From assembly GCF_900114355.1 (NCBI RefSeq), contig NZ_FOSS01000001.1, forward strand, positions 248,001-312,000: 64,000 bases of DNA, written 5' to 3'. This DNA is from Lysobacter sp. cf310 (GTDB taxonomy: Bacteria; Pseudomonadota; Gammaproteobacteria; Xanthomonadales; Xanthomonadaceae). Under the pieces are notes generated by a model. The model did no database searches and had not been told where the DNA came from. It saw only the letters and a list, made by a program, of their open reading frames with translations. Made by a program: the position numbers and the translations under genes. Positions within the stretch are counted from its first letter, which is position 1, and every line of letters starts with the position of its first letter. Positions 1 through 64,000 of the stretch are shown here, piece after piece.

Positions 1-1
1 C

Positions 2-490
2 CGCTACGACCGTTGCGTGTCGGTGGAGATGTTCGAGCACATGCGCAACTACGAGCGGCTGATGCGGCGCATCTCGCGCTGGCTGACGCCGGGCGGCAAG
101 CTGTTCGTGCACATCTTCGCCCATCGCGAACTGCTGTATCCGTTCGAGACCCAGGGCGAGGACAACTGGATGGGTCGGCATTTCTTCACCGGCGGGCTGA
201 TGCCGGCCGCGGACACCCTGCTGTGGTTCCAGCGCGAGCTGCGCATCGAACAACGCTGGCAGGTCGATGGCCGCCATTACGAACGCACCGCCAATCATTG
301 GCTGCGCAACCAGGACCAACGCAGCGCGGAGGTCATGACGGTGCTGGGCGACGCCTACGGCGCCCAGGCCGGGCTGTGGTTCCAACGCTGGCGCATGTTC
401 TGGATGGCCTGCGCGGAAATGTTCGGTTACGCCGACGGACAGGAATGGCTGGTGGCGCACTACCGATTCGTACGCGATCCCTCCACTTGA
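2..490 (+). CDS. SAM-dependent methyltransferase, cyclopropane-fatty-acid synthase-like (3' part)
   Basis: The reading frame is open from the first bases of the window, so the 5' end lies outside and only the last 162 or so codons are seen. The visible part starts with RYDRCVSVEMFEHMRNYE, the usual stretch after the acidic loop of the S-adenosylmethionine fold in cyclopropane/mycolic-acid synthase-type methyltransferases, followed by a WLTPGG turn, an FVHIF strand and an FFTGG..MP segment. These are hallmarks of this family, which moves a methyl group from SAM to lipid or small-molecule acceptors in the cytoplasm. The SAM-binding glycine motif is off-window. The substrate cannot be told. It ends 20 bp before the lipocalin gene, so the two are probably co-transcribed. 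Confidence 0.8.
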   Translation, partial: RYDRCVSVEMFEHMRNYERLMRRISRWLTPGGKLFVHIFAHRELLYPFETQGEDNWMGRHFFTGGLMPAADTLLWFQRELRIEQRWQVDGRHYERTANHWLRNQDQRSAEVMTVLGDAYGAQAGLWFQRWRMFWMACAEMFGYADGQEWLVAHYRFVRDPST

Positions 491-510
491 ACGCCGCGAG
501 GCATACCGAC

Positions 511-1050
511 ATGGCCGCACACCGAATAGCGCTGATCCTCGCCAGCCTGATCGCGGGTTGCTCGGGCAACGTACGCCCGATCACGCCCGTGGCCTCGGTC
601 GATCTGGATCGGTTCATGGGCGACTGGTACGTGATCGCCCACATTCCCTCGCGCCCGGAGCGCGAGGCTTACAACGCCATCGAGAACTACCGGCGCGCGG
701 ACGACGGCAAGATCCTGACCCGCTTCCGCTACCGCGACGGCGGGTTCGATCGCCCCGTCGAGACCATGCATCCGGTCGGCACGGTCAAGGCCGGCACCGG
801 CAACGCGGTCTGGGGCATGCAGTTCGTCTGGCCGATCCAGGCCGAATACGTGGTCGTCTACCTGAGCCCGGACTACTCCCAGACCATCATCGGCCGCAGC
901 AAGCGCGACTACGCCTGGATCATGGCGCGCACCCCCACCCTGTCCGAGCCGGACTACCAGCGCCACCTCGCGCGTCTGCGCGCGCTGGGCTACTCCCTCG
1001 ACGGGCTGCGCAAAGTGCCGCAGGCCTGGCCGGAGCCGGCTGCGCCCTGA
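511..1050 (+). CDS. Lipocalin family outer-membrane lipoprotein (Blc-like)
   Basis: A 179-residue protein. The start chosen here is the ATG that gives a lipoprotein signal peptide (residues 1-16) ending in LIAG before Cys17. The lipocalin signature G-D-W (37-39) follows in FMGDWYVIAHIP, and the later YVVVYLSPDYSQTIIGRS and DYAWIMAR strands match bacterial lipocalins such as Blc, which bind lysophospholipids or fatty acids at the inner face of the outer membrane. The length is typical. A longer open frame upstream overlaps the methyltransferase and is not used. Placement directly behind a lipid-methyltransferase-like gene fits a role in membrane lipid handling, which is an inference. Confidence 0.88.
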   Translation: MAAHRIALILASLIAGCSGNVRPITPVASVDLDRFMGDWYVIAHIPSRPEREAYNAIENYRRADDGKILTRFRYRDGGFDRPVETMHPVGTVKAGTGNAVWGMQFVWPIQAEYVVVYLSPDYSQTIIGRSKRDYAWIMARTPTLSEPDYQRHLARLRALGYSLDGLRKVPQAWPEPAAP

Positions 1051-1073
1051 GCCCGCGCCTGCGGACAAAAAAA

Positions 1074-1094
1074 GGCCCGGCGAAGGCCGGGCCC
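1074..1094 (-). terminator. Hairpin with T-run on the minus strand
   Basis: A GGCCCGG / CCGGGCC stem around a short loop is preceded on the plus strand by seven A residues, which makes a hairpin followed by a T-run on the minus strand. It lies between the convergent lipocalin and subtilase genes and probably backs up the terminator at 1217-1250. Confidence 0.5.
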
Positions 1095-1216
1095 AGTCTC
1101 GCCGGAACGGCGAGGGGGATGCGGTGAGATCCACACCTGCTCTGAAGGGGCCAACGCGGCTGGCGGCCGCGGGCGGCCAAGTCGCGCCGGAAAGCGTGCG
1201 ACGGGACGGCCCGGGC

Positions 1217-1250
1217 AAAAAAATGGGCATCCGCTACGACCCGGATGCCC
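1217..1250 (-). terminator. Rho-independent terminator of the subtilase gene
   Basis: A perfect 9 bp stem, GGGCATCCG / CGGATGCCC (1225-1233 with 1242-1250), is followed on the minus strand by seven T residues. It lies about 90 bp past the stop codon of the minus-strand subtilase gene. Confidence 0.75.
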
Positions 1251-1337
1251 CCGATGAAATCGGCGGAGAGTGCGAGTGGGAGAGAGCGTCGCTCGCAGGC
1301 GTTCCCAGGCCGTCCTTGGCCGGGAAAGCCGGGGGAT

Positions 1338-2744
1338 TCAGTAGCCCTGCGCGACCTGCGCGGCCTCGTAAGCATCGACATGGCCGCTGCCGACCTCGTA
1401 GGGCAGCCGCCCGGGCATGGGATTGGCGGTGGCGGTGAGGATCTGTTTGACCTCGGCCGGGTTCAGGGACGGATTGGCCTCCAGCAGCAGGGCGACGATG
1501 CCGGCCACGTGCGGGGTGGCCATCGAAGTACCGCTCATGTGGGTATAGGACAGGGCCCTGGCGCCCAGCGACAGGTCCTGCTGCACGGCCAGCAGCGGCA
1601 GCACGCCGGTCAGCGCGCGCGTGGAGACGATGTCCACGCCGGTGGCGACGATGCTGGGCTGGTTGGTGTAGGTCCAGCTCGCCCCGTCGGGCATGGTGAA
1701 GCTGGCGCTTTCGCCCGGATTGCCGCGCGAGGAGAAGTCGGCCAGGGTGCCGTCCTTGTTGCCGGCGCCGACCGAGATCACCCACGGCGCCTGCGCGTAG
1801 GGGTTGTGGGTGTTGGCGCCGGGGCCGTCGTTGCCGGCCGCGAACACGCTGACGATGCCGCGCTTGTAGGCCTCGTAGCTGGCCACGTTGACCGGATCGG
1901 TGGGGTCGAAGGCGCCCGAGGTGCCCCAGGAATTGGAGATCACCCGGATCGGCGAGGCGAAGCTGTTCTGCTTGCTGATCGCGTAGTCGTAACCGCCGAC
2001 CGCGTCCAGGATCGAGATGACCGCGCCGGAGCCGTAGCCGACCAGATCGGCGCCGGTGGCGACGCCGCGGTACAGGCCGGCCGACTGCGCGCCGCTGCCG
2101 CCGACGGTGCCGGCGCAGTGGGTGCCGTGGCCGGAGCCCAGGTCGGTGTTGAGCTGGTTCTCCAGCACCACCACCGGCAGGAAGTCGAGCACCGAATGCA
2201 GATTGGTCAGGGCCTGCACGTTCTGGACCACGCGCACGCCGTACTTGAGATCGGCGTGGGTGGCGTCGATGCCGGAGTCGTTGATCATCACCGTCACCCC
2301 GCGCCCGGTGTAGGGCGTGGTGCGGCCGAAATCGCCGGGATTGGCCTGGACCCGGTTGACCCCGGACAGCTCGCGCGCCTCCTGGTTGTAGTACTCCAGA
2401 TTGCGATTGAGGTGGATCGCGCGCACATCGCTGCGCTGGGCCAGGGCGCGGATCTGCGCCGGCGTGGCCAGGGCGCCCGCGACCGGCAGGTTGCGCATGC
2501 TGATGCCCTTGCCGATGCCGAGCGTGCGCAGGGCCTGCAACTGGGTGCTGCGCACCGGGCCCTGCTGGTCGTAGGAGACCACGACCTCGAGCTTGTCCAG
2601 CGCGGCGGCGGTCCCGAGCACCTTGTTCAGGGCCGCGTCGATATGGGCGCCGGCCAGGGCCATGCCGCTGGCCATCATGCCTACGGCCAGGGCGGACAGC
2701 TTGAGGAAGTTGCGGCGGTTGCGGTGCATGCGGTGGATCTCCAT
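1338..2744 (-). CDS. Secreted S8 family (subtilisin-like) serine peptidase with Tat-type signal
   Basis: A 468-residue subtilase. The N-terminus has a twin-arginine motif (R10-R11-N-F-L-K) and a hydrophobic stretch ending in ALA at about residue 31, so export by Tat is likely. Residues 50-118 look like an I9-type inhibitory propeptide. The catalytic triad is visible: D156 in NDSGID, H206 in GSGHGTH, and S407 in SGTSMATPHVAG. The oxyanion-hole region SNSWGT and an AAGNDG segment are also present. It should be an extracellular or periplasmic endopeptidase. There is no C-terminal P-domain, PPC domain or pilus-like tail. The gene is monocistronic, with its own terminator. Start: the first ATG gives a long n-region; an internal ATG at 2729 is an alternative. 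Confidence 0.92.
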   Translation of the reverse strand: MEIHRMHRNRRNFLKLSALAVGMMASGMALAGAHIDAALNKVLGTAAALDKLEVVVSYDQQGPVRSTQLQALRTLGIGKGISMRNLPVAGALATPAQIRALAQRSDVRAIHLNRNLEYYNQEARELSGVNRVQANPGDFGRTTPYTGRGVTVMINDSGIDATHADLKYGVRVVQNVQALTNLHSVLDFLPVVVLENQLNTDLGSGHGTHCAGTVGGSGAQSAGLYRGVATGADLVGYGSGAVISILDAVGGYDYAISKQNSFASPIRVISNSWGTSGAFDPTDPVNVASYEAYKRGIVSVFAAGNDGPGANTHNPYAQAPWVISVGAGNKDGTLADFSSRGNPGESASFTMPDGASWTYTNQPSIVATGVDIVSTRALTGVLPLLAVQQDLSLGARALSYTHMSGTSMATPHVAGIVALLLEANPSLNPAEVKQILTATANPMPGRLPYEVGSGHVDAYEAAQVAQGY

Positions 2745-2954
2745 GAATGCGGCAGGTCGGCGCCGGTCTACGCCGGCATCGGCACCATCGCCGGCCGGCT
2801 CAGGGTCCAGCCATCCGGATGAACGCCCAAAGCGCCTGGGGGAAAATCCCTAGAGACTTGAAGGGGCCACGCGGAGTACGCTCGGCGCATGCCGTTGCTC
2901 TGTCTGCGCCCACGGCGGACGCCGACCTGGGCCACGGTCCACGGGGGGTGTGAC

Positions 2955-3788
2955 ATGGCGAAGTGGGCGTGGAGCGCGCTGCTGACGGCAGTGCTGTGGT
3001 GCGGCGGGGGCCCGGCGAACGCGCAATCGCTGCCGGTGCAGGTCACCATCTCGGGCAACGAGGCCAGCGCCTACGTCGGCCTGCCCGGTCTGACCATCCT
3101 GGACCTGAGCCTGGAATTCGAGAACGCCCAGGGCCTCACGGCGAACAGCCTGGGCATCGGCGCCAAAGTGGTCAGCCCGCTCAATCCGCTGCTGCAGGGG
3201 CGGTTGCCCAATCTCAATCTGACCTCGCTGACCGCGGCCCTGCCGGTGCTGATCACGATCCAGCCGCCGGCCAGCGGCGGCCTGCGCTTCCAGGGCACCG
3301 GCCGCTTCGAACTGCATACCCATGTCCTGCCCTATGCGCTGGGCAGTTCGCTGCGCGTGTTCAAGGCGCCGCTGGGCGGGCAGTTCCAGGACATCACCGA
3401 AGAGATCGCCCAGGGCAGCGTGCGCGCGCGCGGCCGCTACGGCGGTTTCTCGCAGTTCCTGATCCTGATCGACCTGCGCCCCACCGGCATGGTCATCGAC
3501 GAGAAGATCCTGCGCCTGCGCAACCGCGTGGCCGGCCTGCCGGTCGCCGAGCGCCCGGCCTTCACCGCCCTGCTCGACGACACCGAGGCGGCGCTGGACA
3601 TCGACGACTACCCGGCCGCGCTGACCGCGATCGACGCCATCCGCGCGCGCGCCCAGGCCCGCGCCGGCACCTATCTGGGCAATGAGTGGCGTGCCGATCT
3701 GAGCACGGTCAACGACGCCGGCGAGTTGGTCGCTGGCGCCTCGACCCTGCGCTTCAGCGTGATCTACCAGCGCGACTACGGACAGTGA
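2955..3788 (+). CDS. Secreted protein of unknown function
   Basis: A 277-residue protein. The ATG at 2955 is chosen because it follows a G-rich stretch and starts a clean signal peptide (MAKWAWSALL...; cleavage likely after ANA, about residue 24). An upstream GTG/ATG in the same frame would add 22 polar residues in front of the signal. The mature part is mostly short beta-like segments (residues 25-190) followed by a helical, TPR-like segment with alternating Ala and acidic residues (about 205-245). I do not recognise the family. It lies alone between the divergent subtilase and the FHA signalling block. Confidence 0.7.
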   Translation: MAKWAWSALLTAVLWCGGGPANAQSLPVQVTISGNEASAYVGLPGLTILDLSLEFENAQGLTANSLGIGAKVVSPLNPLLQGRLPNLNLTSLTAALPVLITIQPPASGGLRFQGTGRFELHTHVLPYALGSSLRVFKAPLGGQFQDITEEIAQGSVRARGRYGGFSQFLILIDLRPTGMVIDEKILRLRNRVAGLPVAERPAFTALLDDTEAALDIDDYPAALTAIDAIRARAQARAGTYLGNEWRADLSTVNDAGELVAGASTLRFSVIYQRDYGQ

Positions 3789-3832
3789 TGCGCATTCGCT
3801 ATAGGGCCGCCGGCCGCGCTTAAGATGCGCCC

Positions 3833-4711
3833 ATGCCGGCGCGCCTGATCGCTTACCCGCCCGAAACCGCAGCGGTCACGCGCTGGATCGCGGCGGGCGG
3901 GCGTCTGCGCATCGGCCGCGCCGCCGATTGCGACCTGGTGCTGGAACACCCGTCGGTCTCGCGCGCCCACGCCGAACTCAGCCACGACGGCCAGCGCTGG
4001 CAGCTGCGCGATCTGGGCAGCAAGAACGGCAGCTACATCGACGGCATCGCGGTCGAGGACTCGGCGGCCCTGGCGGTGCCGTCCTGGCTGCGCTTCGGCG
4101 ATGTGCACTGCGACTTCGCCGAGTTCAACGAGGCCCAGAGCAACGGCCTGCGCCTGCGCCAGCAGCAACGCCGCGATTTCTCGCTCGCGCTCACGCGCCG
4201 GGTCGAGGCCGAATCCGACCACGCCCGCCTGCCCGAGGAAGTGCTGCGCGGCGTGGTCGAGCTGGCCGACTGCAGCCGCGGCTTCCTGCTGCTGGCCAGC
4301 GGCGGCGACTACGCCGTGCGCGCCAGCGTCGAGCTGGACCCGGCCGCGCTGCGCGCGCGGGTGTTCTCCGGCAGCGTCGGCGCGGTCGAACGCGCGCTCG
4401 CCCAGCGCCAGCCGGTGGTGGTCAACGAGGTCGCGCGCAGCGACTGGGCGGCCGAGCGCGCTTCGATCGTCGACAGCGGCCTGAAAAGCCTGGTCTGCCT
4501 GCCCCTGCTGGACGGCCCGCGCACCCTGGGCGCGATCTACGCCGACCGCCGCACCCCGGGCGAGCCGATCACCCAGTTCGACCTGGAGCTGCTCAGCGCC
4601 TTCGCCGAGAGCGCCGCCCTGTGGCTGCTCGCGCGCAGCGCCGTGGAGGCATTGGACGATGCCCCGCGTTGGAGCACGATAGTGGCGGGCCCGCACGGCA
4701 GCACACCATGA
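3833..4711 (+). CDS. FHA and GAF domain signalling protein
   Basis: A 292-residue cytoplasmic protein. Residues 20-95 form an FHA domain, a phosphothreonine-binding module, with the signature GR..DCD, SVSRAHAEL and GSKNGSYIDG. Residues 120-280 read as a GAF domain (SLVCLPLLDG....GAIYADRR). The stop overlaps the start of the Ser/Thr kinase gene (ATGA, 4708-4711), so the two are translationally coupled. The FHA domain would be expected to read the phosphothreonine state of the kinase or of its targets, and the GAF domain to sense a small ligand. Both statements are inferences from the domain families and the operon. Confidence 0.9.
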   Translation: MPARLIAYPPETAAVTRWIAAGGRLRIGRAADCDLVLEHPSVSRAHAELSHDGQRWQLRDLGSKNGSYIDGIAVEDSAALAVPSWLRFGDVHCDFAEFNEAQSNGLRLRQQQRRDFSLALTRRVEAESDHARLPEEVLRGVVELADCSRGFLLLASGGDYAVRASVELDPAALRARVFSGSVGAVERALAQRQPVVVNEVARSDWAAERASIVDSGLKSLVCLPLLDGPRTLGAIYADRRTPGEPITQFDLELLSAFAESAALWLLARSAVEALDDAPRWSTIVAGPHGSTP

Positions 4712-7700
4712 CCGATTCTTCCGCGGCGACCGCCACCGGGCTCTACGCGCAGCAGCGGCTGGCGCCCGGCACGGTGCTGGCGGGACGCTTCCGGATCGAG
4801 GCGGTGCTCGGTGTCGGCGGCATGGGCGTGGTCTACCGCGCCACCGATCTCACCTTGGATGTGCCAGTCGCGATCAAGCTGCTGCGCCCCGAACTGGCCA
4901 CGCGCGCCGATGCCTTCGAGCGGTTCCGCCAGGAACTGCTGATGGCGCGCCAGGTCTCCAGCCCGCGCGTGGTGCGCATCCACGACCTCGCCCAGCACGA
5001 CGGCCAATGGCTGATCGGCATGGACTACATCGACGGCGAGGCGCTGGACCGCAAGCTCGACCGCGAAGGCCCGCTGCCGATCGAGGACGCGATCCGGATC
5101 GCGCGCCAGGTCGCCGAAGGCTTGAGCGCGGCGCACGCGCGCGGGGTGATCCATCGCGACCTCAAACCCGCCAACGTACTGGTGGACCGCGCCGGCGACG
5201 CCAGCATCACCGACTTCGGCGTCGCCCGCTCGCTGGCCAGCACCGGTCTCACCCAGTCCGGCGCGGTGGTCGGCACGCCCGACTATCTGTCGCCCGAACA
5301 GGCGCGCGGCGAGACCGTCGACGCGCGCAGCGATCTCTACGCGCTGGGCCTGATCCTTTACGAAATGCTCGCCGGCGCCCAGCCCTTCGCCGGCGGCACC
5401 GTGCACGAGGTGCTCGCGCAACGCATGCTGCGCGCGCCCGCGCCGGTGACCCGGCAACGGCCGCAGACCCCGCCCTGGCTGGCGCGTCTGACCGACCGCC
5501 TGCTGCGTCCGCAACCCGCGCATCGCCTGCGCAGCGCCGACGAGGTCGTGCGCGTGCTTGAGCAGCGCAAGCTCGCGCGCGATTACCGCCCGCGCCGCGG
5601 CGCCTGGCTGGCGCTGGCCGCGGTGCTGGCCCTGAGCGCGATCGGCGGCGCCGTGTACTGGCGCACGCGCGCCGCGCCGGTGCCCGCCGGCGTGGCCGCG
5701 GTGGCGCCGCTGCATCGCCTGCTGGTGCTGCCGGTCGCCACGCCCGCCGACGATCCCGCCCTGGGCGCGGCGCGCGCGGCCGCGCTGTCGGCGCAGTTGC
5801 GCGCGGCGTTGGCGGCGGTGCCCGGCTTCGCCATGGTCGACGAAGACCGCACCCAACAGGCGCTGCGCCAGCTCGACCCCACCGGCAGCGCCACCCTGGA
5901 CCCGGCCGCGCTGCGCCGCACCGTCGGCGCCGACCGCGTGCTGCAGGTGAGCCTGCGTCGCGACGGCGCGGGCTGGATCGCCGACGCGCAACTGCACGAC
6001 GAACGCGGCGGTCTGCATCGCGGCAGCGGCCGCGGCGCCGACGCCATGGCCGCGTTCGCGGCGTTGCCGGCCGATCCGTCCTTCCTGCGCATGCTCGACC
6101 TCAAGGCGCCGCCGGCGCTGGCGTTGCCGACGCCGCCGGCCGCGCTGGACGCCTACGGCGAAGGCCTGCGCGCGCATCAGGACAGCGCGCCGGTGGAAGC
6201 GCTGGCGGCGTTCCGCAAGGCGCTCGAGACGGCGCCCGCGTTCGCGCCGGCCTGGCTGGGCGCGGCCGACGCCGCCAACGCGATCGGCGATCAGGACGGC
6301 GCCTACGACGCGCTGGAACGCGCCCAGCGCGCGGCCGCGAACGCCGTGCCCGCACTGCGCCGCCGCATCGTCGCCGAGCGCGCCCTGCTGGACGGCGACG
6401 CCGAGACCGCCGCGCGCGAATGGCGCGCGCAGCTCGCGGCCACGCCCGACGACACCTACGCCGAACTCGAACTGGGCCGCGCGCTCGGCGCCGGCAACGA
6501 CTTCGCCGGCGCGGTCAAACAACTGCAGGCGCTGACCGCGCGCGACGCCAACGACCCGCGCGCCTGGTACGAACTGGGCAAGTTCTCGATCCTGCACGGC
6601 CAGGCGCGGCGCGCGGTCGACGAATACCTGGTGCGCGCGCTGGTGCTCTACAAGCGCAGCGGCAACCGCTACGGCGAAGCCGAAACGGTCAATGCGCTGG
6701 GCATCGGCTACGCCCGCCTCGGCCAGAACGACCACGCCCAGGAGCAATACCGCAAGGCGGTGGAGTTGCGGCGCGCGGTCGGCAATCGCCGCGGCGTCGC
6801 CACCAGCCTGCGCAACCTCGGCACCGCGCTGTCGCTGTCGGGCCGCTACGACGAAGCCGACGCCAGCCTGCGCCAGGCCCGCGAGCTCAACCTCGCCCTC
6901 GACGACCGTCGCGGCCTGGCCGCGGTCGACAGCGAACTGGGCGTGCTCGCCGAGGAACGCGGCGACTACCCGGCCGCGCTCGCCGCGTTCCGGCGCGCGC
7001 TGCAAAGCTGGCAGCAGATCGGCGACGAATGGGAAATCGCGCAGGCGCTCAACGACATCGGCTTCGCCCACTACCAGCTCGGCGCCTACGACGACGCCCA
7101 GGCCTATCTGCTGCAATCGGCGGCGATCAACGACAAGCTCGGCGACCAGACCGGCAAGATCCGCACGCTGCAGAACCTGGGCCAGCTCGCGACCGCGCGC
7201 GGCCAGTGGAAGCCCGCGCGCGAACAGCTCACGCGCGCGCTGGCCGATGCCGAGCGCGAGCAGATGAGCGAGGAGGCCGCGGTCAGTCGCCGCAACCTGG
7301 CCGAACTGGACCTGCTGCAGGGCCGCTACGACGAGGCCCTGGCCCAGGCCGGCAAGGCCGAGGCGCTGTTCCGCCAGGGCCAGGACCCGCGCGGCATCGC
7401 CGACGCCGGCTTGTTGCGCGCGCAGACCCTGATCGCGCTGGGCGCGCGCGCCGACGCCGGCAAGGCGCTGGACGCGATCGCCGAACCGGTGGCGCAGGCG
7501 CCGGCCGAACAGCGCGGCATCGACGCCTTGCTGCGCGCCGAACTCGCGCGCCTGGGCGGCAACGCCAAGAGCGCCGCCCAGCACCTCGCCCAGGCGCGCC
7601 GCTACGCCGACGCGTCCGGCGTGCGCCTGCTGCGCCTGCAGGTCGGCCTGGAAGCGGTGAAGGCCGGCGCCAGCGCGGCCGCGCTGGGCGCCGAGGTCGC

Positions 7701-8028
7701 GGCGCTGGGCCACGTCGCGCTGCGCCTGGACTGGACCGAAACCGCGATGAGCCAGGACCTGGCCGCGCGCGATCCCAACGCCGCGGCGCGACGCTATCGC
7801 GAGATCCAGCCGCTGCTGCGGCGCGGCGATTACGCCGGTGCCTTCCGTCTGCACGAACTCGGCGCGCAGGCGCTGAGCCAGGCCGGCGACGCCGGCTCAG
7901 CCGCGCGCGCGCGCGACGACGCCGTGGCCGCCCTGCAACGCGTGCGCGAACGCCTGCCCGCGCCGCTGCGCGGCGGCTTCGAGGCCTCGCCGCAGATCGC
8001 CCGGCTCGATCCGGTGCGCAAGCCCTGA
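4708..8028 (+). CDS. Membrane-anchored Ser/Thr protein kinase with C-terminal TPR sensor region
   Basis: A 1106-residue eukaryotic-like kinase of the PknB type. The kinase domain (about 26-290) has a glycine loop GVGGMGVVY (35-43), invariant K57 in VAIK, catalytic D151 in HRDLKPAN, DFG at 169-171, and a PDYLSPEQ activation segment end. All key residues are intact, so it should be active. One transmembrane helix lies at about 299-320, placing the rest in the periplasm if the topology is conventional. After a globular region (330-460), residues 480-1090 consist of tetratricopeptide repeats (N..LG.A, Y.EA.A..., D.RG.A). The start overlaps the FHA-GAF gene by 4 nt, and a histidine kinase gene follows after 8 nt. 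Confidence 0.93.
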   Translation: MTDSSAATATGLYAQQRLAPGTVLAGRFRIEAVLGVGGMGVVYRATDLTLDVPVAIKLLRPELATRADAFERFRQELLMARQVSSPRVVRIHDLAQHDGQWLIGMDYIDGEALDRKLDREGPLPIEDAIRIARQVAEGLSAAHARGVIHRDLKPANVLVDRAGDASITDFGVARSLASTGLTQSGAVVGTPDYLSPEQARGETVDARSDLYALGLILYEMLAGAQPFAGGTVHEVLAQRMLRAPAPVTRQRPQTPPWLARLTDRLLRPQPAHRLRSADEVVRVLEQRKLARDYRPRRGAWLALAAVLALSAIGGAVYWRTRAAPVPAGVAAVAPLHRLLVLPVATPADDPALGAARAAALSAQLRAALAAVPGFAMVDEDRTQQALRQLDPTGSATLDPAALRRTVGADRVLQVSLRRDGAGWIADAQLHDERGGLHRGSGRGADAMAAFAALPADPSFLRMLDLKAPPALALPTPPAALDAYGEGLRAHQDSAPVEALAAFRKALETAPAFAPAWLGAADAANAIGDQDGAYDALERAQRAAANAVPALRRRIVAERALLDGDAETAAREWRAQLAATPDDTYAELELGRALGAGNDFAGAVKQLQALTARDANDPRAWYELGKFSILHGQARRAVDEYLVRALVLYKRSGNRYGEAETVNALGIGYARLGQNDHAQEQYRKAVELRRAVGNRRGVATSLRNLGTALSLSGRYDEADASLRQARELNLALDDRRGLAAVDSELGVLAEERGDYPAALAAFRRALQSWQQIGDEWEIAQALNDIGFAHYQLGAYDDAQAYLLQSAAINDKLGDQTGKIRTLQNLGQLATARGQWKPAREQLTRALADAEREQMSEEAAVSRRNLAELDLLQGRYDEALAQAGKAEALFRQGQDPRGIADAGLLRAQTLIALGARADAGKALDAIAEPVAQAPAEQRGIDALLRAELARLGGNAKSAAQHLAQARRYADASGVRLLRLQVGLEAVKAGASAAALGAEVAALGHVALRLDWTETAMSQDLAARDPNAAARRYREIQPLLRRGDYAGAFRLHELGAQALSQAGDAGSAARARDDAVAALQRVRERLPAPLRGGFEASPQIARLDPVRKP

Positions 8029-8036
8029 GCCGCGTC

Positions 8037-8753
8037 ATGGACGAACTCGCGAGCCTGCGCCGGCAATACCAGGAACTGCTGGAGCGCCTGGAACGCAACG
8101 AGCGCGAGTTCCGCCGCCTCGGGCGCGCGGTCTGGCGCGTGCAGGAAGACGAGCGCCGCCGCCTGGCGCGCGAACTGCACGACGGCATCGGCCAGAATCT
8201 GACCGTGCTCAAGCACCGCCTCGGCCAGCTCGACGATGCCCTGCCCGCCGACCGCGTCGACGCGCGCGCCGCGCTGGCCACCGCGCTGGCGCTGTGCGGC
8301 GACACCTTGCAGGACACGCGCGAACTTTCGCGCCTGTTGCGCCCGCCCATCCTCGACGATCTGGGCCTGGAAGCGGCGCTGCGCTGGCTGGTACGCAGCC
8401 AGGCCGAAGCCTGCGGCGCGCGCATCGAGCTCGATGTGGACTCCTTACCCACTTTGGATGGCGAGTTGCAGACCCTGCTGTTCCGGGTCGCCCAGGAAGC
8501 GCTCAACAACGCCGCCAAGCATGCCGCCGCCACGCATATTCACGTGCAGCTGACCGCGCGCGACGGAGGATTGCAGCTGCGCGTGCACGACGACGGCCGC
8601 GGCTGCGAACCGGAACAGGCGCTGGGCGCCGGCGGCAGCGGTCTGGGCGGCATGCGCGAGCGATTGCGTCTGTACGGCGGCGTGCTGCAATTGCGCAGCG
8701 CGCCCGGCGAGGGCCTGCGCCTGAGCGCGCGCGTGCCGCTGTCGCCACCCTGA
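8037..8753 (+). CDS. Soluble NarL-type (HisKA_3) sensor histidine kinase
   Basis: A 238-residue kinase with no transmembrane segment. Residues 1-40 are a charged, probably coiled-coil helix. The dimerisation and phosphoacceptor region has His48 in ARELHDGIGQNL, typical of HisKA_3. The ATP-binding domain has the N box EALNNAAKHA, G1 DDGRG and G2 GSGLGGMRERL. Without a sensor domain of its own it probably takes its signal from a partner. The immediately upstream TPR Ser/Thr kinase, 8 bp away, is the obvious candidate. Its cognate regulator follows 46 bp downstream. The start is the ATG just after the kinase stop. Confidence 0.92.
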   Translation: MDELASLRRQYQELLERLERNEREFRRLGRAVWRVQEDERRRLARELHDGIGQNLTVLKHRLGQLDDALPADRVDARAALATALALCGDTLQDTRELSRLLRPPILDDLGLEAALRWLVRSQAEACGARIELDVDSLPTLDGELQTLLFRVAQEALNNAAKHAAATHIHVQLTARDGGLQLRVHDDGRGCEPEQALGAGGSGLGGMRERLRLYGGVLQLRSAPGEGLRLSARVPLSPP

Positions 8754-8799
8754 ACGCCGGCGCTTGACGAGCGCCGGACACACGAGCAGCGTAAGCGCC

Positions 8800-9450
8800 A
8801 TGGGGACCAAGACCGTGCGGGTACTGATCGCTGACGACCACACCATGGTCCGGGAAAGTTTGGTCGGCCTGTTGCAGGCCGAAGGCGACGTCCAGGTCGT
8901 GGCCCAGGCCGCCGACGGGCTGGAAACCCTGGAGAAGGCGGTCGCGACGCGGCCCGACGTGGTCATCACCGATATTTCGATGCCGCGCTTGAATGGCATA
9001 GAAGTGGTACGCCGATTGTGCGAGGCCCTGCCCGACACCCGCGTGCTGGTGCTGACCATGCACCAGGAAAACGAATACGTGCTGCAAGCGGTGCGGGTCG
9101 GCGCCTCCGGCTACATGGTCAAGGACAGCGCGGCCTCCGAACTGCTGGCCGCGGTGCGCGGCGTGCACGCCGGCCACGGCTACTTCGGCCCGCAGGCGGC
9201 GCGCGCGCTGGCCGAACAGCTGCAGCACCCCGAACGCGACCTCGGCGACCCCTACGGCCGCCTGACCGCGCGCGAACGCGAGGTCTTCCATCTGATCGCC
9301 GAAGGCCACACCACCAAGGAAATCGCGCGCGAGCTGACGATCAGCGTCAAGACCGCCGAGAACCACCGCGCCCGCGTGCTGGCCAAGCTGGACGTGCGCA
9401 ACACCGCCGAGCTGGTGCGGTACGCGCTGCGCAAGGGTCTGGTGGACTGA
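8800..9450 (+). CDS. NarL/LuxR family response regulator
   Basis: A 216-residue two-domain regulator. The receiver domain has acidic D12-D13, phosphoacceptor D58 in VITDISMP, T86 and K108. The C-terminal LuxR helix-turn-helix shows LTAREREVFHLIAEGHTTKEIA and SVKTAENHRARV. It is paired with the HisKA_3 kinase upstream and should bind DNA when phosphorylated. The ATG at 8800 is preferred to an in-frame TTG at 8764, which would add a polar 12-residue tail and has no clear ribosome binding site. A repeat element starts 10 bp after the stop and may end the transcript. Confidence 0.93.
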   Translation: MGTKTVRVLIADDHTMVRESLVGLLQAEGDVQVVAQAADGLETLEKAVATRPDVVITDISMPRLNGIEVVRRLCEALPDTRVLVLTMHQENEYVLQAVRVGASGYMVKDSAASELLAAVRGVHAGHGYFGPQAARALAEQLQHPERDLGDPYGRLTAREREVFHLIAEGHTTKEIARELTISVKTAENHRARVLAKLDVRNTAELVRYALRKGLVD

Positions 9451-9460
9451 GGGGCGGTAA

Positions 9461-9638
9461 AGCAAATCCCTCCTGCCCCCCCTTTTTCAAAGGGGGGACC
9501 GCATCGAGTCCTAGGGCGCAACCGCGGGGATGCGGAGGCGCATGAGAGTACGGAAGCCATCGAATCCGTGCGCCTCCTACCCCTCACAAACGCCCTTTGT
9601 TCCCCCCTTTGAAAAAGGGGGGCCAGGAGGGATTTGCT
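9461..9638. repeat. 178 bp palindromic (MITE-like) intergenic element
   Basis: The 38 bp at 9461-9498 and at 9601-9638 are inverted copies with a single mismatch. Each arm itself holds a CCCCCC-TTTTTCAAA-GGGGGG mini-hairpin. The interior has another inverted pair, GGAGGCGCA (9533-9541) with TGCGCCTCC (9569-9577). There is no coding potential. The layout suggests a folded non-autonomous repeat that may also end transcription from the response regulator gene. Confidence 0.75.
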
Positions 9639-9720
9639 CTTGCCTTACCAGCCCCCGCAAAGCCCACCCTACGCCGTAGTATCCTCAGCTCCCCATTACG
9701 GCTTACGGCGGAGCGGCAGC

Positions 9721-10203
9721 ATGAAGGCGATGCGTTGGACTCGTGGTTTGGCCCTGGCGGGCTGCGTATTGCTGCTGGCCGCCTGCGTCGGCGGCCCGGT
9801 GCGCCGCGTGTCCGAACCCTCCGCGCGCATCCAGCAGCTGACCGTACGCGCCGACGGCAGTTGGTCGGCCGAGCTGCGGATCGAGAACTTCAGCAGCATC
9901 CCGATGCGCTTCGACCGCTTCGACCTGGCCCTGAGCCTGGGCAGCGACGAAGCCGGCCGCCTGCAGGGCACCCCGGCGGTGTCGATCGGTCCCGAGTCGG
10001 CCGACGTGATCGCGGTGAACCTGCGCCCCAGCGGCGCGGCCAAGCTCGCCGTCGCCGACGCCTTGGCCAGCGGCCGCAGCCTGTCCTACACCCTCAAGGG
10101 CAGCATCGACGCCACGCCCGACGAAAAGAAACAGCGCAACTTCGCGATCGACCGCAGCAGCGCGCTGAGTCCGGCGCCCGGCTTGCCCGGCGTGCTGCGC
10201 TAA
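9721..10203 (+). CDS. LEA type 2 (WHy-like) lipoprotein
   Basis: A 160-residue lipoprotein. The ATG at 9721 starts a signal peptide with two cysteines; LLLAAC puts the lipidated residue most likely at Cys22. The mature part has the alternating strand pattern SWSAELRIENFSSIPMRFDRFDL and the later VNLRPSG, typical of LEA14/WHy-type beta-sandwich proteins. In Gram-negative bacteria these are small periplasmic or outer-membrane-attached proteins of poorly known function. A longer in-frame start at 9634 lies inside the repeat element and would bury the signal peptide, so it is rejected. Family assignment is from the overall pattern and is moderately sure. Confidence 0.7.
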   Translation: MKAMRWTRGLALAGCVLLLAACVGGPVRRVSEPSARIQQLTVRADGSWSAELRIENFSSIPMRFDRFDLALSLGSDEAGRLQGTPAVSIGPESADVIAVNLRPSGAAKLAVADALASGRSLSYTLKGSIDATPDEKKQRNFAIDRSSALSPAPGLPGVLR

Positions 10204-10210
10204 CGGCCGA

Positions 10211-10300
10211 GATTAGGGATTCGGGATTAGAGATTCGCAACCCTATCCCGCCCCTTCGCCCTCGCTTTTACCAATCCCGAATCCCCAATCACGAATCCCT
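10211..10300. repeat. GGGATT-type intergenic inverted repeat
   Basis: Serial GGGATTCGGGATTAG-like motifs on the left (10211-10237) are matched by inverted copies on the right (10272-10299). The best match is a perfect 13 bp inverted pair at 10216-10228 and 10273-10285. It fills the gap between the LEA lipoprotein gene and the acyl-CoA dehydrogenase gene and ends 5 bp before the start codon of the latter. Confidence 0.6.
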
Positions 10301-10304
10301 GCCC

Positions 10305-12095
10305 ATGAGCACCTACAAAGCCCCCCTCGCCGATATGCGTTTCGCCCTGTTCGACGTGCTCGGCGCCGAAGCCGCGTTCCAACGCCTGGGCTTCGCCGAG
10401 GCCACGCGCGACGTGCTCGACGCGGTGCTCGAAGAAGGCGCGCGCTTCACCGAAACCGTGCTCGCCCCGCTCAACCGCGTCGGCGACGAGATCGGCTGCA
10501 GCTACGACAAGGCCAGCGGCGCGGTGACCACACCGCCGGGCTTCAAGCAGGCCTATGCGCAGTACGTCGAAGGCGGCTGGGCCGGCCTGGTCTCGCCCGG
10601 CGAATTCGGCGGCCAGGGCCTGCCGCACGCGGCCGGCGTGCCGCTGAAGGAAATGATCGACGCCGCCAACCTGGCCTGGGGCAACTTCCCCCTGCTCTCG
10701 CACGGCGCCACCGAGGCCCTGCTGCACCACGGCGAGGCCTGGCAGCAGGAGGTCTTCCTCAAGCCGCTGGTCGAGGGCCGCTGGACCGGCACCATGTGCC
10801 TCACCGAACCGCATTGCGGCACCGACCTGGGCCTGCTCAAGACCCGCGCCGAACCGCAGGACGACGGCAGCTATTCGATCACCGGCACCAAGATCTTCAT
10901 CACCGCCGGCGAGCACGACTTCACCGACAACATCGTCCACCTGGTGCTGGCGCGCCTGCCGGACGCACCGGCCGGCAGCAAGGGCATTTCGCTGTTCGTG
11001 GTGCCGAAGGTCAAGGTCGGCCGCGACGGCGCGATCGGCGCCGCCAACGCGGTGCGCTGCGGCGCGCTCGAACACAAGATGGGCATCCACGGCTCGGCCA
11101 CCTGCGTGATGAATTTCGACGGCGCCCAGGGCTACCTGATCGGCCAGCCGCACAAAGGCCTGATGGCGATGTTCACCATGATGAACACCGCCCGCCTCGC
11201 GGTCGGCCTGCAAGGCCTGGGCCTGTCCGACCGCGCCCTGCAGAACGCGCTGACCTACTCGCGCGAGCGCCTGCAGATGCGCTCGCTGTCGGGCGCGAAG
11301 TTCCCCGACAAGCCGGCCGATCCCATCATCGTCCACCCCGACGTGCGGCGCATGCTGCTGACCTGCAAGGCGCTGGTCGAGGGCGGCCGCGTGATGGGCT
11401 ATCACGGCGCCCTGCTGGTCGACATCGCGCATAACGCGCCGGACGCCGCCGAGCGCGAACGTGCCGACGCGCTGGTCGGTTTCATGACCCCGATCGTCAA
11501 GGCCTGCCTCACCGAATGGGGCGTGGAATGCACCTACCACGCACTGCAGTGCTACGGCGGCCACGGCTACATCGCCGAGCACGGCATGGAGCAGCTCGCA
11601 CGCGACGCCCGCATCACCACCCTGTACGAAGGCACCACCGGCATCCAGGCCCTGGACCTGCTCGGCCGCAAGGTCATGCAGCTGCAAGGCGCCGGCCTGC
11701 GCGTGATGTTGGAGGAGATCGAAACCTTCTGCGCCGCCAACGCCGACAACGCCGCGGTCGCCGAATTCATCGGCCCGCTGCGCGAACAGGCCGCGCAGTG
11801 GCAGCAGCTGACCCTGCGGATCGGCCAGCGCGCGGTCGGCGACGCCGACGAAGTGGGCGCGGCCGCTTACGACTACCTGATGTATTCGGGTTATGTCGCG
11901 CTGGCCTATTGGTGGGCGCGCAGCGTCGCCGCCAGCGAAGCCTCCTCGCAGTCGCAGCGCTTCAAGGCCGGCAAGCGCGAGACCGCGCGCTTCTACTTCG
12001 CGCGCCTGCTGCCGCGCACGCGCGCGCACGCCGAAGCGATCGCCGCGCCGCTGTCGACCCTGACCGCGCTGGACGCCGACGCGTTCGACGTCTGA
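10305..12095 (+). CDS. Acyl-CoA dehydrogenase with extra C-terminal domain (DmdC-like)
   Basis: A 596-residue flavoprotein of the acyl-CoA dehydrogenase family. It has the FAD-side motifs MCLTEPHCGTDLG and ITGTKIFITAGEHD, the LEHKMGIHGSATC strand, and the C-terminal LYEGTTGIQALDLLGRK segment. Roughly 600 residues plus a helical C-terminal extension is the length of the subgroup that includes 3-methylmercaptopropionyl-CoA dehydrogenase. Family knowledge says it oxidises an acyl-CoA to the enoyl-CoA, passing electrons to ETF. The actual substrate here is unknown. The ATG at 10305 is chosen because the long upstream frame runs back through the repeat and the LEA gene. Confidence 0.9.
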   Translation: MSTYKAPLADMRFALFDVLGAEAAFQRLGFAEATRDVLDAVLEEGARFTETVLAPLNRVGDEIGCSYDKASGAVTTPPGFKQAYAQYVEGGWAGLVSPGEFGGQGLPHAAGVPLKEMIDAANLAWGNFPLLSHGATEALLHHGEAWQQEVFLKPLVEGRWTGTMCLTEPHCGTDLGLLKTRAEPQDDGSYSITGTKIFITAGEHDFTDNIVHLVLARLPDAPAGSKGISLFVVPKVKVGRDGAIGAANAVRCGALEHKMGIHGSATCVMNFDGAQGYLIGQPHKGLMAMFTMMNTARLAVGLQGLGLSDRALQNALTYSRERLQMRSLSGAKFPDKPADPIIVHPDVRRMLLTCKALVEGGRVMGYHGALLVDIAHNAPDAAERERADALVGFMTPIVKACLTEWGVECTYHALQCYGGHGYIAEHGMEQLARDARITTLYEGTTGIQALDLLGRKVMQLQGAGLRVMLEEIETFCAANADNAAVAEFIGPLREQAAQWQQLTLRIGQRAVGDADEVGAAAYDYLMYSGYVALAYWWARSVAASEASSQSQRFKAGKRETARFYFARLLPRTRAHAEAIAAPLSTLTALDADAFDV

Positions 12096-12203
12096 TCCGA
12101 CGCCACCACCCGCGCGGCCAAGGACGGCCGCGCCGCGGGCGCGACGCCTGCCGCTCCATCGGCTACCCAAATCGTCATCAAACGGGTATAAGCTGATATC
12201 CCG

Positions 12204-12911
12204 ATGGAGACCGATAGAGCGAGCCTACGCTTGGTCCGAACCGGAACCCACGCAGAGCGACTGCTGCGTGAGCCGGAAATCCTCGGCGTCTCCGGACTGG
12301 ACCTCGCCCAGCGCTACGCATACCCCCGCCCGCCCGTCGACCGCCTCAACGCGGTGCGCTTGCTGTCGCTCGATGCGCACGGCCGCGTGCTCGACTGGAT
12401 GAACTGGCAGGAGGCGACCTGTTTGTACGTGCGCGGCGCGGTGGCCTGGACCCTAGGCGATCCCTGCCTGCGCGTGCACGGCGGCACCAGCCGCCTCAGC
12501 GGCGAACAAAGCCTGATCGAACTGCACCCGATCGTGGCCGCGCGCGGCCATGCGCGCGCGCATGCGCTGGCCCCGACCCCGGCCCTGACCAACGCCGCGC
12601 TGTTCGCGCGCGACGACTACCTGTGCCTGTACTGCGGCCGCGACTTCAACCGCCCGCACCTGACCCGCGATCATGTGATCCCGGTGTCCAAGGGCGGCCG
12701 CGATATCTGGGAGAACGTGGTCGCGGCCTGCTTCCACTGCAATTCGCGCAAGGGCAACCGCACCCCGCAGCAGGCCGGCATGCCGCTGCTGGCGGTGCCG
12801 TATCGGCCGAGCTGGGTCGAGCACCTGATCCTGTCCAACCGCAACATCCTCGCCGACCAGATGGCATTCCTGCGCAATCAACTGCCCAAGAACGCTCGCC
12901 TGAGCGGTTGA
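12204..12911 (+). CDS. HNH endonuclease domain protein
   Basis: A 235-residue protein. The C-terminal half is a zinc-binding HNH domain: C141-x2-C144, the core D156-H157-V-I-P, N171 and C176-x2-C179, with the SKGG.D.WEN spacing typical of the family. The N-terminal 130 residues are a domain seen in Xanthomonadaceae homologues, with no recognised motif. HNH proteins of this form cut DNA, but a role as a housekeeping repair-type nuclease rather than a mobile element or restriction enzyme is only inferred from the lack of mobile genes nearby. It is transcribed alone. Confidence 0.88.
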   Translation: METDRASLRLVRTGTHAERLLREPEILGVSGLDLAQRYAYPRPPVDRLNAVRLLSLDAHGRVLDWMNWQEATCLYVRGAVAWTLGDPCLRVHGGTSRLSGEQSLIELHPIVAARGHARAHALAPTPALTNAALFARDDYLCLYCGRDFNRPHLTRDHVIPVSKGGRDIWENVVAACFHCNSRKGNRTPQQAGMPLLAVPYRPSWVEHLILSNRNILADQMAFLRNQLPKNARLSG

Positions 12912-13146
12912 CGCCCGCTTCCGCCGATCGCGGCGGGTCGTGAATCGCGCGCGTCGCCCTCCTCCGCCAGTTCCGCCCGCGCACGCAAAAGCCTCGTTTC
13001 GCCGGGACTTTGCGCATTAAGCCGTGACGCCGGTCGCGATCTGCCGGCCGCCTGAGTGGGCACCTGCCGAAGAACGCTGATTTGCGACGCGTTGCGCGCG
13101 TTGACGACGTGATTGCGGTCCGCAACACTCGTCCACCACCGCAACG
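12912..13146. other. Intergenic region without recognised features
   Basis: This 235 bp gap between the HNH gene and the Pro/Ala-linker protein gene has no open frame I would trust and no clear terminator. It should contain the promoter for the next gene, but no convincing -35/-10 pair was found. Confidence 0.5.
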
Positions 13147-14370
13147 ATGGACGCAACGATGGCCCTGACCCTCGGTCTGACCGGAATGGACCCGGCGACG
13201 GAGACCGCACTGCAGGCGGCCTTCAAGGACGCCAACTCCCGCCTCGGCGGGCGCTGGCAGCTGCTGCCCGAGAGCCAGGCCGACTACGTCGTCGTGGACA
13301 TGGACAGCATGTACGGCCCGATGAGCTGGCTGCGTCTGCATGCCGCGGGCAAGAGCGTGATCGCGCTGACCAGCGCGCAGCGCACCCAGGCCGATTACCG
13401 CCTCGGCCAGCCCTTCGACGCCAACGCTATCGGCGATTTGTTACGCGAGATCGCGACCCAGGCCGGCCAGCCGCTGGAAACCGCGCCGGCGACGACGACG
13501 ATCGCGAGCGCACCCAGCCCGGCGGCGCCGAGCCCGGCCCCGGCCGCGCCCAAGCCCGCGCCGGCCGAACCGGTGCCGACGCTGGATCGCGCGGTCGAAA
13601 TTCCGCTCGGCGTGGCGCCGACCCCGGCACCTGCGCCCGCTCCGGCCGCGCCCGTGCGCGCGCCGGCTCCGGCTCCGGCACCTGCGCCCGCTCCGGTCGC
13701 AGCGGCGCCCGCTCCGGCTCCCGCAGCTCCGGCTCCCGCAGCTCCGGCTCCCGCAGCTCCGGCTCCCGCAGCTCCGACACCCGCTCCCGCGCCGGCACCC
13801 GCACCCGCGGTCGCCACCGGCGAGTCCCTGCTGGCCTGGCTGACCTCCGGCCGCCTGCGCGGCCGCGTGCGCCTGCGTGGCGACGAACCGCTGCTGATCG
13901 ACGCCGATCAACGCCAGTACCACGGTCCTTCCGCGCTCAAGCCGCTATCGGCCTATTTCGAGAAGAACGCGACGGCGGCCGACTTCATCGCCGTCGACGA
14001 CAAGACCTGGGGCATGACCGTCGCGCCGCTGGGCGATCCCATGCCGCTCGCGCGCCTGGTCTGGTTCGGCAGCCTGCTCGCCGGCCACGGCGCCCTGGCG
14101 CCCGGTTACGACCCGCAGCGCCGCTATCAGATGGTCAAGTGGCCGCAGACCGAACGCGAGTTCCCCAAGCACTTCCGCATCGCCACGGTGATGATGAAGG
14201 GCCCGGCGACCCTGGCCGAGATCACCGAGGCCAGCGGCGTGCCGGCCGCGGACGTGGCCGACTTCGTCAACGCCAACCTCGCCACCGGCTTCGCCGAACC
14301 CGAGGCCGAGCCGGATCCGGCCGAGCCGGCCAAGGCCGGCGGCCTGTTCGGGCGCCTGCGCGGGCGCTGA
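13147..14370 (+). CDS. Three-part protein with receiver-like N-terminus and Pro/Ala-rich linker, function unknown
   Basis: A 407-residue cytoplasmic protein. Residues 5-105 alternate strands and helices like a degenerate response-regulator receiver (YVVVDMDS at the usual phosphoacceptor strand, then VIALTS and LGQPF), but the acidic pocket is incomplete. Residues about 108-222 are almost only Pro and Ala; inside lie four perfect 15 bp repeats (13711-13770, coding APAPA-type units). Residues 223-385 form a globular domain ending in a winged-helix-like segment (PATLAEITEASGVPAADV). I do not recognise the family. It lies 116 bp upstream of dxs on the same strand. A start at the ATG at 13159 is possible. 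Confidence 0.72.
   Translation: MDATMALTLGLTGMDPATETALQAAFKDANSRLGGRWQLLPESQADYVVVDMDSMYGPMSWLRLHAAGKSVIALTSAQRTQADYRLGQPFDANAIGDLLREIATQAGQPLETAPATTTIASAPSPAAPSPAPAAPKPAPAEPVPTLDRAVEIPLGVAPTPAPAPAPAAPVRAPAPAPAPAPAPVAAAPAPAPAAPAPAAPAPAAPAPAAPTPAPAPAPAPAVATGESLLAWLTSGRLRGRVRLRGDEPLLIDADQRQYHGPSALKPLSAYFEKNATAADFIAVDDKTWGMTVAPLGDPMPLARLVWFGSLLAGHGALAPGYDPQRRYQMVKWPQTEREFPKHFRIATVMMKGPATLAEITEASGVPAADVADFVNANLATGFAEPEAEPDPAEPAKAGGLFGRLRGR
13711..13770 (+). repeat. Four tandem 15 bp repeats inside a coding linker
   Basis: The unit GCTCCGGCTCCCGCA occurs four times in a row without change, inside the Pro/Ala linker of the preceding protein. It is in frame (5 codons), so copy number change would alter linker length without a frameshift. 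Confidence 0.85.
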
Positions 14371-14486
14371 TCGCGCGTTCCAGGCGCGGTTTCGGCCGCC
14401 GCGCCTGAACCCGCCACGCACCCGCTTCTTGCCCGCCTCACACAGGGGCGGGACAATGACCGACTGAACGCCAGAACCCGTCGGTA

Positions 14487-16394
14487 ATGATCGATCCGCA
14501 GCGCTACCCGCGTCTTTCCCGCATCCAAGTTCCCGCCGACCTGCGCCAGTTCGGCGAAGACGAACTGCCGGCGATCGCCGAGGAGTTGCGCGCCTACCTG
14601 ATCGAGCAGGTCGCCCTGGTCGGCGGCCACTTCGGCGCGGGCCTGGGCGTGATCGAACTGACCGTGGCCCTGCACTGGCTGTTCGAGACGCCGGTGGACC
14701 GTTTGGTCTGGGATGTCGGCCATCAGTGCTATCCGCACAAGATCCTCACCGGCCGCCGCGACGAGATCCACACCGTCAAGCAGAAGGACGGCGTGGCGCC
14801 GTTCCCGAAGCGCGAGGAGTCCGAGTACGACACCTTCGGCGTCGGCCACAGCTCGACCTCGATCTCGGCCGCGCTGGGCATGGCGATCGCGCTGCAGCGC
14901 GCCGGCGACGAGCGCAAGGTGGTGGCGGTGATCGGCGACGGCGCGATGACCGCCGGCATGGCCTTCGAAGCCCTGGCCCACGCCGGCGGCATGACCGATC
15001 CCGAGCCGAACCTGCTGGTGATCCTCAACGACAACCAGATGTCGATCTCGGAGAACGTCGGCGGCGTCACCAAGATGCTCGGTCGCCTGACCGGCAGCCG
15101 CACGCTCAACGCGCTGCGCGAAGGCGGCAAGAAGCTGCTGGGCGACAAGCGCAAGCCGGCGGCCAAGTTCGTGCGCCGCTGGGAAGAACACTGGAAGGGC
15201 ATGTTCGTGCCCTCGACCTTCTTCGAGGAGGTCGGCTTCCACTACACCGGCCCGATCGACGGCCACGACCTGCCGGCTCTGCTGGGCGCGATGAAGACGC
15301 TCAAGACCCTCAAGGGTCCGCAGCTGCTGCACATCATCACCACCAAGGGCAAAGGCTACGAACTGGCCGAAGGCGATCAGATCGGCTACCACGCGGTCGG
15401 CCCCTTCGATCCCGAGAAGGGCCTGGTCAGCAAGCCCGGCGCCAAGAAGCCGACCTACACCGACGTGTTCGGCGAGTGGCTGTGCGACATGGCCGCGGCC
15501 GACGACAAGCTGCTCGGCATCACGCCCGCGATGCGCGAAGGTTCCGGCCTGGTGCGCTTCAGCAAGGAATACCCGGCCCGCTACTTCGACGTCGCCATCG
15601 CCGAACAACACGCGGTCACCCTGGCCGCCGGCATGGCCTGCGAAGGCGCCAAGCCGGTGGTCGCGATCTATTCGACCTTCCTGCAGCGCGGCTACGACCA
15701 GCTCGTGCACGACGTCGCGATCCAGAACCTGGACGTGCTGTTCGCGATCGATCGCGGCGGCGTGGTCGGCCCGGACGGCGCCACCCACGCCGGCAACCTC
15801 GACCTGTCCTATCTGCGCTGCGTGCCGAACATGGTGGTGATGGCGCCGGCCGACGAGGACGAGTGCCGCAAGATGCTCAGCACCGGCCATCGTTACGAAG
15901 GCCCGGCCGCGGTGCGCTACCCGCGCGGCACCGGCCCCGGCGTGCCCGTGCAGCCCAACCTGGACACCTTGCCGATCGGCAAGGCCGAGCTGCGCCGCAG
16001 CGGCAGTCGCATCGCCCTGCTCGCGTTCGGCGCGATCGTGCCGGCCGCCGAAGCCGTCGCCGCCGAGCTCGGCCTGACCCTGGTCAACATGCGCTTCGTC
16101 AAGCCGCTGGACCGAGCCCTGATTCTGGAGCTGGCCAAGAGCCACCGCGGCTTCGTCACCCTCGAGGACAACGTGGTCGCCGGCGGCGCCGGCAGCGGCG
16201 TGGCCGAACTGCTCGCGGCCGAAGGCATCGCTCTGCCCATCCTGCACCTGGGCCTGCCCGACGAATTCCAGCACCACGCCAGCCGCGAACAACTGCTGGC
16301 CGAAGCCGGCCTCGACGCCGCCGGCATCCGCGGCGCCGTGCTCGCACGCTGGCCGGAACTGCGCGAAGCGCCGCCGCGCAGCGCGGCGCTTTGA
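14487..16394 (+). CDS. dxs: 1-deoxy-D-xylulose-5-phosphate synthase
   Basis: A 635-residue thiamin-diphosphate enzyme that joins pyruvate and glyceraldehyde 3-phosphate in the first step of the methylerythritol phosphate isoprenoid pathway. The TPP/Mg site GDGAMT starts at residue 150, followed by NDNQMSIS. The transketolase pyrimidine-binding part has [19 protein letters not shown]-terminal transketolase domain includes [16 protein letters not shown]. The length and order match Dxs of gammaproteobacteria. The start is the ATG giving the usual [14 protein letters not shown]-terminus. Unlike in E. coli there is no ispA or xseB beside it. Confidence 0.97.
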
Positions 16395-16702
16395 GGCACA
16401 CGCGCAAGTTCCGTCGCCGTAGGATGCGGTGAGCGCAGCGAACCGCATCGCACGCTTGGTTGGAGCTGCGCATGGTGCGGTTAGCTGCGCTAACCACACC
16501 CTACTCGATGGCTGACGTCGCCTCTCTCGCACGCGAATCTACGACCAGCTCCCTGTAGGAGCGACGCAAGTCGCGACCACGCCGCCGGGCTGCGCGGTTC
16601 TGGCGGGGTTCAATCGCGGCTTACGCCGCTCCCACAGAAAGCCGGGCAGTAACGCGAATCGACAACGCAGCATCGTCGCCGCACCCCGACGCCGAGCGCG
16701 CC
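16395..16702. repeat. Intergenic region with two families of REP-like repeats
   Basis: The 308 bp after dxs contain a TAGGATGCGGTGAGCGCAG/CGAACCGCATCG element (16420-16450) and a related TGGTGCGGTTAGC...GCTAACCACACC hairpin (16472-16499). They also hold a pair of inverted TGTAGGAGCG...CGCTCCCACAG elements (about 16553-16636). No gene is seen. The same families recur near 54.2, 57.2-57.4 and 58.7-59.3 kb. Confidence 0.7.
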
Positions 16703-17032
16703 TCAGCCCAATAGCAACGCCGTCGCCACGCCGCTGAGCAACACCGCCACGACCAGCTTGGCGCTAGCCTTCGGCCACAGGGTCAGGCTCAAGGACCAGG
16801 CCAGCGCCGACAGCATCAGCACCACCGCCCAGAAGATCGGCCCGAACTCCCAGCCCTTCCAGGCCGCGAAACCGGCGAAGGCCGCCGCGTGCAGGGCCCA
16901 GCCCAGACCGCGCCAGACGCGCGCGCGGCGCGCGTCGTAACGGCCCGCGCACGCCTGCGCGTAGTGCTTCTCCATGCCCAGGCTCAACAGGCACCAGGCC
17001 AGCAGCGACACCGCGAATCCCAACCACAGCAT
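16703..17032 (-). CDS. DUF3325 family membrane protein
   Basis: A 109-residue protein with three predicted membrane helices (about 3-19, 43-60, 65-83, plus a C-terminal hydrophobic segment). The pattern matches DUF3325, small inner-membrane proteins usually found in iron-uptake operons next to PepSY-domain proteins. It is the last gene of the three-gene operon DUF3649-PepSY-DUF3325, starting 10 bp after the PepSY gene stop. The biochemical role is unknown; an iron-related role is inferred from the Fur box upstream of the operon. Confidence 0.8.
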   Translation of the reverse strand: MLWLGFAVSLLAWCLLSLGMEKHYAQACAGRYDARRARVWRGLGWALHAAAFAGFAAWKGWEFGPIFWAVVLMLSALAWSLSLTLWPKASAKLVVAVLLSGVATALLLG

Positions 17033-17042
17033 TGCAGGCTCC

Positions 17043-18602
17043 TCAGCGCTCGGCGAGCGCGGTTTGGCGCTCGCCGCCGCGCAAGCGCGCGGGTTCGCTG
17101 ACGGCAGCGCGCGCGGCCTTGCGTGCGCGCAAGGCCAGCAAGGCGAACGCCAGCGCCAGACCCAGCGCGGTCAGATCGACCGCGGCCAACGCCCAATCGC
17201 CGCGCGCCAGGGTCGCCAACAGATGACTCTTGGGCGCGGTCGCCAGATTGATCAGCGGCAGCGCCGCCAGCGCGATCGCGTTCAAGCCGAAGTAGCGGCC
17301 CCAGCCGCGCCGGCGCACCGACGGGATCAACGCGTACAGCGCCGCCGCGATCCAGACCGCGCAGAACGCGCCGATCTCCCAGCTCGCACGCTCGGCCAGG
17401 CCGGCCGGCAGCACGCGGTTCGCGATCAGCATCGCCACGCAGCCCAGCGGCATGCCGCCGACCACGCCCAGGTTGAGGCTCTGCACCAGGCCATAGCCCG
17501 ACACCGCGCCGGCCTCGGCGACCTTCTTGGCGCGCTTGTTGACCCAGACCTGCATGCCGCTGGCCAGCATCACGCAACCGGCCAGGCCCATGCAGAAATA
17601 CAGCCAGCGCAGCGCGCTGCCGCCCCACTGCGCCATGTGCAGGCCGCCGAGGAAGGTGTAGACCTTGTAGCCGGTCGCCGACGGCTTGGACACGTGCAGC
17701 AGCTTGCCGTCGTTGGCGTCGTAGACGACCTGGTCGAAGTTCCAGGCCACGTGGCGGCTGTGGTCGCCGCCGAAGGCGATGGTGGCGCTGCTGTCGTCGG
17801 GGTGGTGCACGTTGACCCAGGTCGGCTGCGTGCCCAGACGACGGGTCGCGTCGGCGAGCAGGCGGTCGACCGGATACAGCTGGGCCAGCGGCTTGCCGGT
17901 CTCCGCGCGCTCGTAGCTGTCGCCGGCCTCGGCGAAGAACTTCTCGGCGTCGCTGTTGTAGGCCACCTGCACGCCCGCGAACATGTACGAGGCGACGAAG
18001 ATCGCCACGCCGGTGTAGGCGATCATCAGATGGAACGGCAGGCCGAGCACGCCGGTGAGGTTGTGCCCGTCCAGCCAGGCGCGCTGGCCGCCGGCCTTGG
18101 GACGGAAGGTGAAGAAGTCCTTGAAGATGCGTTTGTGGATCACGATGCCCGTGACGATCGCGACCAGCATGAACATGCCCGCGACGCCGACCAGGTACAT
18201 GCCGATCGTGCCCGCGTGCAGGTTGTAGTGCAGGGTGAAGAAGAAATCGCCGCCGGCGGTATCCGGCAGGCGTTCGCCGGTGGCGGGATTGAGCGCGCGC
18301 TCGTCGAAGCTGCCGTCGTCGTAGTAGACATAGGCGGAGGTCGCGCGCTCGCGCTCGGTAGGCGCGGTCACGTACAAGGCGTGCGCGTGCGGCTTGGCGT
18401 CGCGCTGGGCCGAGGCGATCGCAGGCGCGAAGCTGAGCTGCGCGGGCGGCGCCCCGTGCAGCGCAGGGCGCATCCAGTTGCCGATTTCCTTGTCGAAGCA
18501 GGCCAGGGTGCCGCCGACGAAGATCACGAACAGCAGCCAGCCGATGATCAGCCCCGCCCAGGTGTGCAGCCAGGCCATCGCCTGCGAGAAGCTGTTCTTC
18601 AT
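17043..18602 (-). CDS. PepSY-associated transmembrane protein (siderophore/iron utilisation type)
   Basis: A 519-residue inner-membrane protein. It starts with MKNSFSQAMAWLHTWAGLIIGW, the characteristic first helix of the PepSY_TM family, and has further helices near residues 150-175, 205-225, 325-350 and 375-520. Large periplasmic loops contain PepSY-like segments. Family members (FsrB/PiuB-like) are linked to reduction or release of ferric siderophores at the inner membrane. Paired small membrane genes on both sides and a Fur box upstream fit iron-repressed expression. No TonB receptor lies in the same operon here. Confidence 0.88.
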   Translation of the reverse strand: MKNSFSQAMAWLHTWAGLIIGWLLFVIFVGGTLACFDKEIGNWMRPALHGAPPAQLSFAPAIASAQRDAKPHAHALYVTAPTERERATSAYVYYDDGSFDERALNPATGERLPDTAGGDFFFTLHYNLHAGTIGMYLVGVAGMFMLVAIVTGIVIHKRIFKDFFTFRPKAGGQRAWLDGHNLTGVLGLPFHLMIAYTGVAIFVASYMFAGVQVAYNSDAEKFFAEAGDSYERAETGKPLAQLYPVDRLLADATRRLGTQPTWVNVHHPDDSSATIAFGGDHSRHVAWNFDQVVYDANDGKLLHVSKPSATGYKVYTFLGGLHMAQWGGSALRWLYFCMGLAGCVMLASGMQVWVNKRAKKVAEAGAVSGYGLVQSLNLGVVGGMPLGCVAMLIANRVLPAGLAERASWEIGAFCAVWIAAALYALIPSVRRRGWGRYFGLNAIALAALPLINLATAPKSHLLATLARGDWALAAVDLTALGLALAFALLALRARKAARAAVSEPARLRGGERQTALAER

Positions 18603-18612
18603 GCCTGCGTGC

Positions 18613-18948
18613 TCACGGCCGGGCGGCGAATTCGGGGAAGGCCAGGGCCACGCCGTACAAGGCGAGCGCGAGCAGCAGCGGCGCGAGCACCGCGCGCGCC
18701 GCGCTCTTGGCCGCGAACGCGTACATCGCCGCCGCGCACCACACCGCGAAGCACAGCAGGCTGGCGGTGACCACGCGGTCGCTGCGCGAGAACGGCAGCA
18801 CCACGGTCAGGAACGCGGTCGACCCATAGGCGAGCAGGTAACCGACCACGATCGCCGCGAACGCGCGCACGCCGACCTCGATGCGATAGCGCAGCGGCAC
18901 GATCTTGGGTTTGCGCGCGGGCGCGGCGGTGGCGGAGGTCGGGCTCAT
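18613..18948 (-). CDS. DUF3649 family membrane protein
   Basis: A 111-residue protein with three hydrophobic helices (about 29-50, 62-80, 86-104) and a basic, Pro/Ala-rich N-terminus. It matches DUF3649, a small membrane family almost always coded beside PepSY and DUF3325 proteins in iron-regulated clusters. It is the first gene of this operon, 10 bp ahead of the PepSY gene, with a Fur box about 78 bp upstream of its start codon. No enzymatic motif is present. Confidence 0.8.
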   Translation of the reverse strand: MSPTSATAAPARKPKIVPLRYRIEVGVRAFAAIVVGYLLAYGSTAFLTVVLPFSRSDRVVTASLLCFAVWCAAAMYAFAAKSAARAVLAPLLLALALYGVALAFPEFAARP

Positions 18949-19025
18949 ACGGCGACTGGCTGGAGTGGCGGCAGGGCGCGAGCGGATCGGCCCTGCGCGC
19001 GTCGGAGTAGGCCTGCAGTCTAATT

Positions 19026-19044
19026 GTTAATGGTTCTCATTAGC
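19026..19044 (-). promoter_or_regulatory. Fur box upstream of the DUF3649-PepSY-DUF3325 operon
   Basis: Read on the minus strand, GCTAATGAGAACCATTAAC matches the 19 bp Fur consensus at 15 positions. A TTGCTA and a TTAGAC hexamer, 17 bp apart, flank and overlap it (18 to 19 kb side), so Fur binding would block RNA polymerase. Iron-repressed transcription of the downstream operon is therefore likely. Confidence 0.8.
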
Positions 19045-19171
19045 AAATCAGCCGTCGCGTTCGCCTGAATGGATTCCGCACGGCGCGTCGCGCCGCCGCC
19101 GATCCGCACTGCGCCGCGAGGCGCGAATCTGGCAGGCTCCGGGCTCGATCCCCCACACGGAAACGCAACGG

Positions 19172-20176
19172 ATGCGCCCTGCCCTGCTCGCCTGCCTCGC
19201 GCTCTCCCTCGCCGCGCTCGTAGCGCCCGCGCGCGCGCAAACGCCGCCGCCGGCACAGGAGACCATTCGCGACATCGACACCATCGTGGTCTCCGGCGTG
19301 CAGCCGGGCCCGGGCATGTGGAAAGTCAGCCGCGGCGAACACGTGCTGTGGATCCTCGGCACCCTGAGCCCGGTGCCCAAGAACATGGAATGGCTGTCGC
19401 GCGACGTCGAAGCGACGATCGCGCAATCGCAGGAAGTGCTGGAGCCGCCGACGGTGTCGATCGGCACCGATCTGGGCATGTTCCGCAGCATGCTGCTGAT
19501 CCCCTCGGCGCTGAAGGCGCGCCGCAACCCCGACGACAAGACCCTGCGCGAAGTGGTGCCCGCCGACCTGTACGCGCGTTGGCTGCCGCTCAAGGCGCGC
19601 TACATCGGCAGCGATCGCGGCGTCGAGAAATGGCGCCCGGTGTTCGCCGCCCAGGAGCTCTACGAAGCCGCGATGCGTCGCTCCGACCTGTCGCTCAAGG
19701 GCATCGTCTGGCCGATGGTCGAGCGCAGCGCCAAGCAGCACGACGTCAAGATCACCCAGTCCAAGATCGAAATGAAGATCAAGGACCCCAAGGCCGTGCT
19801 CAAGGACTTCGCCCACACCACCCTCAGCGACACCGACTGCTTCGCCAAGACCCTGAGCCGGATCGAGGGCGACATCGAGACCATGCGCGCGCGCGCCAAC
19901 GCCTGGGCGATCGGCGACATCGAAGCGCTGCGCGCGCTGCCGCAGGGCGATCAATACGAAGTCTGCCTGCGCGCGGTCACCGCCTCCGGCGTGGCTCAGC
20001 GGCTGGGCTTCGGCGACCTGCGCGAGCGCGTGATCCAGGCCTGGCTGGCCAATGCCGACCGCGCCCTGCTCAACAACCGGGTCAGCTTCGCCAGCCTGCC
20101 GGTCGCCGAACTGTTCAAACCCGACGGCTACCTGGCGCGGCTGCAGGCGCGCGGCTACACCATCGAGGCCCCCTGA
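19172..20176 (+). CDS. TraB/GumN family periplasmic protein
   Basis: A 334-residue protein with a signal peptide ending ARA before Gln23. The first strands WKVSRGEHVLWILGTLSPVPKNMEW correspond to the first conserved G-x-x-H-like region of the TraB/GumN (PrgY) family, in which the usual GT-H is here GT-L. Family members are proposed metalloprotease-like proteins of the Tiki/TraB superfamily, but this copy has altered putative metal-ligand positions, so catalysis is doubtful. It is divergent from the iron operon and monocistronic. The function is unknown. Confidence 0.82.
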   Translation: MRPALLACLALSLAALVAPARAQTPPPAQETIRDIDTIVVSGVQPGPGMWKVSRGEHVLWILGTLSPVPKNMEWLSRDVEATIAQSQEVLEPPTVSIGTDLGMFRSMLLIPSALKARRNPDDKTLREVVPADLYARWLPLKARYIGSDRGVEKWRPVFAAQELYEAAMRRSDLSLKGIVWPMVERSAKQHDVKITQSKIEMKIKDPKAVLKDFAHTTLSDTDCFAKTLSRIEGDIETMRARANAWAIGDIEALRALPQGDQYEVCLRAVTASGVAQRLGFGDLRERVIQAWLANADRALLNNRVSFASLPVAELFKPDGYLARLQARGYTIEAP

Positions 20177-20228
20177 GGCCGTAAACGCAAACGCCCGGCG
20201 CGGGCCGGGCGTTGCGATGACATCGGAA

Positions 20229-20305
20229 TGGTCGGGACGGCCGGATTTGAACCGACGACCCTCTGCCCCCCAGGCAGATGCGCTACCAGGCTGCGCTACG
20301 CCCCG
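20229..20305 (-). tRNA. tRNA-Pro (GGG)
   Basis: A 77 nt cloverleaf on the minus strand. The acceptor CGGGGCG pairs with CGTCCCG, followed by A and an encoded CCA. The anticodon stem encloses the loop CTGGGGG, giving anticodon GGG, which reads CCC/CCU proline codons. The T arm GGTTCAAATCC is standard. Confidence 0.96.
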
Positions 20306-20361
20306 AACGTGTTTCGATGTCCCCGCCCTTGCGAGCGGGCGGCAAGTATAGCGGCAAAGAC

Positions 20362-20718
20362 TCAGCGCCGCAGCAGCTGCAGCACTTCTTCAAGCTCCAT
20401 CCGCACCTGGCGGATGATCTGCGAGCTCAGTGCCGACTCGTCCTTGGCGGCCTCGCCTTCCAGGCGCAGGCGCGCGCCGCCGATGGTGTAGCCCTGTTCG
20501 TACAGCAGGCCGCGGATCTGCCGCACCATCAGCACCTCGTGGCGCTGGTAGTAGCGGCGGTTGCCGCGGCGTTTGACCGGGTTGAGGGTCGGGAATTCGG
20601 TTTCCCAGTAACGCAGCACATGCGGTTTGACGTCGCACAGCTCGCTGACCTCACCGATGGTGAAGTAGCGCTTCGCCGGGATCGGCGGAAGTTCGCGATT
20701 ACTGCCCGGATCCAGCAT
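20362..20718 (-). CDS. MerR family transcriptional regulator
   Basis: A 118-residue protein with a MerR-type winged helix at the N-terminus ([28 protein letters not shown], then [19 protein letters not shown]) and a short C-terminal helix. It lacks metal-binding cysteines in the effector region. This regulator sits directly behind ihfA in most gammaproteobacteria of the Xanthomonas and Pseudomonas groups. Here its start overlaps the ihfA 3' end by 20 bp. Its regulon is unknown. The gene lies just upstream of tRNA-Pro on the same strand. Confidence 0.92.
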
Positions 20719-20998
20719 AGGCCTCCACCCGTTCCTTGAGTTTCTGTCCCGGACGGAAGGTCACGACCGTCCGTGCCGAAATCGGAATTTCCTCGCCGGT
20801 CTTCGGATTGCGCCCGGGCCGCTGGTTCTTGCGGCGCAGATCGAAATTGCCGAAGCCCGACAGCTTGACCTGCCGGCCGTGCTCCAACGCCTCGCGCAAC
20901 GCGTCGAAGAACGCGTCGACGAATTCCTTGGCTTCGCGTTTGTTAAGTCCGACTTCGTCGAACAGCCGCTCCGCCATTTCCGCCTTGGTCAATGCCAC
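20699..20998 (-). CDS. ihfA: Integration host factor subunit alpha
   Basis: A 99-residue HU/IHF-fold DNA-bending protein. The conserved [22 protein letters not shown] arm region carries the proline that inserts into the minor groove. [25 protein letters not shown] is the typical IhfA start. It forms a heterodimer with IhfB. It lies in the pheS-pheT-ihfA-merR order shared by gammaproteobacteria, 51 bp after pheT. Confidence 0.97.
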
Positions 20999-21049
20999 AT
21001 CGTTTCCCCTGTGCTGAACCCGCGATGCGCGCTTCAGGCGCGGCTCTGG

Positions 21050-23455
21050 TCAGGCACGGATCTTGGCGCCGTGTTCGCGCTCGATCGCCGCCATCACCGC
21101 AGCCACCACTTCCTCTACATCGCGGTCAGTCAGGGTGCGTGATTCATCCTGCAGAATCAAGCCCATAGCGAGACTCTTGAATCCGTTTTCCACCCCCTTG
21201 CCCTGGTAGCGGTCGAACACCACCAGATCGCGCAGGGACGGGCCCGCGGCCGCCTGAACGGAGGCCGAAATCGCCGCCCAGGCGACGTCCTCGGCGACGA
21301 CGAACGCGAGATCGCGGCGGACGGACGGATACCGGGACAGGGTGCCGGCGCGCGGCACGGCGCGCTGCGACAACGGTGCCAAATCCAGCTCGAACGCGAC
21401 CACCTCGACGTCCAGGTCCAGGGCGCGCTGCAGGCGCGGGTGCAACTGGCCGATCCAGCCCAGGCGCTGGGCCTGGCCGGTCTCATCGGCCCGGTAGACG
21501 TCGGCCGAGCGGCCCGGGTGGGCCCAGGCCGGCTGCGAGGGCCGGTACTCCAGACGGGCGCCGGCCAGGGCGGCCAGGCTCTCGAGGTCGCCCTTGAGGT
21601 CGTGGAAGCCGATCGCGCGGCCCTTGCCGTTCCACTGCTCGGGGCCGGCGTCGCCGCAGGCGGCCGCGGCGATGCGCTGGATCTCCAGCGGCGCCTCGCC
21701 GGCGCGCGCGGCGAAGGCGTTGCCGAGCTCGAACAGGCGCAGGCGCGACTGCTGGCGCGCGGCGTTGCGACCCAGGGCGGCGACCAGGCCCGGCAGCAGA
21801 CCGGTGCGCATCACCCCGAGTTCGGCGCTGAGCGGATTGGCCAGCGCCACCGCGCCCTCGCCGAGCTGCCAGGTCGCGAGCAGGTCGGCGTCGACGAAGG
21901 CGTAGTTGACCGTTTCCAGGTAGTCGCGCGCGGCCAGCTGGCGACGCAGCACGCCGGCCTCGACGCGGGTTTCGCTGGGCGCGACCAGGCGCGTATTACC
22001 GCCCGGCAGCGTGGTCGGGATGGCGTCGTAGCCGTGGATGCGCGCGATCTCTTCGATCAGATCCTCTTCGATCGCGATGTCGAAGCGGCGGCTGGGCGCG
22101 GTCACGCTCCAACCGTCGGCGGCGGCGCTCACCGCCAGGCCCAGCGCCGTGAGGATGCGCTCGACCTCGCCGTCGGCGATACGCAGGCCGAGCACGCGCG
22201 CCAGGCGCTCGCGGCGCAGGCGCACCGGCTGCGGTTGCGACAGGTGCTGCGGCAGCACGGCCTCGGTGACCGGGCCGGGCGCGCCGCCGGCGATCTCGAC
22301 GATCAGACGGGTCGCGACTTCCACGGCCTGGCGCGGCAGCTCCGGATCGACGCCGCGCTCGAAGCGGTGGCCGGCGTCGGTGTGCAGGCCCAGCTTGCGG
22401 CCGCGCCCGATGATCGCCGACGGAATCCAGTGCGCGGCCTCGAGGAAGACGTTGCGGGTGGCGTCGGTGACGCGGGTGTCGTAGCCGCCCATGATGCCGC
22501 CCAGGGCGACGGCGCGCGCGCCGCGACCGCCCTGGCTGTCGGACACCACCAGGAAGTCCGGATCCAGCGCGACCGTGCGGCCGTCGAGCAGCTTGGTTTC
22601 CTCGCCCGCGCGCGCGCCACGCACCACCACCGGTTCGGTCAGCGTGTCGCGGTCGAAGGCGTGCATGGGCTGGCCGAGTTCCAGCATCACGTATTGGGTC
22701 ACATCGACCAGGAAGCTGATCGGGCGCACGCCGCTGCGGCGCAGGCGCTCGACCATCCACACCGGCGTGACCGCGCCGGCGTTCACGCCTTCGATCACGC
22801 GGCCGACGAAGCGCGGCACCTTGGCGCCGGCGTCCAGTTCGACCGCCAATTCGGTGCCGATCAGGGCCGGCATCGGCGTGGCGTCGAACGCCACCACTTC
22901 CGAACCGCAGGCGGCGGCGACGTCGTAGGCGATGCCGCGCACGCTGAAGCAGTCGGCGCGGTTCGGGGTCAGTTTGATTTCGATGCTGGCGTCGGGCAGG
23001 CCCAGGTACTGCGCCAGCGGCGCGCCCACCGGCGCGTCGGCCGGCAATTCGAGCAGGCCGGAGGCGTCGGGATCCACGCCCAGTTCCTTGGCCGAGCACA
23101 GCATGCCGAAGGATTCCACGCCGCGCAGCTTGGCGGCCTTGATCGCGATGCCGCCGGGCAGGTTCGCGCCGACGGTCGCCAACGGCGCCTTCAGCCCGGC
23201 GCGCGCATTCGGCGCGCCGCACACGATCTGGACCGTGGCGCCTTCGCCGATCTCGACCTGACACACCTGCAGGCGATCGGCCTCGGGGTGCTTCTCGGCG
23301 CTGACGATGCGCGCCACGACCACGCCGTCCAGGCCGTCGCCCAGGGCGGTCACTTCCTCGACCTCCAGGCCGATCGCGGTCAGCGTCGCCGCCAGCTGTT
23401 CGCGGCTGGCGTCGGTCGGCACGTGCTGGCGCAGCCAGTTTTCGGAGAACTTCAT
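21050..23455 (-). CDS. pheT: Phenylalanyl-tRNA synthetase beta subunit
   Basis: An 801-residue subunit of the alpha2-beta2 enzyme. The start is set at the ATG giving MKFSENWLRQHV, the usual N-terminus; an in-frame upstream ATG would add 16 residues that come from an intergenic palindrome. Visible parts are the tRNA-binding OB-like domain (about 40-155), the B3/B4 editing domain (about 210-400), the B5 domain, and the C-terminal anticodon-binding ferredoxin-like domain (about 705-800, LSRYPSVRRDLAFVV). It works with PheS to charge tRNA-Phe. The length is normal. Confidence 0.97.
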   Translation of the reverse strand: MKFSENWLRQHVPTDASREQLAATLTAIGLEVEEVTALGDGLDGVVVARIVSAEKHPEADRLQVCQVEIGEGATVQIVCGAPNARAGLKAPLATVGANLPGGIAIKAAKLRGVESFGMLCSAKELGVDPDASGLLELPADAPVGAPLAQYLGLPDASIEIKLTPNRADCFSVRGIAYDVAAACGSEVVAFDATPMPALIGTELAVELDAGAKVPRFVGRVIEGVNAGAVTPVWMVERLRRSGVRPISFLVDVTQYVMLELGQPMHAFDRDTLTEPVVVRGARAGEETKLLDGRTVALDPDFLVVSDSQGGRGARAVALGGIMGGYDTRVTDATRNVFLEAAHWIPSAIIGRGRKLGLHTDAGHRFERGVDPELPRQAVEVATRLIVEIAGGAPGPVTEAVLPQHLSQPQPVRLRRERLARVLGLRIADGEVERILTALGLAVSAAADGWSVTAPSRRFDIAIEEDLIEEIARIHGYDAIPTTLPGGNTRLVAPSETRVEAGVLRRQLAARDYLETVNYAFVDADLLATWQLGEGAVALANPLSAELGVMRTGLLPGLVAALGRNAARQQSRLRLFELGNAFAARAGEAPLEIQRIAAAACGDAGPEQWNGKGRAIGFHDLKGDLESLAALAGARLEYRPSQPAWAHPGRSADVYRADETGQAQRLGWIGQLHPRLQRALDLDVEVVAFELDLAPLSQRAVPRAGTLSRYPSVRRDLAFVVAEDVAWAAISASVQAAAGPSLRDLVVFDRYQGKGVENGFKSLAMGLILQDESRTLTDRDVEEVVAAVMAAIEREHGAKIRA

Positions 23456-23473
23456 GTCGTTGGTCGTCCGTAG

Positions 23474-23541
23474 GGTGGGCCCGGGCCCACCGGCTTCGAT
23501 CACTAGGTATTTGGTTGGCGGCCAGCGGGCTAGCGCCCGCC
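23474..23541. repeat. Two palindromes in the pheS-pheT gap
   Basis: GGTGGGCCCGGGCCCACC (23474-23491) is a perfect 18 bp palindrome. A GCGGGC..GCCCGC hairpin follows at 23526-23541. Neither has a T-run, so they are more likely REP-type or mRNA-stabilising structures than terminators within the pheS-pheT transcript. Confidence 0.55.
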
Positions 23542-23546
23542 GCGCG

Positions 23547-24648
<1,102 letters not shown>

Positions 24649-24714
24649 TAACCACGTTGTCCCTCGCACCGAACCAGTGCGGGGCACGTGGCTCGGGACG
24701 GGGATGGAAACAGG

Positions 24715-25074
24715 TTACGCCGCGAGCGCGCTCTTCGCCTTTTCGGCCAGCGCCGCAAAACCCGTCGCATCGTGCACGGCGATATCCGCCAGCACCTTGC
24801 GGTCCAGGGTGATGCCGGACTTGAGCAGGCCGTTCATGAAACGGCTGTAGCTCAGGCCGTTGATGCGGGCCGCCGCGTTGATGCGGGTGATCCACAGCGA
24901 ACGGAAATTGCGCTTCTTCTGCTTACGACCGATGTAGGCGTACTGCAGAGCCTTCGTGACCGCCTGCTTGGCGACGCGGAAGACTTTGCGGCGGGCGTGA
25001 TAGTAGCCCTTGGCCTGCTTCAGGATTTTCTTGTGACGGCGGCGCGCCGTAACACCACGCTTAACTCGTGCCAT
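24715..25074 (-). CDS. rplT: 50S ribosomal protein L20
   Basis: A 119-residue, very basic protein starting [23 protein letters not shown], the standard L20 N-terminal tail. It binds 23S rRNA early in 50S assembly and in many bacteria represses its own operon. It is 13 bp downstream of rpmI. Confidence 0.98.
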
Positions 25075-25087
25075 TGTTCAGTCCTCC

Positions 25088-25285
25088 TCAGAGATACGGC
25101 AGCATGCGAACCAGACGGCCCGCGTCCTCGGGACGAACATGGTTCGTCTGCCGCAGGTTGCGCTTCCGCTTGGTGGCCTTCTTGGTGAGGATGTGGCTCT
25201 TGTTGGCGTGGCCGCACTTGAACTTGCCGGAAGCGGTCTTCCGGAAGCGCTTGGCTGCCGCCCGATTGGTCTTGATCTTGGGCAT
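25088..25285 (-). CDS. rpmI: 50S ribosomal protein L35
   Basis: A 65-residue basic protein, [20 protein letters not shown] and onward, of standard L35 length. A good ribosome binding site (AAAGGA) lies 8 nt before the ATG on the minus strand. It heads the rpmI-rplT-pheS-pheT segment, which here is cut off from infC by an inserted two-gene module, so it must have its own promoter in 25286-25515. Confidence 0.98.
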
Positions 25286-25515
25286 TGCGATGTCCTTTCG
25301 GAGTTATGTCACTGGCCTGGGCGGTGGCATGGCCACTCTTTCCGTCCTGCCCTTGCCGGCTTGTAAGTCATTGATCTGAAACGAGATCAGCAACAGGTCC
25401 TGGGTGATGCGCACAACAAACCCGGCGAACCGGGCCGCACATTATGCAGACCCGGGGATTCCGATGCAAATCAGCGGTTTAGTCGGCGCCGGGCGGGAGC
25501 CGCCCGGGCGCGGGC
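25286..25515 (-). promoter_or_regulatory. rpmI leader/promoter region and lipase terminator
   Basis: This 230 bp region separates the lipase effector gene from rpmI. Next to the lipase stop, a CCCGG-TTCG-CCGGG stem followed by TTTGTTG on the minus strand (about 25424-25440) looks like its terminator. Closer to rpmI, TGATCT-N6-AGATCA (25372-25389) is an inverted repeat that may be part of a ribosomal-protein leader. No convincing -35/-10 pair was found. Confidence 0.4.
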
Positions 25516-26712
25516 TCAGCGGCCGCGGGCGGCGCTGAGCTGGGGTTCCAGCGCCGGCGCGGCCGCGGCCGTGCGCTGCGCCAGCTGCAGGGACTGCTCG
25601 CTGCTCTGGGCCAGCGGCTGTTCGCGCCCGCTGGCGACGTCGACGTGGGCGACCCGCTGCGATTCGGGGCGCTGGCCCTCGACCGCGAACGCGCGCCGGC
25701 CATCCTCGCCGAACACCACCTGGTCGATGCGGTTGAGGCCGCCGCGCTGGGCTTCCAGCGCCAACGCCCCGGCCAGCTGCTCGGTCTGCGCGCCGTTGAG
25801 GCCGCGCGCCGCGGCATGGCCCTGCACGCCGTCGTAGGACTGGCGATACAGCGGATTGGCCGGATGCGCGGGATCGTTCATGCGCGCGTTGCGGGTTTCG
25901 AAATCCTTGCCGAACACCTTCTCCTGGGCCTCGATCACCGAGTCGATGTAGTGCATCTCGACGCCGTGCTTGATCGACTTCACCGGGTTGAGCTTCTGCC
26001 AGAAACTCAGCGGATCCGGATCGGGCAACTCGATCTTGTGACCGAGCGCGTCCGGCATCAGGTGGCGGATGATCGGCTTGTTCTCCTGCAGCTCGGTCAG
26101 GATTTCGTTGTCCACCGCGTAACGGCGGATCAGCCCCTGCCCGGCTTCGCGCTTGACCACGTCCGGGTCCAGGCCCACGCGCTCCAAGGTCTTGTCGTGC
26201 ACGCCCGAGGCGTTGAAGGTCACCGCCGGGGTGTCGGTGGCCACGGCCGCGGCGGCCGCGAGGCCCCCGCCCAGCGAGTGGCCGGTGATCACCATGTCCT
26301 GGCCGAACGCCACCTTGGCCTGGCGCGCCAGCGCCATCGCCTGGTTGTACTGCGAGGTCTCGAAGCCCAGGCCCTGGCCGAAGTTCGTCAGCCAGTCCTT
26401 GGGCTCGTCGGTGCCGCTGTAGGCCAGCACGTGGCGGCCCTGGCCGTCGCCGTAGACCACCGCCAGGAAACCGCTGCTCTGGTTCTTCAGCAGGGTCGGA
26501 TCGATGCCGACCTTGCGCAGCTCGTCCTCGCCCAGCGGCTTCCACGGGCCCACGCCTTCCTGGCTGCCGCTGCGGTCGTAGTCGTAAACGTCGCGCATCA
26601 GCTTGGCCAGGGTCATGTCCACCGGCAGCGCGCCCTGCCCGCGCACCTCATCGGCGAACGAAGGCCGCTGGGCCTGTCCGCGCACGCGGTCCGGATCGAT
26701 CTGTGCATTCAT
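25516..26712 (-). CDS. Putative type IV secretion (X-Tfe) lipase effector with C-terminal XVIPCD-like domain
   Basis: A 398-residue protein without a signal peptide. Residues 80-260 form a class-3 lipase/Mbeg1-like alpha/beta hydrolase with nucleophile S146 in VITGHSLGGG. Acidic D201 (YAVDNE) and H254 (VEMHYID) are plausible triad partners. Residues about 279-375 match the XVIPCD pattern of Xanthomonadales type IV secretion effectors: DPAHPANPLYRQSYDGV, then a helix with Q.EQLA.AL, GGLNRIDQVVF, VEGQ and a Gln/Ser-rich tail. It is probably injected into rival bacteria to attack phospholipids. The gene upstream codes for an ankyrin lipoprotein, the likely immunity protein. The T4SS itself is not in this window. 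Confidence 0.8.
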   Translation of the reverse strand: MNAQIDPDRVRGQAQRPSFADEVRGQGALPVDMTLAKLMRDVYDYDRSGSQEGVGPWKPLGEDELRKVGIDPTLLKNQSSGFLAVVYGDGQGRHVLAYSGTDEPKDWLTNFGQGLGFETSQYNQAMALARQAKVAFGQDMVITGHSLGGGLAAAAAVATDTPAVTFNASGVHDKTLERVGLDPDVVKREAGQGLIRRYAVDNEILTELQENKPIIRHLMPDALGHKIELPDPDPLSFWQKLNPVKSIKHGVEMHYIDSVIEAQEKVFGKDFETRNARMNDPAHPANPLYRQSYDGVQGHAAARGLNGAQTEQLAGALALEAQRGGLNRIDQVVFGEDGRRAFAVEGQRPESQRVAHVDVASGREQPLAQSSEQSLQLAQRTAAAAPALEPQLSAARGR

Positions 26713-26789
26713 CCTTGACGCTCCCCTAACCCCACACCCCGGATACGGCCGGCCGCATTCGGCCGACGCCCTGTCCTGCTCTCACGCGC

Positions 26790-27566
26790 TCAGCGCGCGC
26801 CCTCCAGCGCAATGCCATGCGCGCTCAACCACGCCTCGACCGCTTCGCGCTGCTTGCGCGTCTGCGCGTTCAGCAGCGAGGCGCGGGTCATGAACAGATA
26901 GCGCTGGAAGGTCTCGCCCTGGGCGTTGCGCGCATTCGCGTCGGCACCGGCCTCGAGCAGGTCGAGCGCGCGCTCGGGATCGTTGATCTGGCCGGCGATA
27001 TGCAGCGGCGTATTGCCGACGCGGTCGGCCAGGTTCGGATCCGCGCCCGCGGCCAGCAGCGCGCGGAACTGCGCTTCGCGCTCGCCCATCAGCGCCGAGC
27101 GCAGCGGGCCGGCGCCGGATTCGGGATTGCGCACGTTCGCATCGACGCGGCGCGCGAGCAGCTCGGTCAGATAAGAGGCATCGTTGGCGGCCGCGGCCAT
27201 GTGCACCACGGTGTCGCCATCCACGCCGGGCTGCTTGGGATCCGCGCCCGCGTCCAGCAGCGCCTTCAGGCTGTCCAGGCGTTGATTGAGCAGCGCCCAC
27301 TGCAGCAGGGTCACCTGCTTGTCGCCGCGCGCGGACAGATCGGCGCCGGGCGCCAGCGTGCGGATGCGCGCGGTATCGCCCTCGGCGACGGCTTCGGCCA
27401 GGGCCGCGACCGCCGGGTCGGCGAAGATCTGTTGCGCGCGTGGGCGGGCTTCGGTTGCGAGCATTGCGTTGTTCTCCATGGCGCAAGTCGTACAGGCCGC
27501 GCATGCGGCGGTCATCAACAGGACGGACATCGCCATCCTTCGGGCCTTCGCGCGATCCAGTCGCAT
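26790..27566 (-). CDS. Ankyrin-repeat exported protein, putative immunity protein
   Basis: A 258-residue protein. It has an N-terminal hydrophobic export segment (RMAMSVLLMTAACAAC), with several cysteines that could be lipidated although none sits in a perfect lipobox. At least four ankyrin repeats follow (about residues 80-240; for example TLLQWALLNQRLDSLKALLDAGADP and NTPLHIAGQIND). It precedes the lipase effector gene by 77 bp on the same strand. Ankyrin lipoproteins are known as periplasmic immunity partners of lipase-type antibacterial effectors, so that role is inferred here. The ATG at 27566 is preferred to the GTG at 27572; an ATG at about 27530 is also possible. Confidence 0.75.
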   Translation of the reverse strand: MRLDRAKARRMAMSVLLMTAACAACTTCAMENNAMLATEARPRAQQIFADPAVAALAEAVAEGDTARIRTLAPGADLSARGDKQVTLLQWALLNQRLDSLKALLDAGADPKQPGVDGDTVVHMAAAANDASYLTELLARRVDANVRNPESGAGPLRSALMGEREAQFRALLAAGADPNLADRVGNTPLHIAGQINDPERALDLLEAGADANARNAQGETFQRYLFMTRASLLNAQTRKQREAVEAWLSAHGIALEGAR

Positions 27567-27743
27567 CAGCACCTCGTGGCGCGCGCAGTGCGCACCTACC
27601 CCACCGCATGGTGCCGTGTAGGGATGACGGCGACAAGTCGCGCCCCCTGGGTCGCCGGCGCGGGTCTGGGCCGCGTATCACAGTTTTGCCGGCCCGCCCC
27701 GGCCGTCTCGTCGTCCTGCGCGACAGTCCGCACGACCGCCCAC

Positions 27744-27771
27744 AAACAAAAACCCCCGCACGCGGCGGGGG
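27744..27771 (-). terminator. Rho-independent terminator after infC
   Basis: CCCCCGC (27753-27759) pairs with GCGGGGG (27765-27771). On the minus strand the stem is followed by TTTTTGTTTG. It closes the thrS-infC transcript 30 bp after the infC stop, so rpmI and rplT are not served by read-through. Confidence 0.8.
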
Positions 27772-27802
27772 CTTTCGGACCGACCCAGCGGATGCCGGGC
27801 GA

Positions 27803-28327
27803 TCAGGTCTTCTTCTTCGGCGCGATCATCATGACCATCTGCCGCCCTTCCAGGCGCGGACGCGACTCGATCACGATGTCCTCGCCCAGGTCGGCCTCGA
27901 TCCGGGCCGCCATCTCGCGACCGAGTTCCTGATGGCTCATCTCGCGGCCACGGAAGCGGATGTTGACCTTGACCTTGTCGCCTTCTTCCAGGAACCGGCG
28001 CATGTTGCGCAGCTTGATCTGGTAGTCGCCTTCGTCGGTCACCGGACGGAACTTGAGTTCCTTGATCTCGACCTGCTTCTGCTTCTTCTTGGCCTCGTTG
28101 GCCTTCTTCTGCTGCTCGAAGCGGAACTTGCCGAAGTCCATGATCTTGCAGACCGGCGGATCGGCGTTGGGCTGGATTTCGACCAGATCCAGGCCTTCCT
28201 CTTCGGCCTGGCGCAACGCTTCGTCGCGCGTGAGCACGCCGATCATTTCGCCATCGCTGCCGATCACGCGCACGCGCGGTACGCGGATTTCCTGGTTCTT
28301 ACGGTTCGGCTTCTCGGGGGTACTGAT
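27803..28327 (-). CDS. infC: Translation initiation factor IF-3, with an ATC start codon
   Basis: A 174-residue protein. The usual IF-3 N-terminus, (M)[18 protein letters not shown], is preceded in frame not by ATG but by ATC at 28325-28327. A GGAG ribosome binding site (28337-28340) lies 9 nt upstream. AUU/AUC starts are a known hallmark of infC, because IF-3 discriminates against such codons and so represses itself. The N-domain (residues 10-80), linker helix rich in Lys/Gln, and C-domain ([15 protein letters not shown]...[10 protein letters not shown]) are complete. Annotating from the upstream ATG at 28402 would add 25 spurious residues. Confidence 0.95.
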
Positions 28328-28340
28328 TGTTGCAATCTCC
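28325..28340 (-). promoter_or_regulatory. Ribosome binding site and rare ATC start of infC
   Basis: GGAG at 28337-28340 is spaced 9 nt from ATC at 28325-28327. An ATT three codons upstream touches the GGAG and is too close to serve. This arrangement allows translational autoregulation by IF-3. Confidence 0.8.
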
Positions 28341-28429
28341 AATGTAGACACGGCTTTCCGTGTCGGGCCGTCCCGGATCACACCGGGACGGAGTCTGAAC
28401 AAGCTGGCCTGAAACTGGGTGCTGCGCGC

Positions 28430-30331
28430 TTAAGCGACGCTCTCGTCGTGCAAACGCGAGGCGAACTCGGCGACGGTCATCGTCCCCAGGTCCTCCCCTC
28501 CCCGAGTGCGTACCGCAATCATGCCATTTTCCTTCTCGCGATCGCCGGCCACGAGCAGGTACGGCACGCGCTGCAGCGTGTGCTCGCGAATCTTATAGCC
28601 GATCTTTTCGTTCCGCAAATCGGACTGAACCCGGAACCCTTGATTTGCAAGGAGTTTCCGGACCTCCTCCACATAATCGGCCTGGGCGTCGGTAATGTTC
28701 ATCACCGTGGCCTGGATCGGGGCCAGCCAGGCCGGGAACTGGCCGGCGTGGTGCTCGATCAGGATGCCGATGAACCGCTCCATCGAGCCCACGATGGCCC
28801 GGTGCAGCATGACCGGGGTCCGGCGCTGGCTGTGCTCGTCCACGTATTCGGCGCCCAGACGGCCCGGCATCATGAAATCGACCTGCATGGTGCCCAGCTG
28901 CCAGGTCCGGCCGATCGCGTCCTTGAGGTGGTATTCGATCTTGGGGCCGTAGAAGGCGCCCTCGCCGGGCAGCTCCTGCCATTCCACCCCGCAGGCGCCC
29001 AGGGCGCTGCGCAGGGCGGCCTCGGCCTTGTCCCAGGTGGCGTCGTCGCCCAGGCGCGAGTCCGGGCGCAGGGCGATCTTGATCTGGATGTCCTCAAAGC
29101 CGAAATCGCCGTAGACCGCCAGCGCCTGCTGGTGGAAGGCCGTGACTTCGGCCTCGATCTGGTCTTCCAGGCAGAAGATGTGGCCGTCGTCCTGGGTGAA
29201 GCCGCGCACACGCAGGATGCCGTGCAGCGCGCCGGAGGGCTCGTTGCGGTGGCAGGAGCCGAACTCGCCGTAGCGGATCGGCAGGTCGCGGTAGCTGTGC
29301 AGGCCCTGGTTGAACACCTGGACATGGCCCGGGCAGTTCATCGGCTTGACCGCGTAGGTGCGCTTCTCCGACTCGGTGAAGAACATGTTCTCCTTGTAGT
29401 TGTCCCAGTGGCCGGACTTCTGCCACAGCGACACGTCCAGGATCTGCGGGCAACGCACCTCGCCGTAGCCGCTTTCGCGGTAGACGCGGCGCATGTACTG
29501 CTCCACCACCTGCCAGATCGACCAGCCCTTGGGGTGCCAGAACACCAGGCCCGGCGCCTCTTCCTGCAGGTGGAACAGGTCCTGCTGCTTGCCGATGCGG
29601 CGGTGGTCGCGCTTCTCGGCTTCCTCGATGCGCTGGATATAGGCCGACAGCTGCTTCTTGTCGGCCCAGGCCGTGCCATAGACGCGCTGCAACTGCTCGT
29701 TCTTGGAATCGCCGCGCCAGTAGGCGCCGGAAATGCGGGTCAGCTTGAAGGCCTTGAGGAAGCGCGTGTTCGGCACGTGCGGGCCGCGGCACATGTCGAC
29801 GTATTCCTCGTGGTAGTACAGGCCCATGGCCTTCTCGTCTGGCATGTCCTCGACCAGGCGCAGCTTGTAGTCCTCGCCGCGCGAGGCGAACACCTGGATG
29901 ACCTCATCGCGCGGCGTGACCTTCTTGATCACGTCGTAGTCCTTGTCGATCAGCTCGATCATGCGCGCTTCGATCGCGGCCAGGTCCTCGGGCGTGAACG
30001 GGCGCTCGTACCAGATGTCGTAATAGAAGCCCTCCTCGATCACCGGGCCGATCACCATCTTCGCGCTCGGATACAGCTGCTTGACCGCGTGGCCGACCAG
30101 GTGGGCGCAGGAGTGGCGGATGATCTCGACGCCTTCCGGATCCTTGGGCGTGATGATGCGCAGCTTGGCGTCGTGGTCGATGCGGTCGCTGGCGTCGACC
30201 AGCTTGCCGTCGACTTCGCCGGCGACGGTGGCCTTGGCCAGGCCGGCGCCGATCGAGGCGGCGACCTCCATGACGGATACGGGCTGTTCGAATTCGCGGC
30301 GGCTGCCGTCGGGGAGCGTAATGGCGATCAT
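28430..30331 (-). CDS. thrS: Threonyl-tRNA synthetase
   Basis: A 633-residue class II synthetase. It has an N-terminal TGS domain (1-62), the editing domain with HSCAHL and a later H-x3-H/C set (MCRGPHV), the catalytic core with zinc ligands around [10 protein letters not shown], and a C-terminal anticodon-binding domain ([15 protein letters not shown] to the end). The ATG at 30331 matches the normal [10 protein letters not shown] start. It is the first gene of thrS-infC, 102 bp ahead of the infC start. Its 5' leader has a small Thr-containing peptide and a terminator. Confidence 0.97.
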
Positions 30332-30480
30332 GGCGTTCGGGATCTGGGTTCTTGTAGGGAAGCGGCGCGGGTGGCGCCCGGGAGATGCGGGAACCGTCGC
30401 CTGGACGGCGGGGGCGCGACCCGGGTCGCGGGCGCCCTGGCGTTCAGGGAAGGCGGTGCAAAGCGGGATCGGGGGCGGCA

Positions 30481-30506
30481 GCAAGAAAAAAGCGCCGCGA
30501 GGGCGC
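30481..30506 (-). terminator. Terminator/attenuator in the thrS leader
   Basis: GCGCC-GCGAG-GGCGC (30492-30506) forms a 5 bp stem followed on the minus strand by six T residues, 150 bp upstream of thrS. A self-complementary CTGCGTACGCAG lies just upstream (about 30508-30519) and could form an alternative structure. Confidence 0.6.
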
Positions 30507-30532
30507 CTGCGTACGCAGCTGCCTCGGGCGGT

Positions 30533-30559
30533 TCAACGATGGGCGCGGGTAGTGTCCAT
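30533..30559 (-). CDS. Candidate 8-residue thrS leader peptide (MDTTRAHR)
   Basis: A nine-codon minus-strand frame, ATG to TGA, with two consecutive Thr codons ends 27 bp before the terminator hairpin in the thrS leader. A TTGACT hexamer lies about 100 bp upstream. This is the layout of a transcription attenuator sensing charged tRNA-Thr, but two Thr codons is a weak signal and there is no strong ribosome binding site. Treat it as a hypothesis. Confidence 0.35.
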   Translation of the reverse strand: MDTTRAHR

Positions 30560-30633
30560 GTCGCACGCTAGGCCGGCGGTTAGGCGGGCCACCTGTTCGC
30601 GGGACGCGGCCGGATGCCGCGTCGATACTGCTA

Positions 30634-30662
30634 ATAGTTGGGGACGGAAGGGGCCAAGTCAA
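30634..30662 (-). promoter_or_regulatory. Candidate promoter for thrS
   Basis: On the minus strand TTGACT (30657-30662) is followed after 17 nt by AACTAT (30634-30639), with TATTAG 3 nt further on as a second option. It sits downstream of the tRNA-Val terminator and upstream of the thrS leader. Confidence 0.45.
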
Positions 30663-30740
30663 CGAGCGCGACGCCGGCGGCCGCGCCGATCGGGCCTGGA
30701 GCGCATCGGCGCGCCCGCCATCGGCCGCAACCCGAAAACA

Positions 30741-30768
30741 GAAAGGCCCGGCTTGCGCCAGGCCTTTC
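30741..30768 (-). terminator. Terminator of tRNA-Val
   Basis: GAAAGGCC-C-GGC / GCC-A-GGCCTTTC with a TTGC loop forms an 11 bp stem with one mismatch. On the minus strand it is followed by TGTTTTCG. It lies about 10 bp after the tRNA 3' end. Confidence 0.75.
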
Positions 30769-30778
30769 GTCACCGAAT

Positions 30779-30853
30779 TGGTGGGCGATACAGGGTTCGA
30801 ACCTGTGACCCCTACCATGTCAAGGTAGTGCTCTACCGCTGAGCTAATCGCCC
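30779..30853 (-). tRNA. tRNA-Val (GAC)
   Basis: A 75 nt cloverleaf. GGGCGAT pairs with ATCGCCC, followed by A and encoded CCA. The anticodon loop TTGACAT gives GAC, reading GUC/GUU valine codons. The D arm TTAGCTCAGCGGTAGAGC and T arm GGTTCGAACCC are canonical. Confidence 0.96.
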
Positions 30854-30974
30854 GTCGCCGAACTTGCGAAAACTCCCCGGCGAGGGGCGCGCAGTGTAGC
30901 CCAGCGGCGCGCGGCCGACAAGCGTCCGCGCGGCGCGCGCGACCGGCGCGCGGCTGCCGGCCCGGCCACCGCGC

Positions 30975-33008
30975 TCAGGCCGCGAAACCGGCGTCCTTGA
31001 GCTTGCGCAGCTGGTCGCGCACGGCCGCAGCCTCCTCGAATTCCAGGTCGCGGGCGTGCTGGTACATCTGCTGCTCCAGCGCCTTGATCTTGGCCGAGAA
31101 CTGGGCCGGGCTGAGCGCGGCGTAGTCGACCATGGACTCGGCGACCTTGCGGGTCTTGCCGCGCCCGCGCGCGGTCTCGGACGGATCGGCACGCGCGCCC
31201 TCGAACAGGTCCACCACGGTCTTGGACACCGACTTCGGGGTGATGTTGTGCTCGAGGTTGTATTCGACCTGACGCGCGCGGCGGCGGTCGGTCTCGTCGA
31301 TCGCGGCCTGCATCGAACGGGTGACCTTGTCGGCATACAGGATCGCCTTGCCGCGCAGATTGCGCGCGGCGCGGCCGATGGTCTGGATCAGCGAGCCGGT
31401 CGACCGCAGGAAGCCTTCCTTGTCGGCGTCCAGGATCGCCACCAGCGACACCTCGGGCATGTCCAGGCCCTCGCGCAGCAGGTTGATGCCCACCAGCACG
31501 TCGAACTTGCCCAGGCGCAGGTCGCGGATGATCTCGACGCGCTCGACCGTATCCACGTCCGAGTGCAGGTAGCGCACACGCACGCCGTGCTCGCCGAGGT
31601 ATTCGGTGAGGTTCTCGGCCATGCGCTTGGTGAGGGTGGTGATCAGCACGCGATCGCCCATCGCGACGCGCTCGTTGATTTCGCTGAGCACGTCGTCGAC
31701 CTGGGTGCCGACCGGGCGGATCTCGACCACCGGATCGATCAGGCCGGTCGGGCGCACCACCAGCTCGGTGATCTGCCCTTCCGACTTCTGCAGCTCGTAG
31801 GGGCCGGGCGTGGCCGAGACGAAGATCGCGCGCGGCGAACGGCCTTCCCACTCCTCGAACTTCAGCGGCCGGTTGTCCAGCGCCGACGGCAGGCGGAAGC
31901 CGAACTCGACCAGGGTTTCCTTGCGCGAGCGGTCGCCTTTGTACATCGCGCCGATCTGCGGCACGGTCACGTGCGATTCGTCCACCACCAGCAGCGCGTC
32001 CGGCGCCAGATAGTCGAACAGGCACGGCGGCGGCTCGCCCGGCATGTGCCCGGTCAGATGGCGCGAGTAGTTCTCGATGCCGTTGCAGTAGCCGACCTCG
32101 GCCAGCATCTCCAGATCGAACTGGGTGCGCTGGGCCAGGCGCTGCGCCTCGACCAGCTTGTTCTGCGCGTACAGCTGCTCCAGACGCAGCCGCAGCTCGT
32201 CCTTGATCGCATCGATCGCGTCCAGCACCGTGCGGCGCGTGGTCACGTAATGCGACTTGGGGTAGATGGTGTAGCGCGGCAGCTTGCGCAGGGTCTCGCC
32301 GGTGAGCGGATCGAACGCGGTCAGGTTCTCGATCTCGCCGTCGAACAGCTCGATGCGCAGCGCCTCCATCTCCGATTCGGCCGGATGCACGTCGATGACC
32401 TCGCCGCGCACCCGGTACGTGCCGCGGCGCAGCTCGGTATCGTTGCGCGCGTACTGCATCTCGGTCAGGCGGCGGATCAGCTCGCGCTGATCGATGCGCT
32501 CGCCGCGCACCATGTGCAGGACCATGCGGAAGTATTCGTTGGGATCGCCCAGGCCGTAGATCGCCGACACCGTGCACACGATGATGGTGTCGCGACGCTC
32601 CAGCAGGGCCTTGGTCGCCGACAGCCGCATCTGCTCGATGTGCTCGTTCACCGAGCTGTCCTTCTCGATGAAGGTGTCGCTGGACGGAACGTAGGCTTCG
32701 GGCTGGTAGTAGTCGTAGTAGCTGACGAAGTACTCGACCGCGTTGTGCGGGAAGAAAGCCTTGAACTCACCGTACAACTGCGCCGCCAGGGTCTTGTTCG
32801 GCGCCATCACCAGGGTCGGCTTCTGCACCGACTGGATCACGTTGGCGATGGTGTAGGTCTTGCCCGAGCCGGTCACGCCCAGCAGGGTCTGCTGGGCCAG
32901 GCCGTTCTCGAAGCCGGCGATCAGGCTGTCGATCGCGAGCGGTTGGTCGCCGGCCGGCGAATACGGCGCGACCAGTTGAAAACCTGCGGGATGAATGAGC
33001 TCGTTCAT
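30975..33008 (-). CDS. uvrB: Excinuclease ABC subunit B
   Basis: A 677-residue nucleotide excision repair helicase-like protein. Walker A GVTGSGKT lies at 44-51. The beta-hairpin region [23 protein letters not shown], the SATPGPYEL motif, IGRAARN, and a C-terminal UVR motif (about 635-670, [21 protein letters not shown]) that contacts UvrA/UvrC are all present. It verifies lesions delivered by UvrA and recruits UvrC. Start [10 protein letters not shown] at 33008; an ATG two codons upstream (33014) is equally possible. Confidence 0.97.
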
Positions 33009-33723
33009 GGTCATCGGCTGCGGTCGATCCTCAAGTGTACCCAGACTGCGCGAAGCGCGATCGGTCGGTTTTGCTGCACGACCCCGAGGGTCCTTGCGAT
33101 GCTTGGGCGGTGCGCCCGCGTGGTTGCTAGCGCCCGGCCCGAATGGCATCGGCCGAGATGAACGCAGGGCAACGAAGTCGCGCACGCGGCCGTGGTTGGG
33201 CGAAGTTTCTGTGGGTCCTGGAGTTGCGCAACAGCGGCTGGGATGGCCGACGACGATGCGCCGGAGCGCAGGCTGGAGATCGTCAAGAACGGTCCAACAC
33301 CCTGCAGGCGCTCGGCGCCGGCGCCGCCTATGCAAGATGTGCGGCCGCCGCGCGCCGGACTCAAGTCGTGCGGCGCCTGCGCAGCGCAGATGGACGCCGC
33401 CGGCCGAACGGGTTCCGGGCCGTCAGGCTGGCCGATCTTCGACGACCGCGACGGCGGTGGGGCCCGGACACCGCTAAGCCATCGTGCGAATCACCGACAC
33501 GCGGCGCGCGCCGAGCATTCGCTCCATTCGCAGCCGGCCCCTGCGGCGCTATGGCCGCGACGACTGCGATCCCGTCAAGGGCTCTCGTTTCCGGCCTGCT
33601 CGGCCGCGAGACCTGGCCGGGCCAAATCCGCAGCGACGGCGCCTGCCAGATTCAGACCAAGCGACCAAAACACCCCTCACGCCGCCCATCGCGACCGCCC
33701 TGCGCGCGATTACGCGCCCAGGG
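33009..33723. other. Long intergenic region without a credible gene
   Basis: About 715 bp between uvrB and the tRNA-Asn promoter. Several overlapping frames of 100-220 codons are open on the plus strand, but they are Arg/Ala/Pro-rich, lack ribosome binding sites and look like GC-driven artefacts. No repeat of the dispersed families and no hairpin terminator stands out. It may hold remnants of decayed genes and the uvrB promoter. Confidence 0.45.
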
Positions 33724-33753
33724 CTTGACCCTCCCGGGGCCTCCCCCTAGGAT
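33724..33753 (+). promoter_or_regulatory. Promoter of tRNA-Asn
   Basis: TTGACC (33724-33729) and TAGGAT (33748-33753) are separated by 18 nt and end 10 bp before the mature tRNA 5' end. This is a good sigma-70 type promoter. Confidence 0.65.
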
Positions 33754-33763
33754 ATGCGTCCCC

Positions 33764-33840
33764 GCCCGAATAGCTCAGCCGGTTAGAGCACTTGACTGTT
33801 AATCAGGGGGTCGTTGGTTCGAGTCCAACTTCGGGCGCCA
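33764..33840 (+). tRNA. tRNA-Asn (GTT), integration site of a mini-island
   Basis: A 77 nt cloverleaf. GCCCGAA pairs with TTCGGGC, followed by G and encoded CCA. The loop has anticodon GTT, reading AAC/AAU. The last 48 nt (33793-33840) are repeated perfectly at 35423-35470, so the 3' half now present here was brought in or duplicated by integration of the 1.6 kb element. The gene remains complete and should be functional. Confidence 0.97.
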
Positions 33841-33841
33841 A
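33793..33841 (+). repeat. Left attachment repeat (attL) in the tRNA-Asn 3' end
   Basis: 49 bp including the anticodon arm end, T arm, acceptor 3' strand, CCA and one more A are identical to 35423-35471. The repeats bound a 1.6 kb low-GC segment, the standard trace of site-specific integration into a tRNA gene. Confidence 0.85.
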
Positions 33842-33845
33842 AACC

Positions 33846-33880
33846 AAAGGCTTGCGATTCGATCGCAGGCCTTTCTTTTT
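33846..33880 (+). terminator. Island-borne terminator of tRNA-Asn
   Basis: AAAGGCTTGCGAT / ATCGCAGGCCTTT forms a 13 bp stem with one G-T pair and a 3 nt loop, followed by CTTTTT. It lies inside the island, 6 bp after the tRNA, and replaces the original terminator now stranded at 35488-35515. Confidence 0.85.
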
Positions 33881-33966
33881 AGGTGCACCTAAAATAGGTT
33901 TTCCTAGGTTGACAACGTCCTTCATTGTTGTCCGTCGGTTTGAGCTGTCTTGCTAGTCACACAGCG

Positions 33967-34554
33967 TCACAGACCCACCATGCGATTCCAGTCGTTTACG
34001 TACATCTCGATTCTCTGAAACTCGGCGGACAGAAGGAATCTGTTGTGCGCGATGAAATTTCGCGCGCGCTCAAGCTCATCTAGGCGTTGTTTCAACCAAT
34101 GCTGGGTGGGGACAAGATCTGAAAAGTCTTCCCAATTCGCGACGATGATGTCCGCAAGATGTCCGAACTGCACGAAGCCGAGCAGATCCGCGCTCTGACC
34201 TTCGAGCCATGAATTTTCCTGCGCGTCCTTTTGCCGACCAGCAGCAAATTCCTGAACCTTCTTCGGCACTCTTGAAATCCACCACCCTGCGCCATGACGC
34301 TCAAATAAGCGCTCTGTGATGAGGGCGCGCACCGAATTTTCAAAGCAGTAAAGAAGCGAGTACAAGCGCGCCATGCGCATCGCCTCACCCCGCAAGTCGA
34401 CACCAAACGGCGTAAGAGTTTCAGCAAATAGCTCACGCTCGGCATCTTCCGTGTTAGCGCCCACTCGAATACCAGCAGCACGAAATCGATCGGCTTCGGC
34501 TTCGAACATCAGTCCACGGAAAAGCCAATCACGCAGATCCTTGGCTTCAATCAT
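33967..34554 (-). CDS. Swt1-type HEPN domain protein, putative ribonuclease
   Basis: A 195-residue protein. Residues 60-185 read as a Swt1-family HEPN domain: LLYCFENSVRALITERL and GAGWWISRVPKKV, then ERARNFIAHNR with R165-N166-x3-H170. That is the R-x4-6-H motif (with a polar residue after Arg) that forms the active site of HEPN ribonucleases in toxins and defence systems. The gene starts 8 nt inside the end of the DUF5343 gene, so the two are translationally coupled. Its base composition (about 50 % GC) is far from that of the flanks. The function is inferred: an RNA-cleaving effector controlled by, or acting with, the DUF5343 protein. Confidence 0.8.
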   Translation of the reverse strand: MIEAKDLRDWLFRGLMFEAEADRFRAAGIRVGANTEDAERELFAETLTPFGVDLRGEAMRMARLYSLLYCFENSVRALITERLFERHGAGWWISRVPKKVQEFAAGRQKDAQENSWLEGQSADLLGFVQFGHLADIIVANWEDFSDLVPTQHWLKQRLDELERARNFIAHNRFLLSAEFQRIEMYVNDWNRMVGL

Positions 34555-35170
34555 CGAGCAGATGCTCCTTCAATGATTTGAATATTGCGTTATAGACCTC
34601 GACATCTTTCGTGGCAGGAAGGTGTATCTCGATGTTGTATCGCAAGCCATTGAAATGTAGCGGATGCGCCGAAGCAGCTCGCTCCGACTTTGGGGCCTCT
34701 TGAATAGGCTCATTGGCAGCCGAAGCCGTTTTATGCTTTGAATGCCCCACCGAGCTGGATATGTCAGCCAACTTCAACAGGTTCAAGAAGGTAGAAGCTT
34801 GCCGTTCTGCTACGACGTCCGAGACATTGTGCGCCGACTTGAATCGACCAATGATTGCCTGGCGGTCGGAGTCAGAGAGATTTTCATTGATATGGAAGAG
34901 GTCTTCATACGCTTCCCGAAGAGCTTGACCCAGCACTTGCTTCGAACGCGATTTGTCTCTGTAATCGAGATATCGTTTGGTAGGCGATCCATCCGCTGTC
35001 AAGAAGCCGAGATCCTTAAGGACCGGCAGAACTCCTTGATCGTTGCTGCTCTTGAAACCAATGCTCTTTAGATGAGCTACGGTGAACTTGTCCGGCGCCG
35101 TGCCATCAATAATCTTCTGCATTATTGCGGGAAGATTCTTCACGCTCGTCATATAGCGACTAGAGAGCAT
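34547..35170 (-). CDS. DUF5343 domain protein, partner of the HEPN protein
   Basis: A 207-residue protein. Residues 8-138 match DUF5343 (LPAIMQKIIDGTAPDKFTVAHLKSIGFKS, VLPVLKDLGFLTADGSPTKRY, ALREAYEDLFHINENLSD), whose first half looks like a winged helix. A low-complexity linker (140-168) leads to a small C-terminal module, NIEIHLPATKDVEVYNAIFKSLKEHLL, with a strand-helix pattern. The start ATG follows a strong AGGAGG site 7 nt away. It is co-transcribed with, and overlaps, the downstream HEPN gene. A sensor, antitoxin or adaptor role is an inference; no activity is known to me. Confidence 0.78.
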   Translation of the reverse strand: MLSSRYMTSVKNLPAIMQKIIDGTAPDKFTVAHLKSIGFKSSNDQGVLPVLKDLGFLTADGSPTKRYLDYRDKSRSKQVLGQALREAYEDLFHINENLSDSDRQAIIGRFKSAHNVSDVVAERQASTFLNLLKLADISSSVGHSKHKTASAANEPIQEAPKSERAASAHPLHFNGLRYNIEIHLPATKDVEVYNAIFKSLKEHLLDD

Positions 35171-35422
35171 CTACCGTCCTCCTGTGATCCAATCCGATGG
35201 AACACGTCCGTGAACACGGGTCTCATCCGATCAGTTGAGTACCCATCCAGTGCCCGTCGGCCATGCCGTCCCCTCTTCCTCGGCTGAGCCTATTGGAAGG
35301 AGTTTGCGGCAACAAGCCCACACCTAAAATTGCCTTGGCCACATAAGCAATTCAGTGGCTTATATGGCGCCTGCACATAAAATTAATAACCCTAACCATT
35401 TGATTTATATGCACTATAGAGC
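35171..35422. other. Right, AT-rich end of the mini-island
   Basis: This 250 bp stretch upstream of the DUF5343 gene must hold the operon promoter and the right end of the element. The last 80 bp before the repeat are about 35 % GC, in strong contrast to the chromosome. A CACCTAAAAT-like motif near 35322-35332 also occurs at the left end (33883-33893), and ATAAGC-/GCTTAT (35344-35367) is an inverted pair. These could be integrase arm or excisionase sites. No gene is seen. Confidence 0.5.
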
Positions 35423-35471
35423 TGACTGTTAATCAGGGGGTCGTTGGTTCGAGTCCAACTTCGGGCGCCAA
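35423..35471 (+). repeat. Right attachment repeat (attR), tRNA-Asn 3' remnant
   Basis: A perfect 49 bp copy of 33793-33841. It lacks the acceptor 5' strand and D arm, so it is not a tRNA gene but the original 3' end displaced by integration of the 1.6 kb element. Confidence 0.88.
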
Positions 35472-35487
35472 GATTCGTTTAAGCACC

Positions 35488-35515
35488 AAGGCTCGCAGCG
35501 ATGCGGGCCTTTTTG
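35488..35515 (+). terminator. Original tRNA-Asn terminator, displaced by the island
   Basis: AAGGCTCGCA / TGCGGGCCTT is a 10 bp stem with a GCGA loop followed by a T-run. It sits 17 bp after the attR repeat, the position expected for the terminator of the tRNA before the insertion. Confidence 0.75.
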
Positions 35516-35639
35516 CTTTGGTGGCGTCGCCGCTCAAAATTCGCGCGGCCGTCCAACATCACGCGACCTGAATCGCGCGCGGTGGCCATCCTGCGCTACC
35601 TGCCGCCACATTCCGGCCCGCTGGAGCCCGCTGCCCCGC

Positions 35640-36362
35640 TCAGGATGCGCACTGGCAGTCTCCGGCGTAGGCCTTGCAGTCCGAGGGCACCATCCATTGC
35701 TCGCGATAGCCCTCGCTGTCGCGGGTGAGCCGGATCACGCCGCGGCGCGCGCCGATGTACCAGCGCCCGCGATGTTCGACGATGCTGGACGGATTGAGCC
35801 GCCACCACTGCATGTTGTTATGCAGGCGCGTGGCCTGCATCGTCTGCAGATCCAGCCGGGTCACGCCCACCACGGTCACCAGGTACCAGCTGCCGCCGCG
35901 CGCATAGGCCGCCAGCGGCGGTTCCTCCAGGCGCAGCACCTGCTCGATCTGCCAGCCCTTGCCGCCGTTCGAACGCAGGCGATGGATGGACCCGTCGCGA
36001 AAGGTGCGATTCGACAGCCCGACGACATAGACATCGCCGCGGTGCTGGGCGAAGCCGATCGGATTGACGTCGAGCAGCGTGCGTCGCTGCCGTCCCCCGT
36101 CGGTCACCCACTCCACCGTGCCGCCGAGCATGCCCTGATTGCGCCCCACCAGCCGGCCGCGCTGGCCGACCGCCCACACCAGGTCGCCGTTCCTGGCGTC
36201 CTGCGCGCGCGGCGCGAACATCAGCCGGTCCCCGGCCACGCGCGCGCTCCACTCCTGCTGGGCCATGCTGGTGCAGTGCCAGTCCAGCTCGGTCCGCGCA
36301 GGTTCGACGACCGTCCACGACGAGGCAGCGGTGGCCGCGATCAGTGCAATGCCGGTCAGCAC
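35640..36362 (-). CDS. Exported protein of unknown function
   Basis: A 240-residue protein starting at a GTG, with an AGGGAG-like ribosome binding site upstream and a short hydrophobic signal (MLTGIALIAATAASS). The rest repeats short strands with aromatic and Gly residues (GDLVWAVGQRGRLVGR, GDVYVVGLSNRTF, GSWYLVTVVGVTRL, GRWYIGARRGVIRL), which suggests a beta-propeller or Kelch-like fold. It ends in a Cys-rich tail (DCKAYAGDCQCAS). The family is not recognised. It is the last of three adjacent minus-strand genes for exported proteins next to the tRNA-Asn island. Confidence 0.65.
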   Translation of the reverse strand: MLTGIALIAATAASSWTVVEPARTELDWHCTSMAQQEWSARVAGDRLMFAPRAQDARNGDLVWAVGQRGRLVGRNQGMLGGTVEWVTDGGRQRRTLLDVNPIGFAQHRGDVYVVGLSNRTFRDGSIHRLRSNGGKGWQIEQVLRLEEPPLAAYARGGSWYLVTVVGVTRLDLQTMQATRLHNNMQWWRLNPSSIVEHRGRWYIGARRGVIRLTRDSEGYREQWMVPSDCKAYAGDCQCAS

Positions 36363-36394
36363 CTGAGACCACTCCCTGTCATGACACGCTCCTT

Positions 36395-37273
36395 CTACTT
36401 ATGGGTAACCGGCTCCGACCCTTCGCGGAACTTGGCTTCGTACAGTCGGTAGCTCCCCGCATACGGAAAGAACGCCAGTTCCTCCAGCTCGGCGTCGGCG
36501 GGAAACTTGAACACCATGCCTATCCCCATGGTATCCGTGAGGCGCACGCTTTGCTCCGGCTCGAAGCGGCGCAGGGCGGAGACCAGGCTGCGGCGGTCGC
36601 CGACCAGGGCCTGTCGCATTTCGGCATCCGGCGCGGACACGTAATCGCGATAGCGCCGGTCGATCCACAGGGTCTTGCCGCCGCGATACACCTCGACATC
36701 CGGCCGCAGCCATGGCTCGATCCGAGCGAACTCGCCGGAAAGCACGGCGGCGCGAAATTCCTTCCAGAAATCGCCCTCGCCCTTTGGGAATCCGAGCAAA
36801 TGCTCGTCGCTTTCTAGCTTGATGCTGTACGGACGCCCAGCCGCGTCGATCTCGACGCTGTAGTTGCGGTCGTCGTAGGACCATTGCGTGACCCTGGGCG
36901 ATTCGATCTCGCGCTTGGCGCTGGGCGGCCCCAGTGCCGCCAGCACCCGTTCGCTGCTGTCGCCCAGGCTCAGCCCCTTGAAAGGCAAGGTCGCAGCGCG
37001 GGTACCGGTCAACTGCAGGCTATCGACATAGCGCGGCCTGTCCTTGAGGACGGAAATGACGAAGTAGGCATCGTCGCCGAGCTTGTAGGCGCGGTTTATG
37101 TGGCCCTCGCTCTCGAATGTCTTGAACGGCTCGCCCAGCCCGGTGTCGCCTTTGGGAAGCAACTGCTGCACCCGCCAACCGTGCAGTTCGACCTGCGGTT
37201 CCGTAGCGCACACCACGCTCGTCGCGACGACCAGCATTGCGCCCACGATCCATCTTCCCCACCTTCCGGCCAT
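36395..37273 (-). CDS. Exported protein of unknown function
   Basis: A 292-residue protein with a signal peptide (MAGRWGRWIVGAMLVVATSVVCA, cleavage about residue 23). The N-terminal half has the pattern of a SmpA/BamE-like or beta-lactamase-inhibitor-like module (GLSLGDSSERVLAALGPPSAKREIESPRVTQWSYDDR), where a short helix is followed by a DxR/Y-strand. The C-terminal half is unassigned. It lies 84 bp upstream of the 36362 start of the next exported protein gene on the same strand. The function is unknown. Confidence 0.65.
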   Translation of the reverse strand: MAGRWGRWIVGAMLVVATSVVCATEPQVELHGWRVQQLLPKGDTGLGEPFKTFESEGHINRAYKLGDDAYFVISVLKDRPRYVDSLQLTGTRAATLPFKGLSLGDSSERVLAALGPPSAKREIESPRVTQWSYDDRNYSVEIDAAGRPYSIKLESDEHLLGFPKGEGDFWKEFRAAVLSGEFARIEPWLRPDVEVYRGGKTLWIDRRYRDYVSAPDAEMRQALVGDRRSLVSALRRFEPEQSVRLTDTMGIGMVFKFPADAELEELAFFPYAGSYRLYEAKFREGSEPVTHK

Positions 37274-37357
37274 CGTCTTCCCCTCGCCCCCAGTCCATTC
37301 GCGCGCATCTTGGCAGAAGGCCGGAAAGCCGGCAGCGCCATGCGCCAGGCCGGTCGG

Positions 37358-38287
37358 CTAGCGCGCTGCGTCGGCCCTGGGGGGCGGAATCGGTCGCACC
37401 AGCGTCGCCTCGCCGCCGCCAGCTACCTCCTGCAGATAGTCGTACCACTCGCGTTGGATGGTCTCGACCGGCCCGATCCGGCGTTCGAAATCCGCACGTG
37501 TGCCGCCGTCGCGGATCAGGGCTCGGAAACCGGCGGCGTACTTGCCGTCCTCGTAGTGGAACAGGAAGTGGGTCAGGCTCCAGTAGCCGATGTAGTACTG
37601 GTTGAAGCGGCGGTTGAGGTCGGCCCGATCTGTGCCGGCGATCAGGGTGCGCAGGGCGACGATGCGCCCCTGGCGGATATCCGCCTCGGGGTCGCCGCTC
37701 AGGCCCAGCTCGCCCAGCCACCAGATCGGATAGGTGTCGGGGTCGATGGTGCCGGGTCGCAGGTGTCCGCCCTCCAGGCGACTCGCACCGAAGTAGCTGG
37801 CCAGGCCCTCGTTGACCCACTTCGCCGGTTTCAGCACCGCCAGTTCGTGGTTCAACTGATGGGTGGCCTCATGGACCATCCAGTGATACGGGTTGGCGAC
37901 GCCCTCGGCGTAGTAGGCGTAACAGGTCGGCGCGAGGTAATAGGCCTCGGCCCAGGCACTGCTGCGGTTGTTCGCCCGGAACTGCGCGCGATCGCCGTAG
38001 AGCACGAGCTGGTGCTTGGCGCGTCCGGCTTCGTCCTTCAGATCGAAGGCCTGCAGGTAGGCCGCGTGCAAGGCCTCGGCCGCCGCCAGCACCGCGCGCG
38101 TCTGCTCAGGCGTGGCCGTGCTGGTCGCGCGGTAGTGCGCGCTTTCGTAGCGTGGGCCCGCGGGCAAGGCAGCGCCCGACGCCGTCGCCGAAGCTTGGTT
38201 TTCGGCTCGATCGCGCGCCCACCAATACACGCCGCCGCCGATCGCCAGCAACGCGGCCGCACTCCAGACCCACCGCGATCCCCGCAT
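37358..38287 (-). CDS. Membrane-anchored gluzincin-like zinc metallopeptidase
   Basis: A 309-residue protein with an N-terminal membrane anchor (WSAALLAIGGGVYWW). The periplasmic part has H139-E-A-T-H143 and a downstream glutamate, E160 in WVNEGLASYF. HExxH plus NEG is the zinc site of gluzincin peptidases (DUF1570-like, M1/M61-like arrangement). The conserved Tyr/Trp-rich segment NQYYIGYWSLTHFLF follows. The catalytic set is intact, so peptidase activity is plausible; the substrate is unknown. The ATG at 38287 has AAGG 9 nt upstream and is preferred to the ATG at 38296. It is the first of three exported-protein genes. Confidence 0.75.
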   Translation of the reverse strand: MRGSRWVWSAAALLAIGGGVYWWARDRAENQASATASGAALPAGPRYESAHYRATSTATPEQTRAVLAAAEALHAAYLQAFDLKDEAGRAKHQLVLYGDRAQFRANNRSSAWAEAYYLAPTCYAYYAEGVANPYHWMVHEATHQLNHELAVLKPAKWVNEGLASYFGASRLEGGHLRPGTIDPDTYPIWWLGELGLSGDPEADIRQGRIVALRTLIAGTDRADLNRRFNQYYIGYWSLTHFLFHYEDGKYAAGFRALIRDGGTRADFERRIGPVETIQREWYDYLQEVAGGGEATLVRPIPPPRADAAR

Positions 38288-38374
38288 CGCCGTCATCCTT
38301 GGGCCACGAATGGCCGCGCCCCTAAGCGCACCATCGCCGAACCGGACGCGCGTTTCAATGCTGCCGCGCATAAA

Positions 38375-38408
38375 CGAACGGGGCCGCGGTTTCCCGCGGC
38401 CCCGTTCG
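38375..38408 (-). terminator. Terminator of the minor pilin operon
   Basis: A perfect 15 bp stem, CGAACGGGGCCGCGG (38375-38389) with its complement (38394-38408), around a TTTC loop. On the minus strand it is followed by TTTATG. It lies 20 bp after the pilE-like gene stop and ends the fimT-pilVWXY1E transcript. Confidence 0.8.
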
Positions 38409-38427
38409 ATCTGGCGAGTCTTGCGTC

Positions 38428-38838
38428 TTACCAGCAGCGCGAGATGTCCGACGTCGCCGCCGATTTAACTCCAGCAGCATTCAAGCCGAGGGTGCCGCAC
38501 AAAGTATCCTCGGTCTGCGGTCCCTGCGGCGTGGCCGTCAGGGTGTAGGTGTTGGCGGTCTGGTTGGCGATCGCGATGTTGTAGTAGGTCGTGCCCTGGC
38601 GCGGCGACACGTTCATGCCGGTCGGCAGCGCGAAGCCCACGTAGGTGTTGTTGACCGAGCGGAAGCGCTCGGCCAACTGGGCGATCTCGACCAGATCGGC
38701 CTTGGCCTGGCCACGTCGCGCTTTGCGCACGCTGTCTTGGTACGCGGGCACCGCGACCGCGACCAGGATGCCGACGATCGCGACCGCAATCATCAGCTCG
38801 ATCAGGGTAAAGCCTCGAATGGCGTTGGGACGGTTCAT
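38428..38838 (-). CDS. pilE: Type IV pilin-like minor pilin (PilE family)
   Basis: A 136-residue prepilin. The short leader ends in IRG before FTLIELMIAVAIVGIL, the class III signal cut and N-methylated by PilD, with Glu at mature position 5. The C-terminal globular domain ends in a disulfide-capable pair (TLCGTLGL and SRCW). Together with FimT, PilV, PilW, PilX and PilY1 it forms the minor pilin complex that primes type IV pilus assembly. It is the last gene of the operon, 22 bp after pilY1. The ATG at 38838 gives the correct short leader. Confidence 0.92.
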   Translation of the reverse strand: MNRPNAIRGFTLIELMIAVAIVGILVAVAVPAYQDSVRKARRGQAKADLVEIAQLAERFRSVNNTYVGFALPTGMNVSPRQGTTYYNIAIANQTANTYTLTATPQGPQTEDTLCGTLGLNAAGVKSAATSDISRCW

Positions 38839-38860
38839 GTCTCTGGGCTTCCTGATTGCG

Positions 38861-41800
38861 TTAACGGACCTGGCGCCACGACTGGCGACCGCACATGCCC
38901 CACTTGTACAGCGGCGGGCCACCTGCGGCTTGGACGATGCGCGAACAGGTCGGCATGCCCAGGCGCGCGGCGATCTCGGCTGCCGTGGCGTTGGCCGGCA
39001 GATCCGGCGGCGGCGGCGGGCTGAAGATGTTCACGTCGGTGATCGGGCCGCTGGTATCGGCCTCCAGCTTCAAGGCACCGGCGTTGCCCGACATGGGATC
39101 GGCCGTGGGCGAACCGGGCCGCACACTGCTCATGTAGGCGCTGCCGCTGAGCGCGCTAAGACCGTACAGCCAGTTGGTACCACCCGCCGCGCACCCGGTC
39201 TCGGCGGCGTTGGCCGCGGACGACACGATCGGCTCGAAGGTCGGGAAGAAGAAGGTGCCGTCCTGGATGCGCGGGCGCCCGACCATGCGTTCGCCCGTCT
39301 GTACCGGCGCGGCGGCACCGGTCTTCACCGCCAGATCCAGGTACCAGCCGGACTTGGTGAGGAAGTTGACCGAGTTCTGGGTGACCTCGCGGATGCCATC
39401 GGTGTTGTCGTTGCTGAGCACCTGTTGCTGCAGGGCCGTCGCACGCGCCGCGGTGATGCGCGCGCCGTTATCGACCACGCCGTACACCGACTGCATGTCC
39501 TTGTTGTCGGAATCGCCGCCGAAGGAGTAGCTGCCGGTACCGAACAGGATCATCACGCCGCTGGAAGGACCGGCCACGGCGTTCAGTCCGCCGGTGATGG
39601 GCTGGCGCTTGCCATTGGCATCCTTGGCGGTGAAGAAGGGCTTGTCGGCGCCGAACACGACGGTGTTGGTGCGCAGATCGAACTTCCAGATGTTACCGTG
39701 CAGGTCGCCGCCGTAGACGGTGTCGACATAGCCGTCGCTGCCGGCGGTGAAGGTGCCGCCACCCGCCGCGTCGTAGACGTAGCGGTCCAGCGCCATCACG
39801 TTGCCCATGCCGTTCGGCTCGGTCGGCACGCCGGTGCCGGCGGCCTCGGCGACTTCGATCGTCACCACCGAACCGTCCACCACATCGACCACGAACAGCG
39901 ACGCCTTGCCGCTGATGCTGCCGTAGCCGTTGCCGAAGATCGCCTTCCAGCGCGTGCCGCCCGAAGTGCGCACCGGCACGATCAGCGGCTTGCCCAGCAC
40001 GTGGCCGATGCGCTGGCCGGTGGTGCCGGTGACCTTGTCGTTAACTTCCCACATCACGTTGCCGGCGCTGAACAGGGTCGGATCGGTCACGTTCAGACCG
40101 AACACGCTACGGCCGCCCGCGCCGGAGCTGCCGACCAGAACCGTGGCCCAACCGCTGCCGGTGTAAGCGTCGGAGACCGTGATCGGGCCATCGACGAAAT
40201 AGCGATGCTGGAAGATCTGGTCGCCCTTGCGGTCCGGGTCGTACGGGAACAGCAGGTTGCCCATATGGCCGACCGAGGTCGCCGGGATGTAGCCAAACGA
40301 CTCGCCGCCGTTGTCGCCGCGGAACGCATGCAGCATGCCGTCGTTGGCGCCGACGTAGACCATCGGCAGACGGTCCTTCTTCAGCGTCAGGTAGGCCTCG
40401 TAGTTGTACGGATCGAAGTCGGTGGCGTTGGCGCCGCGCAGGGTCATGTAGCCGTAGTTGTCGAACGCGGAAGACACCACTGGCGAGGAATTGATGACGT
40501 CGCCCAGGCGAGTGGTGCGATCGCGCATCTTGCCGCCGTTCTTCTTCTCGCCCGTGTCCTGGCCGGCCAGGTAAGCCACGGCCTCGGACTCGGTCACGCC
40601 CAGCGTGGTGACGGCGGCCTTGGTGCAGGTCGAGAGCGTGTCGGCGCACAGCGTAGTGAATACATCGCCCAGGTTGCCGGACGAAAACGCCTTGACCACC
40701 GGCTTCACAGCGCCGCCGGTGGTGGTGCCGAACAGCAGGTTGCGGCCAGTGCGGGCCAGCTGCGCGCTGGCTTCCCACTTGGCGGTGAAGGCGATCTGGC
40801 CGGCGGCATTGACGCTAACCGACGAGGCGTTCAGACGGCTGTACCAGTCGGTGTTGTTGTTCTTGGCTTCGTAGAACGGCACCACCGACAGCGAGTTGCT
40901 GGAGATGCGCGCGCCGCTCAGACCGGTGCTGCCCGAGGGGCTGGCGCCACCGGCGACCGAAGCCAGCACGCGACGCATCGCGGCGGTGATGTCGGCCGGG
41001 GTCTTGGCATTGATGTATTCGCCGCGGGTGTTGATCGAGGCGTGCCAGATGTCGTCGACCGTGGTCGGGTTGTCGTTCTGCCAGCCGGGCCAGGCCGGAT
41101 TGGTCACGTACGGATCCTGGGCGACGTCCGGGTTGAAGATGGTACCGCGGGCGCCCAGCGTGATGCCGTAGAAGTTGATGTGCAGACGGCGTTCGCAGTC
41201 CAGCTTCTTGCTCGGCGAGGGGCTCTTGCACTCGTCCGGCACGGGCACGCGGCCGGTGCCGCCGTTCAGCGCGAAATTGCCATCGGTGCGCAGCGGCACC
41301 ACGCCGCCGGCTTCGGTGCCCAGGTAGTACTGGCTGACGATGTCGGCCATGGTGTCGCTGTTGCTGTCGGCGAACGGCTGGCCCATGTTGCCGTCGATGT
41401 TGCCGGTGGTGATAGTGCCGCCGTTGCTGTAGCCGTCGGTGAACAGCATCACCGCGTTCTTCTGGCACACGCGCTGGACTGGAGCGCCGCCCTTGCCGTC
41501 GCCGACCGCGTCGGTGCGTCGGAACTGGCCGGCCGCCGCGCTGACCGCCTGGCGGTTAGGCGTGCCGCCGCTGGCGCCCAGCGCGAACACGCCGTTGGTG
41601 TACAGGTCGTCGCGTCGGGCCTGCACGCTCATGTCCTGCATGTAGACGCGTTCGTTGGCGTTGCCGATCGGGTCGTTGAAGCTGCCGTTGGAGTTGATCG
41701 GGAAGAAGCCGACGCGCATGTCCTTGATGTCGGCCAGCGAACGGCTCATGCCAGCGACCATCGCGCGGTTGCGGTTGCCGTAGTAGCTGAACCAGTTGAC

Positions 41801-42727
41801 GAAGTTCTGCAGCTGGGCGTTGTAGTTGGCCGTGGTGTCGAAGTTGGCCGAGGCGATGGTGTAGCGCCACATGTTGCAGCCGGTGCCGCAGGCATTGGCG
41901 ATCACCGGACGCGAGGTCGCGTCGGTCTTGTAACCCACCGGCTGCTCGGCCGCCGGCGTGGTCGTCTTCATGTAGAAGGTCGCCGGGTAGTACTGCATGT
42001 AAACGGTGGTGGTGCCGCCGTTCCAGGTCTGGCCGCCGGCGGGGACGGTGAACGAATTGCCGCCCACGATCTGGTAGTTGGTGCCGGCCGGCATGAACAT
42101 GCCGTTGCGCATGGTGAAGATTTCGGCCGTCGTGTAGCGGCTGGCAGCCAGGTTCACCGTGGTGCCGGCGGTACGCGGGTCGACCTTGGTGGCCGTGGTC
42201 GAGGCGTTGCCGTTGGGATTGCCCGCGCTGTAGTCGTACGGGACCTTGGTCGGCGGCATCGACGAGGTCAGCCAGGCCTCGTACTTCACGTTCGGATTGA
42301 AGAACGAGGGATTGAAATCCGACGAGCGCGCCGCGCCCAGCGAATCCAGCGGCGGCAGGCCGAGGAAGCCGCCGCCCGCGCGCGGGCCCGGCAGCAAATA
42401 GAAATGGTCGCAGCCGCCGTCGGTGCGCGGCTTACCGGCGTTGGCGCCGGTGGTGTAGAACAGGCCGTAGGGTTCGCTGGAACTGTCGCGGCCGAAACAG
42501 ACCTCGCCGTCCTGACCGGGGAACATGGTCTGGAAGGTCATGGAGCCGGAGTCGTCGACCGCCATCATGAAGGCCGGCGGTACGCCGTCGCCGCCCAGGT
42601 TCAGCGGCGCCTGCGCGAGCGTGCCGGCGCCCTGGGTGGTCGTGTTCGCGACCAGGCTGGGGATGCGGACGCCGAGCACCACCAGACCGGTCGCGGCGAT
42701 AGTGAGGAGAATGCGATTCGCGTTCAT
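38861..42727 (-). CDS. pilY1: Type IV pilus tip/biogenesis protein PilY1
   Basis: A 1288-residue secreted protein. After a signal segment (1-28) the N-terminal region has a von Willebrand A-like MIDAS start, D58-x-S60-G-S62 (VDDSGSM), and a later LFTDGYSNGG. The C-terminal half (about 720-1150) is the PilY beta-propeller, seen in RDRTTRLGDVINSSPV, YVGANDGMLHAFRG, GDLHGNIWKFDL and FGTGSYSFGGD. PilY1 sits at the pilus tip, works with the minor pilins in extension, and acts in adhesion and surface sensing. The length is normal for Xanthomonadaceae. It lies 11 bp after pilX. Confidence 0.95.
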   Translation of the reverse strand: MNANRILLTIAATGLVVLGVRIPSLVANTTTQGAGTLAQAPLNLGGDGVPPAFMMAVDDSGSMTFQTMFPGQDGEVCFGRDSSSEPYGLFYTTGANAGKPRTDGGCDHFYLLPGPRAGGGFLGLPPLDSLGAARSSDFNPSFFNPNVKYEAWLTSSMPPTKVPYDYSAGNPNGNASTTATKVDPRTAGTTVNLAASRYTTAEIFTMRNGMFMPAGTNYQIVGGNSFTVPAGGQTWNGGTTTVYMQYYPATFYMKTTTPAAEQPVGYKTDATSRPVIANACGTGCNMWRYTIASANFDTTANYNAQLQNFVNWFSYYGNRNRAMVAGMSRSLADIKDMRVGFFPINSNGSFNDPIGNANERVYMQDMSVQARRDDLYTNGVFALGASGGTPNRQAVSAAAGQFRRTDAVGDGKGGAPVQRVCQKNAVMLFTDGYSNGGTITTGNIDGNMGQPFADSNSDTMADIVSQYYLGTEAGGVVPLRTDGNFALNGGTGRVPVPDECKSPSPSKKLDCERRLHINFYGITLGARGTIFNPDVAQDPYVTNPAWPGWQNDNPTTVDDIWHASINTRGEYINAKTPADITAAMRRVLASVAGGASPSGSTGLSGARISSNSLSVVPFYEAKNNNTDWYSRLNASSVSVNAAGQIAFTAKWEASAQLARTGRNLLFGTTTGGAVKPVVKAFSSGNLGDVFTTLCADTLSTCTKAAVTTLGVTESEAVAYLAGQDTGEKKNGGKMRDRTTRLGDVINSSPVVSSAFDNYGYMTLRGANATDFDPYNYEAYLTLKKDRLPMVYVGANDGMLHAFRGDNGGESFGYIPATSVGHMGNLLFPYDPDRKGDQIFQHRYFVDGPITVSDAYTGSGWATVLVGSSGAGGRSVFGLNVTDPTLFSAGNVMWEVNDKVTGTTGQRIGHVLGKPLIVPVRTSGGTRWKAIFGNGYGSISGKASLFVVDVVDGSVVTIEVAEAAGTGVPTEPNGMGNVMALDRYVYDAAGGGTFTAGSDGYVDTVYGGDLHGNIWKFDLRTNTVVFGADKPFFTAKDANGKRQPITGGLNAVAGPSSGVMILFGTGSYSFGGDSDNKDMQSVYGVVDNGARITAARATALQQQVLSNDNTDGIREVTQNSVNFLTKSGWYLDLAVKTGAAAPVQTGERMVGRPRIQDGTFFFPTFEPIVSSAANAAETGCAAGGTNWLYGLSALSGSAYMSSVRPGSPTADPMSGNAGALKLEADTSGPITDVNIFSPPPPPDLPANATAAEIAARLGMPTCSRIVQAAGGPPLYKWGMCGRQSWRQVR

Positions 42728-42738
42728 GGCCAGGGCCC

Positions 42739-43215
42739 TCAACGGCCGATGAAAATGGTGTCGACGACAGCGTCGGACGACGGTTCTGCGGCGCGGTCGG
42801 CGCGGTAAGCGGTGATGCGATAGCGCACGAACACCTTCTCGCTGGCCGGAATCTCGCCGATGTTCAGCTGTCCCCCGCCGATGCATTGGTCGATGTTGCG
42901 CACGCGCGCGGGCGGTTCAGGAGTACCGGCCGGCGCGATCGACGCTGCGGTACCGAACGCCGCCGGGTCGAATCCGCCGCAGCGCTCCTCCAGGCGGGTC
43001 GAAGCGCCGACCAGCGTCTCGGCCTGACGCGCCAAGTCTTCGGCGCGCTGGAAGGCCACGTTGGTGGCCAGGTAGTTGGCCGACATGCGCTCCTGCATTG
43101 TCGCCACCTGCATGCCCGTGATGCCGAGCAACGCCAGGATGATCAGGAAGATCAGCGCCACGTAGAGCGCGGCACCTTGTTGCTTGCGCGGACCGTTGAA
43201 TCCGGAACGACTCAT
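42739..43215 (-). CDS. pilX: Type IV pilus minor pilin PilX
   Basis: A 158-residue protein. The N-terminus QQGAALYVALIFLIILALLGITGMQ is a PilX_N-type prepilin helix, with the processing site before A rather than F, followed by ERMSANYLATNVAFQRAEDL. It is encoded between pilW (12 bp upstream) and pilY1. It is part of the minor pilin priming complex in the inner membrane and pilus tip. Confidence 0.93.
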   Translation of the reverse strand: MSRSGFNGPRKQQGAALYVALIFLIILALLGITGMQVATMQERMSANYLATNVAFQRAEDLARQAETLVGASTRLEERCGGFDPAAFGTAASIAPAGTPEPPARVRNIDQCIGGGQLNIGEIPASEKVFVRYRITAYRADRAAEPSSDAVVDTIFIGR

Positions 43216-43227
43216 GGGCCTGTCTCC

Positions 43228-44499
43228 TCAGTTCTCGAACAGGCGGTTGCGCTGGGCAACGGTGGTTTCATAGACGGAGCGGTAGAAGCCGTCGTTCTGC
43301 GGGGTCACCAAGGTGCCCAGCACCGACATACGCTGCACGGCCGGATCCATCTGCTCGGACACCGCGCCTTCGGAACTGCGCATCACCAGCCCGACCTGAA
43401 CCGAACCGATGCGACGCCAGAGACTGGCGTTGTTACCTGTCGGATTGGTGACGCCCCCGCCTACCTGGTTAGCGGTCCAACTGGTGGTGATATAGCCGCT
43501 CGGCGGCGCATCGGCGGCTACAACACGGTCCTGACCGTACAGCAGCTGCAGCGATTCCACGCCCTCGACCAACTCTTCACGCCGATCCGGCCCGACCGCA
43601 TCGAGTCCGCCGGCGGCGTTGCGCACGAAGCGTGCCCGGTACAGCGACGGCCCCGTCGTGCCGGTACCGCCGGTACCCGCGCCGATGCCGACGAAGTACA
43701 CCACCACCTCGGCCCGGTACAGCGTCGCCTTGGCCGCGTCGTAGAAGTCGCGATCGCCCATGAAATTGGAAAGATTCAGCGGATCGCCCGCCGAAGAAAC
43801 GGTGATCGCACCGGTGCCCGCGTTCACGCCACCAGCGAAAACGCTGGCACGCTTGCAGTCGCCAATACCGAACAAGCCCGATCCGCCAGTGGTGACATCG
43901 GTCGTTTCCGGGGTAATGGTGCTGGTCGGATCGCCGCCGACGAAACTGGTCATGCCCGTGCCGATCGGCCAGAAGTACCGCAAGACCAGGATGTCGCTGC
44001 CCGCCACCGGCTGCAATGCGCCGATGTCCGCCGGCAGGGCCGGATTCCATTGATTTACGTTGCCCAGAACCGGCGTGCCGCTGGCGACATTGATGGTATC
44101 GCCCGGCGAAGTATTGACCGCCTCGAAGCCTTGCATGCCGACGTCGAAACGCAGCAGATAGGGCGCGCTGGCGAAATTGTTGGCGACGCGGTCGACCTGG
44201 TTGAGGAACAGCAGGTTCAAGCCCTCCTCGGCCGGTACCGCCGCCTGCAGTAGCGCGGTGTCGTTGATGCAGCCCAGGTGCCCAGCCATGCGCAGGTCGC
44301 GCTCCAGCGAGTCCATCGCGAAGCGCGCGTTCTCCTGCGCGCGACCGATGCCTTCGGCCAGACGGTAGGCCGAGCGCGAGGCCGACATCACCTGCACCAG
44401 GCCCAGCATCAGCACCATGCCGATCGCCAGCGCGACCATCAGCTCGACCAGCGACAGACCCTGCTGGGAGCGGTAAGGAATATGCGAATGACGAGTCAT
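43228..44499 (-). CDS. pilW: Type IV pilus minor pilin PilW
   Basis: A 423-residue protein with a prepilin leader ending QQG before LSLVELMVALAIGMVLML, then the PilW-type helix SASRSAYRLAEGIGRAQENARFAM and a large globular domain. The start ATG overlaps the pilV stop (ATGA, 44496-44499), so the two are translationally coupled. The longer open frame reaching 44697 runs back into pilV and is a shadow. It is a component of the minor pilin complex. Confidence 0.93.
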   Translation of the reverse strand: MTRHSHIPYRSQQGLSLVELMVALAIGMVLMLGLVQVMSASRSAYRLAEGIGRAQENARFAMDSLERDLRMAGHLGCINDTALLQAAVPAEEGLNLLFLNQVDRVANNFASAPYLLRFDVGMQGFEAVNTSPGDTINVASGTPVLGNVNQWNPALPADIGALQPVAGSDILVLRYFWPIGTGMTSFVGGDPTSTITPETTDVTTGGSGLFGIGDCKRASVFAGGVNAGTGAITVSSAGDPLNLSNFMGDRDFYDAAKATLYRAEVVVYFVGIGAGTGGTGTTGPSLYRARFVRNAAGGLDAVGPDRREELVEGVESLQLLYGQDRVVAADAPPSGYITTSWTANQVGGGVTNPTGNNASLWRRIGSVQVGLVMRSSEGAVSEQMDPAVQRMSVLGTLVTPQNDGFYRSVYETTVAQRNRLFEN

Positions 44500-44981
44500 A
44501 GCCGTGTGGTCACCACGTAGGTCGATTGGGCCTGTCCCAGGGCGGCCTGATTGAGGTCGTCGGCCCAGCGCAGGGTCACGGTCACGACGTCGCCGTTGAA
44601 CACCACCTGGCCTTGCCCGCCCGGCAGGCTGGAACTGACTTCGCAGCGCCACACGTTCATGTTGGCGTTGAAGTCGATCGCCGCGCCGCGGCCACAACCG
44701 CCGACCGCGGGTGCGGCCGGGAAGCTGTTGAAGGTCAGCGCCGTGTACTGGCGCGACACCACGCGATTGGTGCGCATCATGTCGATGACCTGATGCGACA
44801 GGTTCACCGCGGTAGTACGGTGGTTCGCGCTCTGGGTGTAACGGATGTTGAGGGTCTGCAGGAAGGCCAGACCGAGCAGGCCGAAAGCCAGAACCAGCAG
44901 CGCGATCAGCACTTCGATCAGCGAGAAGCCGCCCACGGCACGCCTCGACGGCGCCTGGACGCGCGAAGTAACCCGGCTCAT
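44496..44981 (-). CDS. pilV: Type IV pilus modification/minor pilin PilV
   Basis: A 161-residue prepilin-like protein with a leader ending VGG before FSLIEVLIALLVLAFGLLG, then LQTLNIRYTQSANHRTTA and NLSHQVIDMMRTNR, typical of PilV. It has a 4 nt overlap with fimT upstream and with pilW downstream. It helps start pilus assembly. Confidence 0.93.
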   Translation of the reverse strand: MSRVTSRVQAPSRRAVGGFSLIEVLIALLVLAFGLLGLAFLQTLNIRYTQSANHRTTAVNLSHQVIDMMRTNRVVSRQYTALTFNSFPAAPAVGGCGRGAAIDFNANMNVWRCEVSSSLPGGQGQVVFNGDVVTVTLRWADDLNQAALGQAQSTYVVTTRL

Positions 44982-45514
44982 GAGCAGCTTTCCTTCTGGA
45001 TACGCACCTGACCGGCGCGGCTCACGGTCAGGCGACGTTGCTTATTGATGGCACCGGCCGTGCAGTCGACGACATGCGCGTTAAACACCGCATTGGCGGC
45101 TGGCGCGCTCATACGGCCGCGACGGTCGAACACGATGTTCGGCACTGCGGCACCGGCCGAAGCCAGGGCCACCTGTGCCGCGTTGCCCTGGAAGTAGCGG
45201 ATCGCCGGCTCGTCGGCCCCCTTGGCGCCGTCCGTGTTGGCGTCGTTCCAGACCAGCCAGCCGGCGCTCCAGTCGTTGCCGCAGGTGGCGCCGTCGGCGC
45301 TGGGGCAGACACCCCCGGCACGATTGCTGCGCATCGCCTCGCTGCGGGCCAGATTCACACCGGCGATCATGGAATTGGACGCCGCGGCCAGGCGGTTGTT
45401 GCTCAGGGCATCGGTGAACGACGGCCAGCCCAAGGCCAGCAGCACGCCCAGGATGGCGATCGCGATCATCAACTCCATCAGGGTAAAGCCCTGATTGGCA
45501 CTCATTCTGGACAT
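44978..45514 (-). CDS. fimT: GspH/FimT family pseudopilin
   Basis: A 178-residue prepilin with leader MSRMSANQG before FTLMELMIAIAILGVLLALG. The segment that follows (PSFTDALSNNRLAAASNSMIAGVNLARSEAMRS) and the VCPSADGATCGNDWSAGWLVW core are characteristic of GspH/FimT. It is the first gene of the operon; its stop overlaps the pilV start by 4 nt. In Xanthomonadaceae FimT has been linked to pilus assembly and DNA binding during transformation. Confidence 0.93.
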   Translation of the reverse strand: MSRMSANQGFTLMELMIAIAILGVLLALGWPSFTDALSNNRLAAASNSMIAGVNLARSEAMRSNRAGGVCPSADGATCGNDWSAGWLVWNDANTDGAKGADEPAIRYFQGNAAQVALASAGAAVPNIVFDRRGRMSAPAANAVFNAHVVDCTAGAINKQRRLTVSRAGQVRIQKESCS

Positions 45515-45988
45515 GCTCTCTCCCCAGCATTCACGAAAACGATGCTAAAGGAGTGTTGTTAAGTAGCAAGTCTTGACCGGACAGGCGGTCCAGCGGTGTG
45601 GATAGGCGTGCCAAATGGCGTCAATTTGTGACAGAAGACGCCGCACGAGTGCGACCTGAATCCGATGCGTCGGTGCACGATGCCCGAAATGCGCGATTCG
45701 CGACCGTTGGTCCGGTGCGACGAGGCGTCGTCACCATTCAAGCATTCCGACGCCGCGTAGACGGGATGCGCGATGCATCGCATCGACACGGATCGAGTGC
45801 CGAACGAGCGAAATCTTAACTGGATGGCCAACTCCGCGAGCGTCGCGCGGATGAGCGGCGCCCAGCGGGCGACCGGCGCAACGCGTCCGATCGCAGCCGC
45901 CTACCCTGCTCTTCCAGCTATGCCAGGCCGGGGTCGATCGATCCCGGCCGCGTCGGGCCCGGCGCGAATCCGCCGGGCCTTGGCCCTA
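45515..45988. other. Intergenic region between fimT and ppnN
   Basis: About 470 bp that should hold the minor pilin operon promoter. A TTGACC and nearby A/T-rich steps occur at 45572-45578, but no -24/-12 sigma-54 element with the correct 10 bp spacing and no clear -10 was found. Near ppnN lie two GC-rich inverted repeats (CCGGGGTCGATCGATCCCGG, 45928-45947, and GGCCCGGC...GCCGGGCC, 45956-45978), without T-runs. No gene is seen. Confidence 0.45.
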
Positions 45989-47392
45989 TCAGGTCACGAC
46001 CCGATAGCAGGGCCGGTACTCGCCCGCGATCTTCATGCGGCGCTGCTCGACGAAGGCGCGCAGCAACGCGTCCAGCGATTGCATCATGTCGGCATCGCCG
46101 TGGATCTCGAACGGACCGAACTCCTCGATCCGGCGCATGCCGTCTTCCTTCACATTGCCGGCGACGATGCCGGAGAAGGCGCGGCGCAGATCCGCCGCCA
46201 GCTCGTGCGGCTTGCGGCCGTGGTGCAGGTCCAGGCTCGCCATCGCCTCGTGGGTGGGCACGAACGGCTGCTGGAACTCGACCGGGATGTCGATCGACCA
46301 GTTGAAGTAGAACGAATCCTTCTGGGCGATGCGGTGCTCGCGCACCTTGCGGATGCCCACGGACATGCGCTTGGCCACCGCCTCCGGATCGCCGACGATG
46401 ATTTCGTAGCGCGAGGTCGCCGCCTCGCCCAGGGTCAGGCGCAGGAAGCGGTCGATCTGCTCGAAGTACGGCGCCGAGGCCACCGGGCCGGTCAGGATCA
46501 GCGGGAACGGCAGGTGCGCGTTTTCCTCGCGCAACAGGATGCCGAGCAGGTACAGGATCTCTTCGGCGGTGCCCACGCCGCCCGGGAACACAATGATGCC
46601 GTGGCCGAGGCGCACGAAAGCTTCGAGGCGCTTCTCGATGTCCGGCATGATCACCAGGTGATTCACGATCGGGTTCGGCGACTCGGCCGCGATGATGCCC
46701 GGCTCGGTGATGCCGATGTAGCGCATGCGGCGCTTGCGCTGCTTGGCGTGGGCGATGGTCGCGCCCTTCATCGGCCCCTTCATCGCGCCCGGGCCGCAGC
46801 CCGTGCAGATGTCCAGGCCGCGCAGGCCCAGCTCGTAGCCGACCTGCTTGGTGTAGATGTACTCGTCGCGCGAGATCGAATGGCCGCCCCAGCAGACCAC
46901 CAGGTTCGGGTCCGCCGGGTGCAGGATGCGCGCGTTGCGCAGCAGGCCGAACACCGCGTCGGTGATGCCGTCGCTGCTCTTGAGGTCGCGGCCGCCGTCG
47001 GCCGCCAACTCGATCGCCGTGTAGGCCAGATCGCGGACCACCGCGAACAGCAGCTCGGCCACGCCGCGGATGATCTCGCCGTCCACGAAGGCCATGGCCG
47101 GCGCGTGGGCCAGGTCGATGCGCACGCCACGGTCCTGCTGGTGGACCTGAATATCGAAATCCGGGTACAGCTCGCGCGCCGCGCGCGGATCGTCGGACGC
47201 CGAGCCGCTGGTCAGCACGGCCAGGGCGCAGCGGCGCAGCAGATCGTGCATGCCCGTGGAAGCGTCGCGCAGGCGCGCGACCTCGTCGCGGGACAGGACG
47301 TCCAGCCCGCCCTTGGGGTAGATACGTGCGTTCACCGTCGGCAGGGCGGTGGTGATGGTTGCGGTCATGCTTGCCTTCTCTTGGGTGTTCAT
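45989..47392 (-). CDS. ppnN: Pyrimidine/purine nucleotide 5'-monophosphate nucleosidase
   Basis: A 467-residue protein of the long LOG/YgdH family. The lysine-decarboxylase-like Rossmann core carries the nucleotide-binding motif FPGGVGTAEE and CGPGAMKGPMKGA. Extra N- and C-terminal domains (PpnN-type, 1-120 and about 380-467) distinguish it from short LOG proteins. PpnN splits nucleoside monophosphates into base and ribose 5-phosphate, and in E. coli is activated by (p)ppGpp. A second in-frame ATG at residue 9 (MTATITTALP) may be the true start. Monocistronic. Confidence 0.93.
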   Translation of the reverse strand: MNTQEKASMTATITTALPTVNARIYPKGGLDVLSRDEVARLRDASTGMHDLLRRCALAVLTSGSASDDPRAARELYPDFDIQVHQQDRGVRIDLAHAPAMAFVDGEIIRGVAELLFAVVRDLAYTAIELAADGGRDLKSSDGITDAVFGLLRNARILHPADPNLVVCWGGHSISRDEYIYTKQVGYELGLRGLDICTGCGPGAMKGPMKGATIAHAKQRKRRMRYIGITEPGIIAAESPNPIVNHLVIMPDIEKRLEAFVRLGHGIIVFPGGVGTAEEILYLLGILLREENAHLPFPLILTGPVASAPYFEQIDRFLRLTLGEAATSRYEIIVGDPEAVAKRMSVGIRKVREHRIAQKDSFYFNWSIDIPVEFQQPFVPTHEAMASLDLHHGRKPHELAADLRRAFSGIVAGNVKEDGMRRIEEFGPFEIHGDADMMQSLDALLRAFVEQRRMKIAGEYRPCYRVVT

Positions 47393-47436
47393 CGTCGATA
47401 GTTGGACAGCGACTCTAGCGCAGGGGTCCCCATAAA

Positions 47437-47468
47437 AGAAAACGGCCGGGTTTCCCCGGCCGTTTTCT
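47437..47468 (-). terminator. Terminator of the TonB-dependent receptor gene
   Basis: A perfect 14 bp stem (47437-47450 with 47455-47468) around a TTTC loop, with A/T tracts on both sides, so it can work in both directions. Its 24 bp core is the exact reverse complement of the core of the sod terminator at 53590-53620. Confidence 0.85.
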
Positions 47469-47491
47469 GGTGTCGCAAGGCTGACTTCCGA

Positions 47492-50400
47492 TCAGAACTT
47501 GTAGCGGAAGCTGACCTGAGCGGCCCAGCGCGAGATGCCCTTGTCGTCGTAGATGTTCAGGGCGTCCGGACCGTTGTAGCGGTACACGTACTTGCCGGCG
47601 TTGCCGACGCAGGTACCGGTCAGCGGAGCGCCACCGGCGCCGCAAATGCCGCCGTACTCGACGATGCCGCGGTAGCCCGGGAAGCCCATTTCTTCGACGC
47701 TGCCCCACTTCTTGTTCAGCAGGTTGCCGACGTTGAGGATGTCCAGGGCGATTTCGGCCTTGTGGCCTTCCATGAAGCCCGGGATCTCCTGCGAGATGCG
47801 CATGTCGAACTGGTTCACCCAGCGACCGTGGGCGGCGTTGCGCTCGGCGACTTCGCCCAGGTGCTGCTTGAGGTAGTCGTTCGAGTTCACGAAGGCCCAG
47901 AAGCCGGCGGCTTCGGCCGCGCTGCCGAACACCACGTCGGTGATGTTCTTCGGGATGTACAGCAGGTCGTTGGCGCGGCCGTCGCCGTTGGCGTCGTTGT
48001 CGAAGGTGTAGCTGTACGGACGACCCGAACGGCCTTCGTAGAACATCGACACGCTGGTGTTGTAGTCGCCGAAGAAGGCGTGTTTCCAGCTGATCGCCGC
48101 GGTGAAGCGGTTCTTGATCTCGTAGCTGGAGGTGGCCGAGACTTCCTCGTTGGACTGGAACACCGCCACGTTGCCCAGCTGCGAGCCCGAGGTCGAGCTG
48201 GTCAGCGGGCTGACTTCGTTGGCGTTGGTGTAGGTGTAGGCGAGCAACCACGACCAGTCGCTGTCGTTGAACGGCTTGTTCAAGGACAGGGTCAGCTGCT
48301 GGCTTTCGCCCTTGCTGGTCGAACGGGCGATGATCGCGTCGTTGAAGCCGTTCTGGGCGGTAGTGCGATTGCCGCGTGCGCTGGCGCCGCCACTGGAGAC
48401 GCCCAGTTGGGTCCAGTTACCCGGACGCAGGCCAGCCGGGTTCCAGTAGATCAAACGACCGTCCTGACCCACCGCGCTGGTGTTGCCCAGATTCAACTGC
48501 TGGTAGTAGATGCCTTCCTTGACCGAGGTCAGGACGAGCTCAGCCGCGCCGACGACGCCCCACCACGGCAGCTCGGTATCGAACGCCAGGTTGGCCTTCC
48601 AAACCGACGGCTGACCCAGATCGGGATCGATGAAGTCCACCGACTGCGTACCACCCGTGCCCGGGGTGAACTGGCCCAGCTGATCGGCCGGATCCGGATC
48701 GAAGCGGGTGATACCGGTCGAGAAGAAGTAGTCGGTGTACGACACGCCGTTGTTGGCGTACGGGTTGGCCAGCCACACGGTCGCGGCCGAACCCTGGAAC
48801 AGGCCGATACCGCCGCGCAGCTGAGTCGGACGCTCGCTGTCGAAGGTGTAGTTGAAGCCAAAGCGCGGCGAGAGCAAGCCGTTGCCGTCAATGGTGTTGT
48901 CGTTGCGGTAGCCGAACAGATTGGACGCCGTAGCGTTGTAGGTCGGCTTCTGATCGACCATCGGCTCATCGTAACGCAGGCCGAAGGTCAGGGTCAGGTT
49001 GTTGTTGACCGCCCAGCTGTCCTGCACGAACAGGCCGAGGTTCTTCATCTTGAACTCGGCGGCCATGTTATTGAGGTCGCCGCCGCGCGGATAGAACAGC
49101 TGATAGCGGCTGGAGATGCCGCTTTCGAACGACTTGGCGCAGCCCGCACCCGTGGTCGGGTTGGTCGCCGTGTTGATGCAGTCGAAGGTGTAGACGCCGT
49201 TCACGCGACGGCCGAAGAGGTTGTAGATCTCGTTCTCTTCGTAGTCCACGCCGAACTTCACGGTGTGGTCGCCGAGGAACAGGTTACCGGCGAAGAACGC
49301 GTTCTTCGTGGTGGTTTCCAGCACGTTGGCGTGGGTGTTCTCTTCCGTACCCAGGTTCAGCGTGGCCGAACCGATGCGGATTGCGATCGCCGGCAGGTCG
49401 GCGAGCGGGTTGCGCACGGCCGAGTAGTCGCGGTACGAGACCTTGGCTTCGGTGGAGAAGTTGTCGGTCCAGTCGCTGAACAGCTGCGCGGTGTACGACT
49501 CGAGCTCGAAGTCGCGCACGTAGTGATAGGTGTTCAGCGCCAGCGTGGTGTTGCCGAAGCCCTGCAGGTTGGCGGTGTTCTGCTCGGACTTGCTGTAGCG
49601 GAAGCTGGCGCGGTGGTTGTCGGTGATGTTCCAGTCGATCTTGATGCCGTACTCTTCGGCTTCCGAGTTCAGCGCCGGCTTGGCCAGCGTGCCCGGGTTG
49701 AAGCCCTTGAGACCGGCCAGACGGATGACTTCGTCGATCTGCGCCTGGGTGATGTTGACGATGTTGCTTTCGCCCGAACCGATCGGACCGAAACCGGAGT
49801 TGCCGGTGAACAGGCCCTTGCCCTTGTAGTTCTCGTAGTTGGCGAAGAAGAACAGCTTGTCCTTGACCAGCGGGCCGCCGAAGGTGGCGCCGTAGGTGGT
49901 CTCGTTGTCGAACAGCTTCGGACGCACGTTGTTGCGGTTCTTGCCCGACCAGTCGCCGTCACGGTAGATGCCGTACAGCGAGCCGTGGAACTCGTTGGTG
50001 CCCGACTTGGTCACGGCGTTGATCACGCCGCCGGTGCCGCCGGAGATGGTGACGTCGTAGTTGGCGACGTCGACCGCCACTTCGTCGATGGTGTCCATCG
50101 AGAACGGCTGGCGCGGGGTCGGCAGGCTGTTGGATTCCAGACCGAAGGAGTCGGCGGTGCTGATGCCGTCGACGCGGACCACGTTGTAGCGCGGGTTCTG
50201 GCCGCCGACCGAGATTTCGTTACGCGACTTGTCGGTCTGGGTAACGCGCGGGTCGAGGCGGACGTAGTCCTGCAGGTTGCGGTTGATCGACGGGAACGAT
50301 TCCAGCTGCTGGCGGGTCACGTTGGAGCCGGCACCCATCTTGGTGGCGCTGAACACTTCCGAGCCGCCGTAGGACACGGCCTGCACCGATTCCAGCGTGG

Positions 50401-50755
50401 TGACCGAGTTGTTCAAGGACACGTCGACGTTGTTGACCTTGTCGAGGTTCAGGAACACGCCGTCCTGCGAGCCCGTACCGGCGCCTTCCTTGGTGGTGGT
50501 GATCACGTACGGACCGCCGACGCGCAGACCGCGCGCGTTGTAGCGGCCGTCGGCATCGGTCACGGCACGGCTGACGGTGCCCGACTCGGTGTGGGTGATC
50601 GTGACTTCGGCGCCTACGACGGGTTGACCATCTGCGCCGACCACGCGACCGGCGACGCCGGCGGACGTGCTCTGCGCGAATACGGGCGCTGTGGCGAGAA
50701 CGGCGAGCAGACCAAGCGTGAGCTTGGACAACCGGACGCTATTCGGATGGGTCAT
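47492..50755 (-). CDS. Oar-like TonB-dependent receptor with carboxypeptidase-regulatory-like N-domain
   Basis: A 1087-residue outer-membrane protein. The signal peptide ends VFA before Gln28. Residues 33-115 form a carboxypeptidase-regulatory-like Ig fold (GVAGRVVGADGQPVVGAEVTI, TDADGRYNARGL). The plug domain follows (about 120-260, FPSINRNLQDYVRLDPRV, RVDGIST, GGVINAVTKSGTNEFHG). The remainder is a 22-strand barrel ending in W-A-A-Q-V-S-F-R-Y-K-F, with the aromatic C-terminal residue needed for BAM insertion. Oar-type receptors of Xanthomonadaceae and Myxococcus take up or export large ligands such as proteins or glycans. The ligand is unknown. No TonB/ExbBD gene is adjacent. Confidence 0.93.
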   Translation of the reverse strand: MTHPNSVRLSKLTLGLLAVLATAPVFAQSTSAGVAGRVVGADGQPVVGAEVTITHTESGTVSRAVTDADGRYNARGLRVGGPYVITTTKEGAGTGSQDGVFLNLDKVNNVDVSLNNSVTTLESVQAVSYGGSEVFSATKMGAGSNVTRQQLESFPSINRNLQDYVRLDPRVTQTDKSRNEISVGGQNPRYNVVRVDGISTADSFGLESNSLPTPRQPFSMDTIDEVAVDVANYDVTISGGTGGVINAVTKSGTNEFHGSLYGIYRDGDWSGKNRNNVRPKLFDNETTYGATFGGPLVKDKLFFFANYENYKGKGLFTGNSGFGPIGSGESNIVNITQAQIDEVIRLAGLKGFNPGTLAKPALNSEAEEYGIKIDWNITDNHRASFRYSKSEQNTANLQGFGNTTLALNTYHYVRDFELESYTAQLFSDWTDNFSTEAKVSYRDYSAVRNPLADLPAIAIRIGSATLNLGTEENTHANVLETTTKNAFFAGNLFLGDHTVKFGVDYEENEIYNLFGRRVNGVYTFDCINTATNPTTGAGCAKSFESGISSRYQLFYPRGGDLNNMAAEFKMKNLGLFVQDSWAVNNNLTLTFGLRYDEPMVDQKPTYNATASNLFGYRNDNTIDGNGLLSPRFGFNYTFDSERPTQLRGGIGLFQGSAATVWLANPYANNGVSYTDYFFSTGITRFDPDPADQLGQFTPGTGGTQSVDFIDPDLGQPSVWKANLAFDTELPWWGVVGAAELVLTSVKEGIYYQQLNLGNTSAVGQDGRLIYWNPAGLRPGNWTQLGVSSGGASARGNRTTAQNGFNDAIIARSTSKGESQQLTLSLNKPFNDSDWSWLLAYTYTNANEVSPLTSSTSGSQLGNVAVFQSNEEVSATSSYEIKNRFTAAISWKHAFFGDYNTSVSMFYEGRSGRPYSYTFDNDANGDGRANDLLYIPKNITDVVFGSAAEAAGFWAFVNSNDYLKQHLGEVAERNAAHGRWVNQFDMRISQEIPGFMEGHKAEIALDILNVGNLLNKKWGSVEEMGFPGYRGIVEYGGICGAGGAPLTGTCVGNAGKYVYRYNGPDALNIYDDKGISRWAAQVSFRYKF

Positions 50756-51149
50756 TACGATGGCCTCGGTAGCTTGGGAAACGTGGAATTCGTGGCGTGA
50801 GTCGGCGGGCGCTATGCGCCATACGCCGAAGACTGGTGGTGTTCCGCCCCTACCCGGGTGCAGCGCGTGCAGCCCCGCCGGGTTAACAGCAGTTTAACAG
50901 GCTAAGGGCGCTGTGTGACAGAGACGTGACCGGCGTCAAGGCTTGTCACACGGTGACGGCGGTCCAAGCTGAATGGGCCAATCGGGCAAAGTTCGGGGCC
51001 GGGGGATCGGACTACCGGGCACATCGCGTCTGCCGTTACGGCACTTAGAAGTCACAACATAAGGGTCAGGTAACGCGAGCGCGGCACAGGATTGCCACCC
51101 TTAGCTTGGCACTTGAAGCACGGAAACTGTGGACACCGGCCCCGCCCTC
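50756..51149. promoter_or_regulatory. Upstream region of the Oar-like receptor gene
   Basis: About 390 bp without a gene. It contains a GTGTGACA (50913-50920) / TGTCACAC (50944-50951) inverted pair and a nested GTCAC-ACG-GTGAC palindrome (50945-50957) about 160-200 bp before the receptor start, which may be a regulator site. TGTTAAAC and TGTTAACC repeats lie closer to the gene (50882-50900). A promoter is expected here but not resolved. Confidence 0.4.
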
Positions 51150-51746
51150 TCAGGGCGGCGAGATCTGCAGGTAGGTGCCCAGGCCGTCCAGGAACATCTG
51201 CACCGAGATCGCCACCAGCAGCATGCCCATCAGGCGCTCGATCGCGATCAGGGCGCGCCGGCCCAGCAGCTTGTACAGCAGGGTCGCCGAGAACAGGATC
51301 GCCGCGGTGGCGCCCCAGGCGATCATCAGGGCCAGGCTCCAGTCGCCCAGGCGGGTGGGCTCGTTGCTGCCCATCAGCATCACCGCGGCCATGCCCGAGG
51401 GGCCGGCCACCAGCGGGATCGCCATCGGCACGATGAAGGGCTCACCCTCGGGCAGCTCGCCCATCAGCCCTTCCGGCGGCGGGAAGATCATGCGGATGCC
51501 GATCAGGAACAGCACGATGCCGCCGGCGATCGAGACCGATTCCTGGCGCAGGTGCATCAGTTCCAGAGCGTACTTGCCGCCCCACAGGAACAGCATCAGC
51601 ACGCCCAGGGCGATCAACAGCTCGCGCGCCAGCACGATGCGCTGGCGCTTGGGCGGCAGGCCGCGCAGCAGACTCAGGAACACCGGGATGTTGCCCAGCG
51701 GGTCCAGGATCAGGAACAGCAGCAGCGCGGCCGAGGCGATGGTCAC
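51150..51746 (-). CDS. MarC family integral membrane protein
   Basis: A 198-residue protein with six hydrophobic helices, starting at a GTG whose last two bases overlap the SDR stop (GTGA, 51743-51746). The conserved segments FLILDPLGNIPVFLSLLRGLP and IPLVAGPSGMAAVM match the MarC/SNARE-associated family (UPF0056). Despite the name, MarC is not shown to cause drug resistance and its function is unknown. It forms a tightly coupled operon grxD-SDR-marC on the minus strand. Confidence 0.92.
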   Translation of the reverse strand: MTIASAALLLFLILDPLGNIPVFLSLLRGLPPKRQRIVLARELLIALGVLMLFLWGGKYALELMHLRQESVSIAGGIVLFLIGIRMIFPPPEGLMGELPEGEPFIVPMAIPLVAGPSGMAAVMLMGSNEPTRLGDWSLALMIAWGATAAILFSATLLYKLLGRRALIAIERLMGMLLVAISVQMFLDGLGTYLQISPP

Positions 51747-52501
51747 GGCGTTGCGCGCTCCGGCAACGGATGCCAGACCTGACCGCGATGGACCGCGCCG
51801 GCGGGCGACAGCAGGGTCACGCAGGCGGCCGCGTAGTCGCCGGGATCGCGCGCCTCGCGGTCGTTCTCCTCGACATAGGCCTTGCCGCGCAGCGCAGTGC
51901 GCATCGGTCCCGGCTGCAGGCCGGCCACGCGCACCGGCGAATTGCCGAGCTCGGCGTGGAGCATGCCGATCAGTGCCGTCAGCGAATGCTGGGCCAGGCC
52001 ATAGCCGCCCCAGTAGGCGCGGCCGACGCGGGCCGGATCGTCCAGGGCGAACACCAGGGCCGAGTCCGGCGCCTGCGCCAGCAGCGGCAGGCAGGCCTGC
52101 GACAGCCACCAGCGCGCGGTGAGGTTGACGTGGATGGCGCGCGCGAACGCGGCCGGATCGGTCTGCAGCAACGGGGTCAGGCCGGGGAAATCGGCCGCGC
52201 AATGCAGCACGCCGTCCAGACGGCCGAACTCGTCGCCGATGCGCTGCGCCAGTTCGGCGTAGTCGTCGGGCGCGGCGCCTTCCAGGTCCAGCGGGTACAG
52301 CACTGGCTCCGGCCCCAGCTTGGCGGCCGCGTCGTAGACCCGGTTCAACTTGGCCGGCTTGCGGCCCAGCAGGACCACGGTGGCGCCGGCGCGCGCGCAG
52401 GCCTGGGCCGCGGCCGCGCCGAGGCCGCCCTGCGCGCCGCTGACCAGCACGACGCGATCGGCCAGGGCCCGGTCGGCGACGGGTGCTGCGACTGCGCTCA
52501 C
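51743..52501 (-). CDS. SDR family oxidoreductase with altered catalytic residues
   Basis: A 252-residue Rossmann-fold protein. The cofactor motif SGAQGGLG (TGxxxGxG-like) and a basic R/K patch (GRKPAKL) suggest NADP(H). The typical active site Ser-Tyr-x3-Lys is altered: YGLAQHS has Gln where the catalytic Lys should be, and the Ser strand reads LVFALDD. It may therefore be catalytically weak or use other residues. It starts at a GTG overlapping the grxD stop and ends overlapping the marC start, so all three genes are coupled. In Xanthomonas the homologous position carries a YciK-like SDR. Confidence 0.85.
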   Translation of the reverse strand: MSAVAAPVADRALADRVVLVSGAQGGLGAAAAQACARAGATVVLLGRKPAKLNRVYDAAAKLGPEPVLYPLDLEGAAPDDYAELAQRIGDEFGRLDGVLHCAADFPGLTPLLQTDPAAFARAIHVNLTARWWLSQACLPLLAQAPDSALVFALDDPARVGRAYWGGYGLAQHSLTALIGMLHAELGNSPVRVAGLQPGPMRTALRGKAYVEENDREARDPGDYAAACVTLLSPAGAVHRGQVWHPLPERATP

Positions 52502-52818
52502 TGGCGCTGGGTCTCGCTGATCATCCGCGCCAGCTCGCCGGACTCGAACAGCTCCAGGGTGATGTCGCAGCCGCCGATCAACTCGCCGTGGATGAACAAC
52601 TGCGGGAAGGTCGGCCAGTTCGAGTAACGCGGCAGGTTGGCGCGGATCTCCGGATCCTCCAGCACGTTGACCGTGTGCAGCACGGTCGCGCCGGCGGCCT
52701 TGAGGGCCTGCACCGCGCGGCTGGAAAAGCCGCACATCGGAAACTGCGCGGTTCCCTTCATGAAAAGAACGATCGGATGGCCTTCGACTTCGGCCTGGAT
52801 CCGCTCCATAACTGACAT
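52498..52818 (-). CDS. grxD: Monothiol glutaredoxin, Grx4 family
   Basis: A 106-residue thioredoxin-fold protein with the CGFS active site (C29) in FPMCGFSSRAV, the glutathione-binding WPTFPQLFI and GGCDI segments. Grx4 proteins bind a [2Fe-2S] cluster as a glutathione-ligated dimer and pass it to targets. It is first in the operon with the SDR and marC, and divergent from the superoxide dismutase gene. Confidence 0.96.
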   Translation of the reverse strand: MSVMERIQAEVEGHPIVLFMKGTAQFPMCGFSSRAVQALKAAGATVLHTVNVLEDPEIRANLPRYSNWPTFPQLFIHGELIGGCDITLELFESGELARMISETQRQ

Positions 52819-52989
52819 GTGGACAACTCCTGCAATGCTCTGTTGCGCCGTATACGTTCAGGCAACGGGGCGTGGGGATAGAATGAGCAATTGTAAGCCT
52901 TCACGGCAGCGGACACGCGACCCGGCAGCGGTAAGCGGCCCGTCGCCCCCCCCCTAGCCAGCCCCCAGAATCCAGCAAGGAGCCCGCCA

Positions 52990-53568
52990 ATGGCCATCGA
53001 ACTGCCCGCCCTGCCCTACGACCGCACCGCGCTCGAGCCGCATATCTCCGGCGAGACCATCGACTTCCACTACGGCAAGCACCACCAGGCCTACGTGACC
53101 AACCTCAACAACATGATCCCCGGCACCGAGTTCGCCGACATGTCGCTCGAGGACATCATCCGCAAGTCGCAGGGCGGCGTGTTCAACAACGCGGCGCAGA
53201 TCTGGAACCACACCTTCTACTGGAACTGCCTGTCGCCCAAGGGCGGCGGCGAGCCGACCGGCAAGCTGGCCGAGCTGATCGCCAAGTCCTTCGGCGACTT
53301 CGCCAAGTTCAAGGACGAGTTCACCAAGGTCACCGTCGGCACCTTCGGTTCGGGCTGGGGCTGGCTGGTGCAGCGTCCGGACGGTTCGCTGGCCCTGGTC
53401 AGCACCTCCAACGCCGCCACCCCGCTGACCGGCGAGGACACCCCGCTGCTGACCTGCGACGTGTGGGAGCACGCCTACTACATCGACTACCGCAACGCTC
53501 GCCCGAAGTACGTCGAGTCGTTCTGGAACCTGGTCAACTGGGACTTCGTGGCTTCGAACCTGAAGTAA
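52990..53568 (+). CDS. sodB: Superoxide dismutase (Fe/Mn family, Fe type)
   Basis: A 192-residue protein with metal ligands H27, H74, D157 and H161 ([11 protein letters not shown]). The active-site Gln in the outer sphere is at about 70 ([13 protein letters not shown]), the iron-type position. It converts superoxide to oxygen and hydrogen peroxide in the cytoplasm. AAGGAG lies 7 nt before the ATG, and a TAGAAT -10-like box at about 52876. It is transcribed alone, with its own terminator. Confidence 0.95.
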
Positions 53569-53589
53569 GCGACGGACTCATGCGGTAAG

Positions 53590-53620
53590 CGAAACGGCCG
53601 GGGAAACCCGGCCGTTTTCG
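53590..53620 (+). terminator. Terminator of sodB
   Basis: GAAACGGCCGGG / CCCGGCCGTTTTC around a short A-rich loop, 22 bp after the stop, followed by a TTTTCGTTG tract. The core is the reverse complement of the receptor terminator at 47437-47468. Confidence 0.85.
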
Positions 53621-53666
53621 TTGCGCGCCGGCGGCAGCCGCATCGGCGGCGGCGGCGCCGGTTCGC

Positions 53667-54170
53667 TCAGTCGCAGCTGAGGCCGAACTCGCGCTTGAAC
53701 GCCTCGGCCTGTTCCGGCGGTTCGTGACTGAGCAAGGCGCAGCCGGTGAAGTTGCCCAGCGAGGCCTGGCGTTGGTCGTCGCGATAGGTCCAGTCGACGA
53801 TCTCGTCGCGTGCGAACGCGTAACGCTGCCCCATGCGCACCCTATCCACGCGCTCGGGCTGGTTGTCGATGATCGCGGAGTAACCGCTGGCGGTCTCTTC
53901 CAGATCGGACAGCCAGAAAAATTCGGTGTAGCCGTCCTGCTCGATGCCGACCTTGACCGAGAACGCCGACAGTTGCGGCGGCGGGTCCTTTTCGAGTTTC
54001 AGGAAGCCGTCCAGCGAGGCGCGGGCCTTGGCGAATGCGGCCTCCATGGCCGGATCGCCGGTCGCCACCTCGGTGACGTTGTCGTCCTTCGCGCGTTCCA
54101 GCACGGTCTTCGCACCGGTCGCCTCGGCGCAACCGGCCAACAGCACGACGATCAACAAAACTCTGCGCAT
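53667..54170 (-). CDS. DUF2314 family lipoprotein
   Basis: A 167-residue lipoprotein. The ATG at 54170 gives MRRVLLIVVLLAGC with lipidated Cys14. The mature part matches DUF2314 (YegJ-like): MEAAFAKARASLDGFLKL, FSVKVGIEQDGYTEFFWLSDLEE, the IIDNQPERVDRVRMGQRYAF strand, and IVDWTYRDDQR. The function of the family is unknown. The longer frame to 54284 crosses a REP-like repeat and is not used. Confidence 0.8.
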   Translation of the reverse strand: MRRVLLIVVLLAGCAEATGAKTVLERAKDDNVTEVATGDPAMEAAFAKARASLDGFLKLEKDPPPQLSAFSVKVGIEQDGYTEFFWLSDLEETASGYSAIIDNQPERVDRVRMGQRYAFARDEIVDWTYRDDQRQASLGNFTGCALLSHEPPEQAEAFKREFGLSCD

Positions 54171-54217
54171 CCATGCCTCTCCAGTGAGTGAGCGCCCGCA
54201 TACATCAGCGCACTTCG

Positions 54218-54250
54218 TAGGATGCGGTGAGCCGAAGGCGAACCGCATCG
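54218..54250. repeat. REP-like repeat, GATGCGGTGAGC family
   Basis: TAGGATGCGGTGAGC...GAACCGCATCG is an imperfect palindrome whose arms GATGCGGT and ACCGCATC pair. It also occurs at 16420-16450, 57285-57319 and 57391-57422. Confidence 0.75.
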
Positions 54251-54296
54251 TCGCGCAATCGCAAACGGTGCGGCGGCGCGGCACCTACGACAACGA

Positions 54297-55436
54297 TCAG
54301 CCCAACCGCGCGATTACCGGCGCGACCTGCTCGTCGCGCCCCAAGGCACGGCCGACGCGTTCCAACGCCGCGGCCAGCTCGCGCGGATCGTCGGCGCGCA
54401 GCGTGGCGTGTCCGACCTTGCGCCCGTCGCGCGGCGACTTGCCGTAATCGTGCCAATGCCCGCCGGCTTCGTTGAGCACCGCGGTCGCATCGGGCATCTC
54501 GCCGATCCAGTTGAGCATGCAGGCCTGGCCGAGCATGCGCGTATCGCCCAGCGGCAGGCCGAGCACGGCGCGCAAGTGATTCTGGAACTGCGAGGTCTCG
54601 CTGCCTTCGATGGTCCAGTGGCCGGAGTTGTGCACGCGCGGCGCGAGTTCGTTGGCCAGCAGCTGGCCGTCGCGGCAGAACAATTCCAGCGCGAACACGC
54701 CGACATAGTCCAGGGCCTCGGCGAGTTTGCGCGCATAGCCGTGCGCGGTGGCCGCGAGCGCCTCATCGGCCTGCGCGGGCGCGAGGCTGGCCGAGAGCAC
54801 GCCGTCGACGTGCCAGTTCTCGGTGAGCGGCCAGGCGCGGAATTCGCCGTCGCGGCCGCGTACGGCGACCACCGACAGCTCGCGCTCGAAGCGCACGAAG
54901 CCTTCCAGGATCAGCCCGACCGTGGCCGCCTGCGCGCCCAGCGCGGCCCAGGCCGCGTCGGCGTCGGCCGGCGTCTTGATGCGGAACTGGCCCTTGCCGT
55001 CGTAGCCCAGGCGGCGGGTCTTGAGGATGCAGGGCGTGCCGATCGCGGCGATCGCCGCGTCCAGTCCCGCGCGCGTGGCGACGTCGGCGAACTCGGGCAC
55101 CGGAATGCCGAGCTCGCGGAACAGGGTCTTCTCGGCCAGGCGGTCCTGGGCCACGGCCAGCGCGCGCGGGCTCGGGAACACCGGCACGCGCTCGGCCAGC
55201 CACTGCCCCGACTCGGCCGGCACGTTCTCGAAATCGAAGGTGGCCACGTCGATCTTGGACGCGAACTCGGCCAGCGCGGCCTGATCGGTGTAGTCGCCCA
55301 CCACCATCGGCGCGAACTGGCTGGCGCAGGCGTCGCTGGCCGCGTCCATGACCAGGAAGCGCAGGCCCAGTGGCGCACCGGACAATGCGAGCATGCGGGC
55401 GAGCTGCCCGCCACCGAGGATGCCGACCGTCGTCAT
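54297..55436 (-). CDS. purK: 5-(carboxyamino)imidazole ribonucleotide synthase
   Basis: A 379-residue ATP-grasp enzyme that carboxylates AIR with bicarbonate and ATP to N5-CAIR in purine synthesis. The N-terminal [16 protein letters not shown] loop, the ATP-grasp [16 protein letters not shown], and the [15 protein letters not shown] active-site region are typical. The start overlaps the purE stop by 4 nt (55433-55436). Confidence 0.96.
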
Positions 55437-55951
55437 TTACGCGGATCGTCGTTGGCGAGGACGTCGTCGGTCTGCTTGGCGCGGAACGCATTCAGCGCCT
55501 GACCGATCGCGGCGTGTTCCGGCGCCAGCAGCGCGGCCGCGAACAGGGCCGCGTTGGCGGCGCCGGCGTTGCCGATCGCGAACGTCGCCACCGGAATGCC
55601 GGCCGGCATCTGCACGATGGACAACAGCGAATCCATGCCGTTGAGCGCCTTGGACTGCACCGGCACGCCCAGCACCGGCACCGCGGTCTTGGACGCCAGC
55701 ATGCCCGGCAGGTGGGCGGCGCCGCCGGCGCCGGCGATGATCGCGCGCAGGCCGCGCGCGGCCGCGGTGTCGGCGTATTCGAACAGCACGTCCGGGGTGC
55801 GATGGGCCGAGACCACGCGCACTTCATGCGGCACGCCCAGGGCCTCCAGCTTGGCGGCGGCGTGCTGCATGGTCTCCCAGTCTGAGCGCGAGCCCATGAC
55901 GATGCCGACCAGCGGCGGCGCTGCGGAAGCGGACGAATCGGGTGCGGACAT
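55433..55951 (-). CDS. purE: N5-carboxyaminoimidazole ribonucleotide mutase
   Basis: A 172-residue class I PurE that moves the carboxyl group of N5-CAIR to give CAIR, acting straight after PurK. The motifs [21 protein letters not shown] and [11 protein letters not shown](L)AS form the substrate site. The ATG at 55951 gives a usual short N-terminus. A 4 nt overlap links it to purK. Confidence 0.96.
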
Positions 55952-56015
55952 TGGTCGGGCCTTGGCGCAAAGACGTATTCTAACGCCCTGTCCCGTCGTA
56001 TCGGCACCGCACCGT

Positions 56016-56285
56016 ATGGATCGCAAACTGTTGGACCTGCTCGTCTGCCCCCTCACCCGCCAGCCCCTGCTGCCCCTGGACAACCGCGGCCTGCAGGCGC
56101 TGAACGCCGCGATCGCGGCCGGCGGCGTGGTCCGCGGCGACGGCAGCGCGCAAACCCACGCGCTGCGCGAGGGCCTGATCACGCGCGACCGCAAGACCGT
56201 CTACCGCATCGACGACGGCATCCCGGTGCTGCTGACCGAGGAAGCCATCGCCACGGCCCAGCTCGACGGCTTCCCCTCGGCATGA
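56016..56285 (+). CDS. Trm112 family protein (UPF0434)
   Basis: An 89-residue protein starting [20 protein letters not shown]. It belongs to the Trm112/YcaR family of small proteins that activate methyltransferases. It has only one cysteine, so no zinc knuckle is likely. The stop overlaps the nadC start by 4 nt (56282-56285). Confidence 0.88.
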
Positions 56286-57157
56286 GCGCGCCCTACGCGC
56301 CGCCGCCGGCCGAGCAGGTCGAGTCCGACGTCGCCCAGGCCCTGGCCGAGGACCTCGGCAGCGGCGACGTCACCGCCGCCCTGCTGCCCGACGTGGCCGA
56401 CAGCGCCTATCTGCTGTGCAAGGAAGCGGCGGTGGTCTGCGGCCGGCCCTGGTTCGACGCCTGTCATCGGGCGCTGGACCCGGACGTGCGCATCGACTGG
56501 CGCGTGGCCGAGGGCGACCACGTCGCCGCCGGCACCGTGCTGGCCACTCTGCAGGGCCGCGCGCGCGCGCTGGTCAGCGCCGAGCGCGCCTCGCTGAATT
56601 TCATGCAGACCCTGTCGGGCACGGCCACGGTCACCGCGGCTTATGTCGAGGCCGTGCGCGGCACCCGCGCCAAGATCCTCGATACCCGCAAGACCCTGCC
56701 CGGCCTGCGCCTGGCGCAGAAGTACGCGGTGCGCGTGGGCGGCGGCGTGAATCACCGCATCGGCCTGTACGACACGGTGATGCTGAAGGAAAACCACGTG
56801 CGTGCGGCGGGCTCGCTGACCGCGGCGATCCAGGCCGCGCGGGCGATGCATCCGGCTCTGCCGCTGATCGTCGAGGTCGAGTCGATCGCGCAGTTGCACG
56901 AGGCGCTGGCGCAAGGCTGCGACCGCATCCTGATCGACGATTTCGACGCCGCCACCCGCCGCGAGGCGGTGCGGATCGCGGCGGGCGCGCCCTACCTGGG
57001 CAAGATCCCGCTGGAAGTATCCGGCGGCGTCGACCTGGCCGGCCTGCGCGCGATCGCCGAGGACGGCGTGGACTGCATCTCGATCGGCGGGCTTACCAAG
57101 CACGTGCGCGCGATCGATCTGTCGCTGAAATTGGGCCCGCCGCCCGGCGAGGCCTGA
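56282..57157 (+). CDS. nadC: Nicotinate-nucleotide diphosphorylase (carboxylating)
   Basis: A 291-residue enzyme that joins quinolinate with PRPP to give nicotinate mononucleotide in de novo NAD synthesis. The signature ERASLNFMQTLSGTAT, DTRKTLPGLR (phosphate-binding), VGGGVNHR and LEVSGGVDL are present. It is translationally coupled to the trm112-like gene. It is followed by a repeat-rich intergenic region. Confidence 0.95.
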   Translation: MSAPYAPPPAEQVESDVAQALAEDLGSGDVTAALLPDVADSAYLLCKEAAVVCGRPWFDACHRALDPDVRIDWRVAEGDHVAAGTVLATLQGRARALVSAERASLNFMQTLSGTATVTAAYVEAVRGTRAKILDTRKTLPGLRLAQKYAVRVGGGVNHRIGLYDTVMLKENHVRAAGSLTAAIQAARAMHPALPLIVEVESIAQLHEALAQGCDRILIDDFDAATRREAVRIAAGAPYLGKIPLEVSGGVDLAGLRAIAEDGVDCISIGGLTKHVRAIDLSLKLGPPPGEA

Positions 57158-57439
57158 ACGCTACGAAAGCGCGCTGGGGCAGTAGCGGCCTAAGCCGCGA
57201 CCGCCTTGCATCGCACACCGCGTCATCGCAGCCGCCGCGGCGACGCGGTCGCGGCTCGCGCCGCTCCTACACGAAGCAGCTCGTAGATGCGGTGAGCGCA
57301 GTGCAGCGAACCGCATCGCCCACGCATCTCTGCGAACCCCGCGGTGCGGTTGTCACTGCACCCTACGGCCATCGCAATGACGCAGCCCACGTAGGATGCG
57401 GTGAGCGCAGCGAACCGCATCGTCGCGAACCGCCCGCGC
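57158..57439. repeat. Intergenic region with several REP-like elements
   Basis: This gap between convergent nadC and the twin-FHA gene holds GATGCGGTGAGC-type palindromes at 57285-57319 and 57391-57422. It also has a CGGTCGCGGCTCGCGCCGCTCCTAC-type element at about 57246-57271 and a degenerate copy before it. No gene is seen. Confidence 0.7.
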
Positions 57440-58243
57440 TCAACGCAGCAGCACGAACCCCACCAAGCCCAACAACACCGCGCCCGCGAGCGCGGCCCAG
57501 TGCCAGGTCGGCCGGCCCAGCTTCACCGGCGCGGTGGTCGGCGCGGACTCGGCGGCGCCCTCGGCCGCGGGGGCTTCCTGCAGCGAACCGGTCAGACGGA
57601 AGCGCAGCTGATCGAAACCGATCTCGTCGCCGGCCTGGGCGATCGCGCGCAGCACGCGGCGGCCGTTGACGGTGGTGCCGTTGGTCGAGCCCAGGTCCTC
57701 GATCTGCAGGCCGTCGTGGGTCGGGATCAGGCGCGCGTGCTGGCGCGACAGGCCGGGCTGATCCAGTTGCAGGCCGCAGTCGGAAGAACGCCCGACCACG
57801 GTCGCGGCCAGTAAGGGAAAGCTGCGCCCGAACAGGTCGCCCGAGACCCCGCGCAGCACGTAGCGCGGCAGCACCGGCCGCACCGCGGTCACGCCGGGGT
57901 CGTCGTTGGCCGACGGCGGCAACACGCCGGCCACACCGCCCTGGTGGCGCACGGCCGAGGGCCCGATCGCGGCCAGGCGCGCACGCACCTCGTCGAAGCT
58001 GACATCATCGCCGGGCCGCAGCGCGATCAGGCCGGCCGCGACCTGGCGGCCGTTGACGCGCACCTGCGCGCCGGGCGGCACGTCCAGCATCACGCCCTGC
58101 GCGCTCACGTGCAGCTGGCAGTGCTGGGGCATGACCCCGGGGCGGTCGAGCACGATGGTGGATTCGGGGTCGGAGCCGACCCGGTTGACGCCGTGGCCCA
58201 GCAGTACCTGCGGATGCTCGCCGTCCGGAAAGACCAGTTTCAT
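57440..58243 (-). CDS. Twin-FHA protein with C-terminal membrane anchor
   Basis: A 267-residue protein. The first FHA-like domain (1-90) is degenerate in the recognition loop (GSDPESTIVLDRPGVMPQHCQL). The second (about 130-220) is canonical: GRSSDCGLQLDQPGLSRQHARL and DLGSTNGTTVNGRRV. A transmembrane helix lies at the very C-terminus (about 246-265), so the protein hangs in the cytoplasm from its tail. It should bind phosphothreonine targets at the membrane, perhaps those of the Ser/Thr kinase at 4.7-8.0 kb; this link is only an inference. The ATG at 58243 is used. Confidence 0.88.
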   Translation of the reverse strand: MKLVFPDGEHPQVLLGHGVNRVGSDPESTIVLDRPGVMPQHCQLHVSAQGVMLDVPPGAQVRVNGRQVAAGLIALRPGDDVSFDEVRARLAAIGPSAVRHQGGVAGVLPPSANDDPGVTAVRPVLPRYVLRGVSGDLFGRSFPLLAATVVGRSSDCGLQLDQPGLSRQHARLIPTHDGLQIEDLGSTNGTTVNGRRVLRAIAQAGDEIGFDQLRFRLTGSLQEAPAAEGAAESAPTTAPVKLGRPTWHWAALAGAVLLGLVGFVLLR

Positions 58244-58324
58244 AGAATTTGCGTTTCCCCCTGATGCGCGACAGCGTAGGGCATAACCCTTGTGAGTTGC
58301 GCATATCGAGGCCACATAAAAAGC

Positions 58325-58648
58325 ATGCCTACTTTGATTCTGTTAATGATCCTGGGTGCCGCCGCCTTCTCGTTCTGGAGCGCCGGGCGTGCCGCCGCCG
58401 AGCGCGCCGAGGCCCTGGGCCGCGACGCCTGCAAGGCCGCCGGCGTGCAATGGCTGGACCAGAGCGTGCATGCGACCGGGATGCGCCTGTGTCGGCACGA
58501 CAATGGCTGGCTGGGCCTGGAGCGGACCTTCCGCTTCGACTACTCGCTGGACGGCGAGGACCGCCATATCGGCCGCATGGTGCTGCGCGGCGAACGCCTG
58601 ATCGCGTTCAGCGGGCCGGTGTCGCGGGCGCCTACGCAGTTGCATTGA
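58325..58648 (+). CDS. DUF3301 family protein
   Basis: A 107-residue protein with one N-terminal membrane helix (PTLILLMILGAAAFSFWSAGRA) and a conserved soluble part (ERAEALGRDACKAAGVQWLDQSV, LGLERTFRFDYSLDGEDRHIG). This matches DUF3301, found only in gammaproteobacteria, with no known function. The ATG at 58325 has GAGG-like bases upstream and puts the helix at the N-terminus. It is divergent from the twin-FHA gene, with an 81 bp gap. Confidence 0.82.
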   Translation: MPTLILLMILGAAAFSFWSAGRAAAERAEALGRDACKAAGVQWLDQSVHATGMRLCRHDNGWLGLERTFRFDYSLDGEDRHIGRMVLRGERLIAFSGPVSRAPTQLH

Positions 58649-58689
58649 GGGCGCGCGGCTGCCGTTAGCCCGGGCAAGCCGGAGACGTC

Positions 58690-59330
58690 CTGCAGGAGCG
58701 GCGCGAGCCGCGACCACGAAACCTCAGTGGTGACGCCGCACCCGATGACGCGGTTGCCGCTCACCACCGAAGGAACTCCTGCGGCACGGGGAACCGGATC
58801 GCCGATGTCGATCCGATCCCGCGGTCGCGGCTTGCACCGCTCCTACAGGGGCGGTGGGAGCAGACGAAGAGCTCGGCGACGACGCCGATCCGGGGGCGCG
58901 ATCGCGGCTTACGCCGTCCCCACAGTAGGCAGGGGCGGCGAGGGGCTGAGCTGGCGCCGTCTACTCAATCCCGCGGTCGCGGCTTGCGCCGCTCCTACAG
59001 GGGCGGTGGGAGCAGACGAAGAGCTCGGCGACGACGCCGATCCGGGGGCGCGATCGCGGCTTACGCCGCTCCCACAGTAGGCAGGGGCGGCGCGGGGCTG
59101 AGCTGGCGCCGTCTACTCAATCCCGCGGCCGCGGCTTGCGCCGCGCCTACAGGGGCGGTGGGAGCAGACGAAGAGCTCGGCGACGACGCCGATCCGGGGG
59201 CGCGATCGCGGCTTACGCCGCTCCCACAGTAGGCAGGGGCGGCGCGGGGCTGGGCTGGCGCCGTCTACTCAATCCCGCGGTCGCGGCTTGCGCCGCTCCT
59301 ACAGGGGGCGGCGGGCATGGCTGGGGCTTA
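58690..59330. repeat. Tandem array of a 152 bp unit built from REP-like halves
   Basis: Copies begin near 58818, 58970 and 59122, with a partial fourth from 59274. They are nearly identical, including the odd GACGAAGAGCTCGG and GTAGGCAGGGGCGG segments. Each unit joins two inverted elements: CGGTCGCGGCTTGCGCCGCTCC-like and CGATCGCGGCTTACGCCGCTCC-like. A related element lies at 58690-58720. Several frames read through the whole array but are repeat artefacts. Confidence 0.85.
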
Positions 59331-59831
59331 CTTGACCACTCGCAGATGCCCGCCGCGGCGCGGCGTGGGGGTGTGCGGGCCGTCGTCGTCGCCGTCGGGC
59401 AGGGGCTCGCTGGGTACGGCCGCCAACGGCGCGTGGGTCGGCGACATCGGCTCGTCGAAATCCTCGGCCGGGTCGTCGTGGCCGCCTTCGTTGGTGGTGG
59501 CCTCGTCCGGCAGGGCCATGCCCTGCCCGGTTTCGCGCGCGTAGATCGCCAGCACCGCGCCCACCGGCACCGAGACCGGGTGGCTGACGCCGCCGAAGCG
59601 GGCGCTGAAGCGGATGGTGTCGTTGCCCATTTCCAGGCGCGAGACCGCGCGCTCGGCCACGTTGAGCACGATCTTGCCGTCCTTCACCGCGTGGGTCGGG
59701 ACCTGGACCATGGGACGGGTGGCGTCGACCAGCAGGTGCGGGGTCATGCCGTTGTCGGCGATCCACTCGTATAGCGCCCGCAGCAGGTACGGGCGGTGGC
59801 TGGTCATGCTGGGGGCGTTCTCATCACTCAT
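59328..59831 (-). CDS. sspB: ClpXP protease specificity-enhancing factor
   Basis: A 167-residue protein. The folded N-terminal domain (MTSHRPYLLRALYEWIADNGMTPHLLVDA to about residue 105) is the SspB fold that binds ssrA-tagged proteins. The acidic, flexible C-terminal tail ends in the short basic/hydrophobic ClpX-docking motif HLRVVK. It lies downstream of sspA, as in E. coli. Between them a perfect 10 bp hairpin, GCGATCCGGC / GCCGGATCGC (59880-59903), lacks a T-run. Confidence 0.95.
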   Translation of the reverse strand: MSDENAPSMTSHRPYLLRALYEWIADNGMTPHLLVDATRPMVQVPTHAVKDGKIVLNVAERAVSRLEMGNDTIRFSARFGGVSHPVSVPVGAVLAIYARETGQGMALPDEATTNEGGHDDPAEDFDEPMSPTHAPLAAVPSEPLPDGDDDGPHTPTPRRGGHLRVVK

Positions 59832-59933
59832 GCCCGCCAGTTTAGCGCCTGGCCGGCGGTCCCGACGTGCCTGCCGTCCGCGATCCGGCGACTGCCGGAT
59901 CGCGCAAGGCGACGCAGGGCCGCCGCACCGCGT

Positions 59934-60569
59934 TTAGGCGGGCATGTCGCGCAGCTTGCGTTCCTGATCGGTCAGGCTGCGGGTGAAGCCCGGATTGCGG
60001 AAGATCCGGTTGCCGTAGTCCTCGATCGCCTTGCCGTCCTTGGGCAGCGGCACGCCCAGCGAATCCAGGCGCCAGATGATCGGCGCCATGGCGCAGTCGG
60101 CCAGGCTCATTTCCGGATTCAGGAAGAACTTGCTGGCCTTGAACAGCGGCACCGAGGCGGTCAGCAGCTCCTTCAGACGCTTGCGCGCGGCTTCGGCCTG
60201 GGCCTTGTTGCCCAGCTGGATCGCCTGCACCTGCGGCACCCAGTCGTGCTCCAGACGCAGCGTCGCCAGGCGCAGGCGCGCGCGCGACAGCGGATCGACC
60301 GGCATCAGCGGCGGATGCGGATAACGCTCGTCCAGGTATTCGCTGACCACGCTGGCCGCGTACAGCACCAGGTCGCGCTCGACCAAGGTCGGCACCGAGT
60401 GGTAGGGATTGAGATCGACCAGATCTTCGGGCGGGTTCTGCGGGTCCACCGGTATCAGATCGTAGGTGACGCCCTTGGCGGCCAACACCAGCCGCACGCG
60501 ATGACACAGCACGCAGTCGGTGGAGGAAAACAGGGTCAGGGCATTACGCATACGTGGACTCGCCGCCAT
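59934..60569 (-). CDS. sspA: Stringent starvation protein A (GST fold)
   Basis: A 211-residue protein with an N-terminal thioredoxin-like domain (NALTLFSSTDCVLCHRVRLVL, NPYHSVPTLVERDLVLYAASVVSEYLDERYP) and an all-helical C-terminal domain. SspA binds RNA polymerase and affects stress and phage gene expression. GGAGAGG precedes two adjacent ATGs (60572, 60569), and the second gives the common MAASPRMRN start. The order petABC-sspA-sspB is conserved in this group. Confidence 0.93.
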   Translation of the reverse strand: MAASPRMRNALTLFSSTDCVLCHRVRLVLAAKGVTYDLIPVDPQNPPEDLVDLNPYHSVPTLVERDLVLYAASVVSEYLDERYPHPPLMPVDPLSRARLRLATLRLEHDWVPQVQAIQLGNKAQAEAARKRLKELLTASVPLFKASKFFLNPEMSLADCAMAPIIWRLDSLGVPLPKDGKAIEDYGNRIFRNPGFTRSLTDQERKLRDMPA

Positions 60570-60703
60570 CATCGACCTCTCCAGCAACCGGAATCCGCCG
60601 GTCGCAAGACGCCCCCCACCCCGTGTGGGCGGTCGTCACGGTCCCCGAGCGTATGCGGTTTCCCCCCTTCAGCGAAAGGCTTGGGCATCCCGGCCGGCCT
60701 TAC

Positions 60704-60734
60704 GAAGAAGGCCCGCGCATTGCTGCGCGGGCCG
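60704..60734 (-). terminator. Terminator-like hairpin after petC
   Basis: GGCCCGCGCA / TGCGCGGGCC with a TTGC loop (60711-60734) is a perfect 10 bp stem. On the minus strand it is followed by TTCTTCGT, a poor T-run, so some read-through into sspA is likely. Confidence 0.55.
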
Positions 60735-60748
60735 TTCGGGGAAATCGC

Positions 60749-61570
60749 TTAGTGCTCGACGTCTCGCCAGTACTCGCTCTTGAGCAGGTAGGCGAGGAAG
60801 GTGAACACCGCCAGGAACAGGATCACCCAAACGCCGAGACTTTCGCGCTTGAGGGCGGCCGGTTCGCCGGCGTACTCGAGGAATGCGGTGATATCGCGCA
60901 CCGACTGGTTGAACTGCTCCGGCTCGAGCGTGCCGGGATTGCCGGCCTCGAACTTGGTGAAGCACTTGCCGTCGATTTCGCTGGTGCCGTGCGGGCACTC
61001 CATGATCGGCTTGCCCTTCTCGTCCTTCTTTTCGCCGAACAGGCCGTGCGCCGGCTCCTTGTCGGTGAACTTCGGGGTCTGGGTGCCCTGCATCTGCCAC
61101 AGCGGGTTGGGCATCGAGGCGTTCGGGAACAGGGCGTTGTTCCAGCCCAGCGGACGCGCCTCGTCCAGGTAGAAGGACTTGAGGTAGGTGTAGATCCAAT
61201 CGCTGCCGCGCACGCGCGCGATCACGCTCAGGTCCGGCGGCATCTTGCCGAACCACTGGTTTGCGTGTTCCGGAGTCAGGCTGACCTGGATCTGCTCGCC
61301 GAACTTGGCGCCGGTGAAGTTGAGGTTGGTCATCACCTCGTCTTCGGTCAGGCCCAGGTCCTCGGCGATGCGCGAGTAACGCAGGTACTTGAGCGAATGG
61401 CAGCCCGAGCAGTAGTTCATGTACAGCTGGGCACCGCGCTGCAGCGACGCGCGGTCGCCCAGGTCGGTACCGGCCTGCATCAGGTTGCCGCCGCCGGAAG
61501 CGAAGGCGGTGACCGACACGAGCATGCCGGCGGCGAAGGTGGCGAGCTTCTTCACGATGCGGTTCTTCAT
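60749..61570 (-). CDS. petC: Cytochrome c1 of the cytochrome bc1 complex
   Basis: A 273-residue periplasmic haem protein with a C-terminal anchor. A signal peptide (MKNRIVKKLATFAAGMLVSVTAFA) is followed by the haem c site C54-S-G-C57-H58, and the tail helix LGVWVILFLAVFTFLAYLL lies near the end. It carries electrons from the Rieske protein to soluble cytochrome c. The ATG at 61570 gives a conventional signal peptide; the ATG at 61594 overlaps the petB stop by 8 nt and is an alternative start adding 8 residues. Confidence 0.95.
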   Translation of the reverse strand: MKNRIVKKLATFAAGMLVSVTAFASGGGNLMQAGTDLGDRASLQRGAQLYMNYCSGCHSLKYLRYSRIAEDLGLTEDEVMTNLNFTGAKFGEQIQVSLTPEHANQWFGKMPPDLSVIARVRGSDWIYTYLKSFYLDEARPLGWNNALFPNASMPNPLWQMQGTQTPKFTDKEPAHGLFGEKKDEKGKPIMECPHGTSEIDGKCFTKFEAGNPGTLEPEQFNQSVRDITAFLEYAGEPAALKRESLGVWVILFLAVFTFLAYLLKSEYWRDVEH

Positions 61571-61586
61571 CAGAGGCTGGCTTGTC

Positions 61587-62846
61587 TTAATCATGCATCG
61601 TCACCCGTTCCGGAACCGGCTTGGTCTTGTCGAGCTTGGTCCACAGCGGCATGGTGATGAAGAAAGCGAAGTACAGGAAGGTCAGCACGCGACCGACGAT
61701 GGTCTCGACCGGGTCGGTACCCGGACCGGCGCCGATCTTGCCCAGCCACACGAAGCTCAGCGCGAACACGCCCAGCAGGACCTTGGACAGCAGGCCGCGG
61801 TAGCGGTAGGACTTGACCTTGGCGCGGTCCAGCCACGGCACCAGGAACAGGATCGCGATCGCGCCGAACATCACCAGCACGCCCGACAGCTTATGCGGGA
61901 TCACGCGCAGCATCGCGTAGTAAGGCGTGTAGTACCACACCGGCTTGATGTGCTCCGGCGTCACCAGGCGGTTGGCCTCGGTGAAGTTGTCGTGCTCCAG
62001 GAACCACCCGCCGAACGCCGGCGCGAAGAAGATGATGAAGGCCGCCAGGATCAGGAAGAAGCCGACGCCCACCAGGTCCTTGACCGTGTAGTACGGGTGG
62101 AACGGGATGCCGTCCTTGGGCTTGTTCGCATCCCAACGGTTGCCCTTCGGACCCTTCTTGATGTCGACGCCGTCGGGGTTGTTGGAACCGACCTCGTGCA
62201 GCGCACCCAGGTGCAGCACGACCAGCAGCAGCAGCACCAGCGGCAGCGCGATCACGTGCAGGGCGAAGAAGCGGTTAAGGGTGGCGTCGCCGGGCAGGTA
62301 GTCGCCCATGATCCACTCGGTCAGGCCGTTGCCGATCACCGGGATCGCGCCGAACAGCGAGATGATCACCTTGGCGCCCCAGAACGACATCTGGCCCCAC
62401 GGCAGCACGTAGCCCATGAAGGCTTCGGCCATCAGCACCAGGTAGATCAGCATGCCCAGGATCCACACCAGCTCGCGCGGCTTCTGGTACGAGCCGTACA
62501 GCAGGCCGCGGAACATGTGCAGGTAAACGACGATGAAGAACAGCGAGGCGCCGGTGCTGTGCATGTAGCGGATCAGCCAGCCCCACTCCACGTCGCGCAT
62601 GATGTATTCGACCGACGAGAACGCTTCGGCCGCGGACGGCTTGAAGTGCATCGTCAGGAAGATGCCGGTCAGGATCTGGTTGACCAGCACCAGCAGCGCC
62701 AGCGAACCGAAGTAGTACCAGACGTTGAAATTCTTCGGCGCGTAGTACTCGGTCATGTGCTTGCGATAGACCGGCATCATGCCGGGCGCGCGTGCGTTGA
62801 CCCAATCCCAGACGCCGTTGGCGGTGCGGGTAATGATGTTGGACAT
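61587..62846 (-). CDS. petB: Cytochrome b of the cytochrome bc1 complex
   Basis: A 419-residue membrane protein with eight or so helices. The haem b ligand pairs lie in helix II (WLIRYMHSTGASLFFIVVYLHMFRGL) and helix IV (FFALHVIALPLVLLLLVVLHLGALHEVG). The quinol-oxidation PEWY-like loop is present as KPVWYYTPYYAMLR. It oxidises ubiquinol and drives the Q cycle. There is a 3 bp gap to petA upstream. Confidence 0.97.
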   Translation of the reverse strand: MSNIITRTANGVWDWVNARAPGMMPVYRKHMTEYYAPKNFNVWYYFGSLALLVLVNQILTGIFLTMHFKPSAAEAFSSVEYIMRDVEWGWLIRYMHSTGASLFFIVVYLHMFRGLLYGSYQKPRELVWILGMLIYLVLMAEAFMGYVLPWGQMSFWGAKVIISLFGAIPVIGNGLTEWIMGDYLPGDATLNRFFALHVIALPLVLLLLVVLHLGALHEVGSNNPDGVDIKKGPKGNRWDANKPKDGIPFHPYYTVKDLVGVGFFLILAAFIIFFAPAFGGWFLEHDNFTEANRLVTPEHIKPVWYYTPYYAMLRVIPHKLSGVLVMFGAIAILFLVPWLDRAKVKSYRYRGLLSKVLLGVFALSFVWLGKIGAGPGTDPVETIVGRVLTFLYFAFFITMPLWTKLDKTKPVPERVTMHD

Positions 62847-62849
62847 GAC

Positions 62850-63461
62850 TTACGCCGCTCCCTTCGGATCCACGCCGATGATGATCGTGGTGTCGTTCTC
62901 GTAGTGGTGCGGCGGCACCAGCAGATTGATCGGCGCCGGAACGCCCTGGAACACGCGGCCGGACATGTCGAAGCGCGACTTGTGGCAGGGGCAGAAGTAA
63001 CCGCCCTTCCACTCCGGATCGAACGGCTCGGGACGAATCTCGGCCTTCATTTCCGGCGAGCAACCCAGGTGGGTGCACAGGCCGACCAGGACCGAGATGT
63101 CCTTCTTGATCGAGCGGAACTCGCCCTTGATGTAGCTAGGCTGCTGATCGAGGTTGGTCGACAGCGGATCGCGCAGGTGGCTGTCCAGGGTCGGCAGCGC
63201 GTCCAGGATGGCCTTGGAGCGCTTGACGATCCAGATCGGCTGACCGCGCCATTCGAAGACCAGGCGCTGGCCTTCCTCCAGGGCGCTGATATCGGCCGTC
63301 ACCGGCGCACCGGCGAGCTTGGCGCGCGCGCTGGGGTTCCAGGACTTGATGAAGGGCACCGCCGCAAAACCGGCCCCGACTGCGCCGACCACTGCCGTGG
63401 TCGCCGTCAGGAACCGACGGCGGCCCGTATTGATAGGATCGTTGACCCCTTGGTTGGCCAT
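62850..63461 (-). CDS. petA: Rieske iron-sulfur subunit of the cytochrome bc1 complex
   Basis: A 203-residue protein with a Tat-type N-terminus, RRRFLTATTAVVGAVGAG, that also acts as membrane anchor. The [2Fe-2S] ligands are C129-T-H131-L-G-C134 and C157-P-C-H160. It takes electrons from ubiquinol and passes them to cytochrome c1. It is the first gene of petABC. Confidence 0.97.
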   Translation of the reverse strand: MANQGVNDPINTGRRRFLTATTAVVGAVGAGFAAVPFIKSWNPSARAKLAGAPVTADISALEEGQRLVFEWRGQPIWIVKRSKAILDALPTLDSHLRDPLSTNLDQQPSYIKGEFRSIKKDISVLVGLCTHLGCSPEMKAEIRPEPFDPEWKGGYFCPCHKSRFDMSGRVFQGVPAPINLLVPPHHYENDTTIIIGVDPKGAA

Positions 63462-63697
63462 CCGGCACTCCGCAAAGCTGCAATTCGAAGTTACGCCGCA
63501 CAGCGCGCCGCCACTGGCGACTGCTCGCGGCTCAAAAGACGGGGAAGTGTAACGGAACGGTTAACGGCCCGACAATCCGCCGCTGCGGCGAAACCCGTCC
63601 GCGGACGCGGACCCGACGCCGCCGCCCCCATGCGCGACGGGCGCGCGGGGGCGCCGATCGCGCCGCGATCGTCGCGGAAAGGTCCATGCGGCGGGGA

Positions 63698-64000
63698 TCA
63701 GCGGACCACGGGGGTGGCGCGGTAGCGCTGCGCCAGCAGGGCCACGCGCTGCACGTAGCGCTGGGTTTCGCTGTAGGGCGGCACGCCCTTGTACTTGTCG
63801 ACCGCGCCCTCGCCGGCGTTGTAACCCGCCGCGGCCAGGGTCAGATCGCCGTTGAAACGCTTGAGCAGCCAGGCCAGGTACTGCACGCCGCCCTGGATGT
63901 TCTGGCCGGCGTCGAAGGCGTTGGACACCCCGAACCGGCGCGCGGTGGCCGGCATCAGCTGCATCAGGCCCTGGGCCCCGACCCGCGACAGCGCATTGGG
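63698..64000 (-). CDS. Lytic transglycosylase, SLT domain (3' part)
   Basis: The frame is open to the right edge of the window, so the 5' part, with the catalytic glutamate, lies outside. About 100 codons are visible. They show the SLT signature NALSRVGAQGLMQLMPATARRFGV, then NIQGGVQYLAWLLKRFNGDLTLAAAGYNAGEGAVDKYKGVPPYSETQRYV. The family cuts peptidoglycan glycan strands in the periplasm to leave 1,6-anhydro ends. It is upstream of petA on the same strand, with 236 bp between, so probably a separate unit. Confidence 0.92.
   Translation of the reverse strand, partial: PNALSRVGAQGLMQLMPATARRFGVSNAFDAGQNIQGGVQYLAWLLKRFNGDLTLAAAGYNAGEGAVDKYKGVPPYSETQRYVQRVALLAQRYRATPVVR

Follow-up and report, generated by a model that had tools for sequence, protein, structure and literature searches.

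A DUF5343–HEPN gene pair, a candidate toxin-antitoxin or defence unit, on an integrase-less mini-island at a tRNA-Asn gene

Within the HEPN superfamily, an Abi2/Swt1 clade with an Rx4-6H motif has been delineated (Anantharaman, 2013, PMC3710099). According to the parts of this account that deal with the clade and its relatives, catalysis is only partly conserved among the Swt1-like members, certain HEPN families are inactive, and DUF4145 is regarded as HEPN-related; fusions and R-M operons are described for the clade, and these parts mention no DUF5343 partner. Remote HEPN similarity is also reported, in the relevant part of a more recent study, for 6 of 21 validated systems (Vassallo, 2022, PMC9519451), which makes a defence role for a further HEPN protein plausible, but does not prove it. 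For the two proteins described here, the closest entry is PDC-M34 in PADLOC, itself a catalogue candidate, which comprises the same two proteins encoded by neighbouring genes; no paper was found in the open-access literature under the names DUF5343 or PDC-M34. On the side of mobile DNA, two kinds of element come close. CIMEs (cis-mobilizable elements) retain attL and attR and lack integration and transfer genes (PMC5704250, PMC3146451), and integron gene cassettes or CALINs hold bare cargo between recombination sites and are moved by an integrase located elsewhere (PMC11389934). Among the portions of the literature on integrase-less tRNA islands that we consulted, these CIME accounts were found, and no description of an island of the kind reported below.

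In the window, as we call the whole 64-kb stretch of DNA analysed, two genes on the minus strand correspond to this catalogued candidate. By the list of open reading frames, the first (34547–35170) encodes a DUF5343 protein of 207 residues and the second (33967–34554) a Swt1-type HEPN protein of 195 residues. The two frames have 8 nt in common, and a minus-strand Shine-Dalgarno sequence, AGGAGG (CCTCCT on the plus strand, 35178–35183), stands 7 nt upstream of the ATG of the DUF5343 gene. GC content is 53.2% in the HEPN gene, 49.4% in the DUF5343 gene and 50.9% in the island around them, compared with 67.9% in the window. The preliminary description of this DNA had claimed exactly this anatomy of two overlapping minus-strand genes with a strong AGGAGG and a low GC content, and ORF coordinates, sequence and composition agree with it throughout. 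It had further stated that no characterized system with exactly this pair was known, which is not supported as worded: the DUF5343 protein matches PDC-M34A with 253.3 bits and the HEPN protein PDC-M34B with 229 bits, both over nearly their full length and from adjacent genes, so that the pair is already catalogued. Relative to this candidate, two points are new, the exchange of the partner that follows DUF5343 and the existence of integrase-less mini-islands.

The overlapping two-gene order with the DUF5343 gene in front is that of type II toxin-antitoxin architecture; in such operons, an antitoxin-then-toxin order with short overlaps is usual. We consider it fairly probable that the pair is a HEPN RNase held by DUF5343, acting in a toxin-antitoxin or abortive infection mode, on a minimal element that is probably moved by integrases in trans. 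The HEPN gene product would be a ribonuclease that cuts RNA by means of R165 and H170. The C-terminal module of the DUF5343 protein would probably contact HEPN and keep it inactive or gated, until the complex falls apart under phage infection or stress, whereupon the released HEPN would bring growth to a stop. The overlap of the genes would couple their translation, with the DUF5343 partner coming first, and an integrase from another island, acting in trans, would have inserted the 1.6-kb element and could excise it again.

The nuclease prediction is grounded in the HEPN protein itself. It matches the Pfam family HEPN_Swt1 (PF18731) with 38.4 bits (cut-off 27.5) over residues 68–194 and carries R165-N166-F-I-A-H170, in line with the Swt1-type fold and the R165-N166-x3-H170 pattern that had been read from the sequence beforehand; like the described Abi2/Swt1 clade, it is thus Swt1-like with an Rx4-6H motif. 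Conservation of this motif, named in advance as a point on which the reading could fail, was then followed across the family: Arg165 and His170 are kept in 86 of the 86 aligned rows with residues at these positions. The alignment has 88 rows, two of which (L093, L133) are gapped at the motif, and a score filter excluded L137 and L138, whose HEPN ORFs are split or cut. On these grounds, the HEPN protein is a predicted RNase acting via R165 and H170. The partly conserved catalysis of the Swt1-like clade counts against our preferred reading, and the inactive HEPN families (PMC3710099, in the part cited above) leave room for a HEPN that is catalytically dead or engaged in house-keeping RNA processing; we consider this very improbable, given the invariance of both residues in the 86 rows and a patchy spread, with any match at all in only 12 of 297 genomes of the taxonomic family. 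In the tree, the window HEPN groups with Polaromonas and Acidovorax (support 100/99), apart from the other family members; phyla are intermingled, and the pair is spread across many bacterial phyla. Relatives of solved structure were sought by sequence, and none was convincing. Carriage by phages or plasmids was considered as well and set aside: the HEPN protein has no match in phages and a single weak match in plasmids, where the window DUF5343 and two other DUF5343 proteins have none.

The two genes belong together well beyond this genome. Relatives were collected in a contig scan with four DUF5343 proteins, of which the best 80 of 172 confirmed loci were retained. Among these best 80, the HEPN gene comes next downstream, in the same orientation, in 80, as it does in 3 of 3 viral loci, a proportion that is biased upward because the loci were selected via their DUF5343. 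With this reservation, both the two-gene unit proposed earlier and the conservation of its neighbourhood, for which the preliminary description had suggested a check, are borne out. In 71 of 89 pairs, the genes overlap by 8 nt (38 pairs), 4 nt (23) or 11 nt (10). Some frames look broken or cut, with HEPN split in L137 and at a contig end in L138, where DUF5343 is split as well, and gaps of 84–142 nt separate the listed ORFs in L090, L091 and L115. Across the 297 family genomes, PDC-M34B has 12 matches, all 7 strong ones accompanied by the partner and the 5 weaker ones (26–60 bits) without it. PDC-M34A has 10, namely the same 7, G071 and G079, which have other partners, and G183, whose 3.4-kb locus holds no downstream partner of at least 120 residues, a case that counts against the preferred reading. 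The neighbour scan, which covered 150 of 165 near and 105 of 116 far ORFs, revealed no third gene common to the surroundings of the pair, the commonest Pfam family occurring in 3 of the 150 near ORFs. With regard to a defence-island setting, the PADLOC models matched at E ≤ 1e-10 number 97 near and 24 far, a count of redundant models and not of proteins; among the models listed (25 of the 97), each is found in at most two proteins. As far as the scans reach, the unit therefore consists of two genes.

The first member of the pair, the DUF5343 protein, matches PF17278 with 144.8 bits (cut-off 27) over residues 6–140; this domain is followed by a variable linker (141–172) and then by some 35 residues (173–207) that form a C-terminal module. 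Conservation, computed for six segments, is highest in this module, with 3.32 bits per column as against 0.83 in the linker, which bears out the separate C-terminal module proposed earlier. The module recurs in operons with other second genes. In G071, a DUF5343 gene with a divergent tail precedes a gene for a DUF4145-like protein (21.5 bits, just below the cut-off of 23.1) with a 4-nt overlap, and in G079 a DUF5343 gene precedes one for a Hypoth_Ymh protein (98.1 bits) with a 17-nt overlap. The latter partner (operon of G079, locus L055) matches PD-Lambda-3_B of PADLOC with 44.0 bits and Aga_HEPN with 35.9 bits and so resembles the HEPN of PD-lambda-3 and of short-Argonaute-associated systems, whereas the window HEPN has no such match. 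In the loci L063, L208, L209 and L210, DUF5343 with its tail precedes a DUF4145-like protein; the second proteins of L208, L210 and L063 have no PADLOC match. In these partner-swapped operons, the DUF5343 proteins fit PDC-M34A, as in the window, but the second proteins give no match to PDC-M34B. While the DUF5343 tails can be aligned across the operons, the partners yield no convincing full-length alignment. Among 344 genomes of the phylum, DUF5343 is found above cut-off in 9, of which 5 (our own genome included) have a Swt1-HEPN, 3 a partner like that of G071 and 1 a fragment; the 3 partners were judged by eye, and one of their DUF5343 genes lies in two frames. Viral contigs gave no match with two divergent DUF5343 proteins as queries. 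As the domain and its C-terminal module also open operons in which other HEPN-like proteins follow, DUF5343 looks, as judged from sequence, like a common partner of HEPN-type proteins. As a side observation, the DUF4145-like operons of L063, L208, L209 and L210 are perhaps a sister of PDC-M34.

The same reuse bears on how the two proteins might work together. DUF5343 could be a sensor or activator instead of an inhibitor: HEPN would be idle alone and would be switched on by DUF5343, whose DUF5343 domain would perhaps bind phage nucleic acid or protein, in an abortive infection system without a classical antitoxin. The combination of DUF5343 and tail with different HEPN-like partners fits a sensor or adaptor no less than an inhibitor, and the pair figures in PADLOC as a candidate for defence. 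The partner-first order with short overlaps, on the other hand, is the usual type II antitoxin-toxin order, but the observations do not distinguish between the two readings. We regard the sensor as unlikely, and continue with DUF5343 as the protein that would hold the RNase in check.

The pair resides at a tRNA-Asn gene (anticodon GTT; 33764–33840, plus strand, located with ARAGORN), which served as the integration target. An exact direct repeat of 49 nt delimits the island, with the left att core (33793–33841, plus strand) in the 3' half of the tRNA and the right att core at 35423–35471 on the plus strand; the two cores are identical over all 49 nt and 1,630 bp apart. DUF5343 and HEPN are the sole genes between them, and the spacers from gene to att core measure 125 and 252 bp. 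In three relatives, G013, G012 and G010, the site is empty, and tRNA-Asn stands directly before gene d0 (93%, 67.5% and 59% identical, respectively), which in the window comes next after the right repeat; the sequence of G013 aligns with the window beyond the right repeat. The exact length of the repeat and the three empty sites exclude a chance repeat and establish site-specific insertion, and with it the tRNA-borne mini-island that had been proposed.

The ends of this island have a non-random layout. Behind the tRNA, the island supplies a terminator-like hairpin with a T-run (33846–33880, plus strand), recognized from the sequence and from a comparison of left ends, and this arrangement is common to other islands at tRNA-Asn. 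It is followed on the plus strand by the arm-like word CACCTAAAAT (33886–33895), with its inverted copy just before it. At the right end, also on the plus strand, the same word recurs at 35321–35330, near -148 from the att end, and is followed by a second arm-like word, GCACATAAAATT (35373–35384, near -95), and by TTGAT (35400–35404, -71), which is shared with some integrase-bearing islands and occurs 49 times on the plus strand of the window. CACCTAAAAT is present exactly twice in the window, near each island end and in the same orientation, where dinucleotide shuffles expect 0.00 copies; when the right end was plainly shuffled, a shared word as long as this arose in 14 of 1000 cases. From their position and repetition, we infer that the words serve an integrase as arm sites.

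Similar ends are found in other islands at tRNA-Asn, which we call integrase-less when PF00589 has no match at E ≤ 0.001 in the interval and none among the scanned ORFs, a definition that refers to the tyrosine class. By a loose word pattern, arm-like words at -147 to -149 and -95 and TTGAT at -71/-72 are shared by the window island, the integrase-less G009_mini, G132_a and G165, and the integrase-bearing G009_big; by the same pattern, G094, which bears an integrase too, shows a word at -147 together with TTGAT at -71. G014_1 has a word at -146 and lacks TTGAT, and the layout was not matched in G014_2, G132_b, G213 and G003_big. Of the six other integrase-less islands, two (G014_2, G132_b) are thus without the layout and one (G014_1) has it in part, which speaks against our preferred reading. 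As the window island itself has an att layout resembling that of complete islands and no integrase, its insertion probably took place in trans.

Candidates for such a helper exist in the family, if not in this genome. PF00589 has just two matches in its 12 contigs, C6:911053 and C6:1275564; these are remote from the island (C6:281801–283470), and the size of both proteins suggests that they are Xer. G009 has a 407-aa integrase-like protein beside tRNA-Asn, of which our own genome has no relative, a point against the preferred reading; whole or partial matches to it are present in 51 of the 297 family genomes. The 407-aa integrases of G009 (22.2 bits) and G094 (22.8–24 bits) fall below the PF00589 cut-off, a further point against the preferred reading, and their relatives in G070 (28.0) and G016 (27.5) lie above it. 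Of 12 loci fetched with this integrase, five are at tRNA-Asn (G154, G239, G203, G061 and G094), and their left ends are laid out alike, with the terminator hairpin followed by words like GGGAAAATT, mostly in tandem. The left-end word of the window, sought as an exact pattern behind tRNA-Asn in 395 family genomes, was found in our own genome only, which likewise counts against the preferred reading.

These observations also invite the view that the island is a classical CIME: a larger integrative element would have decayed, losing integrase and transfer genes, and left this now immobile remnant. Such a view would be compatible with the preferred reading of the genes. Like a CIME (PMC5704250), the window island has kept attL and attR, visible in the 49-nt repeats and the empty sites, and is without integrase and transfer genes, its two genes filling it; such elements are on record (PMC5704250 and PMC3146451), and the genome lacks an integrase of the class likely to act as helper. 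However, the spacers of 125 and 252 bp are too short to accommodate relic genes, the two att cores agree at all 49 positions, and small integrase-less islands recur with varied cargo. The island further differs from a CIME in its length of 1.6 kb, its single intact operon, the similar small islands with other cargo and the lack of any sign of ICE descent. We therefore deem a remnant somewhat unlikely and continue to favour an element inserted in trans.

For this comparison, close same-strand att duplications that could be placed were opened as islands, and positions were obtained for 14 genomes; the 40-nt att core is present in 282 of the 297 family genomes. Genomes whose two copies sit on separate contigs, face in opposite directions or are widely spaced were left out (e.g. 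G001, G061, G114, G159, G169, G189, G239, G252 and G272), as were 42–44-kb intervals of G121 and G205, both of which hold integrase matches. A 13-kb interval in G213 has no PF00589 match. Six further integrase-less islands were found at tRNA-Asn in four relatives (G014, G009, G132 and G165); their scans omitted some small ORFs. One island of G014 (2,003 bp att to att) encodes a Trypsin_2 protein with a weak PADLOC match to RT-Protease_XI (23.9 bits), the other (1,680 bp, outer att shortened) a 280-aa protein that matches nothing in Pfam or PADLOC. The G009 island (3,484 bp; L025:5736–9172), whose outer att is a poorer copy, carries DarG (434 bits) and DarT (165 bits, both PADLOC) with an rve-type transposase gene between them. 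In G132, a 4,561-bp island has an attC-like word, two 385-aa ORFs with identical first 70 residues, presumably insertion sequences, and orphans; a second one of 1,599 bp, with different end repeats, has a methyltransferase with 61.3 bits to PADLOC mad2, which is probably a general methyltransferase match. The G165 island (2,177 bp; L182:1164–3293) has a gene for a CopG antitoxin (28.7 bits), an ORF that weakly matches BrnT (15.1 bits) and a gene for a P63C protein. Matched PADLOC pairs are thus present in 2 of the 7 integrase-less islands (PDC-M34 and DarTG), and a third has a toxin-antitoxin-like pair (CopG/BrnT-like). Integrases are borne by the islands of G290, G037, G220, G094, G247 and G070 and by the large islands of G003 and G009.

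Three loci deserve mention for their arrangement: both integrase-less islands of G014 stand in tandem at tRNA-Asn (L015:1143–4790), as do the 4.6-kb and 1.6-kb islands of G132 (L184:1118–7230), and in G290 (L185, ~1020–4200) a 3.1-kb integrase island lies between two seemingly complete tRNA-Asn copies.

More broadly, we tentatively put forward, as an idea somewhat less probable than its opposite, that the family has minimal 'tRNA cassettes' of 1.6–4.6 kb, with a complete attP layout, no integrase and one small toxin or defence operon each, which would be moved in trans by the integrases of larger islands at tRNA-Asn as a phage-integrase counterpart of integron cassettes, and that in these elements DUF5343, together with the module at its C-terminus, serves as a general partner controlling several HEPN-type effectors. 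If so, a defence candidate that is catalogued and, by the literature search, unstudied would become a general scheme of one partner with an exchangeable HEPN effector, for which a common docking tail of the DUF5343 partners is predicted. Single defence operons would travel as tiny integrase-less tRNA elements, and searches that start from integrases would miss them.

The tRNA gene is not the usual home of the pair itself. Of 89 related loci, some of which have short flanks, 4 have a tRNA or tmRNA no more than 1 kb away, and this proportion led us to discard the pair as a general tRNA-island system. From the earlier interpretation, then, the two-gene unit, the HEPN motif, the C-terminal module and the tRNA mini-island remain, and the statement that no such pair was known and tRNA islands as the usual setting are not supported. 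A second mini-island is present in L129, an alphaproteobacterial MAG contig, where the pair lies in an interval of ~2.65 kb at tRNA-Thr, bounded by a 52-nt exact repeat; beyond the pair, only short ORFs were seen in this island, for which domains were sought within the pooled neighbour scan.

A third form of packaging is the integron cassette. In L057 (G173), the pair occupies a whole cassette and is flanked by two attC sites out of five copies that stand in a row; hairpin folding gave a z of -2.91 for one of the two copies tested and -0.35 for the other, and the genome has an integron integrase (484.6 bits) on a different contig. Sites were judged from sequence and integron integrases were sought in G173, G132, G000 and G014; a generic attC pattern missed most of the sites found by alignment and was excluded from the counts. 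Similar sequence on both flanks was found in 5 of the 84 loci with enough flank (of 89), being attC-like in L057, L070, L117 and L119 and partly so in L098; for most of the 89 loci, no repeat bounding the pair was found. By eye, attC-like ends were also recognized in L147; in L068, the nearest relative, one such site lies upstream and half of one downstream. The window element has a tRNA site as its att, and no attC was seen when the window island was read by eye, in contrast to those relatives of the pair that are cassettes; our own genome has no integron integrase above cut-off.

Bare two-gene packaging in a tRNA-Asn island, a tRNA-Thr island (L129) and integron cassettes supports a self-contained module. 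It could also mean that the pair is mainly an addiction unit, which stabilizes small mobile DNA such as islands and cassettes and has little defence value, since it rides on both and other tRNA-Asn mini-islands carry DarTG and a CopG/BrnT-like pair. DarTG, however, is itself reported to be anti-phage, which makes addiction and defence compatible, and most of the 89 loci show no bounding repeat; we hold a mere addiction role to be improbable, and a HEPN RNase restrained by DUF5343 remains the reading that we prefer. Lastly, in two Bacteroidota loci (L117 and L119), genes are arrayed with attC-like repeats of 110–140 nt between them, and the pair forms one element of each array.
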